Part shown: positions 1-47,233 of the stretch, piece after piece
Numbering within the stretch: position 1 is the first letter of the stretch
How the letters are laid out: each line of letters starts with the position of its first letter
Source: a virus
DNA length: 47,233 bases
IMG/VR virus record: IMGVR_UViG_3300036846_000382
Location: 1 to 47,233 of that record
Reading direction: 5' to 3' (one strand)
Program-made: the position numbers and the translations under genes
Notes under the pieces: model-generated
The model's input: the letters and a program-made list of their open reading frames with translations, nothing else
The model's database searches: none
What the model was told of the DNA's origin: nothing

Positions 1-17
1 GTTAGCGCGGCACGGGA

Positions 18-443
18 TCACGATGGCCCCCCTACCCCCCCGGTTATTTGCGAAGGCCGCTCAGCCGGCATTGGATAGCCATCGACACCGACGGCAATCA
101 ATCGCCTACCCCCTTCAAGCCGGGCCTTTGTCGCGTCATGATGAGGACGGCAGAGCGACTGAAGGTTATCCAAGCTCCAGAACAGGACAGGATCGCCACG
201 GTGTGGCTCGATATGATCGACGGTATTCGCCGGGGTATCAATCGAGGGGTCCATCTGTAGGCAGAAGCGGCATAGTGGTTGCTTTGTGAGCTGTAGGTGG
301 CGCAGTACACGCCAGCGACGGGTATGGTACCAACGCCGGTATTTGGTAGCGGCCGGGCTACGGCTATCTGGCATCAGCGAGGCCGGACGACAGGACGGAC
401 AACCGCGGCGATCATCTGCCGCGTTTTCTGGCAGAGGCGGCAT
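18..443 (-). CDS. HNH endonuclease, terminase-linked type
   Basis: 141 aa HNH nuclease. Visible motifs are a first metal pair C58-x2-C61, the core V-D76-H77-I-x-P-H81, N93 in the LDN turn, and C98-x2-H101 where most relatives have a second Cys. The N-terminal segment with its own CPSC pair is also seen in phage HNH proteins encoded next to terminases. In such phages the HNH protein supports terminase cleavage at packaging. Here the gene sits at the left edge while the terminases are at the right edge, which makes sense if the map is circular: this gene would then lie directly upstream of the ParB-like gene and small terminase. The Cys-to-His change may still bind metal. Family assignment is firm; the packaging role is inferred from family and position. 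Confidence 0.88.
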   Translation of the reverse strand: MPPLPENAADDRRGCPSCRPASLMPDSRSPAATKYRRWYHTRRWRVLRHLQLTKQPLCRFCLQMDPSIDTPANTVDHIEPHRGDPVLFWSLDNLQSLCRPHHDATKARLEGGRRLIAVGVDGYPMPAERPSQITGGVGGPS

Positions 444-548
444 GGCTGATGTGGCCGTCTTACCGGCGGCGGAGCAATAGTAGCGGGTTGTCGTGCGGGC
501 AACCGGCTAGCCATCGGGCTATTCCATCGCCGGGGATAGAGCACTGGG

Positions 549-707
549 CTACCGCTGAGGCTGGTTAGGTGGCTGGTTAGGTGGCTGGTTAGGTGGTTGT
601 TGGGGTTGCGGAGGTTGTCCCGGTTGGGACGGCGGCGTCGGCTGATTAGGCGGGTTTGGGTGCTGCGGCTCGGGGTGTGACGGGTTCGGTGGGTTAGGAT
701 CGGACAT
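549..707 (-). CDS. Small proline/asparagine/glutamine-rich protein (52 aa)
   Basis: A 52-codon gene starting ATG at 707 behind a GGGAG Shine-Dalgarno and ending TAG at 549. Nearly half its residues are proline, the rest mostly N, Q, S and H, and it ends in three perfect PPNQ tetrapeptides encoded by 12-nt direct repeats (about 557-595). It has no hydrophobic core, so it is probably disordered or polyproline II. It shares this character with the 162-residue Pro/Gly-rich product at 2608-3096. Function unknown. The good ribosome site and the lack of stop codons in a biased frame support it being real. Confidence 0.55.
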   Translation of the reverse strand: MSDPNPPNPSHPEPQHPNPPNQPTPPSQPGQPPQPQQPPNQPPNQPPNQPQR

Positions 708-836
708 AGATTTTGCTCCCGAGAAATTCGGTTAACGGCTTCGGTAGCGATATCGGTAGATCACCGCGGGCGCAAACCGCGAATGATGGGAAATTTCCCT
801 ACTCGAACGGGAATTTGATGTCAATAGGTAACGGAC

Positions 837-954
837 TTGTCTTTGCGTCGCGGCCGACTATTTACGGGCTGGCGAGGCTAGCATTCGGGTCTAGCCGCTC
901 GCTACTGGCGCCTCGTTTGATAACCCCCCGGTTTGACACGAGGCGCCTTTTTTT
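837..954 (+). ncRNA. Candidate small RNA with its own promoter and terminator
   Basis: TTGTCT (837-842) and TATTTA (859-864), 16 nt apart, resemble a sigma-70 promoter. The predicted transcript, from about 870, would fold one hairpin (GGCTAG 876-881 with CTAGCC 891-896, extended by GCGA/TCGC) and end in the intrinsic terminator at 907-954, giving about 85 nt. All nearby genes run on the opposite strand, so the terminator needs a local + strand transcript to be meaningful. No protein frame fits. Promoter strength is a guess; the hairpins and T-tract are directly visible. Confidence 0.4.
907..954 (+). terminator. Rho-independent terminator (+ strand)
   Basis: Perfect 10-bp stem GGCGCCTCGT (907-916) / ACGAGGCGCC (938-947), loop of 21 nt, followed directly by seven T (948-954). 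There is no matching A-tract on the left side, so it works only in the + direction. Confidence 0.8.
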
Positions 955-1053
955 GGCTTCATCATTCGACGAGCCCAGAATTTCCTTTCTGAGCCGCTCA
1001 ATCGGCCCACGACAGCATCTCGTGACATTTCTGCAACGGATCCGGGTGGGCTT

Positions 1054-1206
1054 TCATCGCAGCCCCGGAACGAACAGAAAGACGGTCAACAGCAGGGCTG
1101 CGATCCAGGCGAGCCAGCCGCTGGCCCAACCATAGGGTTGCGCGACCGGCAGAAGGGCGAGGAACCAGAGGAACAGATCCACCACCAGCAGGATTTCAAT
1201 GATCAT
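1054..1206 (-). CDS. Small membrane protein with two transmembrane segments (50 aa)
   Basis: Starts ATG at 1206 in a 4-nt ATGA overlap with the stop of the upstream gene and ends TGA at 1054. The product is almost wholly hydrophobic: helix one about residues 2-19 (after an acidic E4/D10 face), a short YGWASGW turn, and helix two about 31-47, ending Leu-Arg. Size and topology would fit a class II holin or another small membrane protein, but no family motif is seen. No lysis cassette was found elsewhere, so it is one candidate for a lysis role; this is speculation. The overlap and hydrophobic pattern make the gene itself likely. Confidence 0.6.
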   Translation of the reverse strand: MIIEILLVVDLFLWFLALLPVAQPYGWASGWLAWIAALLLTVFLFVPGLR

Positions 1207-1556
1207 CGCAACATCCTCTCGATATCGGCCGGCGTCGGATAGGCTGTCGTAGAACTATCCCACGGCCGGGTTATTTCCTCGCGGTAGCCGATCAGGCGTT
1301 CCGCGGGTTGCGCCCTCGGCTTTGGCGGCGGCTCCCAGCACGACGGAAGGTTTCCCCGATTACGCAGCCGGCGATAGAGCGTGAGGAGCTGGTCGGTTGA
1401 CAGCTTTCCGAGCGCATCGGCATTCGGCATCGTATCGAGCCGCGCGAGGTAGACGAGATTGGGGATCGGCGCGCGCGGCAGCTCGTCCCACACAATGCAG
1501 GCGTATTCGACGCCGTGGCGTTTAGCGACGACGAAATAGGCGGGGCGGTTAGTCAT
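1203..1556 (-). CDS. Hypothetical phage protein (117 aa)
   Basis: 117 aa starting MTNRPAYFVV at 1556, eight bases inside the end of the upstream gene (ATGACTAA). The N-terminal third looks like a beta-hairpin fold; a central segment around residues 50-75 (LSTDQLLTLYRRLRNRG) is a likely amphipathic helix; the C-terminus is Pro-rich. An upstream in-frame Met at 1595 would add an Arg-rich stretch overlapping the upstream gene by 47 bases and is less likely. No known domain recognised; part of a leftward chain of small overlapping genes. Confidence 0.65.
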   Translation of the reverse strand: MTNRPAYFVVAKRHGVEYACIVWDELPRAPIPNLVYLARLDTMPNADALGKLSTDQLLTLYRRLRNRGNLPSCWEPPPKPRAQPAERLIGYREEITRPWDSSTTAYPTPADIERMLR

Positions 1557-2052
1557 CGGCCGCCGCTTCCTCCTTAGCCGCCTGACGCGCCGCAATTTTT
1601 TCCCTGATTTTACGATCGTCCGCCGATCGTTCGAGGATCGCTTTTTTTACGTCATCGAGTGTCTCGAACGAGCTTCCTCCGTAGGTCAGTTCATGCCAAC
1701 GGCCGCCATATTGGAGGAACGCGGTTCCGTTCGCCGAAATTTCCTCGATGAATACCGGCTCGCGATAGTCACCTAAATCGCGCCATCCCAGGATCAGATC
1801 TTCCTCGACAAAGATTTGGTCTTCACCCTCTTCCTCGGACATATAAATCACCGTAGCGAGGGTCGCATCGGCGGGAATAACGGGAGCCGTTAAGCGCTCG
1901 ACATCATCCTCGGAATAATACCCCTCGTATCTCTCGCCGTCAGTCGTAACATAGACTGCCGGCTTATAGGAGGGTTGCCGCTGGCCGGGTATGACCCGCG
2001 CAACGATATCGAGGTTAATCGAACCGCGTTGGGTAGCAATAAAACGCGCCAT
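1549..2052 (-). CDS. Hypothetical acidic protein (167 aa)
   Basis: 167 aa from ATG at 2052 with an AAGGGG ribosome site. It looks like a beta-rich protein with many Asp/Glu, a Gly/Tyr-rich middle and a charged C-terminal helix rich in K, R, E, A (about 135-167) that could be a coiled coil. The gene's end overlaps the next gene by 8 nt, as expected for a translationally coupled pair. Function unknown. Confidence 0.7.
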   Translation of the reverse strand: MARFIATQRGSINLDIVARVIPGQRQPSYKPAVYVTTDGERYEGYYSEDDVERLTAPVIPADATLATVIYMSEEEGEDQIFVEEDLILGWRDLGDYREPVFIEEISANGTAFLQYGGRWHELTYGGSSFETLDDVKKAILERSADDRKIREKIAARQAAKEEAAADD

Positions 2053-2065
2053 TTAATCGGCCCCT

Positions 2066-2401
2066 TCACTCATCGGGATTACCGGTCGCGAGTAGCGGAG
2101 AAATTCTTGAAGAGACCACTCCACCGGCTGACGGGGTTATTCGGGGAACACCAAACCCAGGACACTCGCCGTCTTGTCCCTCGTCGCGGCTCGCCCCCAG
2201 CTTCACCGCAACATCGAGCATGACCCGCATAACGATCTCGGCGCGTTCGCGGGTTTCGTAGCATTTGGTGATAGTTTTGCCGTAATGGCACGGACAGGTC
2301 CGGATCACATACCAGCCGGGTGAGCGATGCCGGCCGATACCCGCAATCCCGTCCTGATCGACGATAGCCAGCCACTGGCCGGAATTGTGGTTATCCTTCA
2401 T
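2066..2401 (-). CDS. Hypothetical protein (111 aa)
   Basis: Start chosen at ATG 2401 (MKDNHNSGQW), which overlaps the stop of the upstream gene by 11 nt; an upstream in-frame start at 2449 would give a basic extension lying inside that gene. Visible features are CPCHYG around residues 36-41 and a helix TRERAEIVMRVMLDVAVKLG. The C-terminus is low in structure. Unknown function; Cys/His spacing is too sparse to claim metal binding. Confidence 0.55.
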   Translation of the reverse strand: MKDNHNSGQWLAIVDQDGIAGIGRHRSPGWYVIRTCPCHYGKTITKCYETRERAEIVMRVMLDVAVKLGASRDEGQDGECPGFGVPRITPSAGGVVSSRISPLLATGNPDE

Positions 2402-2597
2402 CACCGGACTCCGAGACGCGGAGATAGCGCGGCGCAATAGAGCTATCACTTTGAGCGTAGCGAGATGCTGCGCCGGTTAGTGATAGAAGGATCGTCATTT
2501 GTTTTTCGAGCGCCTTCGCGATCCGCTCTAGCGCATCGGCGATCCGCTCTAACTCGACCGTTGGTGAAGCCGCGCCGAAGCGCGGCCCCTGTTTCAC
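2391..2597 (-). CDS. Small amphipathic-helix protein (68 aa)
   Basis: 68 aa, GTG start at 2597. Residues about 14-42 form a clear heptad pattern (VELERIADALERIAKALEKQ), followed by a more hydrophobic MTILLSLTG; this suggests a short coiled coil or membrane-peripheral helix. The ribosome site is weak, so the start is uncertain. The overlap with the following gene supports a coupled pair. Function unknown. Confidence 0.5.
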   Translation of the reverse strand: MKQGPRFGAASPTVELERIADALERIAKALEKQMTILLSLTGAASRYAQSDSSIAPRYLRVSESGDEG

Positions 2598-2607
2598 CGT
2601 TCACCGT

Positions 2608-3096
2608 TCACGAACTGCTGGACGCGGGCGGTGCTACGTAGACCGGCCCGATTCCGGGGTAGTTGACGATGATATACGGCGGCGGCTGTATCGGCTGCAC
2701 CGGCCAGCCGCCTTGTCCCTGTGGCGGCGGTACAGGAGTCGTCGGATCGCCGGGGTGCGGCGGTTCCGGCGGTCGAATATCCGGTGGCACGTTGGGCGGA
2801 TAGATCGGCCCGCCGCCAACAACCGGCGGGATCGGGTGCTCGGGATGACCGGGCCACCACGGAGGCTGCTGACCTCCGCCGCCGCCGGGCGGGTTGGGCC
2901 ACACGGTCGGCGGGATCGGATGCTCGGGGTGCCCTGGATACCACGGCGGTTGACCACCACCTTGACCCGGCGGCATTGGGCCGCCGCCGACCTGGAGTCC
3001 AGTGACCGTGGCTTCTCCGATCAAGACCACGTTCTGCTGTGTACGGCTGTATTTGTCGTAAAGTACACCACTGATAGTAATTTCGACTGCGGCCAT
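2608..3096 (-). CDS. Proline/glycine-rich protein (162 aa)
   Basis: 162 aa from ATG at 3096 with a strong AGGAGG that overlaps the upstream gene's TAA. Residues 1-35 look like a folded beta domain. From about 37 the chain is Pro/Gly rich with two copies of a repeat containing PGHPEHPIPP (about 53-62 and 81-90), then further Pro-rich sequence ending in VYVAPPASSSS. Similar Pro-rich proteins are frequent in phages of rhizobia and relatives, where no function is known. Likely extended and extracellular or virion associated, but this cannot be decided from sequence. Confidence 0.75.
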   Translation of the reverse strand: MAAVEITISGVLYDKYSRTQQNVVLIGEATVTGLQVGGGPMPPGQGGGQPPWYPGHPEHPIPPTVWPNPPGGGGGQQPPWWPGHPEHPIPPVVGGGPIYPPNVPPDIRPPEPPHPGDPTTPVPPPQGQGGWPVQPIQPPPYIIVNYPGIGPVYVAPPASSSS

Positions 3097-3110
3097 TTCC
3101 TCGTCCTCCT

Positions 3111-3581
3111 TTAGATGGAACTACGACTATCGTAACGATGGCGCGAACCGAGCGCACGCAGGCTAGTGACGGTCCACCGTCGCGCCGTTTTCGGATGGAC
3201 ATTCCAGAACGCGCCGAGCGCGGCCCAGCTTACATCATCGACAATGACAGCTTCGAGTATGGTGACAGCGAAGCTGCCGATCGCGCTTCGGATCGCCGCG
3301 AGTTGCGCCATTGCATCGACGCGGCGCGATAGCGCGTCATCCGACGATCCACCACCGCCGGCGCGGTCCCAGGCGTGCACCGGCATCGAGGTCGAGCGGA
3401 CCGCTTCGATGATCGAGCGTAAATTGTGCGCCGTTCTCCATTCGCCGGGCGACAGCGTACCGTCGAGGAGTAGCGCGTCGAGGCGCGAGCGGCGGCGCCA
3501 GAACGGCCGAAAGACGCCGCGGTCGATCAGCGGCTCGTCCACCGCGTAGTGCTGTGTATAGTGGACCGATGGCGCTGTCAT
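3111..3581 (-). CDS. Putative phage transcription regulator, C-terminal HTH (156 aa)
   Basis: Start chosen at ATG 3581 in an ATGA overlap with the upstream nuclease gene (longer in-frame starts run through that gene). The N-terminal half is basic (FWRRRSRLDALLLDGTLS). Residues about 115-140 show a helix-turn-helix of sigma-region-4 style, with WAALGAFWNVHPKTARRW as core. Such proteins encoded at the end of phage replication operons often act as late-gene activators (DUF6456-, ArpU- or Q-like). Its position ahead of small genes and, on a circular map, ahead of the packaging genes fits that role. HTH is visible; the late-regulator role is inference. Confidence 0.6.
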   Translation of the reverse strand: MTAPSVHYTQHYAVDEPLIDRGVFRPFWRRRSRLDALLLDGTLSPGEWRTAHNLRSIIEAVRSTSMPVHAWDRAGGGGSSDDALSRRVDAMAQLAAIRSAIGSFAVTILEAVIVDDVSWAALGAFWNVHPKTARRWTVTSLRALGSRHRYDSRSSI

Positions 3582-4054
3582 CGCCAGCCTCGTAGCGGAA
3601 TATCCCACTGGTGAAGTTGCGCGAGCACTTCTGTCACCGAGTGACAGATTGCGATATCGCGCACCGCTCCGGTGGCGCACAACATCGGAAATACGTCCTC
3701 CTGGCCGACGAGGATGCGGGGGCCGCCGCGACGCGTTCTGACGGTGCGCGTCTTCGACAGCTTTCCCCCAGGCCGTTTGAGTTCGATCAGCCACACGCCG
3801 TGGAACAATACCCAGAGATCGGGTAGGCCGCGCTTCAAACCGATCCGCGAGTGTCGCGCTTGCTGCTGCGCGCTAAGTACCGAGGCACCAGCCGGATAGG
3901 TAAACCAGAACGCCGGCGGCAGCAGCAGCCGGTCGAGCGCTTGGGCGCAGGTTTCGTGAATATCGCGCTCCAACGGTTCGAGCGACCGCTGCCGCTGATA
4001 TCGCGGCTGCGGCGGACGCTCGAACAGCTCGGGTTGCACGGCGGCGAAAGTCAT
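3578..4054 (-). CDS. VRR-NUC domain nuclease
   Basis: 158 aa. Carries the PD-(D/E)XK signature of the VRR-NUC family: an N-terminal Glu (about E30/E34) in a helix, RGLPD79L, then E91-L-K93 with the following PGGKLS and Q118. VRR-NUC proteins in phages act on branched DNA or as replication-associated nucleases. It overlaps its neighbours on both sides by 4 nt (ATGA), placing it in one unit with the GapR-like and replication genes. Catalytic residues appear intact. Substrate is unknown. Confidence 0.85.
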   Translation of the reverse strand: MTFAAVQPELFERPPQPRYQRQRSLEPLERDIHETCAQALDRLLLPPAFWFTYPAGASVLSAQQQARHSRIGLKRGLPDLWVLFHGVWLIELKRPGGKLSKTRTVRTRRGGPRILVGQEDVFPMLCATGAVRDIAICHSVTEVLAQLHQWDIPLRGWR

Positions 4055-4503
4055 GCGGTTCCGGCGACGTCGTAGGTTCCGGGTATTTGTGCGCGGGCCT
4101 CGGCGAGCGCGTCATCAACCGAGAGCGATTTGCGCGGCCGGCCTCGACCGCGGCGCAGCGGTTGCTCGGCGAACGGCTTCGGGCGTCCGACAATCGGCAT
4201 CGCTTCCGCTTCGGCACGATGCAGCGCAGCTTCACCAAGTGGCGTGTCCGCGAACATGCCGAGCGCGGCGCGATACGTGTCGAGCAGCGAATAGCGAGAG
4301 CGGCGCGCGTCGGGCTCCATGCGCCGCTCGCGAACGATCTCGCGCAACGTCGTCGTGTCAAAGCCGGCGTCTTTGGCTTCGCGGTAGATGCCGCGAATAT
4401 CGTCGTTCAGATGGCTTCGCTCTTCGTGCAGGCTCATCACACGATTGGCGTAGGAGCGCAGCGCGGTCGCTTGCTCTGGTGACAGTGCGGTGTCGTCAGT
4501 CAT
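4051..4503 (-). CDS. GapR-like (DUF2312) nucleoid protein with AT-hook tail
   Basis: 150 aa. Residues about 9-85 match the GapR/DUF2312 pattern: a long helix LRSYANRVMSLHEERSHLND, DIRGIYREAKDAGFD, then LREIVRERRM and LDTYRAALGM. Alphaproteobacterial GapR binds overtwisted DNA ahead of replication and transcription and helps gyrase. Here the domain is followed by a tail with GRGRPRK (119-125), an AT-hook, and a further helix. Cellular GapR is shorter and ends near the LGM motif, so the tail is an addition. It lies between the replication protein and a nuclease with ATGA overlaps, suggesting a role during phage DNA replication. Confidence 0.85.
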   Translation of the reverse strand: MTDDTALSPEQATALRSYANRVMSLHEERSHLNDDIRGIYREAKDAGFDTTTLREIVRERRMEPDARRSRYSLLDTYRAALGMFADTPLGEAALHRAEAEAMPIVGRPKPFAEQPLRRGRGRPRKSLSVDDALAEARAQIPGTYDVAGTA

Positions 4504-5399
4504 CGGTGAAGTTCCTCTTGGTCGTGTTTAGTTCCGGCACCGTTAAGATCATCGAGCGATTTAGCCCAGAGCCACAAGTCGCGGAGTTGTTTTCGTTCCG
4601 GCTTTGGCATAGCGCGCCACGATCCTGCTTGCTCGGCGAGCGCGGCGATCTCCCAGGCTTGCTCCCGCGCTGCCCCGTCGAGCCGCGCTGCTTTCGCGTT
4701 AACCGCGGCATAGACGTTGCGGAACTTGGCCGATACCACGGCGATTTTCCGCGCTTCCGGGTCGCGAACAAATTTCGGCGCTTTGCCGATGAGGGCGGCT
4801 GTCGCCTGCTTGACGAGGGCGCTGACCTCGGCTTGCTCGGCTTCGGACGGTGGTCGCGGTTCCTCACGCGCGCCCTCGCGCGTGTGCGCGGAGCGCCGAT
4901 CCCTAAGATTATTTTTAGAACTTACTTTTGGCTCCGCATTAAGCGGAGCCCCTTCTTCTAGGCTAGTGGTACTTAGAGGCTCTTGGGGCTTAACCCCGGG
5001 GTTAACCGGGGGGTTAACCGAGCCTGATTTTCGTCCGGGATTACAAAGGTTTGGGTTGCCTCCTAACTTACCGTTTTTTTGGTTTATTTTTTGCCTTTTG
5101 GTGTCTCGGACCATTCGGCGGTTAAAAATCCGGCCTCTGCGATCGCAGGAGAAGACGCCCGCTGCGTGTAGCTCTGCGAGTGCTGATTGAACCGCCGCTT
5201 CAGGTGTCCCGGTCAGTTGAGCGAGATCCGTCGTGGACAGCGGCCTCCCAGACACAAGCACGTACCCCGTGGGGGTCGCCTCTGCTGCGATGCAGAGCAT
5301 TTCCATCCAGAGACCTCGGGCCGCTAGCCCGCAGGACCGGATGCATGGGTCGGATCGCCAGTCCGCCCAAAAAAATTTAGTGAACGTGACGCCCGGCAT
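4500..5399 (-). CDS. Phage replication initiator-like protein
   Basis: 299 aa. The N-terminal domain (about 1-110) starts with FFWADWRSDPCIRSC, followed by LAARGLWMEMLCIAAEA and a winged-helix region (PLSTTDLAQLTG, then ALAELHAAGVFS), the usual start of replication initiation proteins of phages in alphaproteobacteria. After NGKLGGNP the chain becomes low-complexity and charged (about 125-190), then a helical C-terminal domain (about 195-285). This fits an origin-binding domain plus a helicase-loader-like domain. DNA of the linker (about 4890-5050) is locally less GC-rich. It leads the rep-gapR-VRR-NUC block, overlapping the next gene by ATGA. Confidence 0.75.
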   Translation of the reverse strand: MPGVTFTKFFWADWRSDPCIRSCGLAARGLWMEMLCIAAEATPTGYVLVSGRPLSTTDLAQLTGTPEAAVQSALAELHAAGVFSCDRRGRIFNRRMVRDTKRQKINQKNGKLGGNPNLCNPGRKSGSVNPPVNPGVKPQEPLSTTSLEEGAPLNAEPKVSSKNNLRDRRSAHTREGAREEPRPPSEAEQAEVSALVKQATAALIGKAPKFVRDPEARKIAVVSAKFRNVYAAVNAKAARLDGAAREQAWEIAALAEQAGSWRAMPKPERKQLRDLWLWAKSLDDLNGAGTKHDQEELHR

Positions 5400-5406
5400 G
5401 GCGTCC

Positions 5407-5946
5407 TCACTTTTCCAGTTTGCGCCAGCAAACCCCGCAGAAATATCGCCACGCCTTGTCGTCGTTCATTCGGGCGCAAGCGATCTCCATCGCTTCTATA
5501 ACTTCGGTTTTTGACAGCAGACGCAGGAACCGTCTTATCGCTGGGCGCGTGCTATCGAGCAGGGTCCACCCCTCGAATGCGCGCTCATAGACGCCGATCA
5601 CTTCTTCTATAGCGTCATCCTCTACGGCGCGCCGGTGTTGCAACATTAATTCGTAGGCTTCAGCCTGCTCGATACGTTCCTGAATCAATTCACGCTTAAG
5701 GGTTAAATCGCCCGACTGAAGCGAATCAGATAGCGGAACTGAACTTTTACCGCGGTTACAATCGAAACACGCCGTGAGAAGATTATGGGGTTCATCAGAG
5801 CCACCGTCGGATACAGCGACGATATGGTCGATTTCTAAGATGATGCCCGGCGGCGTCTTTCCGCAATACTGACAGGTAAAGCGATCACGCTTGAAAATTT
5901 CAAACCGGCTTCGCTTAGAGAGATTACGCCGCTCGTAATCGGGCAT
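5407..5946 (-). CDS. HNH endonuclease with C-terminal helical domain
   Basis: 179 aa, first gene of the leftward unit after the control region, with an AGGGGG ribosome site. The HNH core is near the N-terminus: CQYCGK, IDHIVAVSDGGSDEPHNL, then CFDCNRGKSS. The C-terminal 100 residues are helical and end near WRYFCGVCWRKLEK, with a second Cys pair. Such HNH proteins next to replication genes are common in phages; they may be nicking or homing enzymes. Position at the head of the operon argues for a physiological role, but that is inference. Confidence 0.85.
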   Translation of the reverse strand: MPDYERRNLSKRSRFEIFKRDRFTCQYCGKTPPGIILEIDHIVAVSDGGSDEPHNLLTACFDCNRGKSSVPLSDSLQSGDLTLKRELIQERIEQAEAYELMLQHRRAVEDDAIEEVIGVYERAFEGWTLLDSTRPAIRRFLRLLSKTEVIEAMEIACARMNDDKAWRYFCGVCWRKLEK

Positions 5947-6188
5947 CGGAAACGACCCCCTTAGGGCTGGAAAAACAGACGCCCGCGGACCCTTCCGGGC
6001 GCGAGCGCGGGACGGCTAGAGAAAGGCGATTGGTGACAGGCTGATTGAAGTCATACGGCCCCCGGTAGACCGCCTAACCTAGCGCTGCCGAGACGATCGT
6101 GTAAATAGCCTATTCTCTGGTGTTTGAGTATTCGTCCGCTAGTCTGCGGTCTAAGGTGTTTACCGGATAGGTTATATTTCCGATCCGC

Positions 6189-6204
6189 GTAAAACTTCTT
6201 TTAC
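6189..6204. promoter_or_regulatory. Operator 1
   Basis: GTAAAACTTCTTTTAC, an inverted repeat with 6-bp arms around a 4-bp centre. Overlaps the -35 of the rightward promoter candidate. Confidence 0.7.
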
Positions 6205-6229
6205 ACCTCGCCAGACGGGGCCTTAAATT
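6200..6229 (+). promoter_or_regulatory. Candidate rightward early promoter
   Basis: TTTACA (6200-6205), 18-nt spacer, TAAATT (6224-6229). The -35 lies in operator 1 and the expected start site falls in operator 2, an arrangement in which repressor binding would block transcription. Promoter match is moderate. Confidence 0.4.
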
Positions 6230-6238
6230 TATTTCGGT

Positions 6239-6254
6239 GTAAAACATGTTTTAC
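6239..6254. promoter_or_regulatory. Operator 2
   Basis: GTAAAACATGTTTTAC, a perfect 16-bp palindrome; centre 50 bp from operator 1. Confidence 0.75.
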
Positions 6255-6317
6255 GTCATGTTTGGCTAAATAGTTGCGCCGCCTGTTGTTTTTGCCAGTC
6301 GTCAACTTGTTTAGAAA

Positions 6318-6333
6318 GTAAAATGTGTTTTAC
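6318..6333. promoter_or_regulatory. Operator 3
   Basis: GTAAAATGTGTTTTAC, same 6-bp arms; centre 79 bp from operator 2. Confidence 0.7.
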
Positions 6334-6501
6334 GTACATTGAAAGCCGTGGAAAACACGTTGACGCGCGCACGCGAGATAATTCTACTCAGGTTTAAGGC
6401 GTGCTGAAGGGGGTGGCTTAAGCTCCCAGCGAGGCGCCCATACCGATCAAACTCCGCCGTAAGAGCGGGATAGGGCTACCTCGCAGGGAGGACCCGCGCC
6501 C

Positions 6502-6783
6502 ATGAAGCTGCTGGACTGGATGGACGGGCACTCGATGAACAGTGCCCAAACGGCCAGACATCTCGGCATCAGCCGGCCGACCCTTAACCGGGCGCTGAAC
6601 GGTAGTCACGTCAGCGCGAAGACCGAGGACCTCATCTATAGAGGAACCGGCGGCGAAGTCACCGCGGCCGACCTTCAGAAGCAGCGTCGGCGCCCGCTTA
6701 GCCCGGAGAAGCTGGACCATCGCGGTATTTCGTACGGCACCGCGCGCATCCGCGCGAAGACACCGCCAAGGTCAAAGCGATGA
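6502..6783 (+). CDS. Cro/YdaS-like HTH regulator (93 aa)
   Basis: 93 aa, first rightward gene, with GGGAGG about 10 nt upstream of ATG. Residues about 12-32 form the helix-turn-helix (SAQTARHLGISRPTLNRALN). The later GGEVTAADLQ is the usual ending of the DNA-binding fold in Cro/YdaS-type phage regulators. The C-terminal 30 residues are basic and Pro-rich. Directly downstream of the operators, it is the best candidate to bind them, although a second HTH protein (15432-15683) competes for that role. Confidence 0.8.
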   Translation: MKLLDWMDGHSMNSAQTARHLGISRPTLNRALNGSHVSAKTEDLIYRGTGGEVTAADLQKQRRRPLSPEKLDHRGISYGTARIRAKTPPRSKR

Positions 6784-7022
6784 GCAAGCTCATCCAGATC
6801 AGCGTCGGACCCACCGAGTTCCGCTATCTCCTCGCCGGCAACGCGGTCGGCTTCCACCAGGGCGACCTCGAAATCAAAATCGCGCTTGCCGAGCCGATTG
6901 ACTACGCGCGGATCATTGATGCGCTAGCGCAGGCGATGAACCCGCAACGCGAATATGGACCTCGTAAATATGGCCGCGATCCACCGGAAGCACGCGAGTT
7001 CCTGCCGGTAAAGAAGGTGTAG
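6780..7022 (+). CDS. Hypothetical protein (80 aa)
   Basis: 80 aa, overlapping the HTH gene by ATGA. N-terminal half has alternating hydrophobic strands (LIQISVGPTEFRYLL, then DLEIKIALAEPIDYARI), then a helix and a charged tail. No known family. Coupled expression with the regulator suggests an early role. Confidence 0.65.
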   Translation: MSKLIQISVGPTEFRYLLAGNAVGFHQGDLEIKIALAEPIDYARIIDALAQAMNPQREYGPRKYGRDPPEAREFLPVKKV

Positions 7023-7024
7023 CA

Positions 7025-7264
7025 ATGACCATCCGCGATTTATCTCCAGTCCTCGAAAAGCTGATCGCCGAATACCCGCAGTTTGACCTTGTACCCGATG
7101 TTGGTAAGGCAGCGATTATTTTATTCTATCGCATGTGTATGAGAACTGGGATGCCGGCCGAAGATATCCTCGACTACCTATTGAGAGACTCCGCGATCAT
7201 TATCCTAGCCGGTATTGCCAGCGCGACGTTTGCAGAGAGCGTGGAATGCAGACCGCGCTCCTAA
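7025..7264 (+). CDS. Hypothetical protein (79 aa)
   Basis: 79 aa, two bases after the previous stop (TAGCAATG). Helical, with a hydrophobic C-terminal half (SAIIILAGIASATFAES, about 56-72) that might be a weak membrane segment. The end overlaps the following nuclease gene by 19 nt. Unknown function. Confidence 0.6.
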   Translation: MTIRDLSPVLEKLIAEYPQFDLVPDVGKAAIILFYRMCMRTGMPAEDILDYLLRDSAIIILAGIASATFAESVECRPRS

Positions 7265-8105
7265 CCGTCATTCGCTGCTCGTCGCTATCGGGCTACCCCG
7301 ACTGCCCGCGGCGCGGTGCGGCTCGGCTTTTCCGTCACGAAATAGAAGACGCTGGCTTTACGCTGCGGCAGACGCCACGGGGCATTGCCGCCGCTATCGG
7401 TACGGCTGTGCATACTGGTGCCGAAATCCCGCTGCTCGAAAAAGCAACGACCGGCCGGCTGCCGCCCGAGTCCGTCGCGCTCGATGCCGCGACATGGACC
7501 CTCGGTAGCCAATTTAGAGACGGCGAGGAGATCACCTTCGACGGCACGCGCGGCGTCACACACAATCGTGTCCAGGCCGAGCGCCAGGTCATCGGCATGA
7601 CCCGCGCGTATTTCCGCACGGTAGCGCCGGCGCTAAACCCGATCCACGTCGAAGAGCGCCTCGAAGCCGAGATCGCGCCCGGCGTAATCCTCTCAGGCCA
7701 GCCGGATCAAATTTGTCGTGAGCCTCACAAAATCCGCGATCTGAAGACAGGCCGTAAGCCGTCTGGAACACACGCGCCGCAGGTAGGCGGCTACAGCCTT
7801 TTAGCGCGCTCGAACGGGCTCGATATCGAAAGCGCCGCGGTCGATTTTATCCAGCGTGTTCCGATCCACAAACCGCAGCCCGATCCGGTGACAGAACAGG
7901 TGACAGTCGCGCAGGCCGAGACGGCGGCGAGCGCGATTATCAAGCATATGATCGGCGATCTCGACACGTTCCGGCACGGCGATCCCGAGCGCCGGATTTT
8001 ACCGGGTGATCCGTGGGCGTTTCCCGCGAACCCGGCCTCGATGTTATGCAGCCCGAAATTCTGCCCTGCCCATGGGACGGAGTTCTGCCACGAGGGACGA
8101 AAGGA

Positions 8106-8109
<4 letters not shown>
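7246..8109 (+). CDS. RecB/Cas4-like PD-(D/E)XK exonuclease with Fe-S cysteines
   Basis: Start chosen at ATG 7246 (MQTALLTVIR), giving 287 aa; an upstream in-frame start at 7135 lies inside the previous gene. Motifs of the RecB nuclease superfamily are H56 (GTAVH), E137/E139, D154 (SGQPD), D165-L-K167 and Q179-x3-Y183. Cysteines C11 or C20 near the N-terminus and C268, C273, C281 at the end match the split four-cysteine arrangement that binds a 4Fe-4S cluster in Cas4 and AddB. Such nucleases resect DNA ends. With RecT downstream it likely makes the 3' overhang for annealing, replacing a lambda-exo or RecE partner. Active-site residues look intact. Confidence 0.82.
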
Positions 8110-9216
<1,107 letters not shown>

Positions 9217-9230
<14 letters not shown>

Positions 9231-10104
9231 GCCGCACCCTCTGGCGGACATCTTCCCGCTAATGAGCGAGGATGAATATCGGCGCCTCAAAGCAGATATT
9301 GCACAGAACGGCCTGCGGTTGCCGCTGACGCTCTATGAAGGCAAAATTCTAGACGGTCGCAACCGCTATAGCGTGTGCGTCGATCTCGGGATTGAGCCGG
9401 CGACGAGTGAATTTATCGGACCGGGAACTGCGGCCGAGTTCGTCGCCTCGATGAACCTGCATCGGCGGCATCTTAATGACGCGCAGCGGGCGATGGCGGC
9501 GGCTCGCTTGGCGCGCCTATCCAGAGTAGGTCGCCCCGCGACGAAAATTGTTCATAGACGGACAATTTCCGTGACCCAGACGGACGCGGCCAAACTGATG
9601 AGCGTTTCCCGCGGGACGGTCAACGCAGCGCGGAAGGTCCTTTTAGATGGGACGGCAGAGGAAATCGCGGCAGCGGATGCCGGGCAAATATCGGTGACGG
9701 TCTTGGCGGAAGAGATAAAGCACGGCGTACCGCCAGAGCAGCGGACGAAGACGAATAAACGACGAAACCCCGCTAGACCGACGATCAGCCGCATTGGCGC
9801 GGCCGTCCTCGCCCGTGTTGCCGAGGAAGAGAAAGCCAAACAGGAAAAGGCCGCGCAGCGTAAGCCAAAACCAAAGCTCGTCACGCTGCACGGCGAGCGC
9901 ATCGTGCCGCCGATCCAACCGGCGCCGTCGTTCTCGGAGAGCATCGCTGGTTTGATCCGAATGCACGAGGCCGGCCTTAGCGAATATCTCGCGGCAGAAG
10001 AGCTACGCGCGAAACGGATCAGCCTGTCGGCTCTGGACCGGGTCGTCTTATGGCTGATGGAAATCGAAGCCGAATTGCAACGTACCGATGGAGACCGCAA
10101 ATGA
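9217..10104 (+). CDS. ParB-like nuclease-domain protein with HTH
   Basis: 295 aa, start 14 nt inside the previous gene. Residues 1-85 form a ParB/Srx domain: PLADIFPLMSEDEYRRLKAD, KILDGRNRY (43-51), then MNLHRRHLNDAQRAM. A helix-turn-helix follows (about 118-145, QTDAAKLMSVSRGTVNAARK), typical of KorB/ParB. The C-terminal part has a basic linker rich in Lys/Ala/Glu and a helical end. In phages such proteins often act as nucleases/regulators near recombination genes rather than partition proteins; no ParA is encoded here, which argues against partition. Confidence 0.75.
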
Positions 10105-11081
10105 ATACAGAACGCCCGCAGCTTGCCTCGCCGCGCGGTAATCGGGATTTGATGACAGCGCCCATCGCCGAGGCGATCGAAGCGTTTACACCGCAATTCA
10201 AGGCGGCCCTGCCCGATAATATCCCGGTCAGTAAGTTCACCCGCGTCTTGGTGACGGCGCTGAACCAGAACCGCGACCTCGCTAGGTGCGATCGCCATTC
10301 GCTTTTCCTGGCTGCGGTAAAATGCGCGCAGGATGGGCTCTATCCTGACGGCCGGGAAGCAGCGCTCGTCCCGTATGGCGGCGTCGTGCAATATATGCCA
10401 ATGGTTACCGGCTATCGCCGGCTGATGGCGAACGAGGTCATCGTTGTCACCACCGAGGTTGTCTATTCGAACGACAAATTCAGTTACACACTCGGTGATG
10501 ACGCGAGCATTGAACACGAACCGCCGCCGCTCGATCAAGACCGCGGCGAGCCGATCGGCGCCTACTGCTCGATCCGGCTAAAAAAAGGCGGGTATATCCG
10601 CGAGGTCATGCCGAAGAAAGAGATCGAGCGCATTCGCACTCTCTATTCCAAGGCGAAGCGCGACGACTCGCCGTGGTCGTTACACTGGGGCGAGATGGCG
10701 CGGAAGACGGTGCTAAAGCGCGCCGGGAAACAGATCGCATTCTCACCTGAGATTTCGCGCGTTTTCGAGCGTGAGGACGAGGCTCCCGGTCTAGCGTCTG
10801 CCGTCATCGTCGATCACGAAGACCGGAATGCGCGGATTATGGCCTCGATTGCTGAAGAGCCCGAGCAGACTGAGCGGCTTGGCGATATCAGCGACGACGA
10901 ATTAGTTCAATCCATGCAGGCACCCGCGCCACGTCGCCGGGGCAGGCCGCCAGGAGCCAAGAACGCGTCGGCCGCTACCGTACCACCGGACGAGGAAATA
11001 CCCCCGCCAGAGACGCCCGCAGCGGACCAGCAGCCGCCGAGCCGAGGGCCCATCGACGGCGGTATTACCTTCGATGTCTAG
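10101..11081 (+). CDS. recT: RecT family single-strand annealing protein
   Basis: Start chosen at ATG 10101 (ATGA overlap); 326 aa. The RecT core is clear at about 30-230: ALNQNRDLARCDRHSLFLAA, CAQDGLYPDGREAALVPYGG, PMVTGYRRLM, GAYCSIRLKKGG, and WGEMARKTVLKRAGK. RecT binds single-stranded DNA and anneals homologous strands, serving phage recombination and circularisation. The C-terminal 90 residues are disordered, with an AT-hook-like RRRGRPPGAK (about 279-288), then Pro-rich sequence. Partner nuclease is probably the RecB-like protein three genes upstream. Confidence 0.93.
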   Translation: MNTERPQLASPRGNRDLMTAPIAEAIEAFTPQFKAALPDNIPVSKFTRVLVTALNQNRDLARCDRHSLFLAAVKCAQDGLYPDGREAALVPYGGVVQYMPMVTGYRRLMANEVIVVTTEVVYSNDKFSYTLGDDASIEHEPPPLDQDRGEPIGAYCSIRLKKGGYIREVMPKKEIERIRTLYSKAKRDDSPWSLHWGEMARKTVLKRAGKQIAFSPEISRVFEREDEAPGLASAVIVDHEDRNARIMASIAEEPEQTERLGDISDDELVQSMQAPAPRRRGRPPGAKNASAATVPPDEEIPPPETPAADQQPPSRGPIDGGITFDV

Positions 11082-11220
11082 CCGGCCGATCCCGCTCTTC
11101 CGCTACCGCACGCGGCGAAGCCGGCCTGTCGGTTGGCTGGCGGCCGGCATCGTCATCCTGCTTGGTAGCGTGATCGCGTGGCTGCTTATCGTCTCGCTCG
11201 TTATAAGAGTAGCGCCGTGA
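11074..11220 (+). CDS. Small single-pass membrane protein (48 aa)
   Basis: 48 aa encoded from ATG 11074, overlapping the recT end by 8 nt, to TGA 11220. A very basic N-terminus (RYRTRRSRPVG) is followed by a long hydrophobic helix (WLAAGIVILLGSVIAWLLIV, 21-40). Arg residues before the helix predict an N-in orientation. The next gene starts within its stop (GTGA). The tight overlaps and clear membrane helix support it. Function unknown. Confidence 0.6.
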   Translation: MSSRPIPLFRYRTRRSRPVGWLAAGIVILLGSVIAWLLIVSLVIRVAP

Positions 11221-11534
11221 AACAGTCCGACTTATTCGACGATTTCGACGACGTCACGGTGAACTACCACGGCGGCAATTCGGAGAGTGTCGCTGCCAAG
11301 GAACTAAGCATGGAGAACGCGGCGCGTGATCGCAGCCGTATCTTCAAACTCGCGCGCGGTCGGAGCGATTACGGGATCACCTGCGACGAAGCGGAATGCC
11401 TGCTCGGACTATCGCATCAGACGTGCTCGGCTCGGTTCTCCGAGTTGAAACGCGATGGCGCGCTGATCCCGACTAATCTGACGCGCAGAACCCGCCACAA
11501 TTCGCCGGCCCGCGTGATGGTGGTTAAACGCTAA
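11217..11534 (+). CDS. Winged-helix/HTH protein (105 aa)
   Basis: GTG start at 11217 overlapping the preceding stop (GTGA); 105 aa. N-terminal acidic stretch (SDLFDDFDDV), then from about residue 45 a winged-helix pattern: YGITCDEAECLLGLSHQTCSARFSELKRDGALI, as in phage proteins that choose DNA by an HTH with a beta wing. An upstream ATG at 11178 would place 13 residues inside the membrane-protein gene. Probable DNA-binding protein of the recombination block; target unknown. Confidence 0.65.
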   Translation: MKQSDLFDDFDDVTVNYHGGNSESVAAKELSMENAARDRSRIFKLARGRSDYGITCDEAECLLGLSHQTCSARFSELKRDGALIPTNLTRRTRHNSPARVMVVKR

Positions 11535-11549
11535 CTCGGGAGCCTTACC

Positions 11550-11807
11550 ATGTGCTCGCCTGACGTTGACCCCGAGCAGACGCGCCTGATACGGCAAATT
11601 TATCTCGCCTGCGCCTGCTATCTCGCCGATCACGGCGACGACCCGGAGTTATCAGCGGTAAAGGCAGCGCGGCGCGTCGTGTGGGAGCTTAACAGATCCG
11701 TCGATCTCGCAGAGCGGTCGAGTACACCGCCCGTCGGTCGGGTTTTTGCCTCGATTAAATTGCTCGAAGCCATCGTCGGCAGGCCGGTGAGCGAGGACGA
11801 TATATGA
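11550..11807 (+). CDS. Hypothetical protein (85 aa)
   Basis: 85 aa with a GGGAG ribosome site. All-helical, Ala-rich, with a Cys pair in YLACACYLADHG. The stop overlaps the start of the ATPase gene (ATGA), so the two are probably translated together. No known domain. Confidence 0.6.
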   Translation: MCSPDVDPEQTRLIRQIYLACACYLADHGDDPELSAVKAARRVVWELNRSVDLAERSSTPPVGRVFASIKLLEAIVGRPVSEDDI

Positions 11808-13501
11808 CGATCAGCTTCCATATCCGGAATTTCCGCGGCATTGCCGCCGCCGCGGTCGAGGTCGATCCGCTCGCGCTGATCGGCGGTCGCAACCGTGCCG
11901 GTAAATCCTCGATAGCGCAGGCAGTCGGCGCGGTCCTCTGTGGTAACGCGCTGCCACTCGACGGGCTGACCAAAGCGATGGGCGGCGTATTAGTGCGGGA
12001 CGGGACGTCTCACGCCAGCGTCGTGATCGAGGGAGAATCGGGAACAGCGCGGCTCGATTGGCCGGCCGGTAATCTTGTCGAGGAACGCGACGCGCCGAGC
12101 GCCAGCCCATATGCCGCCGGGCTCGCCAGCATCGTGACGCTATCGGCGCGGGAGCGGGTTCGCGTTCTGTCCGATTATCTAAAAGCCGAACCAACTCGCG
12201 ACGATGTGCGCGCTGCGTTAGCTCAACTCGGCGAAGGCCCGGCGAGCGAGCCGGTCATGACCGCCGTATGGGAGCTGCTCCAACAGAAAGGCTGGGACGG
12301 CGCCCATGAGATCCGCCGCGAGAAGGGCGCGGAATTAAAAGGCCAGTGGAGGCAGGTCACCGGCACAGCCTATGGACCGCGCATCGCGGCGAGCTGGCGC
12401 CCGGACCTCGCCGACGAGGAACTGAGCGAGACAGAGCTAGTCGCGCTTGTCGAGAAGGCCGACCGCGAGCGGAACCGGGCACTCGCCGCGGAAGCCGTTT
12501 CGTCTTCGGAGCGTGCCCGCCTCGAGGCGGAAGCCGGCAAGAGCGACAGCGCGACGACCGAATTGCAACAGGCCGACGCCGCGGTTGCGCGACTTCAGCG
12601 CGAACTCGAAGAGATCCAGAACAGACGCGCCGGATTACCCTCCGAGTATCATTACCGGGGCTCGATGCCGTGCCCGCATTGCGGCGGCGCCCTCATCCTC
12701 CGGCGAGCTAGCCTCGTCGAGACGCGCCTGGAAAAAGCGCCGGAGCAGATCAGCGAAGCCGAGCTAAAACAGATGCGGCGGGAGATCGCCGAAGCTGACG
12801 GCGCTATCAGCCGGCTTGCCGGCGCTCTTACCGTTGCGCGCGGAGCGCAGGCTGCCGCGCGGGCCGCGGTGCACAATGCGTCGGCGGCGCGCTCGAAGCT
12901 GGCCGAGATGCCGGACGCGCCGCGCGGGTCGGCGCCTGATCTTGCCGCCGCTCGGGATGCGCTGACCCGAGCCGAGAAGCGGCTGGGGAATTTCCGGCAG
13001 AAGCGCGAGGCCGACGACCTCCACCGGCGGATCACCAGCAACGATTTCTTGCTCGATCTTCTGGCTCCCGACGGACTGCGCGCGAAGCGGCTCGCCGAGG
13101 TTTTAGTCGCCTGGAACCAGGGACCGCTCGCCGCGCTAACCGCTGCCGCCGGCTGGGCCTCTGTCGCGGTTGACACCGATATGACGCTGACCTCCGGCGG
13201 ACGCCGGTTCGGGCTGTTATCCGCGTCGGAGCAGTATCAGGTTCGCACGGTCCTGCAGGTCGCGATGGCGCAGCGCGATAAATCCGCGATGGTCGTCATC
13301 GACGCGGCCGATACGCTCGACGCGCCGAACCGAAACGGTCTGTTTGCGATGCTGCTACAGGCGGAAATTCCGGCGCTCGTCTGTCTGACCCTGTCGCGGC
13401 GGGAGCAGCTCCCCAACCTCGCGCAAGCCGGCCGCGGAGTTTCGTACTGGATTGAATCGCAGACCGCCGCGCCGCTACCGATAGAGCGGGTAGCCGCATG
13501 A
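11804..13501 (+). CDS. SMC/Rad50-like ATPase with zinc hook
   Basis: 565 aa. Walker A is IGGRNRAGKSS (26-36) close to the N-terminus, with the RNFRGI beta-hairpin of recombination ATPases before it. Two helical arms (about 205-275 and 305-410) flank CPHCGG (290-295), the CxxC zinc hook that pairs two Rad50 molecules. LLSASEQYQV (471-480) is the ABC signature region and MVVIDAADTLD (496-506) Walker B. The usual catalytic Glu after the Walker B Asp is Ala501, so hydrolysis may be weak or use another residue. No SbcD/Mre11 nuclease is adjacent; the nearby RecB-like nuclease and RecT may be the partners. Confidence 0.8.
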   Translation: MTISFHIRNFRGIAAAAVEVDPLALIGGRNRAGKSSIAQAVGAVLCGNALPLDGLTKAMGGVLVRDGTSHASVVIEGESGTARLDWPAGNLVEERDAPSASPYAAGLASIVTLSARERVRVLSDYLKAEPTRDDVRAALAQLGEGPASEPVMTAVWELLQQKGWDGAHEIRREKGAELKGQWRQVTGTAYGPRIAASWRPDLADEELSETELVALVEKADRERNRALAAEAVSSSERARLEAEAGKSDSATTELQQADAAVARLQRELEEIQNRRAGLPSEYHYRGSMPCPHCGGALILRRASLVETRLEKAPEQISEAELKQMRREIAEADGAISRLAGALTVARGAQAAARAAVHNASAARSKLAEMPDAPRGSAPDLAAARDALTRAEKRLGNFRQKREADDLHRRITSNDFLLDLLAPDGLRAKRLAEVLVAWNQGPLAALTAAAGWASVAVDTDMTLTSGGRRFGLLSASEQYQVRTVLQVAMAQRDKSAMVVIDAADTLDAPNRNGLFAMLLQAEIPALVCLTLSRREQLPNLAQAGRGVSYWIESQTAAPLPIERVAA

Positions 13502-13809
13502 AGCAGCTTGTGACCGTTATCGTCGGCACCCGGTTTCGCGGCCTGTCAGCCATCGACACGCTGATAAGGCTGGAGATCGGTGCCGAGCTAGACCTCGTGC
13601 GTGAGGATAATCCGCACGATCCGCAGGCGGTCGCCTGCTACTCCGGCGGAACCCATCTCGGCTATGTGCCGATGATGACGCGCGGCCCGGTTGCCGTAGC
13701 GCTCGACCGCGGTGAAAAGCTACGAGCCCGGCTGATACGACGAGCCGAATGTCACCAGGGCGGCCGGTTCCTGACCCGCGAGCCGATGATCGAGATCACC
13801 TCCGTCTAA
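13498..13809 (+). CDS. HIRAN domain protein
   Basis: 103 aa, essentially one HIRAN domain: VGTRFRGL near the start, LVREDNPHDPQAVACY (33-48), THLGYVPMMTRGPVAVALDRG, and a closing beta strand. HIRAN domains bind single-stranded 3' DNA ends, as in HLTF and Rad5. Free-standing copies occur in phages. Coupled to the zinc-hook ATPase by ATGA overlap, it probably recognises DNA ends in the recombination module. Confidence 0.85.
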   Translation: MKQLVTVIVGTRFRGLSAIDTLIRLEIGAELDLVREDNPHDPQAVACYSGGTHLGYVPMMTRGPVAVALDRGEKLRARLIRRAECHQGGRFLTREPMIEITSV

Positions 13810-14033
13810 TGGCTCGCCCGCCAGCCCACCCGCTACAGCAGGAGGTTGCCGCCGCCGTTCGCGGTGCGCACCAGGGCGGCGCGAAGGTCGCGCGTATCAC
13901 GATTAATAAGGCCGGGACTATCGTCATCGAGACAACGCTGGCGCCGGTCCCACCCGAGCCGACCGAAGAACCGGGCACGGAGCCTGATCCGGTTATGAAG
14001 GCCGGCATCGAGCACATGCAGCGGGTGCGGTAA
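13809..14033 (+). CDS. Hypothetical protein (74 aa)
   Basis: 74 aa starting MARPPAHPLQ in a TAATG overlap with the HIRAN gene. A helical N-terminal half with VAAAVRGAHQGGAKVARITI, then Pro/Glu-rich linker and helical end. Function unknown; the frame is well biased and coupled on both sides. Confidence 0.6.
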   Translation: MARPPAHPLQQEVAAAVRGAHQGGAKVARITINKAGTIVIETTLAPVPPEPTEEPGTEPDPVMKAGIEHMQRVR

Positions 14034-14236
14034 TGAGCGACGATCTTTTCCCGATCACGCTCGCCGATATGATTATCTGCGTCGAGCGCGAGATCAGATT
14101 TCGCGAGCGCGTCTATCCGCGTCAGGTCGCCGGCGGGCGCCTGACCGAGACTAAGGCGGCGCGCGAGATTGAGATAATGCGGACCGTAAAGCATACGCTC
14201 GAAGGCTTAAAGGGTGCGTCACCCGACCGCACCTAG
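14033..14236 (+). CDS. Small conserved phage protein (67 aa)
   Basis: 67 aa starting in a TAATG overlap. Pattern LADMIICVEREIRFRERVYPRQVAGGRLTETKAAREI is common in phages of alphaproteobacteria (helical, no assigned function). Last gene before a short structured gap. Confidence 0.7.
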   Translation: MSDDLFPITLADMIICVEREIRFRERVYPRQVAGGRLTETKAAREIEIMRTVKHTLEGLKGASPDRT

Positions 14237-14270
14237 ATACGCAAAATGAGCACCTTACCCTCTGGACGTC

Positions 14271-14315
14271 AGTAAGCATAAAGCTTACTTATCTCCACGG
14301 AGCGACCCTGCTCCG
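14271..14315. promoter_or_regulatory. Two small inverted repeats in a short gap
   Basis: AGTAAGC (14271-14277) / GCTTACT (14283-14289) and CGGAGC (14298-14303) / GCTCCG (14310-14315). Neither is followed by a T-tract. They lie in a 93-base gap before a TTG-start gene and could mark a promoter or mRNA processing site. Confidence 0.35.
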
Positions 14316-14329
14316 ATAGGAGAAAAACG

Positions 14330-14539
14330 TTGAAAAAGCCCGAAACGAACCACGTTAGCGATCCCTTCGAGCCGACGGAGCCGGCCGTCTGTTCGATCTG
14401 CCGCGCCGAGTATCTCGGCTGGGGCAACAACGCCGATCCCTACGAAGGACGGTGCTGCGACGATTGCAACTACACCCATGTGATCCCGGCCCGGATCGCC
14501 CGGATGCACGGCAGGAACCGGCGCGAAGGGAATTGCTGA
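14330..14539 (+). CDS. Cys-rich zinc-ribbon-like small protein (69 aa)
   Basis: TTG start at 14330 behind a TAGGAG site. Residues contain CSIC (21-24) and CCDDCN (42-47), giving CxxC...CxxC spacing for one zinc, followed by THVIPARIARM. Proteins with this spacing and the ending VIPARI are frequent in phages of rhizobia and relatives. Probable metal-binding, unknown role. Confidence 0.7.
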   Translation: MKKPETNHVSDPFEPTEPAVCSICRAEYLGWGNNADPYEGRCCDDCNYTHVIPARIARMHGRNRREGNC

Positions 14540-14540
14540 C

Positions 14541-14789
14541 ATGCTTACGACGAAACACGCTGCTGACGGCATCGAGATTACTGATAAGGACGGCAATCAA
14601 GCCGGCTTCATACGCTACGACACAAAAGACGGCTACTGGCGCGCAGAGAGTTGGGTTGACCGCAAAGCGTTCCGCTCGCTCGAAGCCGCCGAATATTGGC
14701 TACTGGCGCTCTATCTTGAGCGCCGCGCCGCTCTGCCGACGCAACCCGCGCGCTCAATTAGTACGCTCACGATTAAAGAAGGAAAGTAA
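14541..14789 (+). CDS. Hypothetical protein (82 aa)
   Basis: 82 aa, two bases after the preceding stop. N-terminal beta part with Gly/Tyr (GFIRYDTKDGYWRAESWV), then an aromatic helix (EAAEYWLLALYLERRAA). No known family. Confidence 0.6.
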   Translation: MLTTKHAADGIEITDKDGNQAGFIRYDTKDGYWRAESWVDRKAFRSLEAAEYWLLALYLERRAALPTQPARSISTLTIKEGK

Positions 14790-14791
14790 TT

Positions 14792-15415
14792 ATGTCACGC
14801 AACATTCTTAAGTACCTTGCCGCCGCCGGATTGGTGGTTAGTCTCGGGACAACGGCAGCGCATGCCGATATGCAGTCATACAGCAAGACCGGAGATTGGG
14901 ACTCGATGGCTGGGATCAATAACGCCGGTCATCAGCAATGCGCCACCGGGCGCGTCGGTACCCTGCAACTGGATAACACCGTCGGAGCAGTTATGCTCAA
15001 ATATGACGCATCTGCTCCGAATGCAGTTTTATTACATGTCACCAAGAAAACTTGGGATATCCCGGAAGGGACACAAATGCAGGTCAAACTGCAAATTGAT
15101 AATGTCTCCCGTCTCTATAATGCACACGGCGAAGGTGACACGATTGAAATAATCCTTGGTGCCAACGAAAAAGATCCAACAACTGGCGAGCCGGCAATTG
15201 TTTTGTTGGCCAATTTAATGAAGTCCGGAAAACAACTTTACGTCTCATTCTTGAGCGGGAACGAGACTAAATGGATCACCCCTCTTACGGGAGCGAACGT
15301 CGAAATTTCTAATTTCTTCAAATGTGTGCAGTACGTCACCAACGGGAAGCCTGCTCCACAAGCATCGCAACCCTACGGCACCGTGCGTAAAAAGAGTGCC
15401 ACGCAACCATTCTGA
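14792..15415 (+). CDS. Exported protein with signal peptide (207 aa)
   Basis: 207 aa. N-terminus MSRNILKYL then a hydrophobic stretch (AAAGLVVSLGTTAA) and A-H-A-D, a typical Sec signal peptide cleaved near residue 25. The mature protein looks beta-rich with two Cys (about 50 and 177) that could form a disulphide, and a Pro/Ser-rich end. Preceded by GGAAAG. Base composition is less GC-rich than neighbours, suggesting a separately acquired cargo gene. In the middle of an otherwise cytoplasmic early unit, it may alter the lysogen's periplasm or surface. No family recognised. Confidence 0.7.
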   Translation: MSRNILKYLAAAGLVVSLGTTAAHADMQSYSKTGDWDSMAGINNAGHQQCATGRVGTLQLDNTVGAVMLKYDASAPNAVLLHVTKKTWDIPEGTQMQVKLQIDNVSRLYNAHGEGDTIEIILGANEKDPTTGEPAIVLLANLMKSGKQLYVSFLSGNETKWITPLTGANVEISNFFKCVQYVTNGKPAPQASQPYGTVRKKSATQPF

Positions 15416-15431
15416 TTTTGAAAGGAATGCG

Positions 15432-15683
15432 ATGACCGCCGTTGAGTTCCGTGCTGCCCTCGCGGACCTCGATCTGACCCAGCGCTCGCTCAGCGAGCGT
15501 CTGGGGGTCGAGAAGGGAACCGTCAACCGCTGGGCCAACGGCCATGTGCCCGTCCCGCAATACGTCATCGCCTATCTCGATCTGCTCGCCGATTACCGCG
15601 ATCAAGAGAAACGCATAAATTCCCCCCGAAAAAGGAAAACCCGAAATGACCGCCGCCGACCCCGTCCGTCTTCACTTTGTTAA
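15432..15683 (+). CDS. XRE-family HTH regulator (83 aa)
   Basis: Start chosen at ATG 15432 with GGAATG-type site; 83 aa. HTH at about 14-40 (LTQRSLSERLGVEKGTVNRW) with the usual ANGHVPVPQYVIAYLDLLAD third and fourth helices, matching the XRE/Cro fold. The basic C-terminal tail overlaps the integrase start by 38 nt. Next to int it could be an excisionase-like or lysogeny regulator; it is also a candidate for binding the operators at 6189-6333. Confidence 0.8.
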   Translation: MTAVEFRAALADLDLTQRSLSERLGVEKGTVNRWANGHVPVPQYVIAYLDLLADYRDQEKRINSPRKRKTRNDRRRPRPSSLC

Positions 15684-16776
15684 AAGCTACGACGACCGAC
15701 ACGGCAAACCGCGCAACTATTTCCGTCGTCCCGGCTTCCCGAAGATCACCCTGCCGCGTGACCGCGGATCGGTCGAGTTCGCGATAGCCTACGGTGCCGC
15801 GCTCGCCGGAAATATGCCGATCCAGCCAGCCCCGGTAAGCTCGCGTCACGCGAAGGCCCGCCGCGGTACGACCGCGGAGGCGATCCACCAATATCTCGGA
15901 TCGTCCGGGTTCTCGCGGGACCGCGCCGCCTCGACGCTGAACCGCGAGCGGCATTTTCTCAACGAGTTCGCCAAGGCGTTCGGTGCGCTGCCGCTCGAAC
16001 GGCATACGACGAAATCCCTCGGCGAGTGCCTTGCCGGTAAGAAGGCAAATACGGTCCGCGGACAGGTCGCTTGCCTGCGCGGATTTTTCGGCTGGGCGGC
16101 GATGGCGCTGCCGGTCGGCGCGGGTTTATTAAAGACCGATCCCGCGGCCGGACTAACGAAGCCGAAGCAGGAGGTCAGCGAGGACGGACTCCCCTGCTGG
16201 GAGCCGGAGGAGATCGCGCAATATCGCGCGTACTGGCCCTATGGCACGATCCAACGGCTCGCCTTCGAGTTGTACCTTTGCACCGGCGGACGTGGCGTTG
16301 ATGTGGTTGAACTCGGCTGGCACTCGTTACGCGAGGGCGGGGCAAAGCTGTGGTATCGGCCGCTCAAGACCAAGATGCACAAGATCGAGTGCCTGATTCG
16401 AATCCCTCCCGCGCTACGCGAAGCGCTCGATCTTTTGCCGCGGACCTTACCGACTACCGCGATACCGCAGCCGGCTTTTATCGGGCTGACGAAGAGCGGA
16501 ACGCGGTACTCCCGGCAGAACCTCGCGGACAATATGAAGCTATGGGTTGCCGAAGCGGGCATTAAACGCAAGGAGGGCCGCCAGCTTACGCCGCACGGTC
16601 TGCGCAAGGCACTCGTCTGCTACTTCCTAGCGAAAGGGATTGCTCCGCAGTACATCGCCGGCTGGACCGGCCAATCAGTCGCGACGGTTCTCAACTACGG
16701 CCGGAACTACGGCCGGGCTGACGCCGCCGAGCGCGCCTATGAGGGCTCATTCGGCGAGATGGAGTTAGCCGCATGA
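15646..16776 (+). CDS. int: Tyrosine integrase
   Basis: 376 aa from ATG 15646 with an AAGGAA site. N-terminal arm-binding/SAM-like region (about 70-160), catalytic domain from about 185. Active-site residues: R216 (TGGRGVDVVEL), K241/K243 (KTKMHK), H317-x2-R320 (TPHGLRKA), W340 in place of the second His (GWTG), and Tyr351 or Tyr355 (NYGRNYGRAD). These are complete for a functional enzyme that integrates and excises the phage. An attachment site was not recognised near it; there is no intergenic room directly downstream. Confidence 0.93.
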   Translation: MTAADPVRLHFVKSYDDRHGKPRNYFRRPGFPKITLPRDRGSVEFAIAYGAALAGNMPIQPAPVSSRHAKARRGTTAEAIHQYLGSSGFSRDRAASTLNRERHFLNEFAKAFGALPLERHTTKSLGECLAGKKANTVRGQVACLRGFFGWAAMALPVGAGLLKTDPAAGLTKPKQEVSEDGLPCWEPEEIAQYRAYWPYGTIQRLAFELYLCTGGRGVDVVELGWHSLREGGAKLWYRPLKTKMHKIECLIRIPPALREALDLLPRTLPTTAIPQPAFIGLTKSGTRYSRQNLADNMKLWVAEAGIKRKEGRQLTPHGLRKALVCYFLAKGIAPQYIAGWTGQSVATVLNYGRNYGRADAAERAYEGSFGEMELAA

Positions 16777-17198
16777 ATACGGCAAAGCCGCCCCTATCAG
16801 CTAAGCACCTATTGCGTGGTTTTCTCATAGTCGCCGCGCTTGGCGGAATTATCTATGCTGCGACGTCACCGCCGGAACCGCCGGAACCGCCGACGCCGGA
16901 AGCTACGGCACGCGCGGCCGAAGCCGACGCCTGGAAGAAGGCCCGTGACCACGATCTTGAGATTCTCTACGAGAGCGGCACGCGTTTCGTCGAATCGGGC
17001 GCGCTAAAATACAGCGTCTCCGGCTGGCAACAATCACTGGACGTTACGCTACCGAACCTATCAGCCGCGCTGGCGTCGAAACTCTCTCAGATCGGATGCG
17101 GCCACCCCACGCAATTGCGGCTAGAGGGATGGAGCCTACGCGTCTATCTGGTCGACGGTCAGCTAGCGGCTCAGTGCAAGTTCGGGAGCGCACCATGA
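16773..17198 (+). CDS. Membrane-anchored hypothetical protein (141 aa)
   Basis: 141 aa, ATGA overlap with int. One N-terminal membrane helix (LLRGFLIVAALGGIIYAA, about 13-30), then a Pro/Glu linker (PPEPPEPPTPE) and a soluble domain with two Cys (about 109 and 136). Predicted N-in, C-out topology would place the domain in the periplasm. Might be a lysogenic surface or exclusion factor; this is only position-based conjecture. Confidence 0.6.
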   Translation: MNTAKPPLSAKHLLRGFLIVAALGGIIYAATSPPEPPEPPTPEATARAAEADAWKKARDHDLEILYESGTRFVESGALKYSVSGWQQSLDVTLPNLSAALASKLSQIGCGHPTQLRLEGWSLRVYLVDGQLAAQCKFGSAP

Positions 17199-17542
17199 GG
17201 GGCACCGCTCTGATCTACTCTCCCGGCATTGATCAGCCGGAGGTTCACCAATTTCGCATACCGCCTAGCCTCGAATTTCTACAAAAGGCTGTCGGCGGAC
17301 ATATCGAGGCAATCCCCGGTTTCGCGCGGATTAAGTATGGCGGTGAGACGCGAGCCTGCGCTGCCTTCTGTAATGAAGAGGGCAAGCTGGAAGGGTTATC
17401 GCCTAATTACCGCGCGACGGCGCTGTGGCACGCAGTCTTGCCGGCACCCGGCCTGTTAGGTCGCGATAGCAAGCTGCTCGATATCCTCTGCGGTCCGGTG
17501 ATCGTCCTCTTCGGCGACGCGGAATTTATGGAGAGCCTCTGA
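17195..17542 (+). CDS. DUF3846 domain protein (115 aa)
   Basis: Start chosen at ATG 17195 (ATGA overlap). 115 aa matching DUF3846: a beta-strand start, FLQKAVGGHIEAIPGF, CAAFCNEEGKLEGLSPNYRAT, and ILCGPVIVLFGD. DUF3846 proteins are small cytoplasmic proteins common in phages and plasmids, function unknown. Confidence 0.8.
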   Translation: MRGTALIYSPGIDQPEVHQFRIPPSLEFLQKAVGGHIEAIPGFARIKYGGETRACAAFCNEEGKLEGLSPNYRATALWHAVLPAPGLLGRDSKLLDILCGPVIVLFGDAEFMESL

Positions 17543-18048
17543 TGGCAGCGCCTCCCCTAACCGTCATGCTCGATGGCGGCGAAGCCCACGTTCGAAACAT
17601 CCTCCTAAAGCGCGGCGAGAAGCAGCTTACTCCGCTGTATCACTTATTCGGCCCTCCCGGCGGCGATCACGCGATCATCCCCTGCCAGTTTCAGAGCGAG
17701 ATCCAGAAACAGATTATGCTCGCCGAGGTCCGCGAGATCGCGCGGAAGATGGGCGCGGTCGCCGCGCTCTTTATGACCGAAAGCTGGATGGTGAAGATTG
17801 ATCAGCGGTCCTCATGGCACGCGCGCCGGATGCTCGAAACGATGGACCCGCCGTCACAGCATCCCGACCGTATCGAGGCCGTGACCATTGCCGCGACCGA
17901 CGGCACCGAGAAAGCTATGCGGGTGCTACAGATTATCCGCAACCGTCCGGGCGGGAAGATTGTGTCACTGATAGAGGAACCGCCACCAGAGGACATACTA
18001 AGCCGCTTTCTCGATGGCATCCTGCCGCCGCGGGAGCCGCCGCCGTGA
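17542..18048 (+). CDS. Hypothetical protein (168 aa)
   Basis: 168 aa, one-base overlap with the previous gene (TGATG). Alpha/beta protein: IMLAEVREIARKMGAVAALFMTESWMV looks like a helix-strand pair, and an EAVTIAATDGTEKAM segment another. Pro-rich end overlaps the next gene by GTGA. No family recognised, though the layout is common in phage genomes. Confidence 0.6.
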   Translation: MAAPPLTVMLDGGEAHVRNILLKRGEKQLTPLYHLFGPPGGDHAIIPCQFQSEIQKQIMLAEVREIARKMGAVAALFMTESWMVKIDQRSSWHARRMLETMDPPSQHPDRIEAVTIAATDGTEKAMRVLQIIRNRPGGKIVSLIEEPPPEDILSRFLDGILPPREPPP

Positions 18049-18605
18049 AGCGCACCTGCGGAAGCTGCACGCTCTGCTGCGAACTCGTCGCCGTCCGCGA
18101 GATCGCGAAAAAATCATTCCACGATTGTCCGCATCGCCGAGGCCCGCCGGCTGCGGTGCCGGGCTGCGGCATTTACGCGAGCCGGCCCCATTCCTGCGCG
18201 GGGTGGTCCTGCGTCTGGCTGACTAGCGATCCGGCCGAGTGGCGCGATGAAGAGCGGCCGGATCGCGTCGGCTTCGTCGTAGACGAGCTAGTAGACCTTA
18301 TTCGCATCAACGGAGTCGAACAACCGGCGGCACAGATTTGGGTCCAGCGCGGTTATGACGACGCGTGGTCGCGCGATCCGGCGGCGGCGATCATCCAGGG
18401 ATTGATCGCGAAGGGTCTGGCCGTCCTGTGGCGGCTCTACCCCGGCACGCACGCGATGACCTTTCACAAGGTCGGCGACCGTATCGCGCGCTCGCTGCCG
18501 ACGCCGCATGTGAAGGAAGAATTACTCGGCGATGAAGTTCACCGCTCGCGCCGCGTCGCCGAGATCGCGGCCGAGCGAAATCAGAAAAGGACGAGAACCC
18601 GATGA
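18045..18605 (+). CDS. YkgJ-type cysteine cluster protein (186 aa)
   Basis: GTG start at 18045 overlapping the previous stop; 186 aa. N-terminal CGSCTLCCELVAV (4-16), then CPHR, GCGIY and SRPHSCAGWSCVW give eight Cys in about 60 residues, the YkgJ zinc/iron-chelating pattern. The rest is helical with a basic tail. Cellular relatives bind iron or zinc; their biological role is unsettled. Such genes turn up in phages of Rhizobiales. Confidence 0.75.
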   Translation: MKRTCGSCTLCCELVAVREIAKKSFHDCPHRRGPPAAVPGCGIYASRPHSCAGWSCVWLTSDPAEWRDEERPDRVGFVVDELVDLIRINGVEQPAAQIWVQRGYDDAWSRDPAAAIIQGLIAKGLAVLWRLYPGTHAMTFHKVGDRIARSLPTPHVKEELLGDEVHRSRRVAEIAAERNQKRTRTR

Positions 18606-18862
18606 CACCCTGCAAGTTCGTTTTTATCGACAGCCCGCCATTTGACGGCTTCGCCCAAGGTACGACGTGGAACGGCTTCGATAACGTTGCCGTGACGCCG
18701 GAGGTTTTACGCGAGATCGTCGCGTGGTTCCGCGAAGGATCAGCTGATGATCCCGACATGGAAGAGGCTAACCAAGAGATGCTCGATATCGAGCCGATGG
18801 CGAACGGCCTGATCTCGCTGGCCTACGGCTACGCGACGGTAATCGTGGAGATAGAGGTATGA
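18602..18862 (+). CDS. Hypothetical protein (86 aa)
   Basis: 86 aa, ATGA overlap. Starts with FVFIDSPPFDGF and has a helix EVLREIVAWFRE and closing strand AYGYATVIVEIEV. No family recognised. Coupled to the next gene by ATGA. Confidence 0.6.
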   Translation: MTPCKFVFIDSPPFDGFAQGTTWNGFDNVAVTPEVLREIVAWFREGSADDPDMEEANQEMLDIEPMANGLISLAYGYATVIVEIEV

Positions 18863-19065
18863 CCGAATACGCGTTCGACATCAAACTGTGGGCCGTCGCC
18901 CGCATCACCGCCAACAGCGAGGCAGAAGCACGCAAGCTGCTAAGCACGATCAACTGCATCGACCTCGACTACAACGACCGCTTCGCCGTTGTGCTGAGCG
19001 AGGCTAGCATCGAGGATGACGGCGGCGAGAGCGAGCTATTCGAGATCGACGGGAAGCCGGCCTAA
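18859..19065 (+). CDS. Hypothetical protein (68 aa)
   Basis: 68 aa. Strand-helix-strand start (YAFDIKLWAVARITANSEAEARKLL) as in small DpnD/PcfM-like ferredoxin-like phage folds, then an acidic end (DDGGESELFEID). Last gene before a structured gap. Function unknown. Confidence 0.6.
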   Translation: MTEYAFDIKLWAVARITANSEAEARKLLSTINCIDLDYNDRFAVVLSEASIEDDGGESELFEIDGKPA

Positions 19066-19070
19066 CAGCG

Positions 19071-19167
19071 AGGAGGGACCGCTACGCAGCCCGCCTAGCG
19101 TGGGGAACGGTATCGGCCGCTAGTACCCTACCGGCCGGGGCTTCCAGCAGCCAGCAGCGGTCCTCCT
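19071..19167. repeat. Long-range inverted repeat before the 19193 gene
   Basis: AGGAGGGACCGCT (19071-19083) pairs with AGCGGTCCTCCT (19156-19167) with one bulged G, enclosing 72 nt that contain the 31-bp element and its hairpin. In RNA it would close a branched leader ending about 25 nt before the start codon. Confidence 0.6.
19104..19134 (+). repeat. 31-bp dispersed element, copy 1
   Basis: GGAACGGTATCGGCCGCTAG, spacer TACC, then CTACCGG. Copy 2 upstream of terL (44448-44478, - strand) is identical at 25 of 27 positions outside the 4-nt spacer. Arms CCGCTAG/CTACCGG form a hairpin with the same internal mismatch in both copies. It lies about 58 bases before the ATG at 19193. Confidence 0.7.
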
Positions 19168-19192
19168 AGCTGACCCACCAGGAGAATAGAAA

Positions 19193-19528
19193 ATGGAACG
19201 GCTTCCACAGATCACCGATGCCGAGGCGCGCTACGTCGCTGAACGGTTATACGAAACCGAAATGCAGCACGTCTCATTCGAGGCGGCAAAGGTTCTCGTC
19301 TTCGCGGTTAAGCTGCATCTGCTGAAACGTAAATGGCCGACCCGCCAGGGAGCGTCGAGACATATCGGCGTATCATTGCCACTTCACGACATGGTCATTA
19401 GCCAGCGGACCGCGAGCGGTCATCTCAAGCTCACGGTGGTAACAAACCGAGGGATAGTCAGGCGCTATCTCAAGCCGAGTGACGAATTGATCGCCTGGGT
19501 TTCGGAAATTACCCCAAACGAGGGTTAG
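19193..19528 (+). CDS. Hypothetical protein (111 aa)
   Basis: 111 aa, AGGAG site 10 nt upstream. N-terminal helices (AEARYVAERLYETEMQHVSFEAAKVLVFAVKLHLL) then a beta-rich half. No family recognised. It has its own leader with the long inverted repeat and the 31-bp element, and its stop codon lies inside the first GGTTAGACA repeat, so it appears separately regulated from the operon upstream. Confidence 0.6.
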   Translation: MERLPQITDAEARYVAERLYETEMQHVSFEAAKVLVFAVKLHLLKRKWPTRQGASRHIGVSLPLHDMVISQRTASGHLKLTVVTNRGIVRRYLKPSDELIAWVSEITPNEG

Positions 19529-19692
19529 ACAAACCGGGCTGATTTTAACGAGGTGACTAGGGGGTTAGACAGTAGTAAGTGCTTGTTTTCCCCGCAATCC
19601 GGTAGTCCACCACAGAGTAACGGACAAGCCCAAACCCTAGCATTTCCGCGGCTTTCTCAGCTAGGTTAGACAGTCACTTCTGAGGTTAGACA
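19523..19692 (+). repeat. Four GGTTAGACA direct repeats
   Basis: Copies at 19523-19531, 19563-19571, 19664-19672 and 19684-19692; start-to-start distances 40, 101 and 20 bases, all close to multiples of 10, so same-face binding is possible. The first overlaps the TAG stop of the preceding gene. Confidence 0.75.
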
Positions 19693-19826
19693 TCAACCGA
19701 CTGAGCGCCAGCCATAAGAGTAGCAACGGGCTCGGCGCTCGGGTAGAGCTAGGCCACTCTTTCAGGGGCGGATCTCATGAGAAGTGAGCGACTTGCTTCT
19801 CGCTGGGCTCGCCACGCGGGGCCAAG
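19529..19826. other. Intergenic region with repeats before the methyltransferase
   Basis: About 298 bases. Holds three of the four GGTTAGACA repeats, a possible GAGAAG / CTTCTC hairpin near 19780-19802, and a 17-codon frame (19777-19830) that overlaps the methyltransferase start by ATGA. No intrinsic terminator was seen. Confidence 0.5.
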
Positions 19827-20420
19827 ATGACTTATACTTTCGCCGATGATTGGTTCAGCCCTAACCTCCCGAACTTCACGCGATTCCTGTTAGACGAAGC
19901 AGACCCGCCGCTCGCGGGCTCTCCTTGTCGGCTGCTTGAAGTCGGGGCTCATGAGGGCCGCGCCACGACATGGTTGGCGGACAATCTGCTGGCCCATCCC
20001 GAGTCTCGCCTCGACACGCTCGACTTGACTCTGCTCTCCGCGCTGCACGCCAACGTCGCAGCAACCGGGCGCGCCGGTCAAATTTCGCTGTATGAAGGTA
20101 ACTCCGAGGAGATCCTGCGACAGCTTCCCATGGCGACCTATGATTTTATCTATGTGGATGCCTCGCACCAGACGATTGATGTTCTGACTGACGCGGTCCT
20201 CGCCTTCGCGCTGGCAAAACCGGGCAGCTTGATCGCGTTCGATGATTACGAATGGGATCATCCGCCGTGGAATGAATACGGCGTGCCGAAACCCGCGCTC
20301 GACGCGTTCCTCAGCCTCTATGCCTATCCCGAACGGTATAAGCCGGTAGTCTCGGTGCTGCTCAAGCAGTGGCAGCTATGGGTTCGCAAACTGTCGAGAA
20401 GGCCCTGGGGGAACTGGTGA
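19827..20420 (+). CDS. Class I SAM-dependent methyltransferase (Methyltransf_24-like)
   Basis: 197 aa. Motif I is LLEVGAHEGRATTWLAD (37-53); LDTLDLT forms the acidic strand-2 end; FIYVDASHQTIDVLTDAVLA (111-130) and GSLIAFDDYEW are motifs of the Methyltransf_24/CmcI-like group that methylates sugars and small molecules. No DNA MTase motif (such as DPPY or PCQ) is present. It ends 8 bases before the convergent tail-fibre gene; a role in altering a surface glycan or receptor in the lysogen is possible. Fold is secure; substrate unknown. Confidence 0.85.
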   Translation: MTYTFADDWFSPNLPNFTRFLLDEADPPLAGSPCRLLEVGAHEGRATTWLADNLLAHPESRLDTLDLTLLSALHANVAATGRAGQISLYEGNSEEILRQLPMATYDFIYVDASHQTIDVLTDAVLAFALAKPGSLIAFDDYEWDHPPWNEYGVPKPALDAFLSLYAYPERYKPVVSVLLKQWQLWVRKLSRRPWGNW

Positions 20421-20428
20421 TCCAGCGT

Positions 20429-21463
20429 TCATCCCCGATATGAGCCATAAGTGGTTGCGTCAGCCGTGCCGGCGATTGATCCGGGGAAGAAGTTCGCGCC
20501 GCCGCCGATCACGGAAATCTGCCCGCCGCTTACCGCCGTATACCGAGTGCCTACCGCGGTGCCGGTAAAGTGAAAGTTCGCAGGTAGTAAAAAAATGACA
20601 CCGTTGGCTTCACTGGCGGCAAAGGCGCTGCTGAAGTTCGGCGAGCCCGCGAGGGTAATAGTTACTGTGATGTTCGGAAATTGCCCGATTGTCCCGTTAC
20701 TTTGTGCATATAGATGCACCGTAGCACCGGCGCTGATCGAGTAGTTGCTGTCGATATAGACCATGCCGCCACCGACGCTGAAAATCTGCGCTCCCGTGCA
20801 AGAAGCAAAAATCACCGGCTGGTCGATCGTAACATCAGAATTGTTGCAAGCCAGACCATGCGAGCTAGCGTTGCCGGTTGAGCTGAGGGTAAGCCCTCGC
20901 ACGGTGATACTGGACGCTACGGCGTAGATCGAGGAAACCCACGCGGCAGAGCTGTGCACGGTGACGTTGGCCGGCGCGGCAATGTTGCCCTGAAAAACCA
21001 CTTGGCCGCCGCCCATCGGAATCCCTTGGCACACGACCGGCGAATAGGTCCCGTCGGCGATGTGGACGGTGATTGTGTTATTGCCGCAATCCAGCCGCGC
21101 CATGATGTAATTCCAGGCCGCTTGCAAGGTGGCTAAGGGAGTGCTCGGCGTCAGGCCGTCATTGGTGTCGCTGCCGGTCGTGGCAACGTAAAGATCGAAT
21201 GCGCCGGTGAGCCGCTGCCGGGTATTCTTGCGCATCAGATCGAGGATAGCGGTGATGACCTGATTATTGGTTGTCTTGCTCGGCGTCATGGCATCGGCCG
21301 AGAGGATCGCGAGCAGCTCCTCCTGCACCGTATTGAGCCAATCGGCCTCGACAATAGTTGCGGACTGACCGCCAATCGTGCCGGTCGTAAAGAAGCCGGG
21401 CTGACCTGGAGCTTTCGCCGTTGGCAAAGTCGTCGATGCGGTCGTGTTGTCAATTCGGTGCAT
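20429..21463 (-). CDS. Tail fibre/tailspike with beta-helix domain
   Basis: Start chosen at ATG 21463 (MHRIDNTTAS), which overlaps the upstream fibre stop by 14 nt; 344 aa. N-terminus (1-85) has the phage tail-fibre opening PGFFTTGTIGG...TIVEADWLNTVQEELL. From about residue 90, DLYVATTGSDTNDG begins a pectate-lyase-like right-handed beta-helix built from strand repeats rich in T/S/G/N. Such domains bind or cut surface polysaccharide. Last gene of the leftward late unit and the likely adhesin; no catalytic residues identified. Confidence 0.85.
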   Translation of the reverse strand: MHRIDNTTASTTLPTAKAPGQPGFFTTGTIGGQSATIVEADWLNTVQEELLAILSADAMTPSKTTNNQVITAILDLMRKNTRQRLTGAFDLYVATTGSDTNDGLTPSTPLATLQAAWNYIMARLDCGNNTITVHIADGTYSPVVCQGIPMGGGQVVFQGNIAAPANVTVHSSAAWVSSIYAVASSITVRGLTLSSTGNASSHGLACNNSDVTIDQPVIFASCTGAQIFSVGGGMVYIDSNYSISAGATVHLYAQSNGTIGQFPNITVTITLAGSPNFSSAFAASEANGVIFLLPANFHFTGTAVGTRYTAVSGGQISVIGGGANFFPGSIAGTADATTYGSYRG

Positions 21464-22769
21464 TTGGTTTTCCCTCTTTGCCTTCAAGCGCTGCCAGCCG
21501 AAGGTCAATCTCCTTTAAGGCATTCAAAATTGCGTAGATTGCCCGTCCAGGGTCGACCGTCTTAACCCGCATTTCGGGGTCGCTGCTGTCGCCTCGCAGA
21601 TCGGTTTCGCCGACGAGTTCCGGCATGATTTTTTCAACGTCTTGGGCGACGAGCCCGTATTGCCAGTTATCATTCGTGGAGCCGGCAATCTCATTGTATT
21701 TGAAGGTCACAGGTTCCAGTTGCCGGATTGCGTCAAGCCCCGTCGTATAGGCGCTGATGTTTCGTTTGAGGCGGCGATCTGACAATGACCCCCACGTTCC
21801 GGTCGTGCACAGGCATGTGCCATCGGTCGCGATTTGCAATCGCGCCGCGTTCGCCGACGTATCAAAAATGAGATAGGCGAGGTTCGAGCCGATAATCCCG
21901 GCCCTCCATTGCCGCTGGCCGATGACGCTGTATTGGATAAAGTTATCGACCCCGGCCCCCGAGTTGGCGATGAAGCTAATGCCGCCAGCGCCGTTAGCGG
22001 TGACTGAGCCATTCGCCGTGAAGGAGCCCGTGTTAACGGTGCCGAGCGAGCTTGTACCGTTGACGGTCAGGTTGCCGGTCACGGTGCCGCCGGCGGTCAA
22101 TAGGTAGCCGCCGAGGGCATTGGCGACAAAGCCACAAGTAGCCAGTTGAGCCGTCGCGGACCCTTGTGCAGCAGTTGGCGCGGTCGGCGAGCCACTGAAC
22201 ACCGGAGAGGCCAGGGGCGCGAGCGGCGAGACTGCATTGTCGACATAGGTTTTCGTCGAGGCGTGTAACCCGGCGGTCGGCGGACCCGAGAGTGTCAGCA
22301 ATCCGCTCATAGTGTCGCCGGCGCGTTGCACCGCGCCGGTTGCTGTCACCGAGATCGCATCGACATACTGCTTTGTTGTCGCGCCGAGAGCGGCACCGGG
22401 AGCCGGATCGGCGGATAGAATCAAGGGGCCGGTCATGGTACTGCCGGCGAGCGGCACGGCTGCGACCCAGGCTCCCGCATGTCGCCCATAGGTGTTGGCA
22501 TCGGCTGGCGCCTCTGGGATGCCGCCGCCGCCGCCGCCACCATGAGCATCGACATAATCCTTAGTTGCCGGCATCCGGCCATCGGTCGGATCGTTGTAGA
22601 GGTACATCGGGCCGCTCATACGACCACCGCCGGTTGCCAAGAAGGGACCGCCAGCAGTCACGGTCTGGAGATTGCTGATCTCGGTCTTAGCTATGCTGAA
22701 ATTCGACCGTACCGAATCGGTCGTCGGCATCCCGGTTACCGGCTTGGTTTCATCGATCTGGCTAGACAT
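21450..22769 (-). CDS. Tail fibre with S74 chaperone domain
   Basis: Start chosen at ATG 22769 (ATGTCTAG overlap with the upstream gene); 439 aa. N-terminal KPVTGMPTTDSVRSNFSIAKTEI module, then triplicated (T)K-x-YVD repeats (about 80-175), a Gly/Thr-rich shaft, and a C-terminal S74 chaperone (about 325-425) with Ser330-Asp and Lys335 for self-cleavage, GLVAQDVEKIMPELV, and a final coiled coil. S74 domains trimerise fibres and are then cut off. The C-terminal region is clearly homologous to that of the spike protein 25112-27088. Confidence 0.9.
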   Translation of the reverse strand: MSSQIDETKPVTGMPTTDSVRSNFSIAKTEISNLQTVTAGGPFLATGGGRMSGPMYLYNDPTDGRMPATKDYVDAHGGGGGGGIPEAPADANTYGRHAGAWVAAVPLAGSTMTGPLILSADPAPGAALGATTKQYVDAISVTATGAVQRAGDTMSGLLTLSGPPTAGLHASTKTYVDNAVSPLAPLASPVFSGSPTAPTAAQGSATAQLATCGFVANALGGYLLTAGGTVTGNLTVNGTSSLGTVNTGSFTANGSVTANGAGGISFIANSGAGVDNFIQYSVIGQRQWRAGIIGSNLAYLIFDTSANAARLQIATDGTCLCTTGTWGSLSDRRLKRNISAYTTGLDAIRQLEPVTFKYNEIAGSTNDNWQYGLVAQDVEKIMPELVGETDLRGDSSDPEMRVKTVDPGRAIYAILNALKEIDLRLAALEGKEGKPNAPN

Positions 22770-23451
22770 TGATGGCGATCCCTTCGTCCCAGATCGAGAA
22801 GCCGGTATCCCAGATCGAGTCACCGGCGTCCCAGATCGAACTCCCCAGCGTGTAGGAGAAAACAATTTCGGTGTGTGCCGGCTTGAGCGCCTCGATCACG
22901 CATTCGAGCAGCTTGTTGCCCCACCATGCGAGCGGATCGCCTGCGGTCGAAATGCCGGCATGGAAGTAGATGACCGGCATCGAATGGGAAACCACTTTCC
23001 AGGCGTAGGCCCATTTCTCGTCATAGACCGGATCGCCGGCTTTATTCTGCGAGGCATAGAAGGGGCTATATTCCTCGATCCGAATCTCAAAGCCGAGTTC
23101 GGCGGCAACCCGAATGAAATAGTCGCGGCTTTGTCCGCCGCGCGCCGCGAATTTCGAGCATACGGCGGCGACCCTCTGCGACTGCATCGACACAGGCCCG
23201 GTGCAAGGATCGGGCAGGCCGAGCGTAGCCTCCCATTCCGGCAGCAGCTCGCCCGTCGTGCAGGGAAAAATCTCGCCGATGAGTTGATTGAGTCGAGCCT
23301 GGAGCCGCGTCCATAGCGGCATGAGGGTGAGAAGGTCGGCATCCTCCACAAGACCGATGCCGCGGTGCCAGACGCGCCCGCGCGGCAGGAGCTGTTGAAA
23401 TTGCGCGCGATAATCTTCGGGCCGATATTCCGGCGGCGGATAGGGGTTCAC
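22762..23451 (-). CDS. DUF2313/YmfQ-like baseplate protein (Mu gp48 type)
   Basis: 229 aa. Matches the DUF2313 baseplate family: LLPRGRVWHR near the start, then LLPEWEATLGLPDPC, QSQRVAAVCSKFAARGGQS, and FIRVAAELGFEIRIEE. These proteins follow baseplate J in Mu-like phages and link to fibres. The C-terminus carries three SIWDxG repeats (about 206-224), absent from the usual family. Confidence 0.9.
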   Translation of the reverse strand: MNPYPPPEYRPEDYRAQFQQLLPRGRVWHRGIGLVEDADLLTLMPLWTRLQARLNQLIGEIFPCTTGELLPEWEATLGLPDPCTGPVSMQSQRVAAVCSKFAARGGQSRDYFIRVAAELGFEIRIEEYSPFYASQNKAGDPVYDEKWAYAWKVVSHSMPVIYFHAGISTAGDPLAWWGNKLLECVIEALKPAHTEIVFSYTLGSSIWDAGDSIWDTGFSIWDEGIAINV

Positions 23452-24563
23452 GCTGCCGTGAAGGTCCCCAAGATTGGCAGCGCACCGGCGGGGGCCTGTA
23501 GCGCGTCGGAGGGCACGATCATCACAAAATGGTTGATGCCCGGCACTTCAAGCACGGCTTCGTAAAGATCGGACGGCCAGACGACGCCGCCGACCTCGCC
23601 GATTATCAGGAATGCATCGTTGAGCGCGGCGCTGATCGAGTTCCGCATCTCCTCAGTATCGGGGTCGAGAGCTTCGAGCGTAATGTCAACCGGAAACGGC
23701 ACCGGCGCGGCGACATAGACCAGCGAGGTCACGGGCGATACCGGATAGATGTGATCCGCGACGAGCAGTTGATCGCCGGTCGCGGTCGGCCCGCCCCGCG
23801 TCTCCTCAGTTGCCACACCGTCACTGCCCTGCGGGAAGCCGCCATGCGCCGCCTGGGTATCGTCGAACATGGGAAACACGGTCACCGAGCCGGGACCATA
23901 AGCGGAGCCGGCGACCCAGGCGCGGGTGCAGCCGGGGACCTCGCGCGCCCACTCGATGTAATCCGCCTCCGCGCCGCCCTGCGGCGGTTCGCGGTACTTG
24001 AACAGCATCCGGGTCCGGAGCGATTCGTTCGTCTCCTGATCCGCGCCGCCGGTGCAGGGGCCGACAATGACGCCGCCCGAGTTGATGCCGGGAACCGGCT
24101 GAGAAATCGAAATCAAGGTGCCGTCATCGCAGTTGGTGTATGCGCCGAGCACGGTCGCGATGATCGGCACGGTGACATTGCCGGCCCCGTCAACGATGCC
24201 GTCGGCCGTCGCCTGATACGGGGTCCCGTCGTCGCGGGAAAGTGCCGTCCCGAGCGGAAGGACGAGGCCAATGTTTCCCGTGAAACTTGCCGCGCCGGTG
24301 GCCGCGGTCGCCTCCTCGGGATAGATGCCGATCAGCGCCGCCCAGGCATAGAGGTATTCGTCCTGCGCGGTGAACGGGACGCCCATGCGGGCGATCCAAT
24401 CTGCATAGCCGTAGACCAGATAAGCGAGGCCGGCCATGCACCACGCCAGGACGCGCAGCACCGCATTGCGCAGTAGGCCGGTCAGGCCCGGCACGCCTGA
24501 GGTCGTAATGTCCTCGATGGCTTGGTTGCGAAGCGCGGTCAGGGTCGGGCGGGCGAACGGCAT
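23448..24563 (-). CDS. Baseplate J-like protein (Mu gp47 type)
   Basis: 371 aa. Baseplate J fold: PTLTALRNQAIEDI at the start, YLYAWAALIGIYPEEATAATG, then GGADQETNESLRTRML and EADYIEWAREVPGCTRAWV in the centre. It forms the baseplate wedge. Overlaps the next gene by ATGA. Confidence 0.93.
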   Translation of the reverse strand: MPFARPTLTALRNQAIEDITTSGVPGLTGLLRNAVLRVLAWCMAGLAYLVYGYADWIARMGVPFTAQDEYLYAWAALIGIYPEEATAATGAASFTGNIGLVLPLGTALSRDDGTPYQATADGIVDGAGNVTVPIIATVLGAYTNCDDGTLISISQPVPGINSGGVIVGPCTGGADQETNESLRTRMLFKYREPPQGGAEADYIEWAREVPGCTRAWVAGSAYGPGSVTVFPMFDDTQAAHGGFPQGSDGVATEETRGGPTATGDQLLVADHIYPVSPVTSLVYVAAPVPFPVDITLEALDPDTEEMRNSISAALNDAFLIIGEVGGVVWPSDLYEAVLEVPGINHFVMIVPSDALQAPAGALPILGTFTAA

Positions 24564-24566
24564 CGG

Positions 24567-25115
24567 TCAGACCCCAAAAGGCTGCGGGAAGTAGACCGGC
24601 GAATTGACGACGGCGAGCTGATCCCACGCCCAGCCGAACATGAAGCGGGTCTGCGCGCCGTTGGGCCGGGTGATCGCGACTGCGATGCCGATCATCGTTG
24701 ACGACAGCCAGCGGGTGTTGACCATCAGCGCGCTCGCAACGCCGTCATCGACGAGCCATTGCAGCGCGTCCTCGGCATAGCGTTGAGCGAGGCCGAGCGT
24801 TGCCCTGGTTTTCTTCGCGCGTTCGAGTTGCCAGAGGCTCGAACCGAGCGGCTGATCCGAATAGTAGTCGGCCCACCAGCCGCGCCGGTCGGTCGTGCCA
24901 TCGGTCGGCGTGAAATCCGGCGTGGCGAGCTTGTCGGTGAACAGACTCACGAGACAGGCCGTTTCGAGGTCCTGCCCGGTTTCGAGGTCGCCCTCGGCCA
25001 GACCCCAATCGCCGAGGGTCAGCCTGTTGTCCCAGATGATGCGGATATCACCGCCGGTGCCGCCTTCCGGCAGCGGTCCCTCGGCAACCGGCGGATCCTC
25101 GATCCAACCGGTCAT
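24567..25115 (-). CDS. Baseplate protein gp46 (GpW/gp25 type)
   Basis: Start chosen at ATG 25115 (ATGA overlap with the spike gene); 182 aa. GP46 family features: [56 protein letters not shown], then [14 protein letters not shown]. It is a wedge protein that attaches to the hub. A longer in-frame start lies within the upstream gene's end. Confidence 0.9.
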
Positions 25116-27088
25116 CGTTGCGTCTCTCGCAACGCCGCGACTTCGTCGGATAACGCGCGAACCCGCGCGTCTAATTCTTTCAGCGCATTGATGCACGCGT
25201 AAATCGCGCGGCCAGGGTCAACGGTTTTGACTCGCATTTCCAGTTGTGTGCTGTCGCCGCGCAAATCGGCCTCGCCGACCAACTCGGGCATCACTTGCTC
25301 AACATCTTGAGCAATCAAGCCGTACTGCAATTGTCCGCCCATATCGCCGATGAGATCATCCCGATAGTGAAAAGACACTGGCTCCAGTTTCGTGATATCG
25401 GCGAGGCCGCGCGTGTAGGGCACAATCGTGTCTTCTCGTTTGATCCGAATATCGGACAACGAACCCCAGGTGCCATTTGTGTTGTAGCAATTTCCCGCCG
25501 TGTCGATCTGAAAGCGGTTCGCGCCGGCGCTGTTGTCAAAGATGATGTAAGCGAGCGAGGAGCCGATGATCCCGACCTTCCAGTTGCGCTGGCTGATGAC
25601 GCTGTAATTCACAAAATTATCGCCACCGGCTGGCGAGTTGGCGTTGAAGGTATTGCCGCCCGCAGCATTAGCCGTGACCGTGCCGCTTGACGTAAAAGTG
25701 CCGGTATTGGTTGTGCCGCTGACCGTCAACGCTCCCGTGACGGTGCCGCCGGTCAGTGGCAAGCCGCCCAAATTGGACAGCGCATTGGCAGCTGTCGTGG
25801 CATTGGTGCCGCCGTTAGCGACGGCGACCGGGATTGCCAACCCAATCGTGCCGGAGCCGGTAATCGTCCCGCCGGTGAGCCCGGTGCCGGCGGTGATGCT
25901 GGTGACGGTGCCGACGCCTCCAGCCGAGCCGCTCGATGCCGCCGTTAATCGTCCCTGCGCATCGACCGTAATCGAGGCCAGCGTGTAGTTGCCGGGCGCA
26001 ACCGCGGTATTAGCAAGGTTGAGCGTTGACGGTGACGTGCCGGTATTCAGATTCAGCTCGGTGCCGACTTGCCAGTTTGGCCCCTGTGGTCCGGTGGCTC
26101 CGGTTGCGCCTTGCGGTCCCTGCGGTCCCGTCGCGCCGGTTGGGCCGGCTGGCCCCGGTACAGTGCTATCGGCTCCCTTTGGTCCTTGCGGTCCGGTGGC
26201 TCCGGTCGGTCCGGTCGGTCCGGTCGGGCCGGGATTACCGATTGGGCCTTGAGCGCCGGTTGCTCCGGTGTTGCCCTGCGGCCCGATTGGACCCTGCGGC
26301 CCGATCATCGAGGTGCCGGGCGCCGGCCAAGTCGATGAGCCTTTCGGCCCATAGATACTCTCGACGACGGTATCGATGTAGAAATCGCCGCTTACCCCAA
26401 TCGCTCCGGTCGGCGAGCCGGTGCCGTGCAGCACCGTGTTGCCGTTAGTGCCGGCGGGTCCGGTTGGGCCGGCTGGCCCGGCTGGCCCAGCGGGTCCCGG
26501 CGGCCCGGCGGGTCCCGGCGGCCCGGCGGTTCCGCCACCTCCGGTGATCGGGTTGCCGTTCTGAAAGAAGCCGCCAGAGGCATCAATTTTGCCATTGGCC
26601 TTGACGTCGCCGGTATGCGTCGTGTTCGGCGTATCGAGCGTGACGCTATCGCTACCCTTGACCGTCGCGGCCTTGGTGTTGAGCGCTAGCGAGTCGTCGC
26701 CATTCCAGGCCCCTTGCTTGGTGCTCAGCGTCATCTTGCGGTCGCGGGCGAGCTGCACATGATCGCCCTCGTCGGTATAGAGCTGCACCTCGCCCGGTTT
26801 TTGGTTCTTTGGTCTATAGCGTTGGTCATTGTGCGCGACGATAACCGGGTTCGAGCGTTGCCCCGTGACAAACAGCGCCGAGGCGTCCGAGCCGTCGAGC
26901 GGGCGCATCGCGTAGCCGTATTGCTGGAGGAACGGCACGTCGTCGATGATCTCGGGCGTGCTGTGGACCTGAAGCTGCGCCTTCAGCACCGTGCCGCTGT
27001 CGTCGGTCGTCAGGATGTAGGTCGGCGCGTGCTGCATCAGCGTCCGCCGATAAAGCCGGTCGGTCTGATACTGGGTCGGCTGCGCCAT
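25112..27088 (-). CDS. gp45-type baseplate spike fused to collagen-like repeats and S74 domain
   Basis: 658 aa, more than three times a typical Mu gp45. Residues 1-175 are the gp45 spike domain ([52 protein letters not shown]). Two collagen-like Gly-X-Y blocks follow (about 187-215 and 263-337) around a short folded insert. Then a beta-rich fibre shaft (340-530) and a C-terminal S74 domain with Ser545 and Lys550, [15 protein letters not shown] and a coiled-coil end. One chain therefore seems to provide both spike and fibre. The S74 part is paralogous to that of 21450-22769. Not a simple in-frame read error: the frame is continuous and coupled at both ends. Confidence 0.9.
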
Positions 27089-28230
27089 CAGGTGCCGCCC
27101 TTGCTGACGATCTGCTCGGTCGTCGGCTGCTGCTGCTGACGCTGCGCGGCGTTGTACTGCTCAACGTCCGAGACGCCGACCGGCATCGGCTGGAAGGGTG
27201 CCGGCTCGGGCTGGAAGGCGCTCGCCGGCATCAGCAGCACAATCGCGTGCTCGCCATCCAGGCCGCGCGTGTAGGTCACGCTGGCGATAGTGAGGTTGCC
27301 GCGCGCCGCCTTGACCGCCGGCAGCTCGACAGCTGCCTGATGGTTTGGTGCCCAGAGCTTGCCGGCGCTGTCGCGCCAGCTATCGCAGGTCACGGTGATA
27401 CCAATCGAGCGGCCCGCCCGCCGGTTCGCTTCCCACTGGACGCGATCCTTGACCAGTGTCTTGCCCATGTCGGTCTGCTCGGAAATCAGGATGTGCCGGC
27501 GGAAGCGGGGAACCGCCCCGTCGGTTGCAATCTCGCCGCGCGCCGGCGGCTTGCCGGTCGTGTCGCCAAAAATCTGGGTCGAGATCAAAAACCCTTCGTA
27601 TTCGGAAAACCGCTGATCCATCGTCAGGTTGGTTTCGGCGACCTCGACATTGACCCCTTGCATAAAGCCGCTCGCCATTTTCTCCGTACCGGCCTGCGCC
27701 AGCATCAGCGAGCCGTCGGGCATGTCGTAGGCGATCATCTGCGAGTAGCGGGTCATCCGGTCGATGATTTCCCACGGCGTCTCGCCGGGCGCGATATTGA
27801 ATTGCCGGAGCTGCTTTCCCTCGCCGGCAAGCGATTTGACCTCGACGCCGTAGGGCGCCGCGAGCTGCTTGGCGATCTGAAGCGTGGTCGCGCTCTTGAT
27901 CTGGTAGCTCGGCTGATCCTTGCTTCCGACAAAGGCCGAGCAGTCGACGAGATCCTGCGATTTGCTGCGGCCGGTAATCCTGACCGTGTGGTCGCCGGCG
28001 TTGAGCGCGGCCTCGTAACGGTCGATGTAACCGGTCATGACCAGCTCGCCGCCGACCAGCACTTGGCAGGGATCGCCCGGCTTGATCGCGATGTCGCCGC
28101 CCTTCGGATAAGTCTCGGTGACCTGCACGCTGAAGGTCGCGGGGATCGAGCCGAGCGCGCGCGTCACCACGACCTGTTGCCAGCCTTCCCAATCCTTGCC
28201 GGCGACCCGCAGCGTCAGCTTCTCGGTCAT
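27088..28230 (-). CDS. Baseplate hub protein (Mu gp44-like)
   Basis: 380 aa. Late-control gpD/Mu gp44-type hub: [68 protein letters not shown], and a C-terminal Pro/Gln-rich tail. It forms the trimeric hub on which the spike sits. Overlaps the spike gene by its start. Confidence 0.88.
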
Positions 28231-28814
28231 TGCGACAGCGCGGCAAAGTCGAGCGGCAAGAACATCGGATGCGCCGGTGCCGCCGAGGCGACGATTTCCG
28301 GCTCGCGGCTAGTGTCCTGATAGAGGGTCCAGGCTGCGGTCACGGACGGCATTGAAACCTGGGTTTCGACCTCGACCAGAACCGCGAGGGTCGCGCCCTT
28401 CGATGCCAAGTCCAGCGCGACCGCCCATTTCAGCGTCCGCAGCGCCAGAAAGGTTTCATCGAGGCCGGCATCGGCAACGCGGGTCGCTTCGTCGTCGAGG
28501 ACGCCGCACACCAAGAGGCGAACCGATTGCGCATCCTGATAGCTGATCGGCTGATAGATAGCGGTGGCGCGGCCCAACGCGGCGCAGGCGGCGGCGCGCA
28601 GGTTCGAGCTGAAGGCGCTCGCCGCCACCTCGGCGGTGTCATGCAGTGGGCCGGAGCCGGGGATGCCCGGCGGCATCCAGCGGGCCAGCGGGATCAGCAG
28701 CCGGATCGCTTCCGCCGGATCATTGGTCGAGTCCATCAGCGCCTGCGCGAGGGTCGCGGAGGCCTCGGCGAAGGCATCGACGCTGGCGAGGATATCGGCG
28801 ACGAGATGAGCCAT
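28227..28814 (-). CDS. Tail protein, C-terminal half of split circularisation protein
   Basis: 195 aa, all helical and Ala-rich, beginning in a TGATG overlap with the DNA_circ_N gene and ending in an ATGA overlap with the hub gene. In Mu one gene (N, 491 aa) covers the same interval; here 269 + 195 residues make up 464. This suggests the protein is the separated C-terminal part rather than an unrelated gene. Contains RTLKWAVALDLASKGATLAV, resembling DNA circularisation C-terminal regions. Confidence 0.65.
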   Translation of the reverse strand: MAHLVADILASVDAFAEASATLAQALMDSTNDPAEAIRLLIPLARWMPPGIPGSGPLHDTAEVAASAFSSNLRAAACAALGRATAIYQPISYQDAQSVRLLVCGVLDDEATRVADAGLDETFLALRTLKWAVALDLASKGATLAVLVEVETQVSMPSVTAAWTLYQDTSREPEIVASAAPAHPMFLPLDFAALSQ

Positions 28815-29623
28815 CAGAACCGGGTCGAGGCCTCGGTCTCCAGCAAGGCCGAAGCGTCGAGGACCGCTTGCCGGGTCGTTATGCTGGCGCCGAGCGCCGA
28901 CGTCACGGTCGAGCCTGTCGATTGAAGGGTTGACCGGCTCCCCATCGAATAGCGCCCATAAAACCCGCCGAGGCCAGTGACCGCCGAGATCGAGCGGACG
29001 GGATCGTTCACGGCGTCAATTGCCAGCTTCGTATAACCGGAAATACTGCTGGTGACCTGTTGAGGGATCGCCGAGAGACTGCCGAGCTGCAAACCGAGAT
29101 CGGAACGGGAGGCATCATCGAGCGCATCGGCGGAGGCCCGCACATTGTCGCCGGTGGCGAGGAGCGCGGTCGGGAAGGTGAGATCGCCGGCAGCGATGAA
29201 AGCAAAATTGATCTCGACGACCCGCCCGCGCTCAGTCCGCTCGCCAAAGCGGGCGTCGAGCAGCACGCACTCGACCGAGCCGAAGGTCGGGTGAACGAGG
29301 GTTCCTTTCCCCACTTGCTCGCAGGCTTGCACCATCGCGTTGCGCTGCTGATAGACATCATCGCCGACGAGAAAGGCGGTGAACACGAAGCGGCGCGGTA
29401 ATCGCCCGAGGTCCTCCGCCCAAACCGTATCGCGATAGGGATATTCGTGCAGCGCGATCCGCCTCCCGGTGATCGTCTGATCGGCCTCGGTGACAAACGA
29501 CTTGCCGCGCCACGATCCCGGCTGGAGCTGTTCAAACCACAGCCCGCCATTCCACGACCTGCCGCTCGTATCGGCGCGGAGCCAATTACCGGCTGTCTGC
29601 GCGATAGAGCCGATGTCGGACAT
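28814..29623 (-). CDS. DNA circularisation protein N-terminal domain (Mu gpN type)
   Basis: 269 aa. The DNA_circ_N signature is present: SWRGKSFVTEADQTITGRRI, HEYPYRDTVWAEDLGRLPR, AFLVGDDVYQQRNAM, and VHPTFGSVECVLLDA, with EINFAFIAAGD. A tail component in Mu-like phages, despite its name. See the following gene for the C-terminal half. Confidence 0.88.
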   Translation of the reverse strand: MSDIGSIAQTAGNWLRADTSGRSWNGGLWFEQLQPGSWRGKSFVTEADQTITGRRIALHEYPYRDTVWAEDLGRLPRRFVFTAFLVGDDVYQQRNAMVQACEQVGKGTLVHPTFGSVECVLLDARFGERTERGRVVEINFAFIAAGDLTFPTALLATGDNVRASADALDDASRSDLGLQLGSLSAIPQQVTSSISGYTKLAIDAVNDPVRSISAVTGLGGFYGRYSMGSRSTLQSTGSTVTSALGASITTRQAVLDASALLETEASTRF

Positions 29624-31779
29624 CAGACCGCGGTCAGCTCCTGTTGTTCGACGCGAACCGGCGCGACGGTGACGTCGCCGGAGCCGCGCGCCGTCGTCGA
29701 GGTATTTGGCGGCGGGTTGCGGTGCGTCACGGTCACGTTGACATTCCCCGAGGCCCCCGGTGCGCCGGGTGCGCCCTCGACTTGAACCGGCGGGCCTTGC
29801 GCGGTGGGTGCCTGGGCGGCGGGTGCCTGCGCGGCGGGTGCCTGCGCGGCGGGTGCCTGCGCGGCGGGCGTGTTGAACAAAGCAGCCTCCTCGCGGCGCC
29901 GTTTAACAAGCGGCGCAAAAGGCTGTCCGCGAACTGTAGCGATCCCATGTTCCAGGGATGAGGCAATTCCGGCTGTGTTCCCGGTCTGCACATTTTCGGC
30001 GAGGCCGCGCGGCAAGCGTCCGGTGTTGTAGTAATAGGACATGACCGCTTCTTTTTGATTGGCGTTCAGACCGTCCCAGCCGGGTACTCGTTTGCTGACT
30101 TGCTGCTCGCGCACCTGGTAGTCGGCGTTAAATAGATCGTTCGCCTGTTCCTTTGTGATTTTGCCAATCGGGATCTGCGCTCCGCTCGCGCCGCTAGCAA
30201 ATCCCTGGCGCTTTTCCGCCTCGGTGAAGTCGTGCCCGTACCCGATAGCCTGATGCCCGACATCCGAATAAGGATGCAGCACCAGCCCTTCCTGCTTCCG
30301 CAGAAATTGATGGTCTCCAGGCGCGCCGGCGGGCGCGGCAGTCGCGGGCGCGGCAGTCGCGGGCGCGGCAGTCGCGGGCGCGGCTGCTGGTCCCATCGGC
30401 GGCGCGGGCGCGGTTGGCGCAGCGGTCGGCGGCGTATAGCTCGCGGGTGTCGGACGCATCGCGGGCGCGGCGCTCTGCGGTAGCGGCGGCGCGGCTTGTC
30501 CGCCATAAGGCGCGAAGAACTCGCCCGTCGGGCGCATCGGGCCGGGAGCTGCTGCCGGCGGCTGTACGCCTGCCGGTGCTGGTGCGCCTGCCGGCGGCTC
30601 TGCTGGATGAACTCCGTAAGGCGCGGTTCCTGCCGGAGGTTCCGGGGCTTGCGCCGGGGCCTGCCAGTCTATGCCAAGACCCTGACGCAGCGCATCGCCT
30701 GCCCTACCGGGTAAGTGAAAGAACCAAGAGAAGGCGTCATGTGTCGCCTTGCCCGCCGCTTTCGCCGCCTCGTTAATCGAGTTGAGCGTGCCGGCGACCT
30801 TGTTGCCCCAATAGTCGAGCTGCTTCAAAAATTCGGTGATTTCTGCGAATCCGCCCTGCTCGCCCCACTCGCGGAAGCTGGTCGTCAGTTCCTTGACCTT
30901 GTCATTCATCTCCGGTTCATGCTTCCGGACAAAATCATTGAACGATTGGATGAGCGGGTTGAAGTCTTCCGCGATGGTCGCGCCAATCGTGTTGCCCAAA
31001 TGCTCGAAAGTGGTGCTCGTCTCGTTCAGCGACGTTCGCCATTGCCGCAGCGCGTCCAGTTGCTCCTTGCTCATCGGCGGGAATTTCGAGCGATAGGTTG
31101 CCACCCATTCTTCGACCGATTTGCCGGATTCTCGAACTTCATCCGACAGGTCGTTGAGGGCTTGACCGCCAATCGCAATCGCCGCCCGCGCTCGGTCGGT
31201 CGGGTCCTTGATCTGATCGAGCTTCGTCAGGAGTTCCGGCAGCGCATCGGTCCATTTCCGCATGCTGCCGTCAGTATTCCTAGCCGCAACGCCGAGCTTA
31301 TCTAGATAAACCGCCGCCTCGGTGTTGCGCCCGGTAAAGGCGTCCGCTAGACCCTGCTGAAGTCCCTTCGCGCCGGCAATTAGCTTATCAACACCAATGC
31401 CGGCCAGCCCTGCCGCGCCCTCCAGCTCCTGCAGCTTGTCGGTCGGCAAGCCGAGCTGATCGGCGGCGATCCCAAGCTGCTTTGCCCATTCGGCGGTCGA
31501 GCTTGCGAGCTTAACCATGCCGCCGATGGACGCGGCACCGATCAGCGTTTGCCAGCCGGGCAGCGCGCGCAGGATAGATGCGCCCGCACTGCCAGCAGAT
31601 TTCGCTATCGAGCCGAAACCGTCCGCGACGTGCTTGAGGCCCGACTGATTGACGAACTGCTGGGTCTGCCGCGCCATCCGGTCGAGCGGCTGGCGCAGCG
31701 ACTGAATGCGCTTGTTGATCGCCTCGATCTGCTTGGACGCATTATCGACGACGGAATAGGTGACGCTATAGCCGGCCAT
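29623..31779 (-). CDS. Tape-measure protein with internal lysozyme-like domain
   Basis: 718 aa. Helical tape-measure region about 1-360, then a Pro/Ala-rich spacer (365-490) with APATA repeats, then a GH24 lysozyme-like domain (about 488-640): RKQE497GLVLHPYSD506, YGHDFTE, NANQKEAVMSYYYNTG. T4-type lysozymes use E-D-T; E497 and D506 are kept, but the Thr before IGYGH is Ala511. The C-terminus has AAQAP repeats and a Pro-rich end. The muralytic domain would help cross peptidoglycan at injection. Lengths of the two repeat tracts reflect 15-bp DNA repeats. Confidence 0.88.
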   Translation of the reverse strand: MAGYSVTYSVVDNASKQIEAINKRIQSLRQPLDRMARQTQQFVNQSGLKHVADGFGSIAKSAGSAGASILRALPGWQTLIGAASIGGMVKLASSTAEWAKQLGIAADQLGLPTDKLQELEGAAGLAGIGVDKLIAGAKGLQQGLADAFTGRNTEAAVYLDKLGVAARNTDGSMRKWTDALPELLTKLDQIKDPTDRARAAIAIGGQALNDLSDEVRESGKSVEEWVATYRSKFPPMSKEQLDALRQWRTSLNETSTTFEHLGNTIGATIAEDFNPLIQSFNDFVRKHEPEMNDKVKELTTSFREWGEQGGFAEITEFLKQLDYWGNKVAGTLNSINEAAKAAGKATHDAFSWFFHLPGRAGDALRQGLGIDWQAPAQAPEPPAGTAPYGVHPAEPPAGAPAPAGVQPPAAAPGPMRPTGEFFAPYGGQAAPPLPQSAAPAMRPTPASYTPPTAAPTAPAPPMGPAAAPATAAPATAAPATAAPAGAPGDHQFLRKQEGLVLHPYSDVGHQAIGYGHDFTEAEKRQGFASGASGAQIPIGKITKEQANDLFNADYQVREQQVSKRVPGWDGLNANQKEAVMSYYYNTGRLPRGLAENVQTGNTAGIASSLEHGIATVRGQPFAPLVKRRREEAALFNTPAAQAPAAQAPAAQAPAAQAPTAQGPPVQVEGAPGAPGASGNVNVTVTHRNPPPNTSTTARGSGDVTVAPVRVEQQELTAV
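29801..29870 (-). repeat. 15-bp tandem repeat in tape-measure gene (3' tract)
   Basis: Unit GCGGCGGGTGCCTGC on the + strand, three perfect copies (29816-29860) with a degenerate copy on each side. Encodes AAQAP. In-frame copy changes would lengthen or shorten the tail of the protein. Confidence 0.85.
30331..30375 (-). repeat. 15-bp tandem repeat in tape-measure gene (linker)
   Basis: GGGCGCGGCAGTCGC, three perfect copies, partial fourth at 30376. Encodes the APATA repeats of the linker before the lysozyme-like domain. Confidence 0.85.
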
Positions 31780-32276
31780 CTATTCCTCGCGCGCCGCGCG
31801 GTCGCGGGCGTTTATGCGATTGGCCTGCTCGGTCCACCAGAGAAGCTGCGTACCCGTTAGTGACCAGCCGTCGTGCGGACCCCAGCCCCAGTAGCGGGTG
31901 AGGTCGGCGATCAGCTCTCGCCAGTTGCCGGGCCACCGCCGATGAAGCTGGATAAAAAATCGGCGGCCTCGCGGACTTGCGAGATGCGCATTCTCTCGAC
32001 AACCGCGCGTGGTGTTTTCGAGCCTTGGCTCACGAGGCTGATTTGGTACTTGCGGAGCGCGTGGACCGACATCGCGCCGGCCAGCTCGGCCTCGGCCCGC
32101 TCGACCATCTGAGCGGTCGGTTCCTCAAGGTGCAACGTCGAATAGGTCCGGTTGTTGACCTCGATGGGCGGGTCGATCTCAAGATCCATCGTACGCGGCT
32201 CATCGTCGTCATTGCCGCCAGTAGTTTCCTCGTCGAAGCCGTTGCCGGCGGCGAGTTGGTTATTGTTCGCTAACAT
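31780..32276 (-). CDS. Tail assembly chaperone, -1 frameshift extended form
   Basis: Predicted fusion made by a -1 shift at T-TTT-TTA (31953-31959 on the complement). Reading then continues in the -1 frame through NWRELIADLTRYWGWGPHDG, LLWWTEQANRI and DRAAREE to TAG at 31780, about 165 aa. The extension has the W/L-rich pattern of GT-type chaperone tails, and its stop abuts the tape-measure start, which is the standard arrangement. No start codon with a ribosome site opens that frame independently. Confidence 0.85.
31911..32276 (-). CDS. Tail assembly chaperone (Mu gp41-like)
   Basis: 121 aa unshifted form. Acidic start, DLEIDPPIEVNNRTYSTLHL, EPTAQMVERAEAELAG, ending DFLSSFIGGGPATGES. Matches Mu gp41/Phage_TAC_7 chaperones that coat the tape measure during tail assembly. 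Overlaps the tube gene by 17 nt. Confidence 0.9.
   Translation of the reverse strand: MLANNNQLAAGNGFDEETTGGNDDDEPRTMDLEIDPPIEVNNRTYSTLHLEEPTAQMVERAEAELAGAMSVHALRKYQISLVSQGSKTPRAVVERMRISQVREAADFLSSFIGGGPATGES
31953..31959 (-). promoter_or_regulatory. Slippery heptamer T-TTT-TTA
   Basis: On the coding strand the codons are GAT TTT TTA; the heptamer T TTT TTA is a canonical -1 slippery site. It lies about 14 codons before the zero-frame stop. Confidence 0.85.
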
Positions 32277-32625
32277 CGGTGCCCTCGAATCTCACGGCGA
32301 AGGTTCCCTCGGCGGCGTTGACTTCGAGCGCGGCAACATTCCACATTGAGCTGCCGCCGACGATCTTACCGTTCGCTAAGCTGACCAGAACTTCGACACA
32401 CCGCATGTCATTGAAGTCGCCGACGCTGATCGAGCCGCTGTCACGCAGGGTCGCCGCGATGTGGCCTTGCATCGGGACTTCCGAAAAGCCGTGAACACTG
32501 TCGAGGCCGACCAGGGTTTCCCGCTTCCACTTGCTCGGCGACCAGACGACATCGCTGACGACCATGTAAGCGCTACCGTCTATCGTCACGCCTGTAATAC
32601 CACCAAGACGCTCGCAGTTAGCCAT
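32260..32625 (-). CDS. Tail tube protein (Mu gp40 / Phage_tube_2)
   Basis: 121 aa, beta-rich: GGITGVTIDGSAYMV, DSVHGFSEVPMQGHIAAT, DFNDMRCVEVLVSLANGK. Matches the Mu-type tail tube subunit. Position between sheath and chaperone is as expected. Confidence 0.9.
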   Translation of the reverse strand: MANCERLGGITGVTIDGSAYMVVSDVVWSPSKWKRETLVGLDSVHGFSEVPMQGHIAATLRDSGSISVGDFNDMRCVEVLVSLANGKIVGGSSMWNVAALEVNAAEGTFAVRFEGTDVSEQ

Positions 32626-32635
32626 TGCCCACCTC

Positions 32636-34108
32636 CTACGATTTCCGGAATTGAAGTAAAATAGCTATCTGCCGGAGCTGGTTCACAAGGTCAACGGGAG
32701 CCAGTATCTTCACCAGCCCGTGCCCGGCGTTCTCGGCGATGACGTTCTTTTTGAAGATCGCCGAGTTCTGCACATAGCCGGCGCTTTCGAGCGCGATATA
32801 TTCGCTGATCACGCTGGCGCGGATCATCTGTGCCGAGACGCAGTTTGACCCGGCCAGGATCTGAGTGCCGTCGCTAACCAGCTTCTTGCGTGCGTATCTG
32901 GTCGCGAGATAGTTCGCCAAGTCGCGCGCTACGAACATCAGCCCATACATAGTTTCGACATCGAGGTAGCTGTCGTCGGTCGCGCCCGAGGCCGACTGCT
33001 GGTAGGTCGTGCACATCCGCTCGATGATGACCTGTCCGGCGTCGTTGACGCGGAAGGTCGAAATCCCGTCATAAAGCAGCGTGTTGCGCTCGCCGATATC
33101 GAGGCGTGATTGGACCGGTGGGGCCTTGAGCTGGGTACCGATGTACTGCAGCGGCAGACCGGGATCGACGCGCAGGCTAGCGGCGCAATAGCCGCCGACC
33201 ATCGCCGCCCAGACCCAGGACGGATCGGGGCTGTCGTTGAAGCCCATGACCGAGATGTGCTGATCGTTGCGGCCGTTGCCGAACGCAGTCAGCTCGCCCA
33301 GGGTGCCGCGGTAAGCGGTGAATGCGCCGCCGTACAGCATCTGCTCCCACGACCAGCGACCCTGGTAATCCGAGAGGAACGCGGCGATCGCGTCGAGGTT
33401 GGCGCTGTCGGTAAACGGCTGGACGATAAAGTCATAGGTCTGGTCGGACAGGTTCGCCAGCGCTGGCGAGATGTCCGGGTTCGCGGAGCCGCCGGTCATT
33501 GCGGTGATCGTCACGGTAACGCCGGCAGGCGTCGATTCGCCGCCGGCATGGCCGCGATAGTTGACGCGAAGGTCAATGTCGTTGCCGGCCTCGCCCTTGT
33601 TCTTGGCGGTCAATGTCACCGTGCCGGTCGCGGCGGTCGCGCTGGCGGCGAGGTCCGGATTAGCGGTGATCGCGGCTGCGGCATTGGTCGCGATTGCCGA
33701 GGCGCTATCGTTGAGATTGCAGCCGACCTGAACGCGGACGCCGCCGATATAGAGGTTGAGCGTGCCGGGCGTCGTGCAGGGTCCCGCGAACAGGATCGAG
33801 CCGGTTGCCGCTTGTCCTGCCGCATTGTCGATGACTGGCAGCAGCCAGAGGTCGCCGAAATCGTCGCCGGCGAGGTAGGCCGCGGCCATCTGCGCCAGCA
33901 TCGAGCCACGCCCGACGGCAGTCTCGACCTGGGTCATCGACTCGATCTCAATAGGGATGTCGGGCACTGCGGTCCCGGTCGAAACCATCTGACCGATGAC
34001 CAGGGATCGCTGCAGCGTTTGCGCCGCGTTGGCCTGCGACGGGTCCATTTCCACGTACACCCCTGGGACCCGATTGCTGTCGGGGTAATAACTGAAATTT
34101 ATAGACAC
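32636..34108 (-). CDS. Tail sheath protein (Mu gpL type)
   Basis: 490 aa. Sheath start NRVPGVYVEMDPSQA, with LVIGQMVSTGTA, EIESMTQVETAVGRGSM, and the C-terminal region NVIAENAGHGLVKILAPVDL that contracts around the tube. The size is normal for the family. Contractile tail (myovirus morphology) follows from this gene. The HNH insertion lies just upstream. Confidence 0.94.
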   Translation of the reverse strand: MSINFSYYPDSNRVPGVYVEMDPSQANAAQTLQRSLVIGQMVSTGTAVPDIPIEIESMTQVETAVGRGSMLAQMAAAYLAGDDFGDLWLLPVIDNAAGQAATGSILFAGPCTTPGTLNLYIGGVRVQVGCNLNDSASAIATNAAAAITANPDLAASATAATGTVTLTAKNKGEAGNDIDLRVNYRGHAGGESTPAGVTVTITAMTGGSANPDISPALANLSDQTYDFIVQPFTDSANLDAIAAFLSDYQGRWSWEQMLYGGAFTAYRGTLGELTAFGNGRNDQHISVMGFNDSPDPSWVWAAMVGGYCAASLRVDPGLPLQYIGTQLKAPPVQSRLDIGERNTLLYDGISTFRVNDAGQVIIERMCTTYQQSASGATDDSYLDVETMYGLMFVARDLANYLATRYARKKLVSDGTQILAGSNCVSAQMIRASVISEYIALESAGYVQNSAIFKKNVIAENAGHGLVKILAPVDLVNQLRQIAILLQFRKS

Positions 34109-34111
34109 AGC

Positions 34112-34615
34112 TTAAGCCCTCCTTGTCCGGTTGTCGGATGCCCACCGCGGGCGAAGGTTAGTGAAGTGAAAGCAGGCGGCTTGCTGCGCCGGATCGGTCA
34201 GGTCGAACGATGCACAAGGCTTAATGTGGTCGATCTCCCAGCCACCGCGCCCGTAGTTCTCCCAGGACATACCGGGAATGAACTGCGCTTCGATACGCGC
34301 GACGAGGCCGGATTTAGAGCAGCCGATCAGGGATCTGAGCGCGCAATCCGACCGCCAGTCGCGTCCGCTATCGCGATGCTTCAGCGCTTGGTAAAGCGAG
34401 CTGCGTAGCCCGAAACTAAGCGGATTACGCAATCTCCATTTGCGATGAAGCGCGCGCTTCCGCTCGGGATATTTCGCTTGATATCGTTTGACGGCAGCAA
34501 GATGTCGCGCCGGATCGGCTGCACGAGCCGCAGCCTGTCGAGCGTTGATTTCCTCTCGATGAACCCGGCGGTATTTCTGCTCAGCGATACGCGCGCGAGC
34601 GCGGTCGGCCGCCAT
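34112..34615 (-). CDS. HNH homing-type endonuclease
   Basis: 167 aa. Basic N-terminal segment with Tyr/Arg/Lys repeats, then GMSWENYGRGGWEIDHIKPC, and HFTNLRPRWASDN, the core of HNH/endonuclease VII-like homing proteins of phages. It is wedged between the sheath and DUF2635 genes that are adjacent in Mu-like phages, so it is probably a mobile insertion. The neighbours are intact. Confidence 0.9.
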   Translation of the reverse strand: MAADRARARIAEQKYRRVHREEINARQAAARAADPARHLAAVKRYQAKYPERKRALHRKWRLRNPLSFGLRSSLYQALKHRDSGRDWRSDCALRSLIGCSKSGLVARIEAQFIPGMSWENYGRGGWEIDHIKPCASFDLTDPAQQAACFHFTNLRPRWASDNRTRRA

Positions 34616-34618
34616 CAG

Positions 34619-34828
34619 TCAGGCGCTCGTGGTATTTTCGGGCAGACGCTGCTGGCGCGGCTGTTCCTCGACCTGGCGCGGCTGTTCCTCGACGACGACG
34701 ACATCTGCGTCACGAAGCCGACGCCGCCAATACTGGGTAAGCGGCACGTCGCGGACCTCGTCGTCCCGCATGTGCATCCGGGTGATCGGGTCGCGCAGCC
34801 GGCGGCCCTCGGCGAGCTTTACTTTCAT
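34619..34828 (-). CDS. DUF2635 protein (Mu gp38-like)
   Basis: 69 aa. KLAEGRRLRDPITRMHM at the start, WRRRLRDADVVVV in the middle: the DUF2635 pattern found next to the sheath gene. C-terminal repeats EEQPRQ-V-EEQPRQ extend the usual protein. AGGGAGG ribosome site. Role unknown. Confidence 0.85.
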   Translation of the reverse strand: MKVKLAEGRRLRDPITRMHMRDDEVRDVPLTQYWRRRLRDADVVVVEEQPRQVEEQPRQQRLPENTTSA

Positions 34829-34847
34829 GACAAGACCTCCCTCTGCC

Positions 34848-35135
34848 TCACGCGGTCGAAGTGTCGATAATGAGTCCGTAAGCGGCGAGCGCCGTCAGCA
34901 GCGAGGCCAGCGCCGTTCCGTCGCTACGCGATCCGGTAACGGTCGGCTTGGCGGCGGGCGGGGTCGCACTCCAGACGCCGAGCGAGCCGGACAATCCGCC
35001 GCCGGAAAGTGGCAGGAAAGGACCGGCGTCCTGAAGAAAGCTGATCTCGTCGCGGGCGATAGCGAAGTTCGAGCGAACGTCAGCGGTGTAGGCGTGCCCC
35101 TCGGCAGGCTTGGTGGCGTCGATTGCTGATGTCAT
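34848..35135 (-). CDS. Small structural protein with fibre-like N-terminus (95 aa)
   Basis: 95 aa. Starts MTSAIDATKPAEGHAYTADV, then RSNFAIARDEISFLQDAGPF and LSGGGLSG, very similar to the first 70 residues of the tail fibre 21450-22769. It then ends with a helix (TALASLLTALAAYGLI). Probable virion component; likely an attachment or adaptor module. Confidence 0.7.
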   Translation of the reverse strand: MTSAIDATKPAEGHAYTADVRSNFAIARDEISFLQDAGPFLPLSGGGLSGSLGVWSATPPAAKPTVTGSRSDGTALASLLTALAAYGLIIDTSTA

Positions 35136-35773
35136 GTCAAGACATCCCAGGTCGTAATGTCATCGTCCCAGCCTGTGGCACCGTCGTCCCACAGCGTTGC
35201 CGCCAGCACGTCGACCATGATGACCGCGCCCGGCGGACGCTGGTCGGGCGGAGGCATCTCGAACGGCGGCGCGGTGTAGAGATCGACCTCGATGCCGGTG
35301 AGCGGGATCGGCGGGTCGGGAGGATGCCAGCCGTCCTCGTCGGTGATGGTGTAGGGGAGCAGAAATTCCCACTGGTAGAACAGGCGGGCACGGTCGAGAT
35401 CGAGCATCCGGCCGGCGAGGAACTCATAGCCGCTGCGTCCCGGCACGCGGCATTCAACGGGCGCCCAGTTGAGGATCGACGAGAAGAGCGCCGCCTCCAC
35501 CTCGTCATATTCCATCGCCGGTTTTTGGCCACGCCGGTCGCCCGCCTCCAGCTCGACGATGACGCCGACGACCTTGCGGACGATCTGATAGAGCCCGACC
35601 ATATCGCGGTTGCCGTCGCTATCCTGATCGAGCATGACGACGTAAGCGGCGGGCAGAGTCATGTTGGCGTTGTAGTTGATCAACCCCTGGCGGAAGTCGG
35701 CGGCCCCGGCGACACGACCGCCGAACGGTGGGCAATAGGTTCTCAGTTGCTCGATAGTCGAGCCGAGGATCAT
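35132..35773 (-). CDS. Tail terminator-like protein (Mu gp37 position)
   Basis: Start chosen at ATG 35773 (MILGSTIEQL), an ATGA overlap with the upstream gene; a GTG at 35788 is possible. 213 aa. Layout and features (PPFGGRVAGAADFRQG, VGLYQIVRKVVGVIVELEAG, YEFLAGRMLDLDRARLFYQWEF) fit tail terminators that cap the tail tube in Mu-like and related phages. The C-terminus has WDDGATGWDDD repeats, resembling the SIWDxG repeats of the DUF2313 protein. Confidence 0.7.
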   Translation of the reverse strand: MILGSTIEQLRTYCPPFGGRVAGAADFRQGLINYNANMTLPAAYVVMLDQDSDGNRDMVGLYQIVRKVVGVIVELEAGDRRGQKPAMEYDEVEAALFSSILNWAPVECRVPGRSGYEFLAGRMLDLDRARLFYQWEFLLPYTITDEDGWHPPDPPIPLTGIEVDLYTAPPFEMPPPDQRPPGAVIMVDVLAATLWDDGATGWDDDITTWDVLT

Positions 35774-36270
35774 TTCGTTTGCCGCCACTTCAGCCCTTCG
35801 TCGAGCGCCTTCTTGATACGGCGGTCAATCTCCGGCGCGGCCTCGGCCATAACGCGGTCGAGGTGCGGTCTGGGAGCCAGCACGCGCCGTGTGTAGCGGC
35901 GGCGGACACGCTCGCGCCGTCTCGGCCCGCGACCGACGTTCTTGCCGGGATTGCCGCCGCCCTTTGCGCCGCCTTCGAGAAAGACCGAATAGAATTGCCG
36001 CTCGCGGACAGCGAAGCCTTCGCCGTTCTTGTAGGGATAGACGGTGAGCGAGCCGCGCAGACGCCCGGTAAGCATCACCGGCGGATCGCCGGGAGCGGAG
36101 GCGCGGTAGCGACCGCCACGGTAGACCCGGCCCGATCCGGTCGTCTGGCCGATTAAGGTCTGGGTCCGCCGCTTGACCTCATTACCGGCGGCGCGCATCA
36201 CGGACCTAAGCTGGCGCTTGTCCAGCTCGACTCCGCCCCAGGATGTGATCCGCAGTTGAAAGTCGCTCAC
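35770..36270 (-). CDS. Tail completion / HK97 gp10-like neck protein
   Basis: 166 aa, GTG start. Very basic with RVYRGGRYRASAPGDPPVML and GRLRGSLTVYPYKNGEGF, typical of HK97 gp10-like neck proteins that join tail to head. A KR-rich middle (RGPRRRERVRRRYTRR) is an added basic patch. Sits between head-closure and tail-terminator genes as expected. Confidence 0.8.
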   Translation of the reverse strand: MSDFQLRITSWGGVELDKRQLRSVMRAAGNEVKRRTQTLIGQTTGSGRVYRGGRYRASAPGDPPVMLTGRLRGSLTVYPYKNGEGFAVRERQFYSVFLEGGAKGGGNPGKNVGRGPRRRERVRRRYTRRVLAPRPHLDRVMAEAAPEIDRRIKKALDEGLKWRQTK

Positions 36271-36723
36271 TCAGTGCAAGACCGGGGGGTTCTCGGCGAA
36301 GGCGGCAAATTCGGACGGGTCGGTTGTGCTGACGGTGAGGACTTTTTCGAGTTCGCATTCGATCTCGACGAATCGTTTTCGGCCTCCCGTCTCTTTGACG
36401 CGTCGGACGCGGTACAGCTCAGCGCGGAGGGTTTCATCGCTCGGCCGTTTCGTGACGCGACCAATGACATAGATATTTTCGACATAATCGGTCCACCGTA
36501 GGCGGATCATATGCGTCACCGGCGTATCGACTTGAGCCGAGGCGTAGAACGTGCCGGGATAGGTCGATTGAATATCCGCATGCGTCGTCGCGATCAGCAC
36601 CAAGCTTTCCGAAATCGCGCTATTTGGTCCGGGTGCCTGATCCCGGCGAAACAGCATGACCGGCCAGCGTAGCGACCCGATACCGCTATCTGCCGTCAGC
36701 GCGCCGGTCGGGTTATCCGGCAC
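36271..36723 (-). CDS. Head closure / head-tail joining protein
   Basis: 150 aa, GTG start, no gap to the following gene. IGSLRWPVMLFRRDQAP opens the Phage_H_T_join (SPP1 gp16-like) fold, with SLVLIATTHADIQSTYPGTF and a middle HMIRLRWTDYV. The gene follows the connector and precedes the gp10-like gene, the normal head-completion order. Confidence 0.82.
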   Translation of the reverse strand: MPDNPTGALTADSGIGSLRWPVMLFRRDQAPGPNSAISESLVLIATTHADIQSTYPGTFYASAQVDTPVTHMIRLRWTDYVENIYVIGRVTKRPSDETLRAELYRVRRVKETGGRKRFVEIECELEKVLTVSTTDPSEFAAFAENPPVLH

Positions 36724-36946
36724 CGGCTTGGCCGATCAGGTCACGGACCCTCGCGCAAGTCTCCACCACACCGATGAAGTGCCCATCGACGGTATGGATC
36801 GCACACTTCACTTGGTGGGTGATAAGCTTGTTAGGGCTGCTTTTCGCCGCGCGCATCGCGATAATTTGAGACGGGTTCAACTGGATCACATGACCATCGG
36901 GGCTATGCACGATTATCAATATGAGCTGAGCGAGGACCGAAATCAC
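36713..36946 (-). CDS. Small phage protein (77 aa)
   Basis: GTG start at 36946 in a GTGA overlap with the connector gene; 77 aa ending TAA at 36713. Begins with two beta strands (LIIVHSPDGHVIQLNPSQI) reminiscent of FlbD-like small proteins, then KLITHQVKCAIHTVDGHFIGVVE. An unannotated-looking but well supported gene, because it fills the gap between connector and closure genes with overlaps on both sides. Role unknown. Confidence 0.65.
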   Translation of the reverse strand: MISVLAQLILIIVHSPDGHVIQLNPSQIIAMRAAKSSPNKLITHQVKCAIHTVDGHFIGVVETCARVRDLIGQAGAG

Positions 36947-37575
36947 ACAAGGGTCAGCCTGTACTGATGGGTCAGATACTCGATTGCCGCCGGGACCTCG
37001 GGCATCAGCGCATCGCCGCGATTCTCGTACAGGTGCGCGACTAATAATTTCGTCGCCGTGATCAACGGTGCCGGCACAGCCGCGGGACCATCGCCATAGC
37101 CGGCGACGAACTCGACCGATACCCGCTGCGGCCACGCGACATAGGGGACGAGCCGCAGCCGCGCGGTTTCCGTTCCGAGGTCGAGTTCCCAATCCGTGGG
37201 GTCGAGCCCGGTCGATATCGAATTGCCGTCGGTCGTGCTGACGCTGACGATCTCTTGAACCGGCGCGCGCGGGAGTTCGAGCGGCCGATTAATGAAATAC
37301 GGCGTCGAATAATAGGGCACCGCGATAGGGATCGCTGGCCCGAAGGCATAAAACGCCACGGAATCAGTCGAGGGCTCTTCATACATGGCCCAGAGCAGGG
37401 TTTGGGTAATCAGCGCCCGGCTGGTTATAGCCTCGATCTGCATTCGCGCGGCGGTGATCAGACCGGCGATCAGCGTATCGTCATAATCATTATCGACCCG
37501 CAGCCAGGACTTTGCGTCATCGACGACGATCGGTTCCACAAGCGGCGGGCTGGTGACCCAGAGCGAGCTATACAT
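36943..37575 (-). CDS. Head-tail connector (gp6-like)
   Basis: 210 aa. PIVVDDAKSWLRVDNDYDDT near the start, IAGLITAARMQIEAITSRALI, and C-terminal ATKLLVAHLYENRG match the gp6/QLRG connector family that sits under the portal. Confidence 0.9.
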   Translation of the reverse strand: MYSSLWVTSPPLVEPIVVDDAKSWLRVDNDYDDTLIAGLITAARMQIEAITSRALITQTLLWAMYEEPSTDSVAFYAFGPAIPIAVPYYSTPYFINRPLELPRAPVQEIVSVSTTDGNSISTGLDPTDWELDLGTETARLRLVPYVAWPQRVSVEFVAGYGDGPAAVPAPLITATKLLVAHLYENRGDALMPEVPAAIEYLTHQYRLTLV

Positions 37576-38624
37576 TAGCCGGCCTCGTCATGGTAACGCT
37601 CTAGCACGCGTCGCAGATCGAGGACCGGCCCCGGCTTTCCATCGCTCATCACCGGGATGGCGCGATAACCGTCGATGCGCCACTCGACGATCGAAGCCGC
37701 CGCGGCACCGGCCGGGCCGCGCTCGCCGCGATCTCCTTTTTCACCGGCCGAGCCGCGTTTTCCTCGCATAGCCGATAGGGCCCAGCCGTCGCCGGGTAAC
37801 GGTCCCGGATCGTCGTGCTTGGCGCGCCACTCGTGGCCGTCGAACGTCACCAGATCAAATTCCCGGTAATCCGCGCCGGCTTGATAAAGGCCGTGCACGG
37901 TCCCAACCGGAGCATCGGTGCCGCGGGCGGCGACGAGTTGCCAATCCGCGTGCGGCGGCTTCTCGGCGGTATCCCGGAGCGCGCAATAAGTAGCGCCGCC
38001 GTGAGCGACCAGATCGCTTTCGTAATGCACGCCCGGCCCCCAAGCTTTCAGCCGCGCGAACTTGCCGGGTGGTCCATCGACGCCGCGCGCGCCGGGCTCG
38101 CCCTTCTCGCCGCGGTCTCCGGTCGGCCCATCGAGGCCCCGTTCGCCCCGCTCGCCTGCGGGACCCATGGCGCCGGTTTCGCCGCGCTCGCCGGGTTCCC
38201 CCTTCTCGCCGCGCTCTCCGGCGGCGCCAGGAGCCCCAGGAGTGCCCTGTTCGCCTCTTTCCCCTGTAGGACCCGCGGGGCCGGCTTCACCGCGCTCTCC
38301 GGGCTCCCCAGCGGCTCCAGTACCGGGCTCGCCGGGCTCGCCCTTCTCGCCGCGCGGTCCCGGTGGGCCGTCTTTGAGTTTCGCGAGCCGGTCACCGATT
38401 TGCTTTTCATACTCCAGCCGCGCGGTGCGAAGGTTAGCCCGCTCGGTATCGACGCGAGCGAGAGTGGCCTTGATCTCCGCGAGCGCCAAATCCCGTTGCC
38501 GGCGAAATTCCCTGAGTTCCTGTGAGAGCCGTCGCCCGACTGCGTTTGCCAGCCCTTCGGCGTCATGCGGCACTGTCGTATCGGTCGAGGGCGGCATCGA
38601 GGAGCCGAGCCCAATCTCGTCCAT
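37575..38624 (-). CDS. Collagen-like virion protein with coiled-coil and chitin-binding-like modules
   Basis: Start chosen at the second ATG (38624), which has CAGGGGA six nt upstream; the first (38630) lies too near it. 349 aa. A coiled coil (about 30-85), then about 38 Gly-X-Y triplets (88-200) rich in charged pairs (GERGE, GEKGE), then two Trp/Tyr-rich modules (YESDLVAHGGATYCALRD and YREFDLVTFDGHEWRAKHDD) like carbohydrate-binding domains, and a C-terminal Gly-rich segment. It lies between portal and connector genes, so it may decorate the head or neck. It overlaps the portal gene by 62 nt. Confidence 0.85.
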   Translation of the reverse strand: MDEIGLGSSMPPSTDTTVPHDAEGLANAVGRRLSQELREFRRQRDLALAEIKATLARVDTERANLRTARLEYEKQIGDRLAKLKDGPPGPRGEKGEPGEPGTGAAGEPGERGEAGPAGPTGERGEQGTPGAPGAAGERGEKGEPGERGETGAMGPAGERGERGLDGPTGDRGEKGEPGARGVDGPPGKFARLKAWGPGVHYESDLVAHGGATYCALRDTAEKPPHADWQLVAARGTDAPVGTVHGLYQAGADYREFDLVTFDGHEWRAKHDDPGPLPGDGWALSAMRGKRGSAGEKGDRGERGPAGAAAASIVEWRIDGYRAIPVMSDGKPGPVLDLRRVLERYHDEAG

Positions 38625-39981
38625 CGGCATTCCCCTGCGGTGGCGGCGGTAGTGGCGCGGCCGGCGGCTTGGGCGGTATCGGCGGCGCTTGCCCCCAGAA
38701 TGACAGCGGTACGTCCTGCTGTTGCACGCGGGGCTCGTCGCCGTACGGGACAGGTCCGAGATCCTCTAAGGCGCGTGCCTCGTTGATCGCGTAAATGCCA
38801 CCCTTCACGCCGGCAGCCAGACCATCGAGCCGATCCTTAAATTCCGAACGGTAAAGCGCGCCGGTGTCAAACTCGACGTATTCGACGGGATAGCCGGTAA
38901 GGCCGAACAGCCTGCCGAATGCTTCTTCGAGATGGTTGACCGCGAAACCCAGCCCGGTCGATACCCAGAACCGCATCAGCGACTCCGCGCCGCCGCCTCT
39001 CGACCCACCTGAGCTGCCGCCACCTCCGCCGCCGCCGCCGCTCGCGCCGGCGATACCGAGGATCGGCAACGGAATGCGGTACGCGACCGCGATCCGCTGG
39101 TCGGCAATCCGTAGACGTTCGGCGAGTTCCGCGTCTCGTGGCGTGACATTGCTCGGCGACCATTTCAGCTCGTGGGTAAGGATCGGCGTCCCGCCGGCAT
39201 TCATTCCTTGGGTTTGGTCGTTCCAGCGCTGACGCAAATCCTGCACGGCTTCGCGACCGAGCGGCAGATCAGTTTGGAGGACGCCGGACGGCCGGCCCTC
39301 ATTCGCGGTATAGGCCAGCGCTTGGCGGACGAGCGCATTCGAGGCAGCGACATCGAGCAGCGCCCCGGTAAGGGGTGGCTCGCCGATCAGCGGGTGCCGT
39401 TTGGTTTCGAGCCGGGCGTGAAATACGTCGCGGTCCGGCACAAAATTCAGCAGCGCTGAGTTGCCAGCGAGCATCCCTTGGACGATCGGGTTGCCTCCGA
39501 GCGCATAAAAGATATCGCCGGTTGCCGGGACGATCCGCGGCACACACGCGCGCGGGTCCATCAGGTGAAGTTCGTTGACCTCGAACCGGTTGTTGCGGAA
39601 CGCGACGGCGTACGCATTCCCGTGCGTATAGAGCGCGGTCACGAGGTTCAGCATGAAATCGGAGATCGTTTCGTAACTGTTCGGCTGGCGCAAGACGCGG
39701 GTTAGTGACGAATTTTCGACGCGCTCGCGCCCGCCGTTATCCGTCTGTCGCCAATGCGTACCGGGACACATGGCGATCGTCTGCGCGTAGGCGGCGATGC
39801 ACGCCTGGACGACTGCCGAGGTACCGAATGGCAGAGGGTCGTAACCCTGCTGCCACCAGTTCCAGCCCCAGCTCGACGGAATCCAGCCGCCGCCGAGCGG
39901 CAGGATATATCCGCCCGTAGTCGCTGCCGCCTTTGTGATAGGGCGGAATATCCGCGAGATGATCGCCGGCAGGCTTTGCAA
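38563..39981 (-). CDS. HK97-type portal protein
   Basis: 472 aa, TTG start at 39981 behind GGGAG. Portal features: SAVVQACIAAYAQTIAMCP, LTRVLRQPNSYETISDFML, THGNAYAVAFRNNR, LAERLRIADQRIAVAYRIP and the clip/C-terminal helix. A Gly/Ser-rich insert (GASGGGGGGGGSSGG, about 332-350) sits after LPILGIA, not usual for the family. The C-terminal Pro-rich tail overlaps the collagen-like gene. Confidence 0.92.
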   Translation of the reverse strand: MQSLPAIISRIFRPITKAAATTGGYILPLGGGWIPSSWGWNWWQQGYDPLPFGTSAVVQACIAAYAQTIAMCPGTHWRQTDNGGRERVENSSLTRVLRQPNSYETISDFMLNLVTALYTHGNAYAVAFRNNRFEVNELHLMDPRACVPRIVPATGDIFYALGGNPIVQGMLAGNSALLNFVPDRDVFHARLETKRHPLIGEPPLTGALLDVAASNALVRQALAYTANEGRPSGVLQTDLPLGREAVQDLRQRWNDQTQGMNAGGTPILTHELKWSPSNVTPRDAELAERLRIADQRIAVAYRIPLPILGIAGASGGGGGGGGSSGGSRGGGAESLMRFWVSTGLGFAVNHLEEAFGRLFGLTGYPVEYVEFDTGALYRSEFKDRLDGLAAGVKGGIYAINEARALEDLGPVPYGDEPRVQQQDVPLSFWGQAPPIPPKPPAAPLPPPPQGNADGRDWARLLDAALDRYDSAA

Positions 39982-39987
39982 GTGGAT

Positions 39988-40425
39988 CTACTCCCGGCCG
40001 GGGGTGCGGCTTGCCGGCGGCGTCGGCGAGGTCGGCGCCGGCTGAGCCGGCGTGGTCGGAGCTGTCGGAGCTGTCGTGTGCGCCGTCGTCTGGCTCGGCC
40101 GCGCCTCGCGGGTCTGGTAGGCGCCGCGATTAACGCCCGCTGCTTCGGCAAGCTTGGCCCGCTGCTGCTCGGGGTGTGGCATTTCCGGCTGGTCGATCTG
40201 CTGGACATCGTCGGGATGAAGCGCACCGACACGTAGGAGGTCGCATTCCTCCTGAGTCGGCGTCGGCTTGCTCGTCGCCATGACCATCTCGGCCTGGGCT
40301 CTTAATTCTCGATGGACGGCCGTTTCGCGGGTGACTTGCTCGCGCGCGGCATGTCGGCGGTCCGCGTCGGCTTTGCGGGCGTCTTCGGCGACTCGGTTGG
40401 CGTGTTGGGTGGCGGCGTCGGACAT
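39988..40425 (-). CDS. Hypothetical protein (145 aa)
   Basis: 145 aa with a charged N-terminal helix (HANRVAEDARKADADRRHAAREQ), a middle region with EECDLLRVGALHPDDVQQ, and a Thr/Pro/Ala-rich end. It lies between capsid and portal genes. The helix could be a coiled coil. No family recognised; a scaffold-like or head-completion protein is possible. Confidence 0.65.
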   Translation of the reverse strand: MSDAATQHANRVAEDARKADADRRHAAREQVTRETAVHRELRAQAEMVMATSKPTPTQEECDLLRVGALHPDDVQQIDQPEMPHPEQQRAKLAEAAGVNRGAYQTREARPSQTTAHTTAPTAPTTPAQPAPTSPTPPASRTPGRE

Positions 40426-40501
40426 AATCCTAATCCTTTCGTTTTTGTGACGAGCCGGCGCAGATAGTCCCGCGCCGGCTTACGCCATGTGAACCGTCTC
40501 G

Positions 40502-42601
40502 CTACCAAGTAACGCTCTGGGTCCACGCGATAACACCGGCCCGGCGCATTCCCCAATTCATCGGCAGGATCATGCGCAACGCGATGCTGTCGGTCTGGAA
40601 CATGCTCCGGGCGGGCGCGGCGACGGTAGGCGGAGCGCCGGGGGTCGCGATCGGCAGCGGTGTCGTGTCTTCCATATGCAACACGGTCTGATCGCTGAGG
40701 TCGAACCGCGGATCGTCACCCGCGAGCGAGACGAAATCCGCCGCGTCGAGGAGGATGATCATTCCCAGTGGCATCGTGGTCGAGACGATGACCGGATAGC
40801 CCATCAGCATTTCGTTGTTGATCTCGGCCTTAAACGGGAAGTCGCCAGCGTTATTTTGCGTGAGGCTGATGGAGACCTGCTGAACCGGGTTCATCAACCA
40901 GACTGGGGTCCGAAGCGAGTTCGCTCCCGCCAAGACGCCGATCAGCGCTTTGATATCACCGACCAGCGCGTTGAAGCCGCCGCCCGCCGTCGCGGTTGTC
41001 GCCGCTACGCCACTGCGAAGTCCGGCCGGCCGTACCGTCGTCGCCGGATTCGCGTCGATCAACGTGGAGTCGATCGTCACCTGCGTATCGGCCTGGATCA
41101 TATCCCGCACGACCGTCTCGATGGTCGGGTTGGAATGCTCCATGATCTCGCGGGTAAACGTAGTGATCACGGCCATTTTCTTCAGGCCGAACGTAACTGT
41201 CGTGAGCGCTCCCTGGCGGACCGGGATCGGCGCGCCCTCGGCGACGAACGAGCCGGAAATTGTCGGCGTTGACTGGCGGGTCGGAAGCTGGATCGTGCCG
41301 AACCGCCCGAGGTCGAGCCGCATTCCCTTGGTGGCGAGCGGCGCATAGATGGCGCCCGGATAGAGCGGGTCGAACCATTCCCCGTAGGCGATCTGCACGA
41401 GTTCGGCGGCCCATGTGACCGTCGTCGTCGTCGCCGGATTGGTCGCGGCACGGGTGACGAGCAATTCCGCCAGGACGCGTACCGGCGAATTGTGCGCGAT
41501 AGCGTCCTCGCCGTAGCGCTCCCGGATGACGTCTATGACGGAACGCCGCCCCTGATGATGCGCTATCATACCGGCGGTAACGGCTCGCACTAAGAAATCG
41601 CCGGGCGACATATCTTTTTTCGGCATCGCGAACGGACGCGGTTCGCGCCCGGTCGTCGTCGAAGACGGCACGACGATTTCGCTTTTCAGCGCGAGAGTCG
41701 TCTCGGTTTTCTTCAGCCCTTCGAGTTTGCGCTCGGCATCGGCGATCCGCTGATTGAGCCCCTCGGTTACGGTGAGAGCCTCGTCATCGGGATCATCCGC
41801 GAGCCCGTTGACGTGATCGGTAAGATTATCCCGCAGCCCGGCGATCTCGGTCTGCGCGTGCTGGATCCGTTCTGATAAATTCATCCTCGTAGTCCTTGCC
41901 TGACGAGTTCCGGCTAGCTCGCCAGAGATCGCCCGCCGCGTAGTCCTGTCTTTGCCGGCAAGCTCGCCGAAGATCAGGGCTCGGGTAGCGGGCGATAAAT
42001 GCAGTGATTTTGCGACAGAGAGCGCGTTCGGGTTGGCCGGTACGGCGACGAGCGAGCATTCGACGAGTTCGCTCTTTGTGAAACGCAGCCCGCCGCTTTT
42101 GCTGCCCTCTAGCGGGACCGCGTCCTGGGAGCGAAAGCCGACGCTGACGGCGCGCAGCACACCGGCCTGGATAGCTGAGTGAATTTCCTTCAGCCGGTCG
42201 GATACCGGCGGCAGCAATTTCAAACGGCCGCGCAGCTCTCCGGCAGTGACGCCGACATCGCGCCAATTGCCGATGACGAACCGCGAATCGTGATTGAACA
42301 GCGCGACCGGGTTCTTGCGGAAGTTTGAAAGGTCCCAACCATTCGCCTCGATAACGTCGCCCATTCGATCGACGGTTTCGTCGGACATGACAAATTCGAG
42401 CGGATCGTCGCCCGGCGGCGGCGCCGACGTCGTCTTTTGCGAGACGACCGTTGTCTTAGCGCTCTTCTGGCTATCGCTCCATTGCGACAGGCAGGCGGCG
42501 ACGGCCTGGTCTTGCTCCATATCGCCGTCCATGGCTTCCGAGACGCAGCGGCTCATAAATTCGGATTGGCTTTCGTCGCCCGATGGTGTCGGAAGCGGCA
42601 T
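40502..42601 (-). CDS. Fused prohead protease and major capsid protein
   Basis: 699 aa in one frame. N-terminal short helix module (SEFMSRCVSEAMDGD), then a HK97-type prohead protease (about 65-210) with H in ALFNHDSR and Ser in RAVSVGF. A coiled-coil delta-like region (240-305) follows, then the HK97-fold capsid (about 320-699: DFLVRAVTAGMIAHHQG, EGAPIPVRQGALT, TREIMEHSNPTIETVV, and C-terminal LRMILPMNWGMRRAGV). Proteases and capsids are usually separate genes; this fusion is a known but minority arrangement. AAAGGAG ribosome site. Confidence 0.93.
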   Translation of the reverse strand: MPLPTPSGDESQSEFMSRCVSEAMDGDMEQDQAVAACLSQWSDSQKSAKTTVVSQKTTSAPPPGDDPLEFVMSDETVDRMGDVIEANGWDLSNFRKNPVALFNHDSRFVIGNWRDVGVTAGELRGRLKLLPPVSDRLKEIHSAIQAGVLRAVSVGFRSQDAVPLEGSKSGGLRFTKSELVECSLVAVPANPNALSVAKSLHLSPATRALIFGELAGKDRTTRRAISGELAGTRQARTTRMNLSERIQHAQTEIAGLRDNLTDHVNGLADDPDDEALTVTEGLNQRIADAERKLEGLKKTETTLALKSEIVVPSSTTTGREPRPFAMPKKDMSPGDFLVRAVTAGMIAHHQGRRSVIDVIRERYGEDAIAHNSPVRVLAELLVTRAATNPATTTTVTWAAELVQIAYGEWFDPLYPGAIYAPLATKGMRLDLGRFGTIQLPTRQSTPTISGSFVAEGAPIPVRQGALTTVTFGLKKMAVITTFTREIMEHSNPTIETVVRDMIQADTQVTIDSTLIDANPATTVRPAGLRSGVAATTATAGGGFNALVGDIKALIGVLAGANSLRTPVWLMNPVQQVSISLTQNNAGDFPFKAEINNEMLMGYPVIVSTTMPLGMIILLDAADFVSLAGDDPRFDLSDQTVLHMEDTTPLPIATPGAPPTVAAPARSMFQTDSIALRMILPMNWGMRRAGVIAWTQSVTW

Positions 42602-42612
42602 CCGTCGCTCCT

Positions 42613-44406
42613 TTAGGCAATCATCGCCGAGATATCGATCACGGTGCGCTTCGCGGTCGCGACGCCGACGGCCATCGCGAGCGCGACGAGAGCGTCGATC
42701 CGGTTCGTGGCGTGGCGTTTACTGAACCAGCGATTATCGAACGGGTCGCTTTCGACCGCGGCGGACATGCAAGCGGACATAATGAGCGGACTGCGCCGGA
42801 TACGAATGCGGCGCTCTAGGATCAGGCTTTCCAGTTCGCGGACCGAGCCGGGCATCCAAAGCTGGCTTTCTGCCGCGCGGCGCTTTCCGGCCTGGGGATG
42901 CTCGACGAGCGGGACGGTGACTCCGAGTTCGTCGAGCGCGTTCTCGAAATTCTTGCGGAACGCATAGGCGTCGTATGCGACGGCCTGCGCGTCGTAGTCG
43001 TTCTGCGCTTCGCCGATCCGCGCGGCGACGAAATCCATCCGGACGAGCTTGCCGGGGGTCGCGTGAAGATGCCCCTGCCGTGCCCATAATTCATACGGCG
43101 CCTGATCCTGCAGCGCGCGCTGTGCGAGCGTATCTTTCGGGGTCCACGCTTCGACCCAGGCATCGAACGTCGGCTGCGTCGAGATGCCGTCCTCGCGCGC
43201 GACCTCGACGGAGCCGGTCGGGACGACAAACGCGAGCGCGGTCAGATCGCGCGTCGCGGAAAGGTCCGCGCCCATGTAGAGCGGCTCGCCCGCGTGATCT
43301 TCGGGATTAAAGTCGGCCGTGACGGCGTCGAGCGCTTGCCGGCTCATCCACGCGACTTCGGCATCCGTCCAGCAGCAGAAGTGCAATCGGAGAATGCCGT
43401 TTAGCTTTCCGGGAATCGCCTTCGCCTGACGGACGACGCTCTCCAGATAATCCGGCTGAACGGTAACGCCGAGCAGAGGATTGCTTTTGGCCCAGCAGCT
43501 CGGGTCTTCCAGCGGATCGTCCTCGGGATCGAGGCCGCAGACGAAGCTAAACTCCTGATCGTCGATGACCTCACCGACGAAGGTCGCCGCCTCGTCCGGG
43601 GTCCGCGTTCCGGCCGCGATCTGGACCGCGAACTCATGCTCCTGCCAGCAGACCGATTGGCGATCCGAGCCGCTATTCGTGGTCATGACGAGCAGCGGCT
43701 GTCGACGCCACTTGAAGCCCCGTTCGAGCATCTCGATGGTTAGCTGGTCCGGGTGCTCGTGAACCTCGTCGCATAGCGCGCAGCTCGGGCGCGGTCCCGA
43801 ACCGGAGCGGCGGGCCTCGCTGGAAATCGGGCGAAAGAAGCTAGCGGTCCGAAGATCGGCGAGGTTCCAGACCGGGTTGCCGCCGGAGGTCGTCAGCCGC
43901 TTCCGGAGAGCCGGCGACTGCTCGCGCATCGCGACGGCGTCGCGGAAGAGCACCATCGCCTGCGCGGTATTCGCCGCAGCGGCGTAAACCTCGGCCCGAG
44001 GCTCGTCGTCCGCGAGAAGGCAATACATGCCGATCCCGGCCGCGAGCGGTGATTTGCCGGACCCTTTGGCCTGCTCGATATAGGCCCGGCGAAAGCGCCG
44101 CGTCCCGTCCGAGCGGCGCCAGCCGAAGAGCGAGCCGACGATGAATTGCTGCGATGGGTGAAGCTCGAACAGCCCGCCCTCGAATTGCCCGCCGGCGAGA
44201 CGCAGGACGGTCGGGAAAAACCGAATCGCCCGCAGCGCGGCATCGAGGTCCCAATGAAAGCCACGCGCTTTCGCCGTCTCGCGGTCGAGCAGGTGCCGGC
44301 GGCAGGCGTTCCGGATATGCGGGCCGGCGACGATACGGCCGGCAAGGACAGCCTTGGCCCACTGCGTCACGGGATCGACGCGGCGGACCCGAACCGACTT
44401 AGCCAT
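42613..44406 (-). CDS. terL: Large terminase subunit
   Basis: 597 aa. Walker A QAKGSGKSP (112-120), Walker B LCDEVHEH (211-218), coupling motif MTTNSGS (241-247), and nuclease acidic residues D381, D387 and D571 (NRIDAL). Terminase_1-type. It cuts and translocates DNA into the head. No strong ribosome site; its leader contains copy 2 of the 31-bp element, 42 bases upstream. Confidence 0.95.
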   Translation of the reverse strand: MAKSVRVRRVDPVTQWAKAVLAGRIVAGPHIRNACRRHLLDRETAKARGFHWDLDAALRAIRFFPTVLRLAGGQFEGGLFELHPSQQFIVGSLFGWRRSDGTRRFRRAYIEQAKGSGKSPLAAGIGMYCLLADDEPRAEVYAAAANTAQAMVLFRDAVAMREQSPALRKRLTTSGGNPVWNLADLRTASFFRPISSEARRSGSGPRPSCALCDEVHEHPDQLTIEMLERGFKWRRQPLLVMTTNSGSDRQSVCWQEHEFAVQIAAGTRTPDEAATFVGEVIDDQEFSFVCGLDPEDDPLEDPSCWAKSNPLLGVTVQPDYLESVVRQAKAIPGKLNGILRLHFCCWTDAEVAWMSRQALDAVTADFNPEDHAGEPLYMGADLSATRDLTALAFVVPTGSVEVAREDGISTQPTFDAWVEAWTPKDTLAQRALQDQAPYELWARQGHLHATPGKLVRMDFVAARIGEAQNDYDAQAVAYDAYAFRKNFENALDELGVTVPLVEHPQAGKRRAAESQLWMPGSVRELESLILERRIRIRRSPLIMSACMSAAVESDPFDNRWFSKRHATNRIDALVALAMAVGVATAKRTVIDISAMIA

Positions 44407-44447
44407 TTAAGGCGCTAGGGAGCCCCGTAGAGAGGGCATTGTCTTTC

Positions 44448-44478
44448 CCGGTAGTACCCTAGCGGCCGGTCCCGTTCC
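44448..44478 (-). repeat. 31-bp dispersed element, copy 2
   Basis: Read on the - strand: GGAACGGGACCGGCCGCTAG, spacer GGTA, then CTACCGG. Same arms as copy 1 at 19104-19134, 25 of 27 identical, but its 4-nt spacer is the reverse complement of the other (GGTA versus TACC). It is 42 bases upstream of the terL start and touches the stop of the PEP-CTERM gene. Confidence 0.7.
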
Positions 44479-45206
44479 TATGCCGTAGCGCCTGCGGCCG
44501 GCTGCTTGCGACGCCACCTTAGCGCGACAAGCCCGACGAGCCCGGTCCCGAGGATCAGGAGACTCCCCGGTTCCGGGACCTCGGTTTTAATCTCGGTCTG
44601 GCCCCGGTTGACCAAGCTGCCGCCTGCTACCAACGTGCCGGAAGCTTCCTCGGTCATCGAGAATAAACCAGGGTCGTTGATCGCACCCGAATTGTTGTGA
44701 CTAAACGAATCGGCAACTAAGGTAACGGAATGGGAGAAGCTGTCGATGAGAGTCCCGGGGTGGTCGGCCACACCCCCATCCGCGCCTTGCTGGTTGGCCG
44801 GGTCGTCCCAAAACTGCAAAAGGATGTTGGACCCGATCGCCGTCTCGAACGTGCCAGATCCGCTGGTGTTGAAAGCCGTGACAGGCCCGATAAAGTTGGT
44901 CGCGCTTACGGTAAAGGTGATCGAACGGTCGGCCCCGCTATTGTTGATAAGCTGGAGCGAGGACGTGTCGAGGATATTCGTCGCGCCCATCGACGCGATC
45001 TGAATAGAGCCGTTTACCTGGACCCCGTTGATCGACTGGTTGCCTAGCTGCAACGTGCCGACCGCGGGGTTGGTGTCGCACGCGGCGTTATCGACGCAGG
45101 TCGCGGCGGTGCCGCTAATGTCATAGCTAACGATGAGGGTTGCCCCAGCCTCGCTCCCGCCTAGTAAGGCGGCTGCGGCAACTCCGGCTAAAAACCACTT
45201 CAACAT
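44478..45206 (-). CDS. PEP-CTERM sorting-domain exported protein
   Basis: 242 aa. Signal peptide (about 1-22, MLKWFLAGVAAAALLGG, cut near SEAGA), a beta-rich mature domain with two Cys (about 37 and 44) and Asn/Ser/Thr-rich strands, then a C-terminal PEP-CTERM signal: VPEP (210-213), a membrane helix GSLLILGTGLVGLVALRW, and a basic RWRRKQ end. The host exosortase would cut after PEP and attach the protein to the surface. Its AGGAGG site overlaps the small-terminase stop (TAGGAGG), so it is embedded in the packaging operon. No virion function is suggested. Confidence 0.92.
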   Translation of the reverse strand: MLKWFLAGVAAAALLGGSEAGATLIVSYDISGTAATCVDNAACDTNPAVGTLQLGNQSINGVQVNGSIQIASMGATNILDTSSLQLINNSGADRSITFTVSATNFIGPVTAFNTSGSGTFETAIGSNILLQFWDDPANQQGADGGVADHPGTLIDSFSHSVTLVADSFSHNNSGAINDPGLFSMTEEASGTLVAGGSLVNRGQTEIKTEVPEPGSLLILGTGLVGLVALRWRRKQPAAGATA

Positions 45207-45215
45207 ATTTTCCTC

Positions 45216-45698
45216 CTACGCACCGAGAAATTCATCCGTAGGGTCCGCAATCTGCCGGCCCTCGACCTCGATCCGGCTGCGCGCCGAGGGCGTCATACCC
45301 AATTCGGCCGCGAAGTGGACCATATCTTTCTGTGCCTTGTTCCGGGTCCCGACGAGCGGGTTCTGGATCGCGTTCCCATTCGTCGTCCGGATCAGGAGCC
45401 CGGAGGTTAGCTGATCCGCGGCGGCCATCGTTTTTAACGCGCGCTGGCATTGCGCCCAGCAGGAATAGGCTTCGCAGTAAGCGGCCATAGCGGCGCGGTC
45501 TACCATCGTCAGAAGGCCGATCCGATGCTGCTCTACCGCGAGCCGGTTCCACTCGATGAGCGCATCCGCACTCAGCTCCAGCGGCGGGTCCGGCATGAGC
45601 GGTATCGGCTGCGGCTCGCGCCGGTTAAGCGTGCGCTTGCCGGGGTTTCCCATAATCAGCTTTAGATGGGTCGGCTTCGGCTTCGGACCGTCTTTCAT
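45216..45698 (-). CDS. terS: Small terminase subunit (P27 family)
   Basis: Start chosen at ATG 45698 in a 4-nt ATGA overlap with the glycosyltransferase gene; 160 aa. KPKPTHLKLIMGNPGKRTLN at the start, SADALIEWNRLAVEQHRIGL, DRAAMAAYCEAYSCWAQCQ, and LIRTTNGNAIQNPLVGTRN are typical of P27-like terminase small subunits. It recognises the packaging site. The upstream in-frame extension (to 45974) is antisense-like and lies inside the neighbour. Confidence 0.93.
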   Translation of the reverse strand: MKDGPKPKPTHLKLIMGNPGKRTLNRREPQPIPLMPDPPLELSADALIEWNRLAVEQHRIGLLTMVDRAAMAAYCEAYSCWAQCQRALKTMAAADQLTSGLLIRTTNGNAIQNPLVGTRNKAQKDMVHFAAELGMTPSARSRIEVEGRQIADPTDEFLGA

Positions 45699-46558
45699 AC
45701 GACGGCTGCCATTCCGTAATCGTCCGGGCCGACCGGCAGCTCGAATCCGTCGCGCGGGATTAGCTTCGTATGCCGGAACGGCCGGAAATCGACGTAATGG
45801 TGAGCCCGGCCCCAACGCCACGCGAGCCGCGCTACGTCCGGGTGAAGCCGCACGATCATGCGCGATTTCGGGAGCGTCCCTTCCTTCGCGTAAAAGGCGT
45901 CGGTATTGCCGCCCTTCATCATTTGGGTCGGCTCTTTGTGCTGAAGGAACGCATTGAACTGGACCGTACACCACCCGGCTTTAAGAACGCGCAGCGACAG
46001 GTCGAGGTCCTCGTTATACCGGCCGCGCCAGCGAAACGGGAGATCGTTGCGAATCAAGATGCAGGAAAAGAGCCGGGTATTCATCGTAAAGGCGGGCATT
46101 TTCGCGCGCCGTTCGGCGAACATAAAATAATTCGGACCAGCGAGCGCGACGTTCTTATAGCGCAGCGCGAAATCTTCCATGCAGCGGATCAGAGTGCCGT
46201 CCGAGGCCCGGATAAACGTGTTTTTGTGGAGCCGGTAAAATCCTCGGATATTGTCGTCGATGATCCAGTGACGGTCCGCGCCAAGCGAGACGGCATGATC
46301 CCACGCGAAATTCCGCGCCGGTCCCGAGCCGGGGCTCTGGCCCTCGGCTAAATCCATGCAGTGGTCGTAATCCCGCTGATAGCGCTTATCGAGGACGAGC
46401 AGCTTCTGGCGGTCGATGACCGCAGCATAGGCTGCGTGTTCCTGTTCCTCGACGATCATACGGAATGGGACGCCGATACGGTCGAGCACCCGCGCGGTCT
46501 GCCGCTGCTCGTGCCGTCCCTTCGAGGGAATATAGATCGGAAATTCAGGCTGCGGCAT
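45695..46558 (-). CDS. TET-associated-type glycosyltransferase (TAGT/GREB1-like)
   Basis: 287 aa. GT-A-like start IPSKGR (10-15), GSGPARNFAWD (77-87), DRHWIIDDNIRGFYRL (95-110) with the DDN as metal-binding motif, CMEDFALRYKNVALAGPNYF, YNEDLDLSLRVLKAGWC, and a final helical part ending GPDDYGM. These match the TAGT family that sits beside TET/JBP oxygenases in phages and is proposed to glycosylate oxidised cytosine or thymine in DNA. No TET/JBP, thymidylate synthase-like or hydroxymethylating gene is seen here. Couples with the small terminase (ATGA) and the ParB-like gene (14-nt overlap). Confidence 0.8.
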   Translation of the reverse strand: MPQPEFPIYIPSKGRHEQRQTARVLDRIGVPFRMIVEEQEHAAYAAVIDRQKLLVLDKRYQRDYDHCMDLAEGQSPGSGPARNFAWDHAVSLGADRHWIIDDNIRGFYRLHKNTFIRASDGTLIRCMEDFALRYKNVALAGPNYFMFAERRAKMPAFTMNTRLFSCILIRNDLPFRWRGRYNEDLDLSLRVLKAGWCTVQFNAFLQHKEPTQMMKGGNTDAFYAKEGTLPKSRMIVRLHPDVARLAWRWGRAHHYVDFRPFRHTKLIPRDGFELPVGPDDYGMAAVV

Positions 46559-47189
46559 TAGCCGGCTGCTGATCCTTGAACGGGTGCGGCTCTTCCCACG
46601 GAAACCACATGTATTTTGCTTTCGCGGATACGCTCTGGCCGAGGAGCCGGGCGAACTCGTCTACCGCGCCTTGGTCCTTGAAGTGGACGACTATCGAGCG
46701 GAAAGCGTGCTGGTCATCCTGCGTAAAATCGGGCATTCCGGCCCACTCTTCGGCCGGGTCCCGGTCGTGCGCGAAAAGCTGGTCGATTTCGAGCGCGTGA
46801 AAGCCGATGGTACCGAGATCGACGGCCATGCCGCGGAGGTCGGCTAGCTCGATCCGCAAAAGATCGAGGTCCCAGCCGGCGTTTAACGCCAGCTTATTGT
46901 CCGCGAGCGCGTAGGCGCGCTTCTGCGCCTCGGTCCAACCGCGCGCCACCATAACTGGAACGGTCGCCAACCCTAATTCACTCGCCGCTAATACCCGGCC
47001 ATGCCCCGCGATTATTCCTCCAACCTCGTCGATCAAAACCGGAATCGTCCAACCCCATTCCCGGATTGAATTAGCTATTTCCTGCACTTGCTCCGGCGAA
47101 TGCGTCCGCGCGTTCCGGGCGGCTGGGACGAGGCTCGCGACGTCGCGGCGCTCGACCTTATCGGCCGGCCAGGGCAGCGCTTCGGTCAT
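46545..47189 (-). CDS. ParB-like N-terminal-domain protein, DNA-modification linked type
   Basis: 214 aa. ParB/Srx pattern: LVPAARNARTHSPEQVQEIA, IREWGWTIPVLIDEVGGIIAGHGR (42-65), AASELGLATVPVMVARG and AYALADNKLALNAGWD. This is the subtype that is often fused to or beside DNA methylases in phages. Here no methylase follows; instead residues about 160-205 form a small extra domain (IVVHFKDQGAVDEFARLLGQ, KYMWFPWEE). Likely partners the glycosyltransferase gene that follows by 14-nt overlap. Confidence 0.8.
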   Translation of the reverse strand: MTEALPWPADKVERRDVASLVPAARNARTHSPEQVQEIANSIREWGWTIPVLIDEVGGIIAGHGRVLAASELGLATVPVMVARGWTEAQKRAYALADNKLALNAGWDLDLLRIELADLRGMAVDLGTIGFHALEIDQLFAHDRDPAEEWAGMPDFTQDDQHAFRSIVVHFKDQGAVDEFARLLGQSVSAKAKYMWFPWEEPHPFKDQQPANAAA

Positions 47190-47233
47190 TAATTTGACCC
47201 CCGCTTTGAGATTCGCGTCGGTGCCAGGAAATC

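Follow-up and report, generated by a model that had tools for sequence, protein, structure and literature searches.

A complete PEP-CTERM protein encoded between the terminase genes of a phage, and related genes at varied positions in other phages

Results

A PEP-CTERM protein within the terminase operon

Analysis of a 47,233-nucleotide stretch of viral DNA (IMG/VR record IMGVR_UViG_3300036846_000382, positions 1 to 47,233; hereafter the window) has revealed that the open reading frame between its small and large terminase genes is that of a complete PEP-CTERM protein, with a predicted signal peptide, a modelled beta sandwich and a C-terminal sorting tail (Table 1). We tentatively favor the view that this gene is a phage moron, the product of which, exported and sorted by the host, would most likely remodel the cell surface or exopolysaccharide (EPS) and might hinder phage adsorption.

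Table 1. Coordinates of the features discussed, in positions of the window
Feature	Position	Strand	Basis or remarks
Large terminase TerL	42613..44406	-	PF03354 + PF20441
71-nt spacer, PEP-CTERM stop to terL ATG	44407..44477	-	no significant terminator by fold or terminator scan
PEP-CTERM protein gene	44478..45206	-	242 aa, ATG start; PF07589 and TIGR02595 matches
PEP-CTERM sorting signal, residues 210-233 (VPEP + TM helix + RWRR)	44508..44579	-	PF07589, AlphaFold2
Exported domain, residues 23-209, predicted all-beta sandwich	44580..45140	-	AlphaFold2, pLDDT about 90
Predicted signal peptide, residues 1-22, AxA end	45141..45206	-	sequence inspection; AxA invariant in homologues
Shine-Dalgarno AGGAGG	45212..45217	-	sequence; overlaps TerS stop codon 45216-45218; 5 nt 5' of PEP-CTERM ATG
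Small terminase TerS	45216..45698	-	PF05119; start at the MKDGPKPKPTH methionine
Tyrosine integrase	15646..16776	+	PF00589, 32.7 bits > 27.1
Pro-rich protein, N-terminal 35 aa + PGHPEHPIPP repeats	2608..3096	-	homologues adjoin PEP-CTERM genes in other phages

The PF07589 profile matched residues 210-233 of the window protein at 29.6 bits (cut-off 20.7; E 6.6e-7) and TIGR02595 scored 23.3 against a cut-off of 16, with PF07589 matching none of 14 control genomes. Residues 1-22 (MLKWFLAGVAAAALLGGSEAGA) are hydrophobic and by inspection end in A-x-A, A20 and A22 of this predicted signal peptide being invariant among 18 aligned homologues; there is no lipobox, residues 19-23 reading EAGAT and lacking Cys. 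From an 18-sequence alignment, AlphaFold2 predicted a beta sandwich at residues 24-209 (pLDDT about 90), harboring two invariant cysteines (37 and 43), followed by a helix at 213-233, and the C-terminal tail reads VPEPGSLLILGTGLVGLVALRWRRK. An earlier note on this DNA had proposed a full PEP-CTERM architecture, a claim borne out by the two profile scores, the AxA signal peptide and the modelled helix. For the rest of the molecule, Foldseek returned remote and generic jelly-roll matches (CBM-type and phage beta-sandwich domains, TM < 0.5), the PDB sequence search gave no meaningful match, PHROGs held no family for the protein and the body scored above cut-off in none of the NCBIfam PEP-CTERM families. 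Against the PepA floc protein model (NF033554, floc_PepA), the score fell below the cut-off (35.9 bits vs. 80) and the match was limited to residues 187-234; there was likewise no homology to any exclusion protein.

Insertion of the gene between terS and terL

The AGGAGG overlapping the small-terminase stop had also been described in the earlier note and was confirmed here, so that translation of the gene is coupled to the terS-terL operon. From this arrangement, the note had reasoned that the gene belonged to the packaging operon proper and had not drifted in, and had proposed a search for homologues at the same terS-terL position; comparison with related phages did not support this reasoning. 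A TerS could be recognised in 59 of 80 TerL relatives, and in 58 of these the two genes overlap or nearly abut, leaving no space for another gene; PF07589 was found in none of 39 TerL-relative records, and homologues of the window gene lie elsewhere in unrelated phages, sometimes antisense. A conserved terS-terL position is thus ruled out, and because terS and terL abut in relatives from which PF07589 is absent, we take the PEP-CTERM gene to be an insertion in the lineage of the window phage. The sole exception is L064, with an 821-nt terS-terL gap containing an HNH-like ORF (540-1361, + strand), an observation indicating that the same junction takes other cargo.

The GC content of the window gene (0.605) and its GC3 (0.753) match those of neighbouring phage genes, so the insertion does not appear to be a recent foreign one. 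Absence from related phages combined with signs of recent insertion had been named beforehand as the finding that would speak against the operon claim; the absence holds for the close TerL relatives tested, but recent foreign origin does not, and the gene is conserved by selection in other phages. The original argument from the operon fails, but the question of function that it brought up gains weight. Scanning for promoters found none on the strand of the gene in the window, and a hairpin 3' of the gene as a terminator was ruled out (fold z -0.63). With neither promoter nor terminator of its own found and GC not atypical, the window copy lacks two of the classical hallmarks of a moron.

The presence of an integrase indicates that the window phage is probably temperate, making a role in lysogeny possible. 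Its TerL is nearest to those of Rhizobium/Sinorhizobium phages (58%), which as a pointer to the host is only suggestive. Two further genes of the window were recorded: just upstream of TerS, a TET-associated glycosyltransferase (45695-46558, - strand; PF20691, 139 bits), suggesting DNA base hypermodification; and adjoining the integrase, a gene for a secreted-looking 207-aa protein (14792-15415, + strand) with a GC of 0.497 vs. 0.62 and no Pfam match, possibly a second moron.

A homologous family under purifying selection

Searches with the body sequence identified homologues on at least 15 further distinct IMG/VR viral contigs, ranging from 71% to about 30% identity. Signal peptide and C-terminal sorting tail are kept in all 15 complete members found in this way, and 10 of 11 such homologues tested exceeded the PF07589 cut-off, L003 falling below it; the PEP motif itself varies, being TEP in L003 and PEA in L086 and L114. 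Pairwise dN/dS within the family is 0.08-0.29, well below 1, showing purifying selection.

The positions of these homologues differ widely. The gene lies 3' of a tail-fibre-like gene in L003, in the tail region beside a tail fibre in L085, in the terL-portal interval in L086 and, antisense, in L114, next to terS and antisense in L088, antisense to terL in L153, and beside an endolysin in L091, L107 and L112, while in L115 it separates the capsid gene from a scaffold-like gene; it is antisense to its neighbours in L084, L088 and L114. Across the wider superfamily, 103 direct neighbours included family matches to endolysin, terminase, helicase, portal, head and HNH proteins, endolysin being the commonest annotated one (6/103 neighbour proteins), and 16 of 50 carrier records had a TerL match (phrog_2). 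Strong hairpins stand 3' of several members, with a canonical terminator 3' of the member in L110; a consensus promoter scan 5' of the gene in L107, L109, L110 and L113 found none. No homologue was detected by tblastn among INPHARED phages with members of PEP-CTERM families A, B and C, nor among PLSDB plasmids with one family A member.

Probable dependence on a host exosortase

No exosortase (PF09721) was found in 15 carrier records. An initial scan of genome contigs gave no relative; those bacterial relatives that do span the entire protein are remote (29-31% identity) and rare among 385 Alphaproteobacteria, which argues against recent capture of the phage gene. Both bacterial genomes with the best relatives encode an exosortase; among 11 bacterial genomes matching the family profile, 9 have one, although many of these matches cover the C-terminal part only. 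With exosortase lacking in the carrier records and present in bacteria bearing relatives, export and sorting of the phage protein would depend on the host.

Other PEP-CTERM genes on viral contigs

Scanning viral contigs for DNA encoding PEPxTWAM yielded at least 120 loci; of the 120 listed, 119 carry a motif-bearing ORF, nearly always with the motif close to the C-terminus. This number is not a count of phage cargo, since some singletons are probably genes of the cell in the flanks of prophages, and the set is silent on motif conservation because the motif itself chose it. Among the matches listed, the PEP-CTERM ORFs of viral contigs fall into several unrelated families: the largest cluster is the superfamily to which the window family belongs (67 sequences, duplicates and already known members among them), and the others comprise families of 17 and 5, 35 singletons and some small groups. 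Phage-borne PEP-CTERM families other than that of the window include B (e.g. L213:4852-5499) and C (e.g. L190:1006-1569). Two loci lie in apparent isolate-genome proviruses and would each offer a cultivable host: L178:4121-4750(-), antisense inside the capsid region, and L203:11097-11639(+), in the interval between tail-fibre-like and lysis genes.

A proline-rich gene near the PEP-CTERM gene in some phages

The window also encodes a Pro-rich protein for which PHROGs has no family. When this protein alone was used as the query, 6 of the 24 viral records found had a PEP-CTERM match over cut-off, one of them, L130, being perhaps cellular. The two genes adjoin in L117, L120, L123 and L141, with PEP-CTERM bodies that look unrelated, and the Pro-rich neighbourhood recurs in L084 (Pro-rich gene at 1223-1762), L086 and L107, which were found via the PEP-CTERM gene. 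We consider it possible that they form a two-gene cassette. In the window itself they are far apart on the linear contig, in which no terminal repeat was found.

Discussion

Lipoproteins, inner-membrane proteins and modifying enzymes make up most of the surface proteins that phages are known to encode. Morons making surface proteins are a familiar kind of phage gene, and what sets the present case apart is the predicted anchoring route via exosortase; the open-access literature searched yielded no report of phage cargo of the PEP-CTERM or exosortase-dependent type. In bacteria, PEP-CTERM proteins have been shown to bind EPS to cells (PMC9850573), and the exoproteome of exosortase mutants loses PEP-CTERM proteins (PMC12188702). 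Like Gram-negative exosortase substrates such as PepA of floc-forming bacteria, the window protein combines a signal peptide, a PEP motif with TM helix and basic tail, and a divergent beta-rich body; unlike them, it is phage-borne, with bacterial relatives at 29-31% identity.

We surmise that the protein would be produced by read-through of the late operon, exported from the cytoplasm by Sec, cleaved after A22 and retained by its C-terminal helix in the inner membrane, from which the host's own exosortase would release it and attach it to the outer surface or EPS, as for cellular substrates (PMC12188702, PMC9850573). Most likely, the beta sandwich would thereby cover or alter the surface or EPS of a cell that is infected or lysogenic; with less confidence, we speculate that other phages or the phage's own progeny may in this way be kept from adsorbing. 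This last step draws on an analogy to Ltp, a superinfection-exclusion lipoprotein of temperate phages (PMC3952083), which is likewise the product of one small phage gene and, as predicted for the window protein, is exported and anchored at the cell surface. Ltp is, however, a lipoprotein of the lysogeny module, whereas the window family bears an exosortase signal and occurs in late modules; no sequence homology is claimed, and superinfection exclusion by the window protein is a perhaps. The earlier note had named decoration of the cell surface, a block to superinfection and a lysogen trait as roles, and each of the three is possible. As a moron, the gene resembles others in separating two genes that adjoin in relatives, in its sporadic presence and in several members having their own hairpin or terminator, and the window copy differs from typical ones in being a read-through cistron with no signals of its own found and with phage-like GC.

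The gene might instead serve lysogenic conversion for the benefit of the host, acting as an EPS-binding or adhesive component that alters the aggregation, biofilm or niche of lysogens and does not itself act against phages. We rate this as unlikely, albeit a serious contender, given that PEP-CTERM proteins are required for floc formation and raise bound EPS (PMC9850573), that the window phage has an integrase, that the fold is remotely like carbohydrate-binding modules and that the copies in several other phages are antisense or have their own hairpin or terminator. Against it, the window gene sits within the late packaging operon, where a prophage is normally silent, with no promoter of its own found on that strand, and some carriers are known from fragments only. 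That same late position, together with endolysin as the commonest annotated neighbour (6/103) and the tail-fibre neighbours in L003 and L085, would suit a role confined to the lytic cycle, in which the protein acts in lysis, e.g. by loosening EPS or keeping debris off progeny virions; with many members antisense to late genes or provided with their own hairpin or terminator, and with helicases and HNH genes among the other neighbours, we find this considerably less probable.

Little probability, slightly below that of a purely lytic role, is left for selfish or neutral cargo taken from hosts and functionless for the phage. Sporadic presence, varied insertion sites and a C-terminal signal like that of cellular PEP-CTERM proteins are what one would expect of such cargo, but purifying selection already disfavors it, the sorting signal is retained in 15/15 members found by body sequence, and bacterial homologues are only remote (29-31%) and few in 385 Alphaproteobacteria. 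An artefact, i.e. host DNA or a chimeric contig, is very improbable for the window gene: some loci of the motif scan, in isolate genomes or the flanks of prophages, do resemble the usual PEP-CTERM proteins of cells, but this gene lies in frame with TerS on one side and TerL on the other, is translationally coupled and has a phage-like GC, and its homologues on other contigs are flanked by terminase, portal, capsid and endolysin genes.

Returning to the moron reading, the occurrence of relatives of the gene at many positions in many unrelated phages suggests that remodelling of the infected cell's surface is routine for such phages. In a broader and more speculative form, which we hold more loosely than the reading of the window gene, phages of exosortase-bearing bacteria could carry PEP-CTERM morons as a large and varied class of interchangeable genes, some of them accompanied by the PGHPEHPIPP gene, with the host exosortase displaying the products on the surface or EPS and so controlling who infects. 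The natural role of the exosortase/PEP-CTERM route is still poorly understood, and phages apparently make use of it. If true, this would provide a direct handle on the roles of PEP-CTERM proteins at the cell surface, and would explain why phages of environmental bacteria retain such genes.
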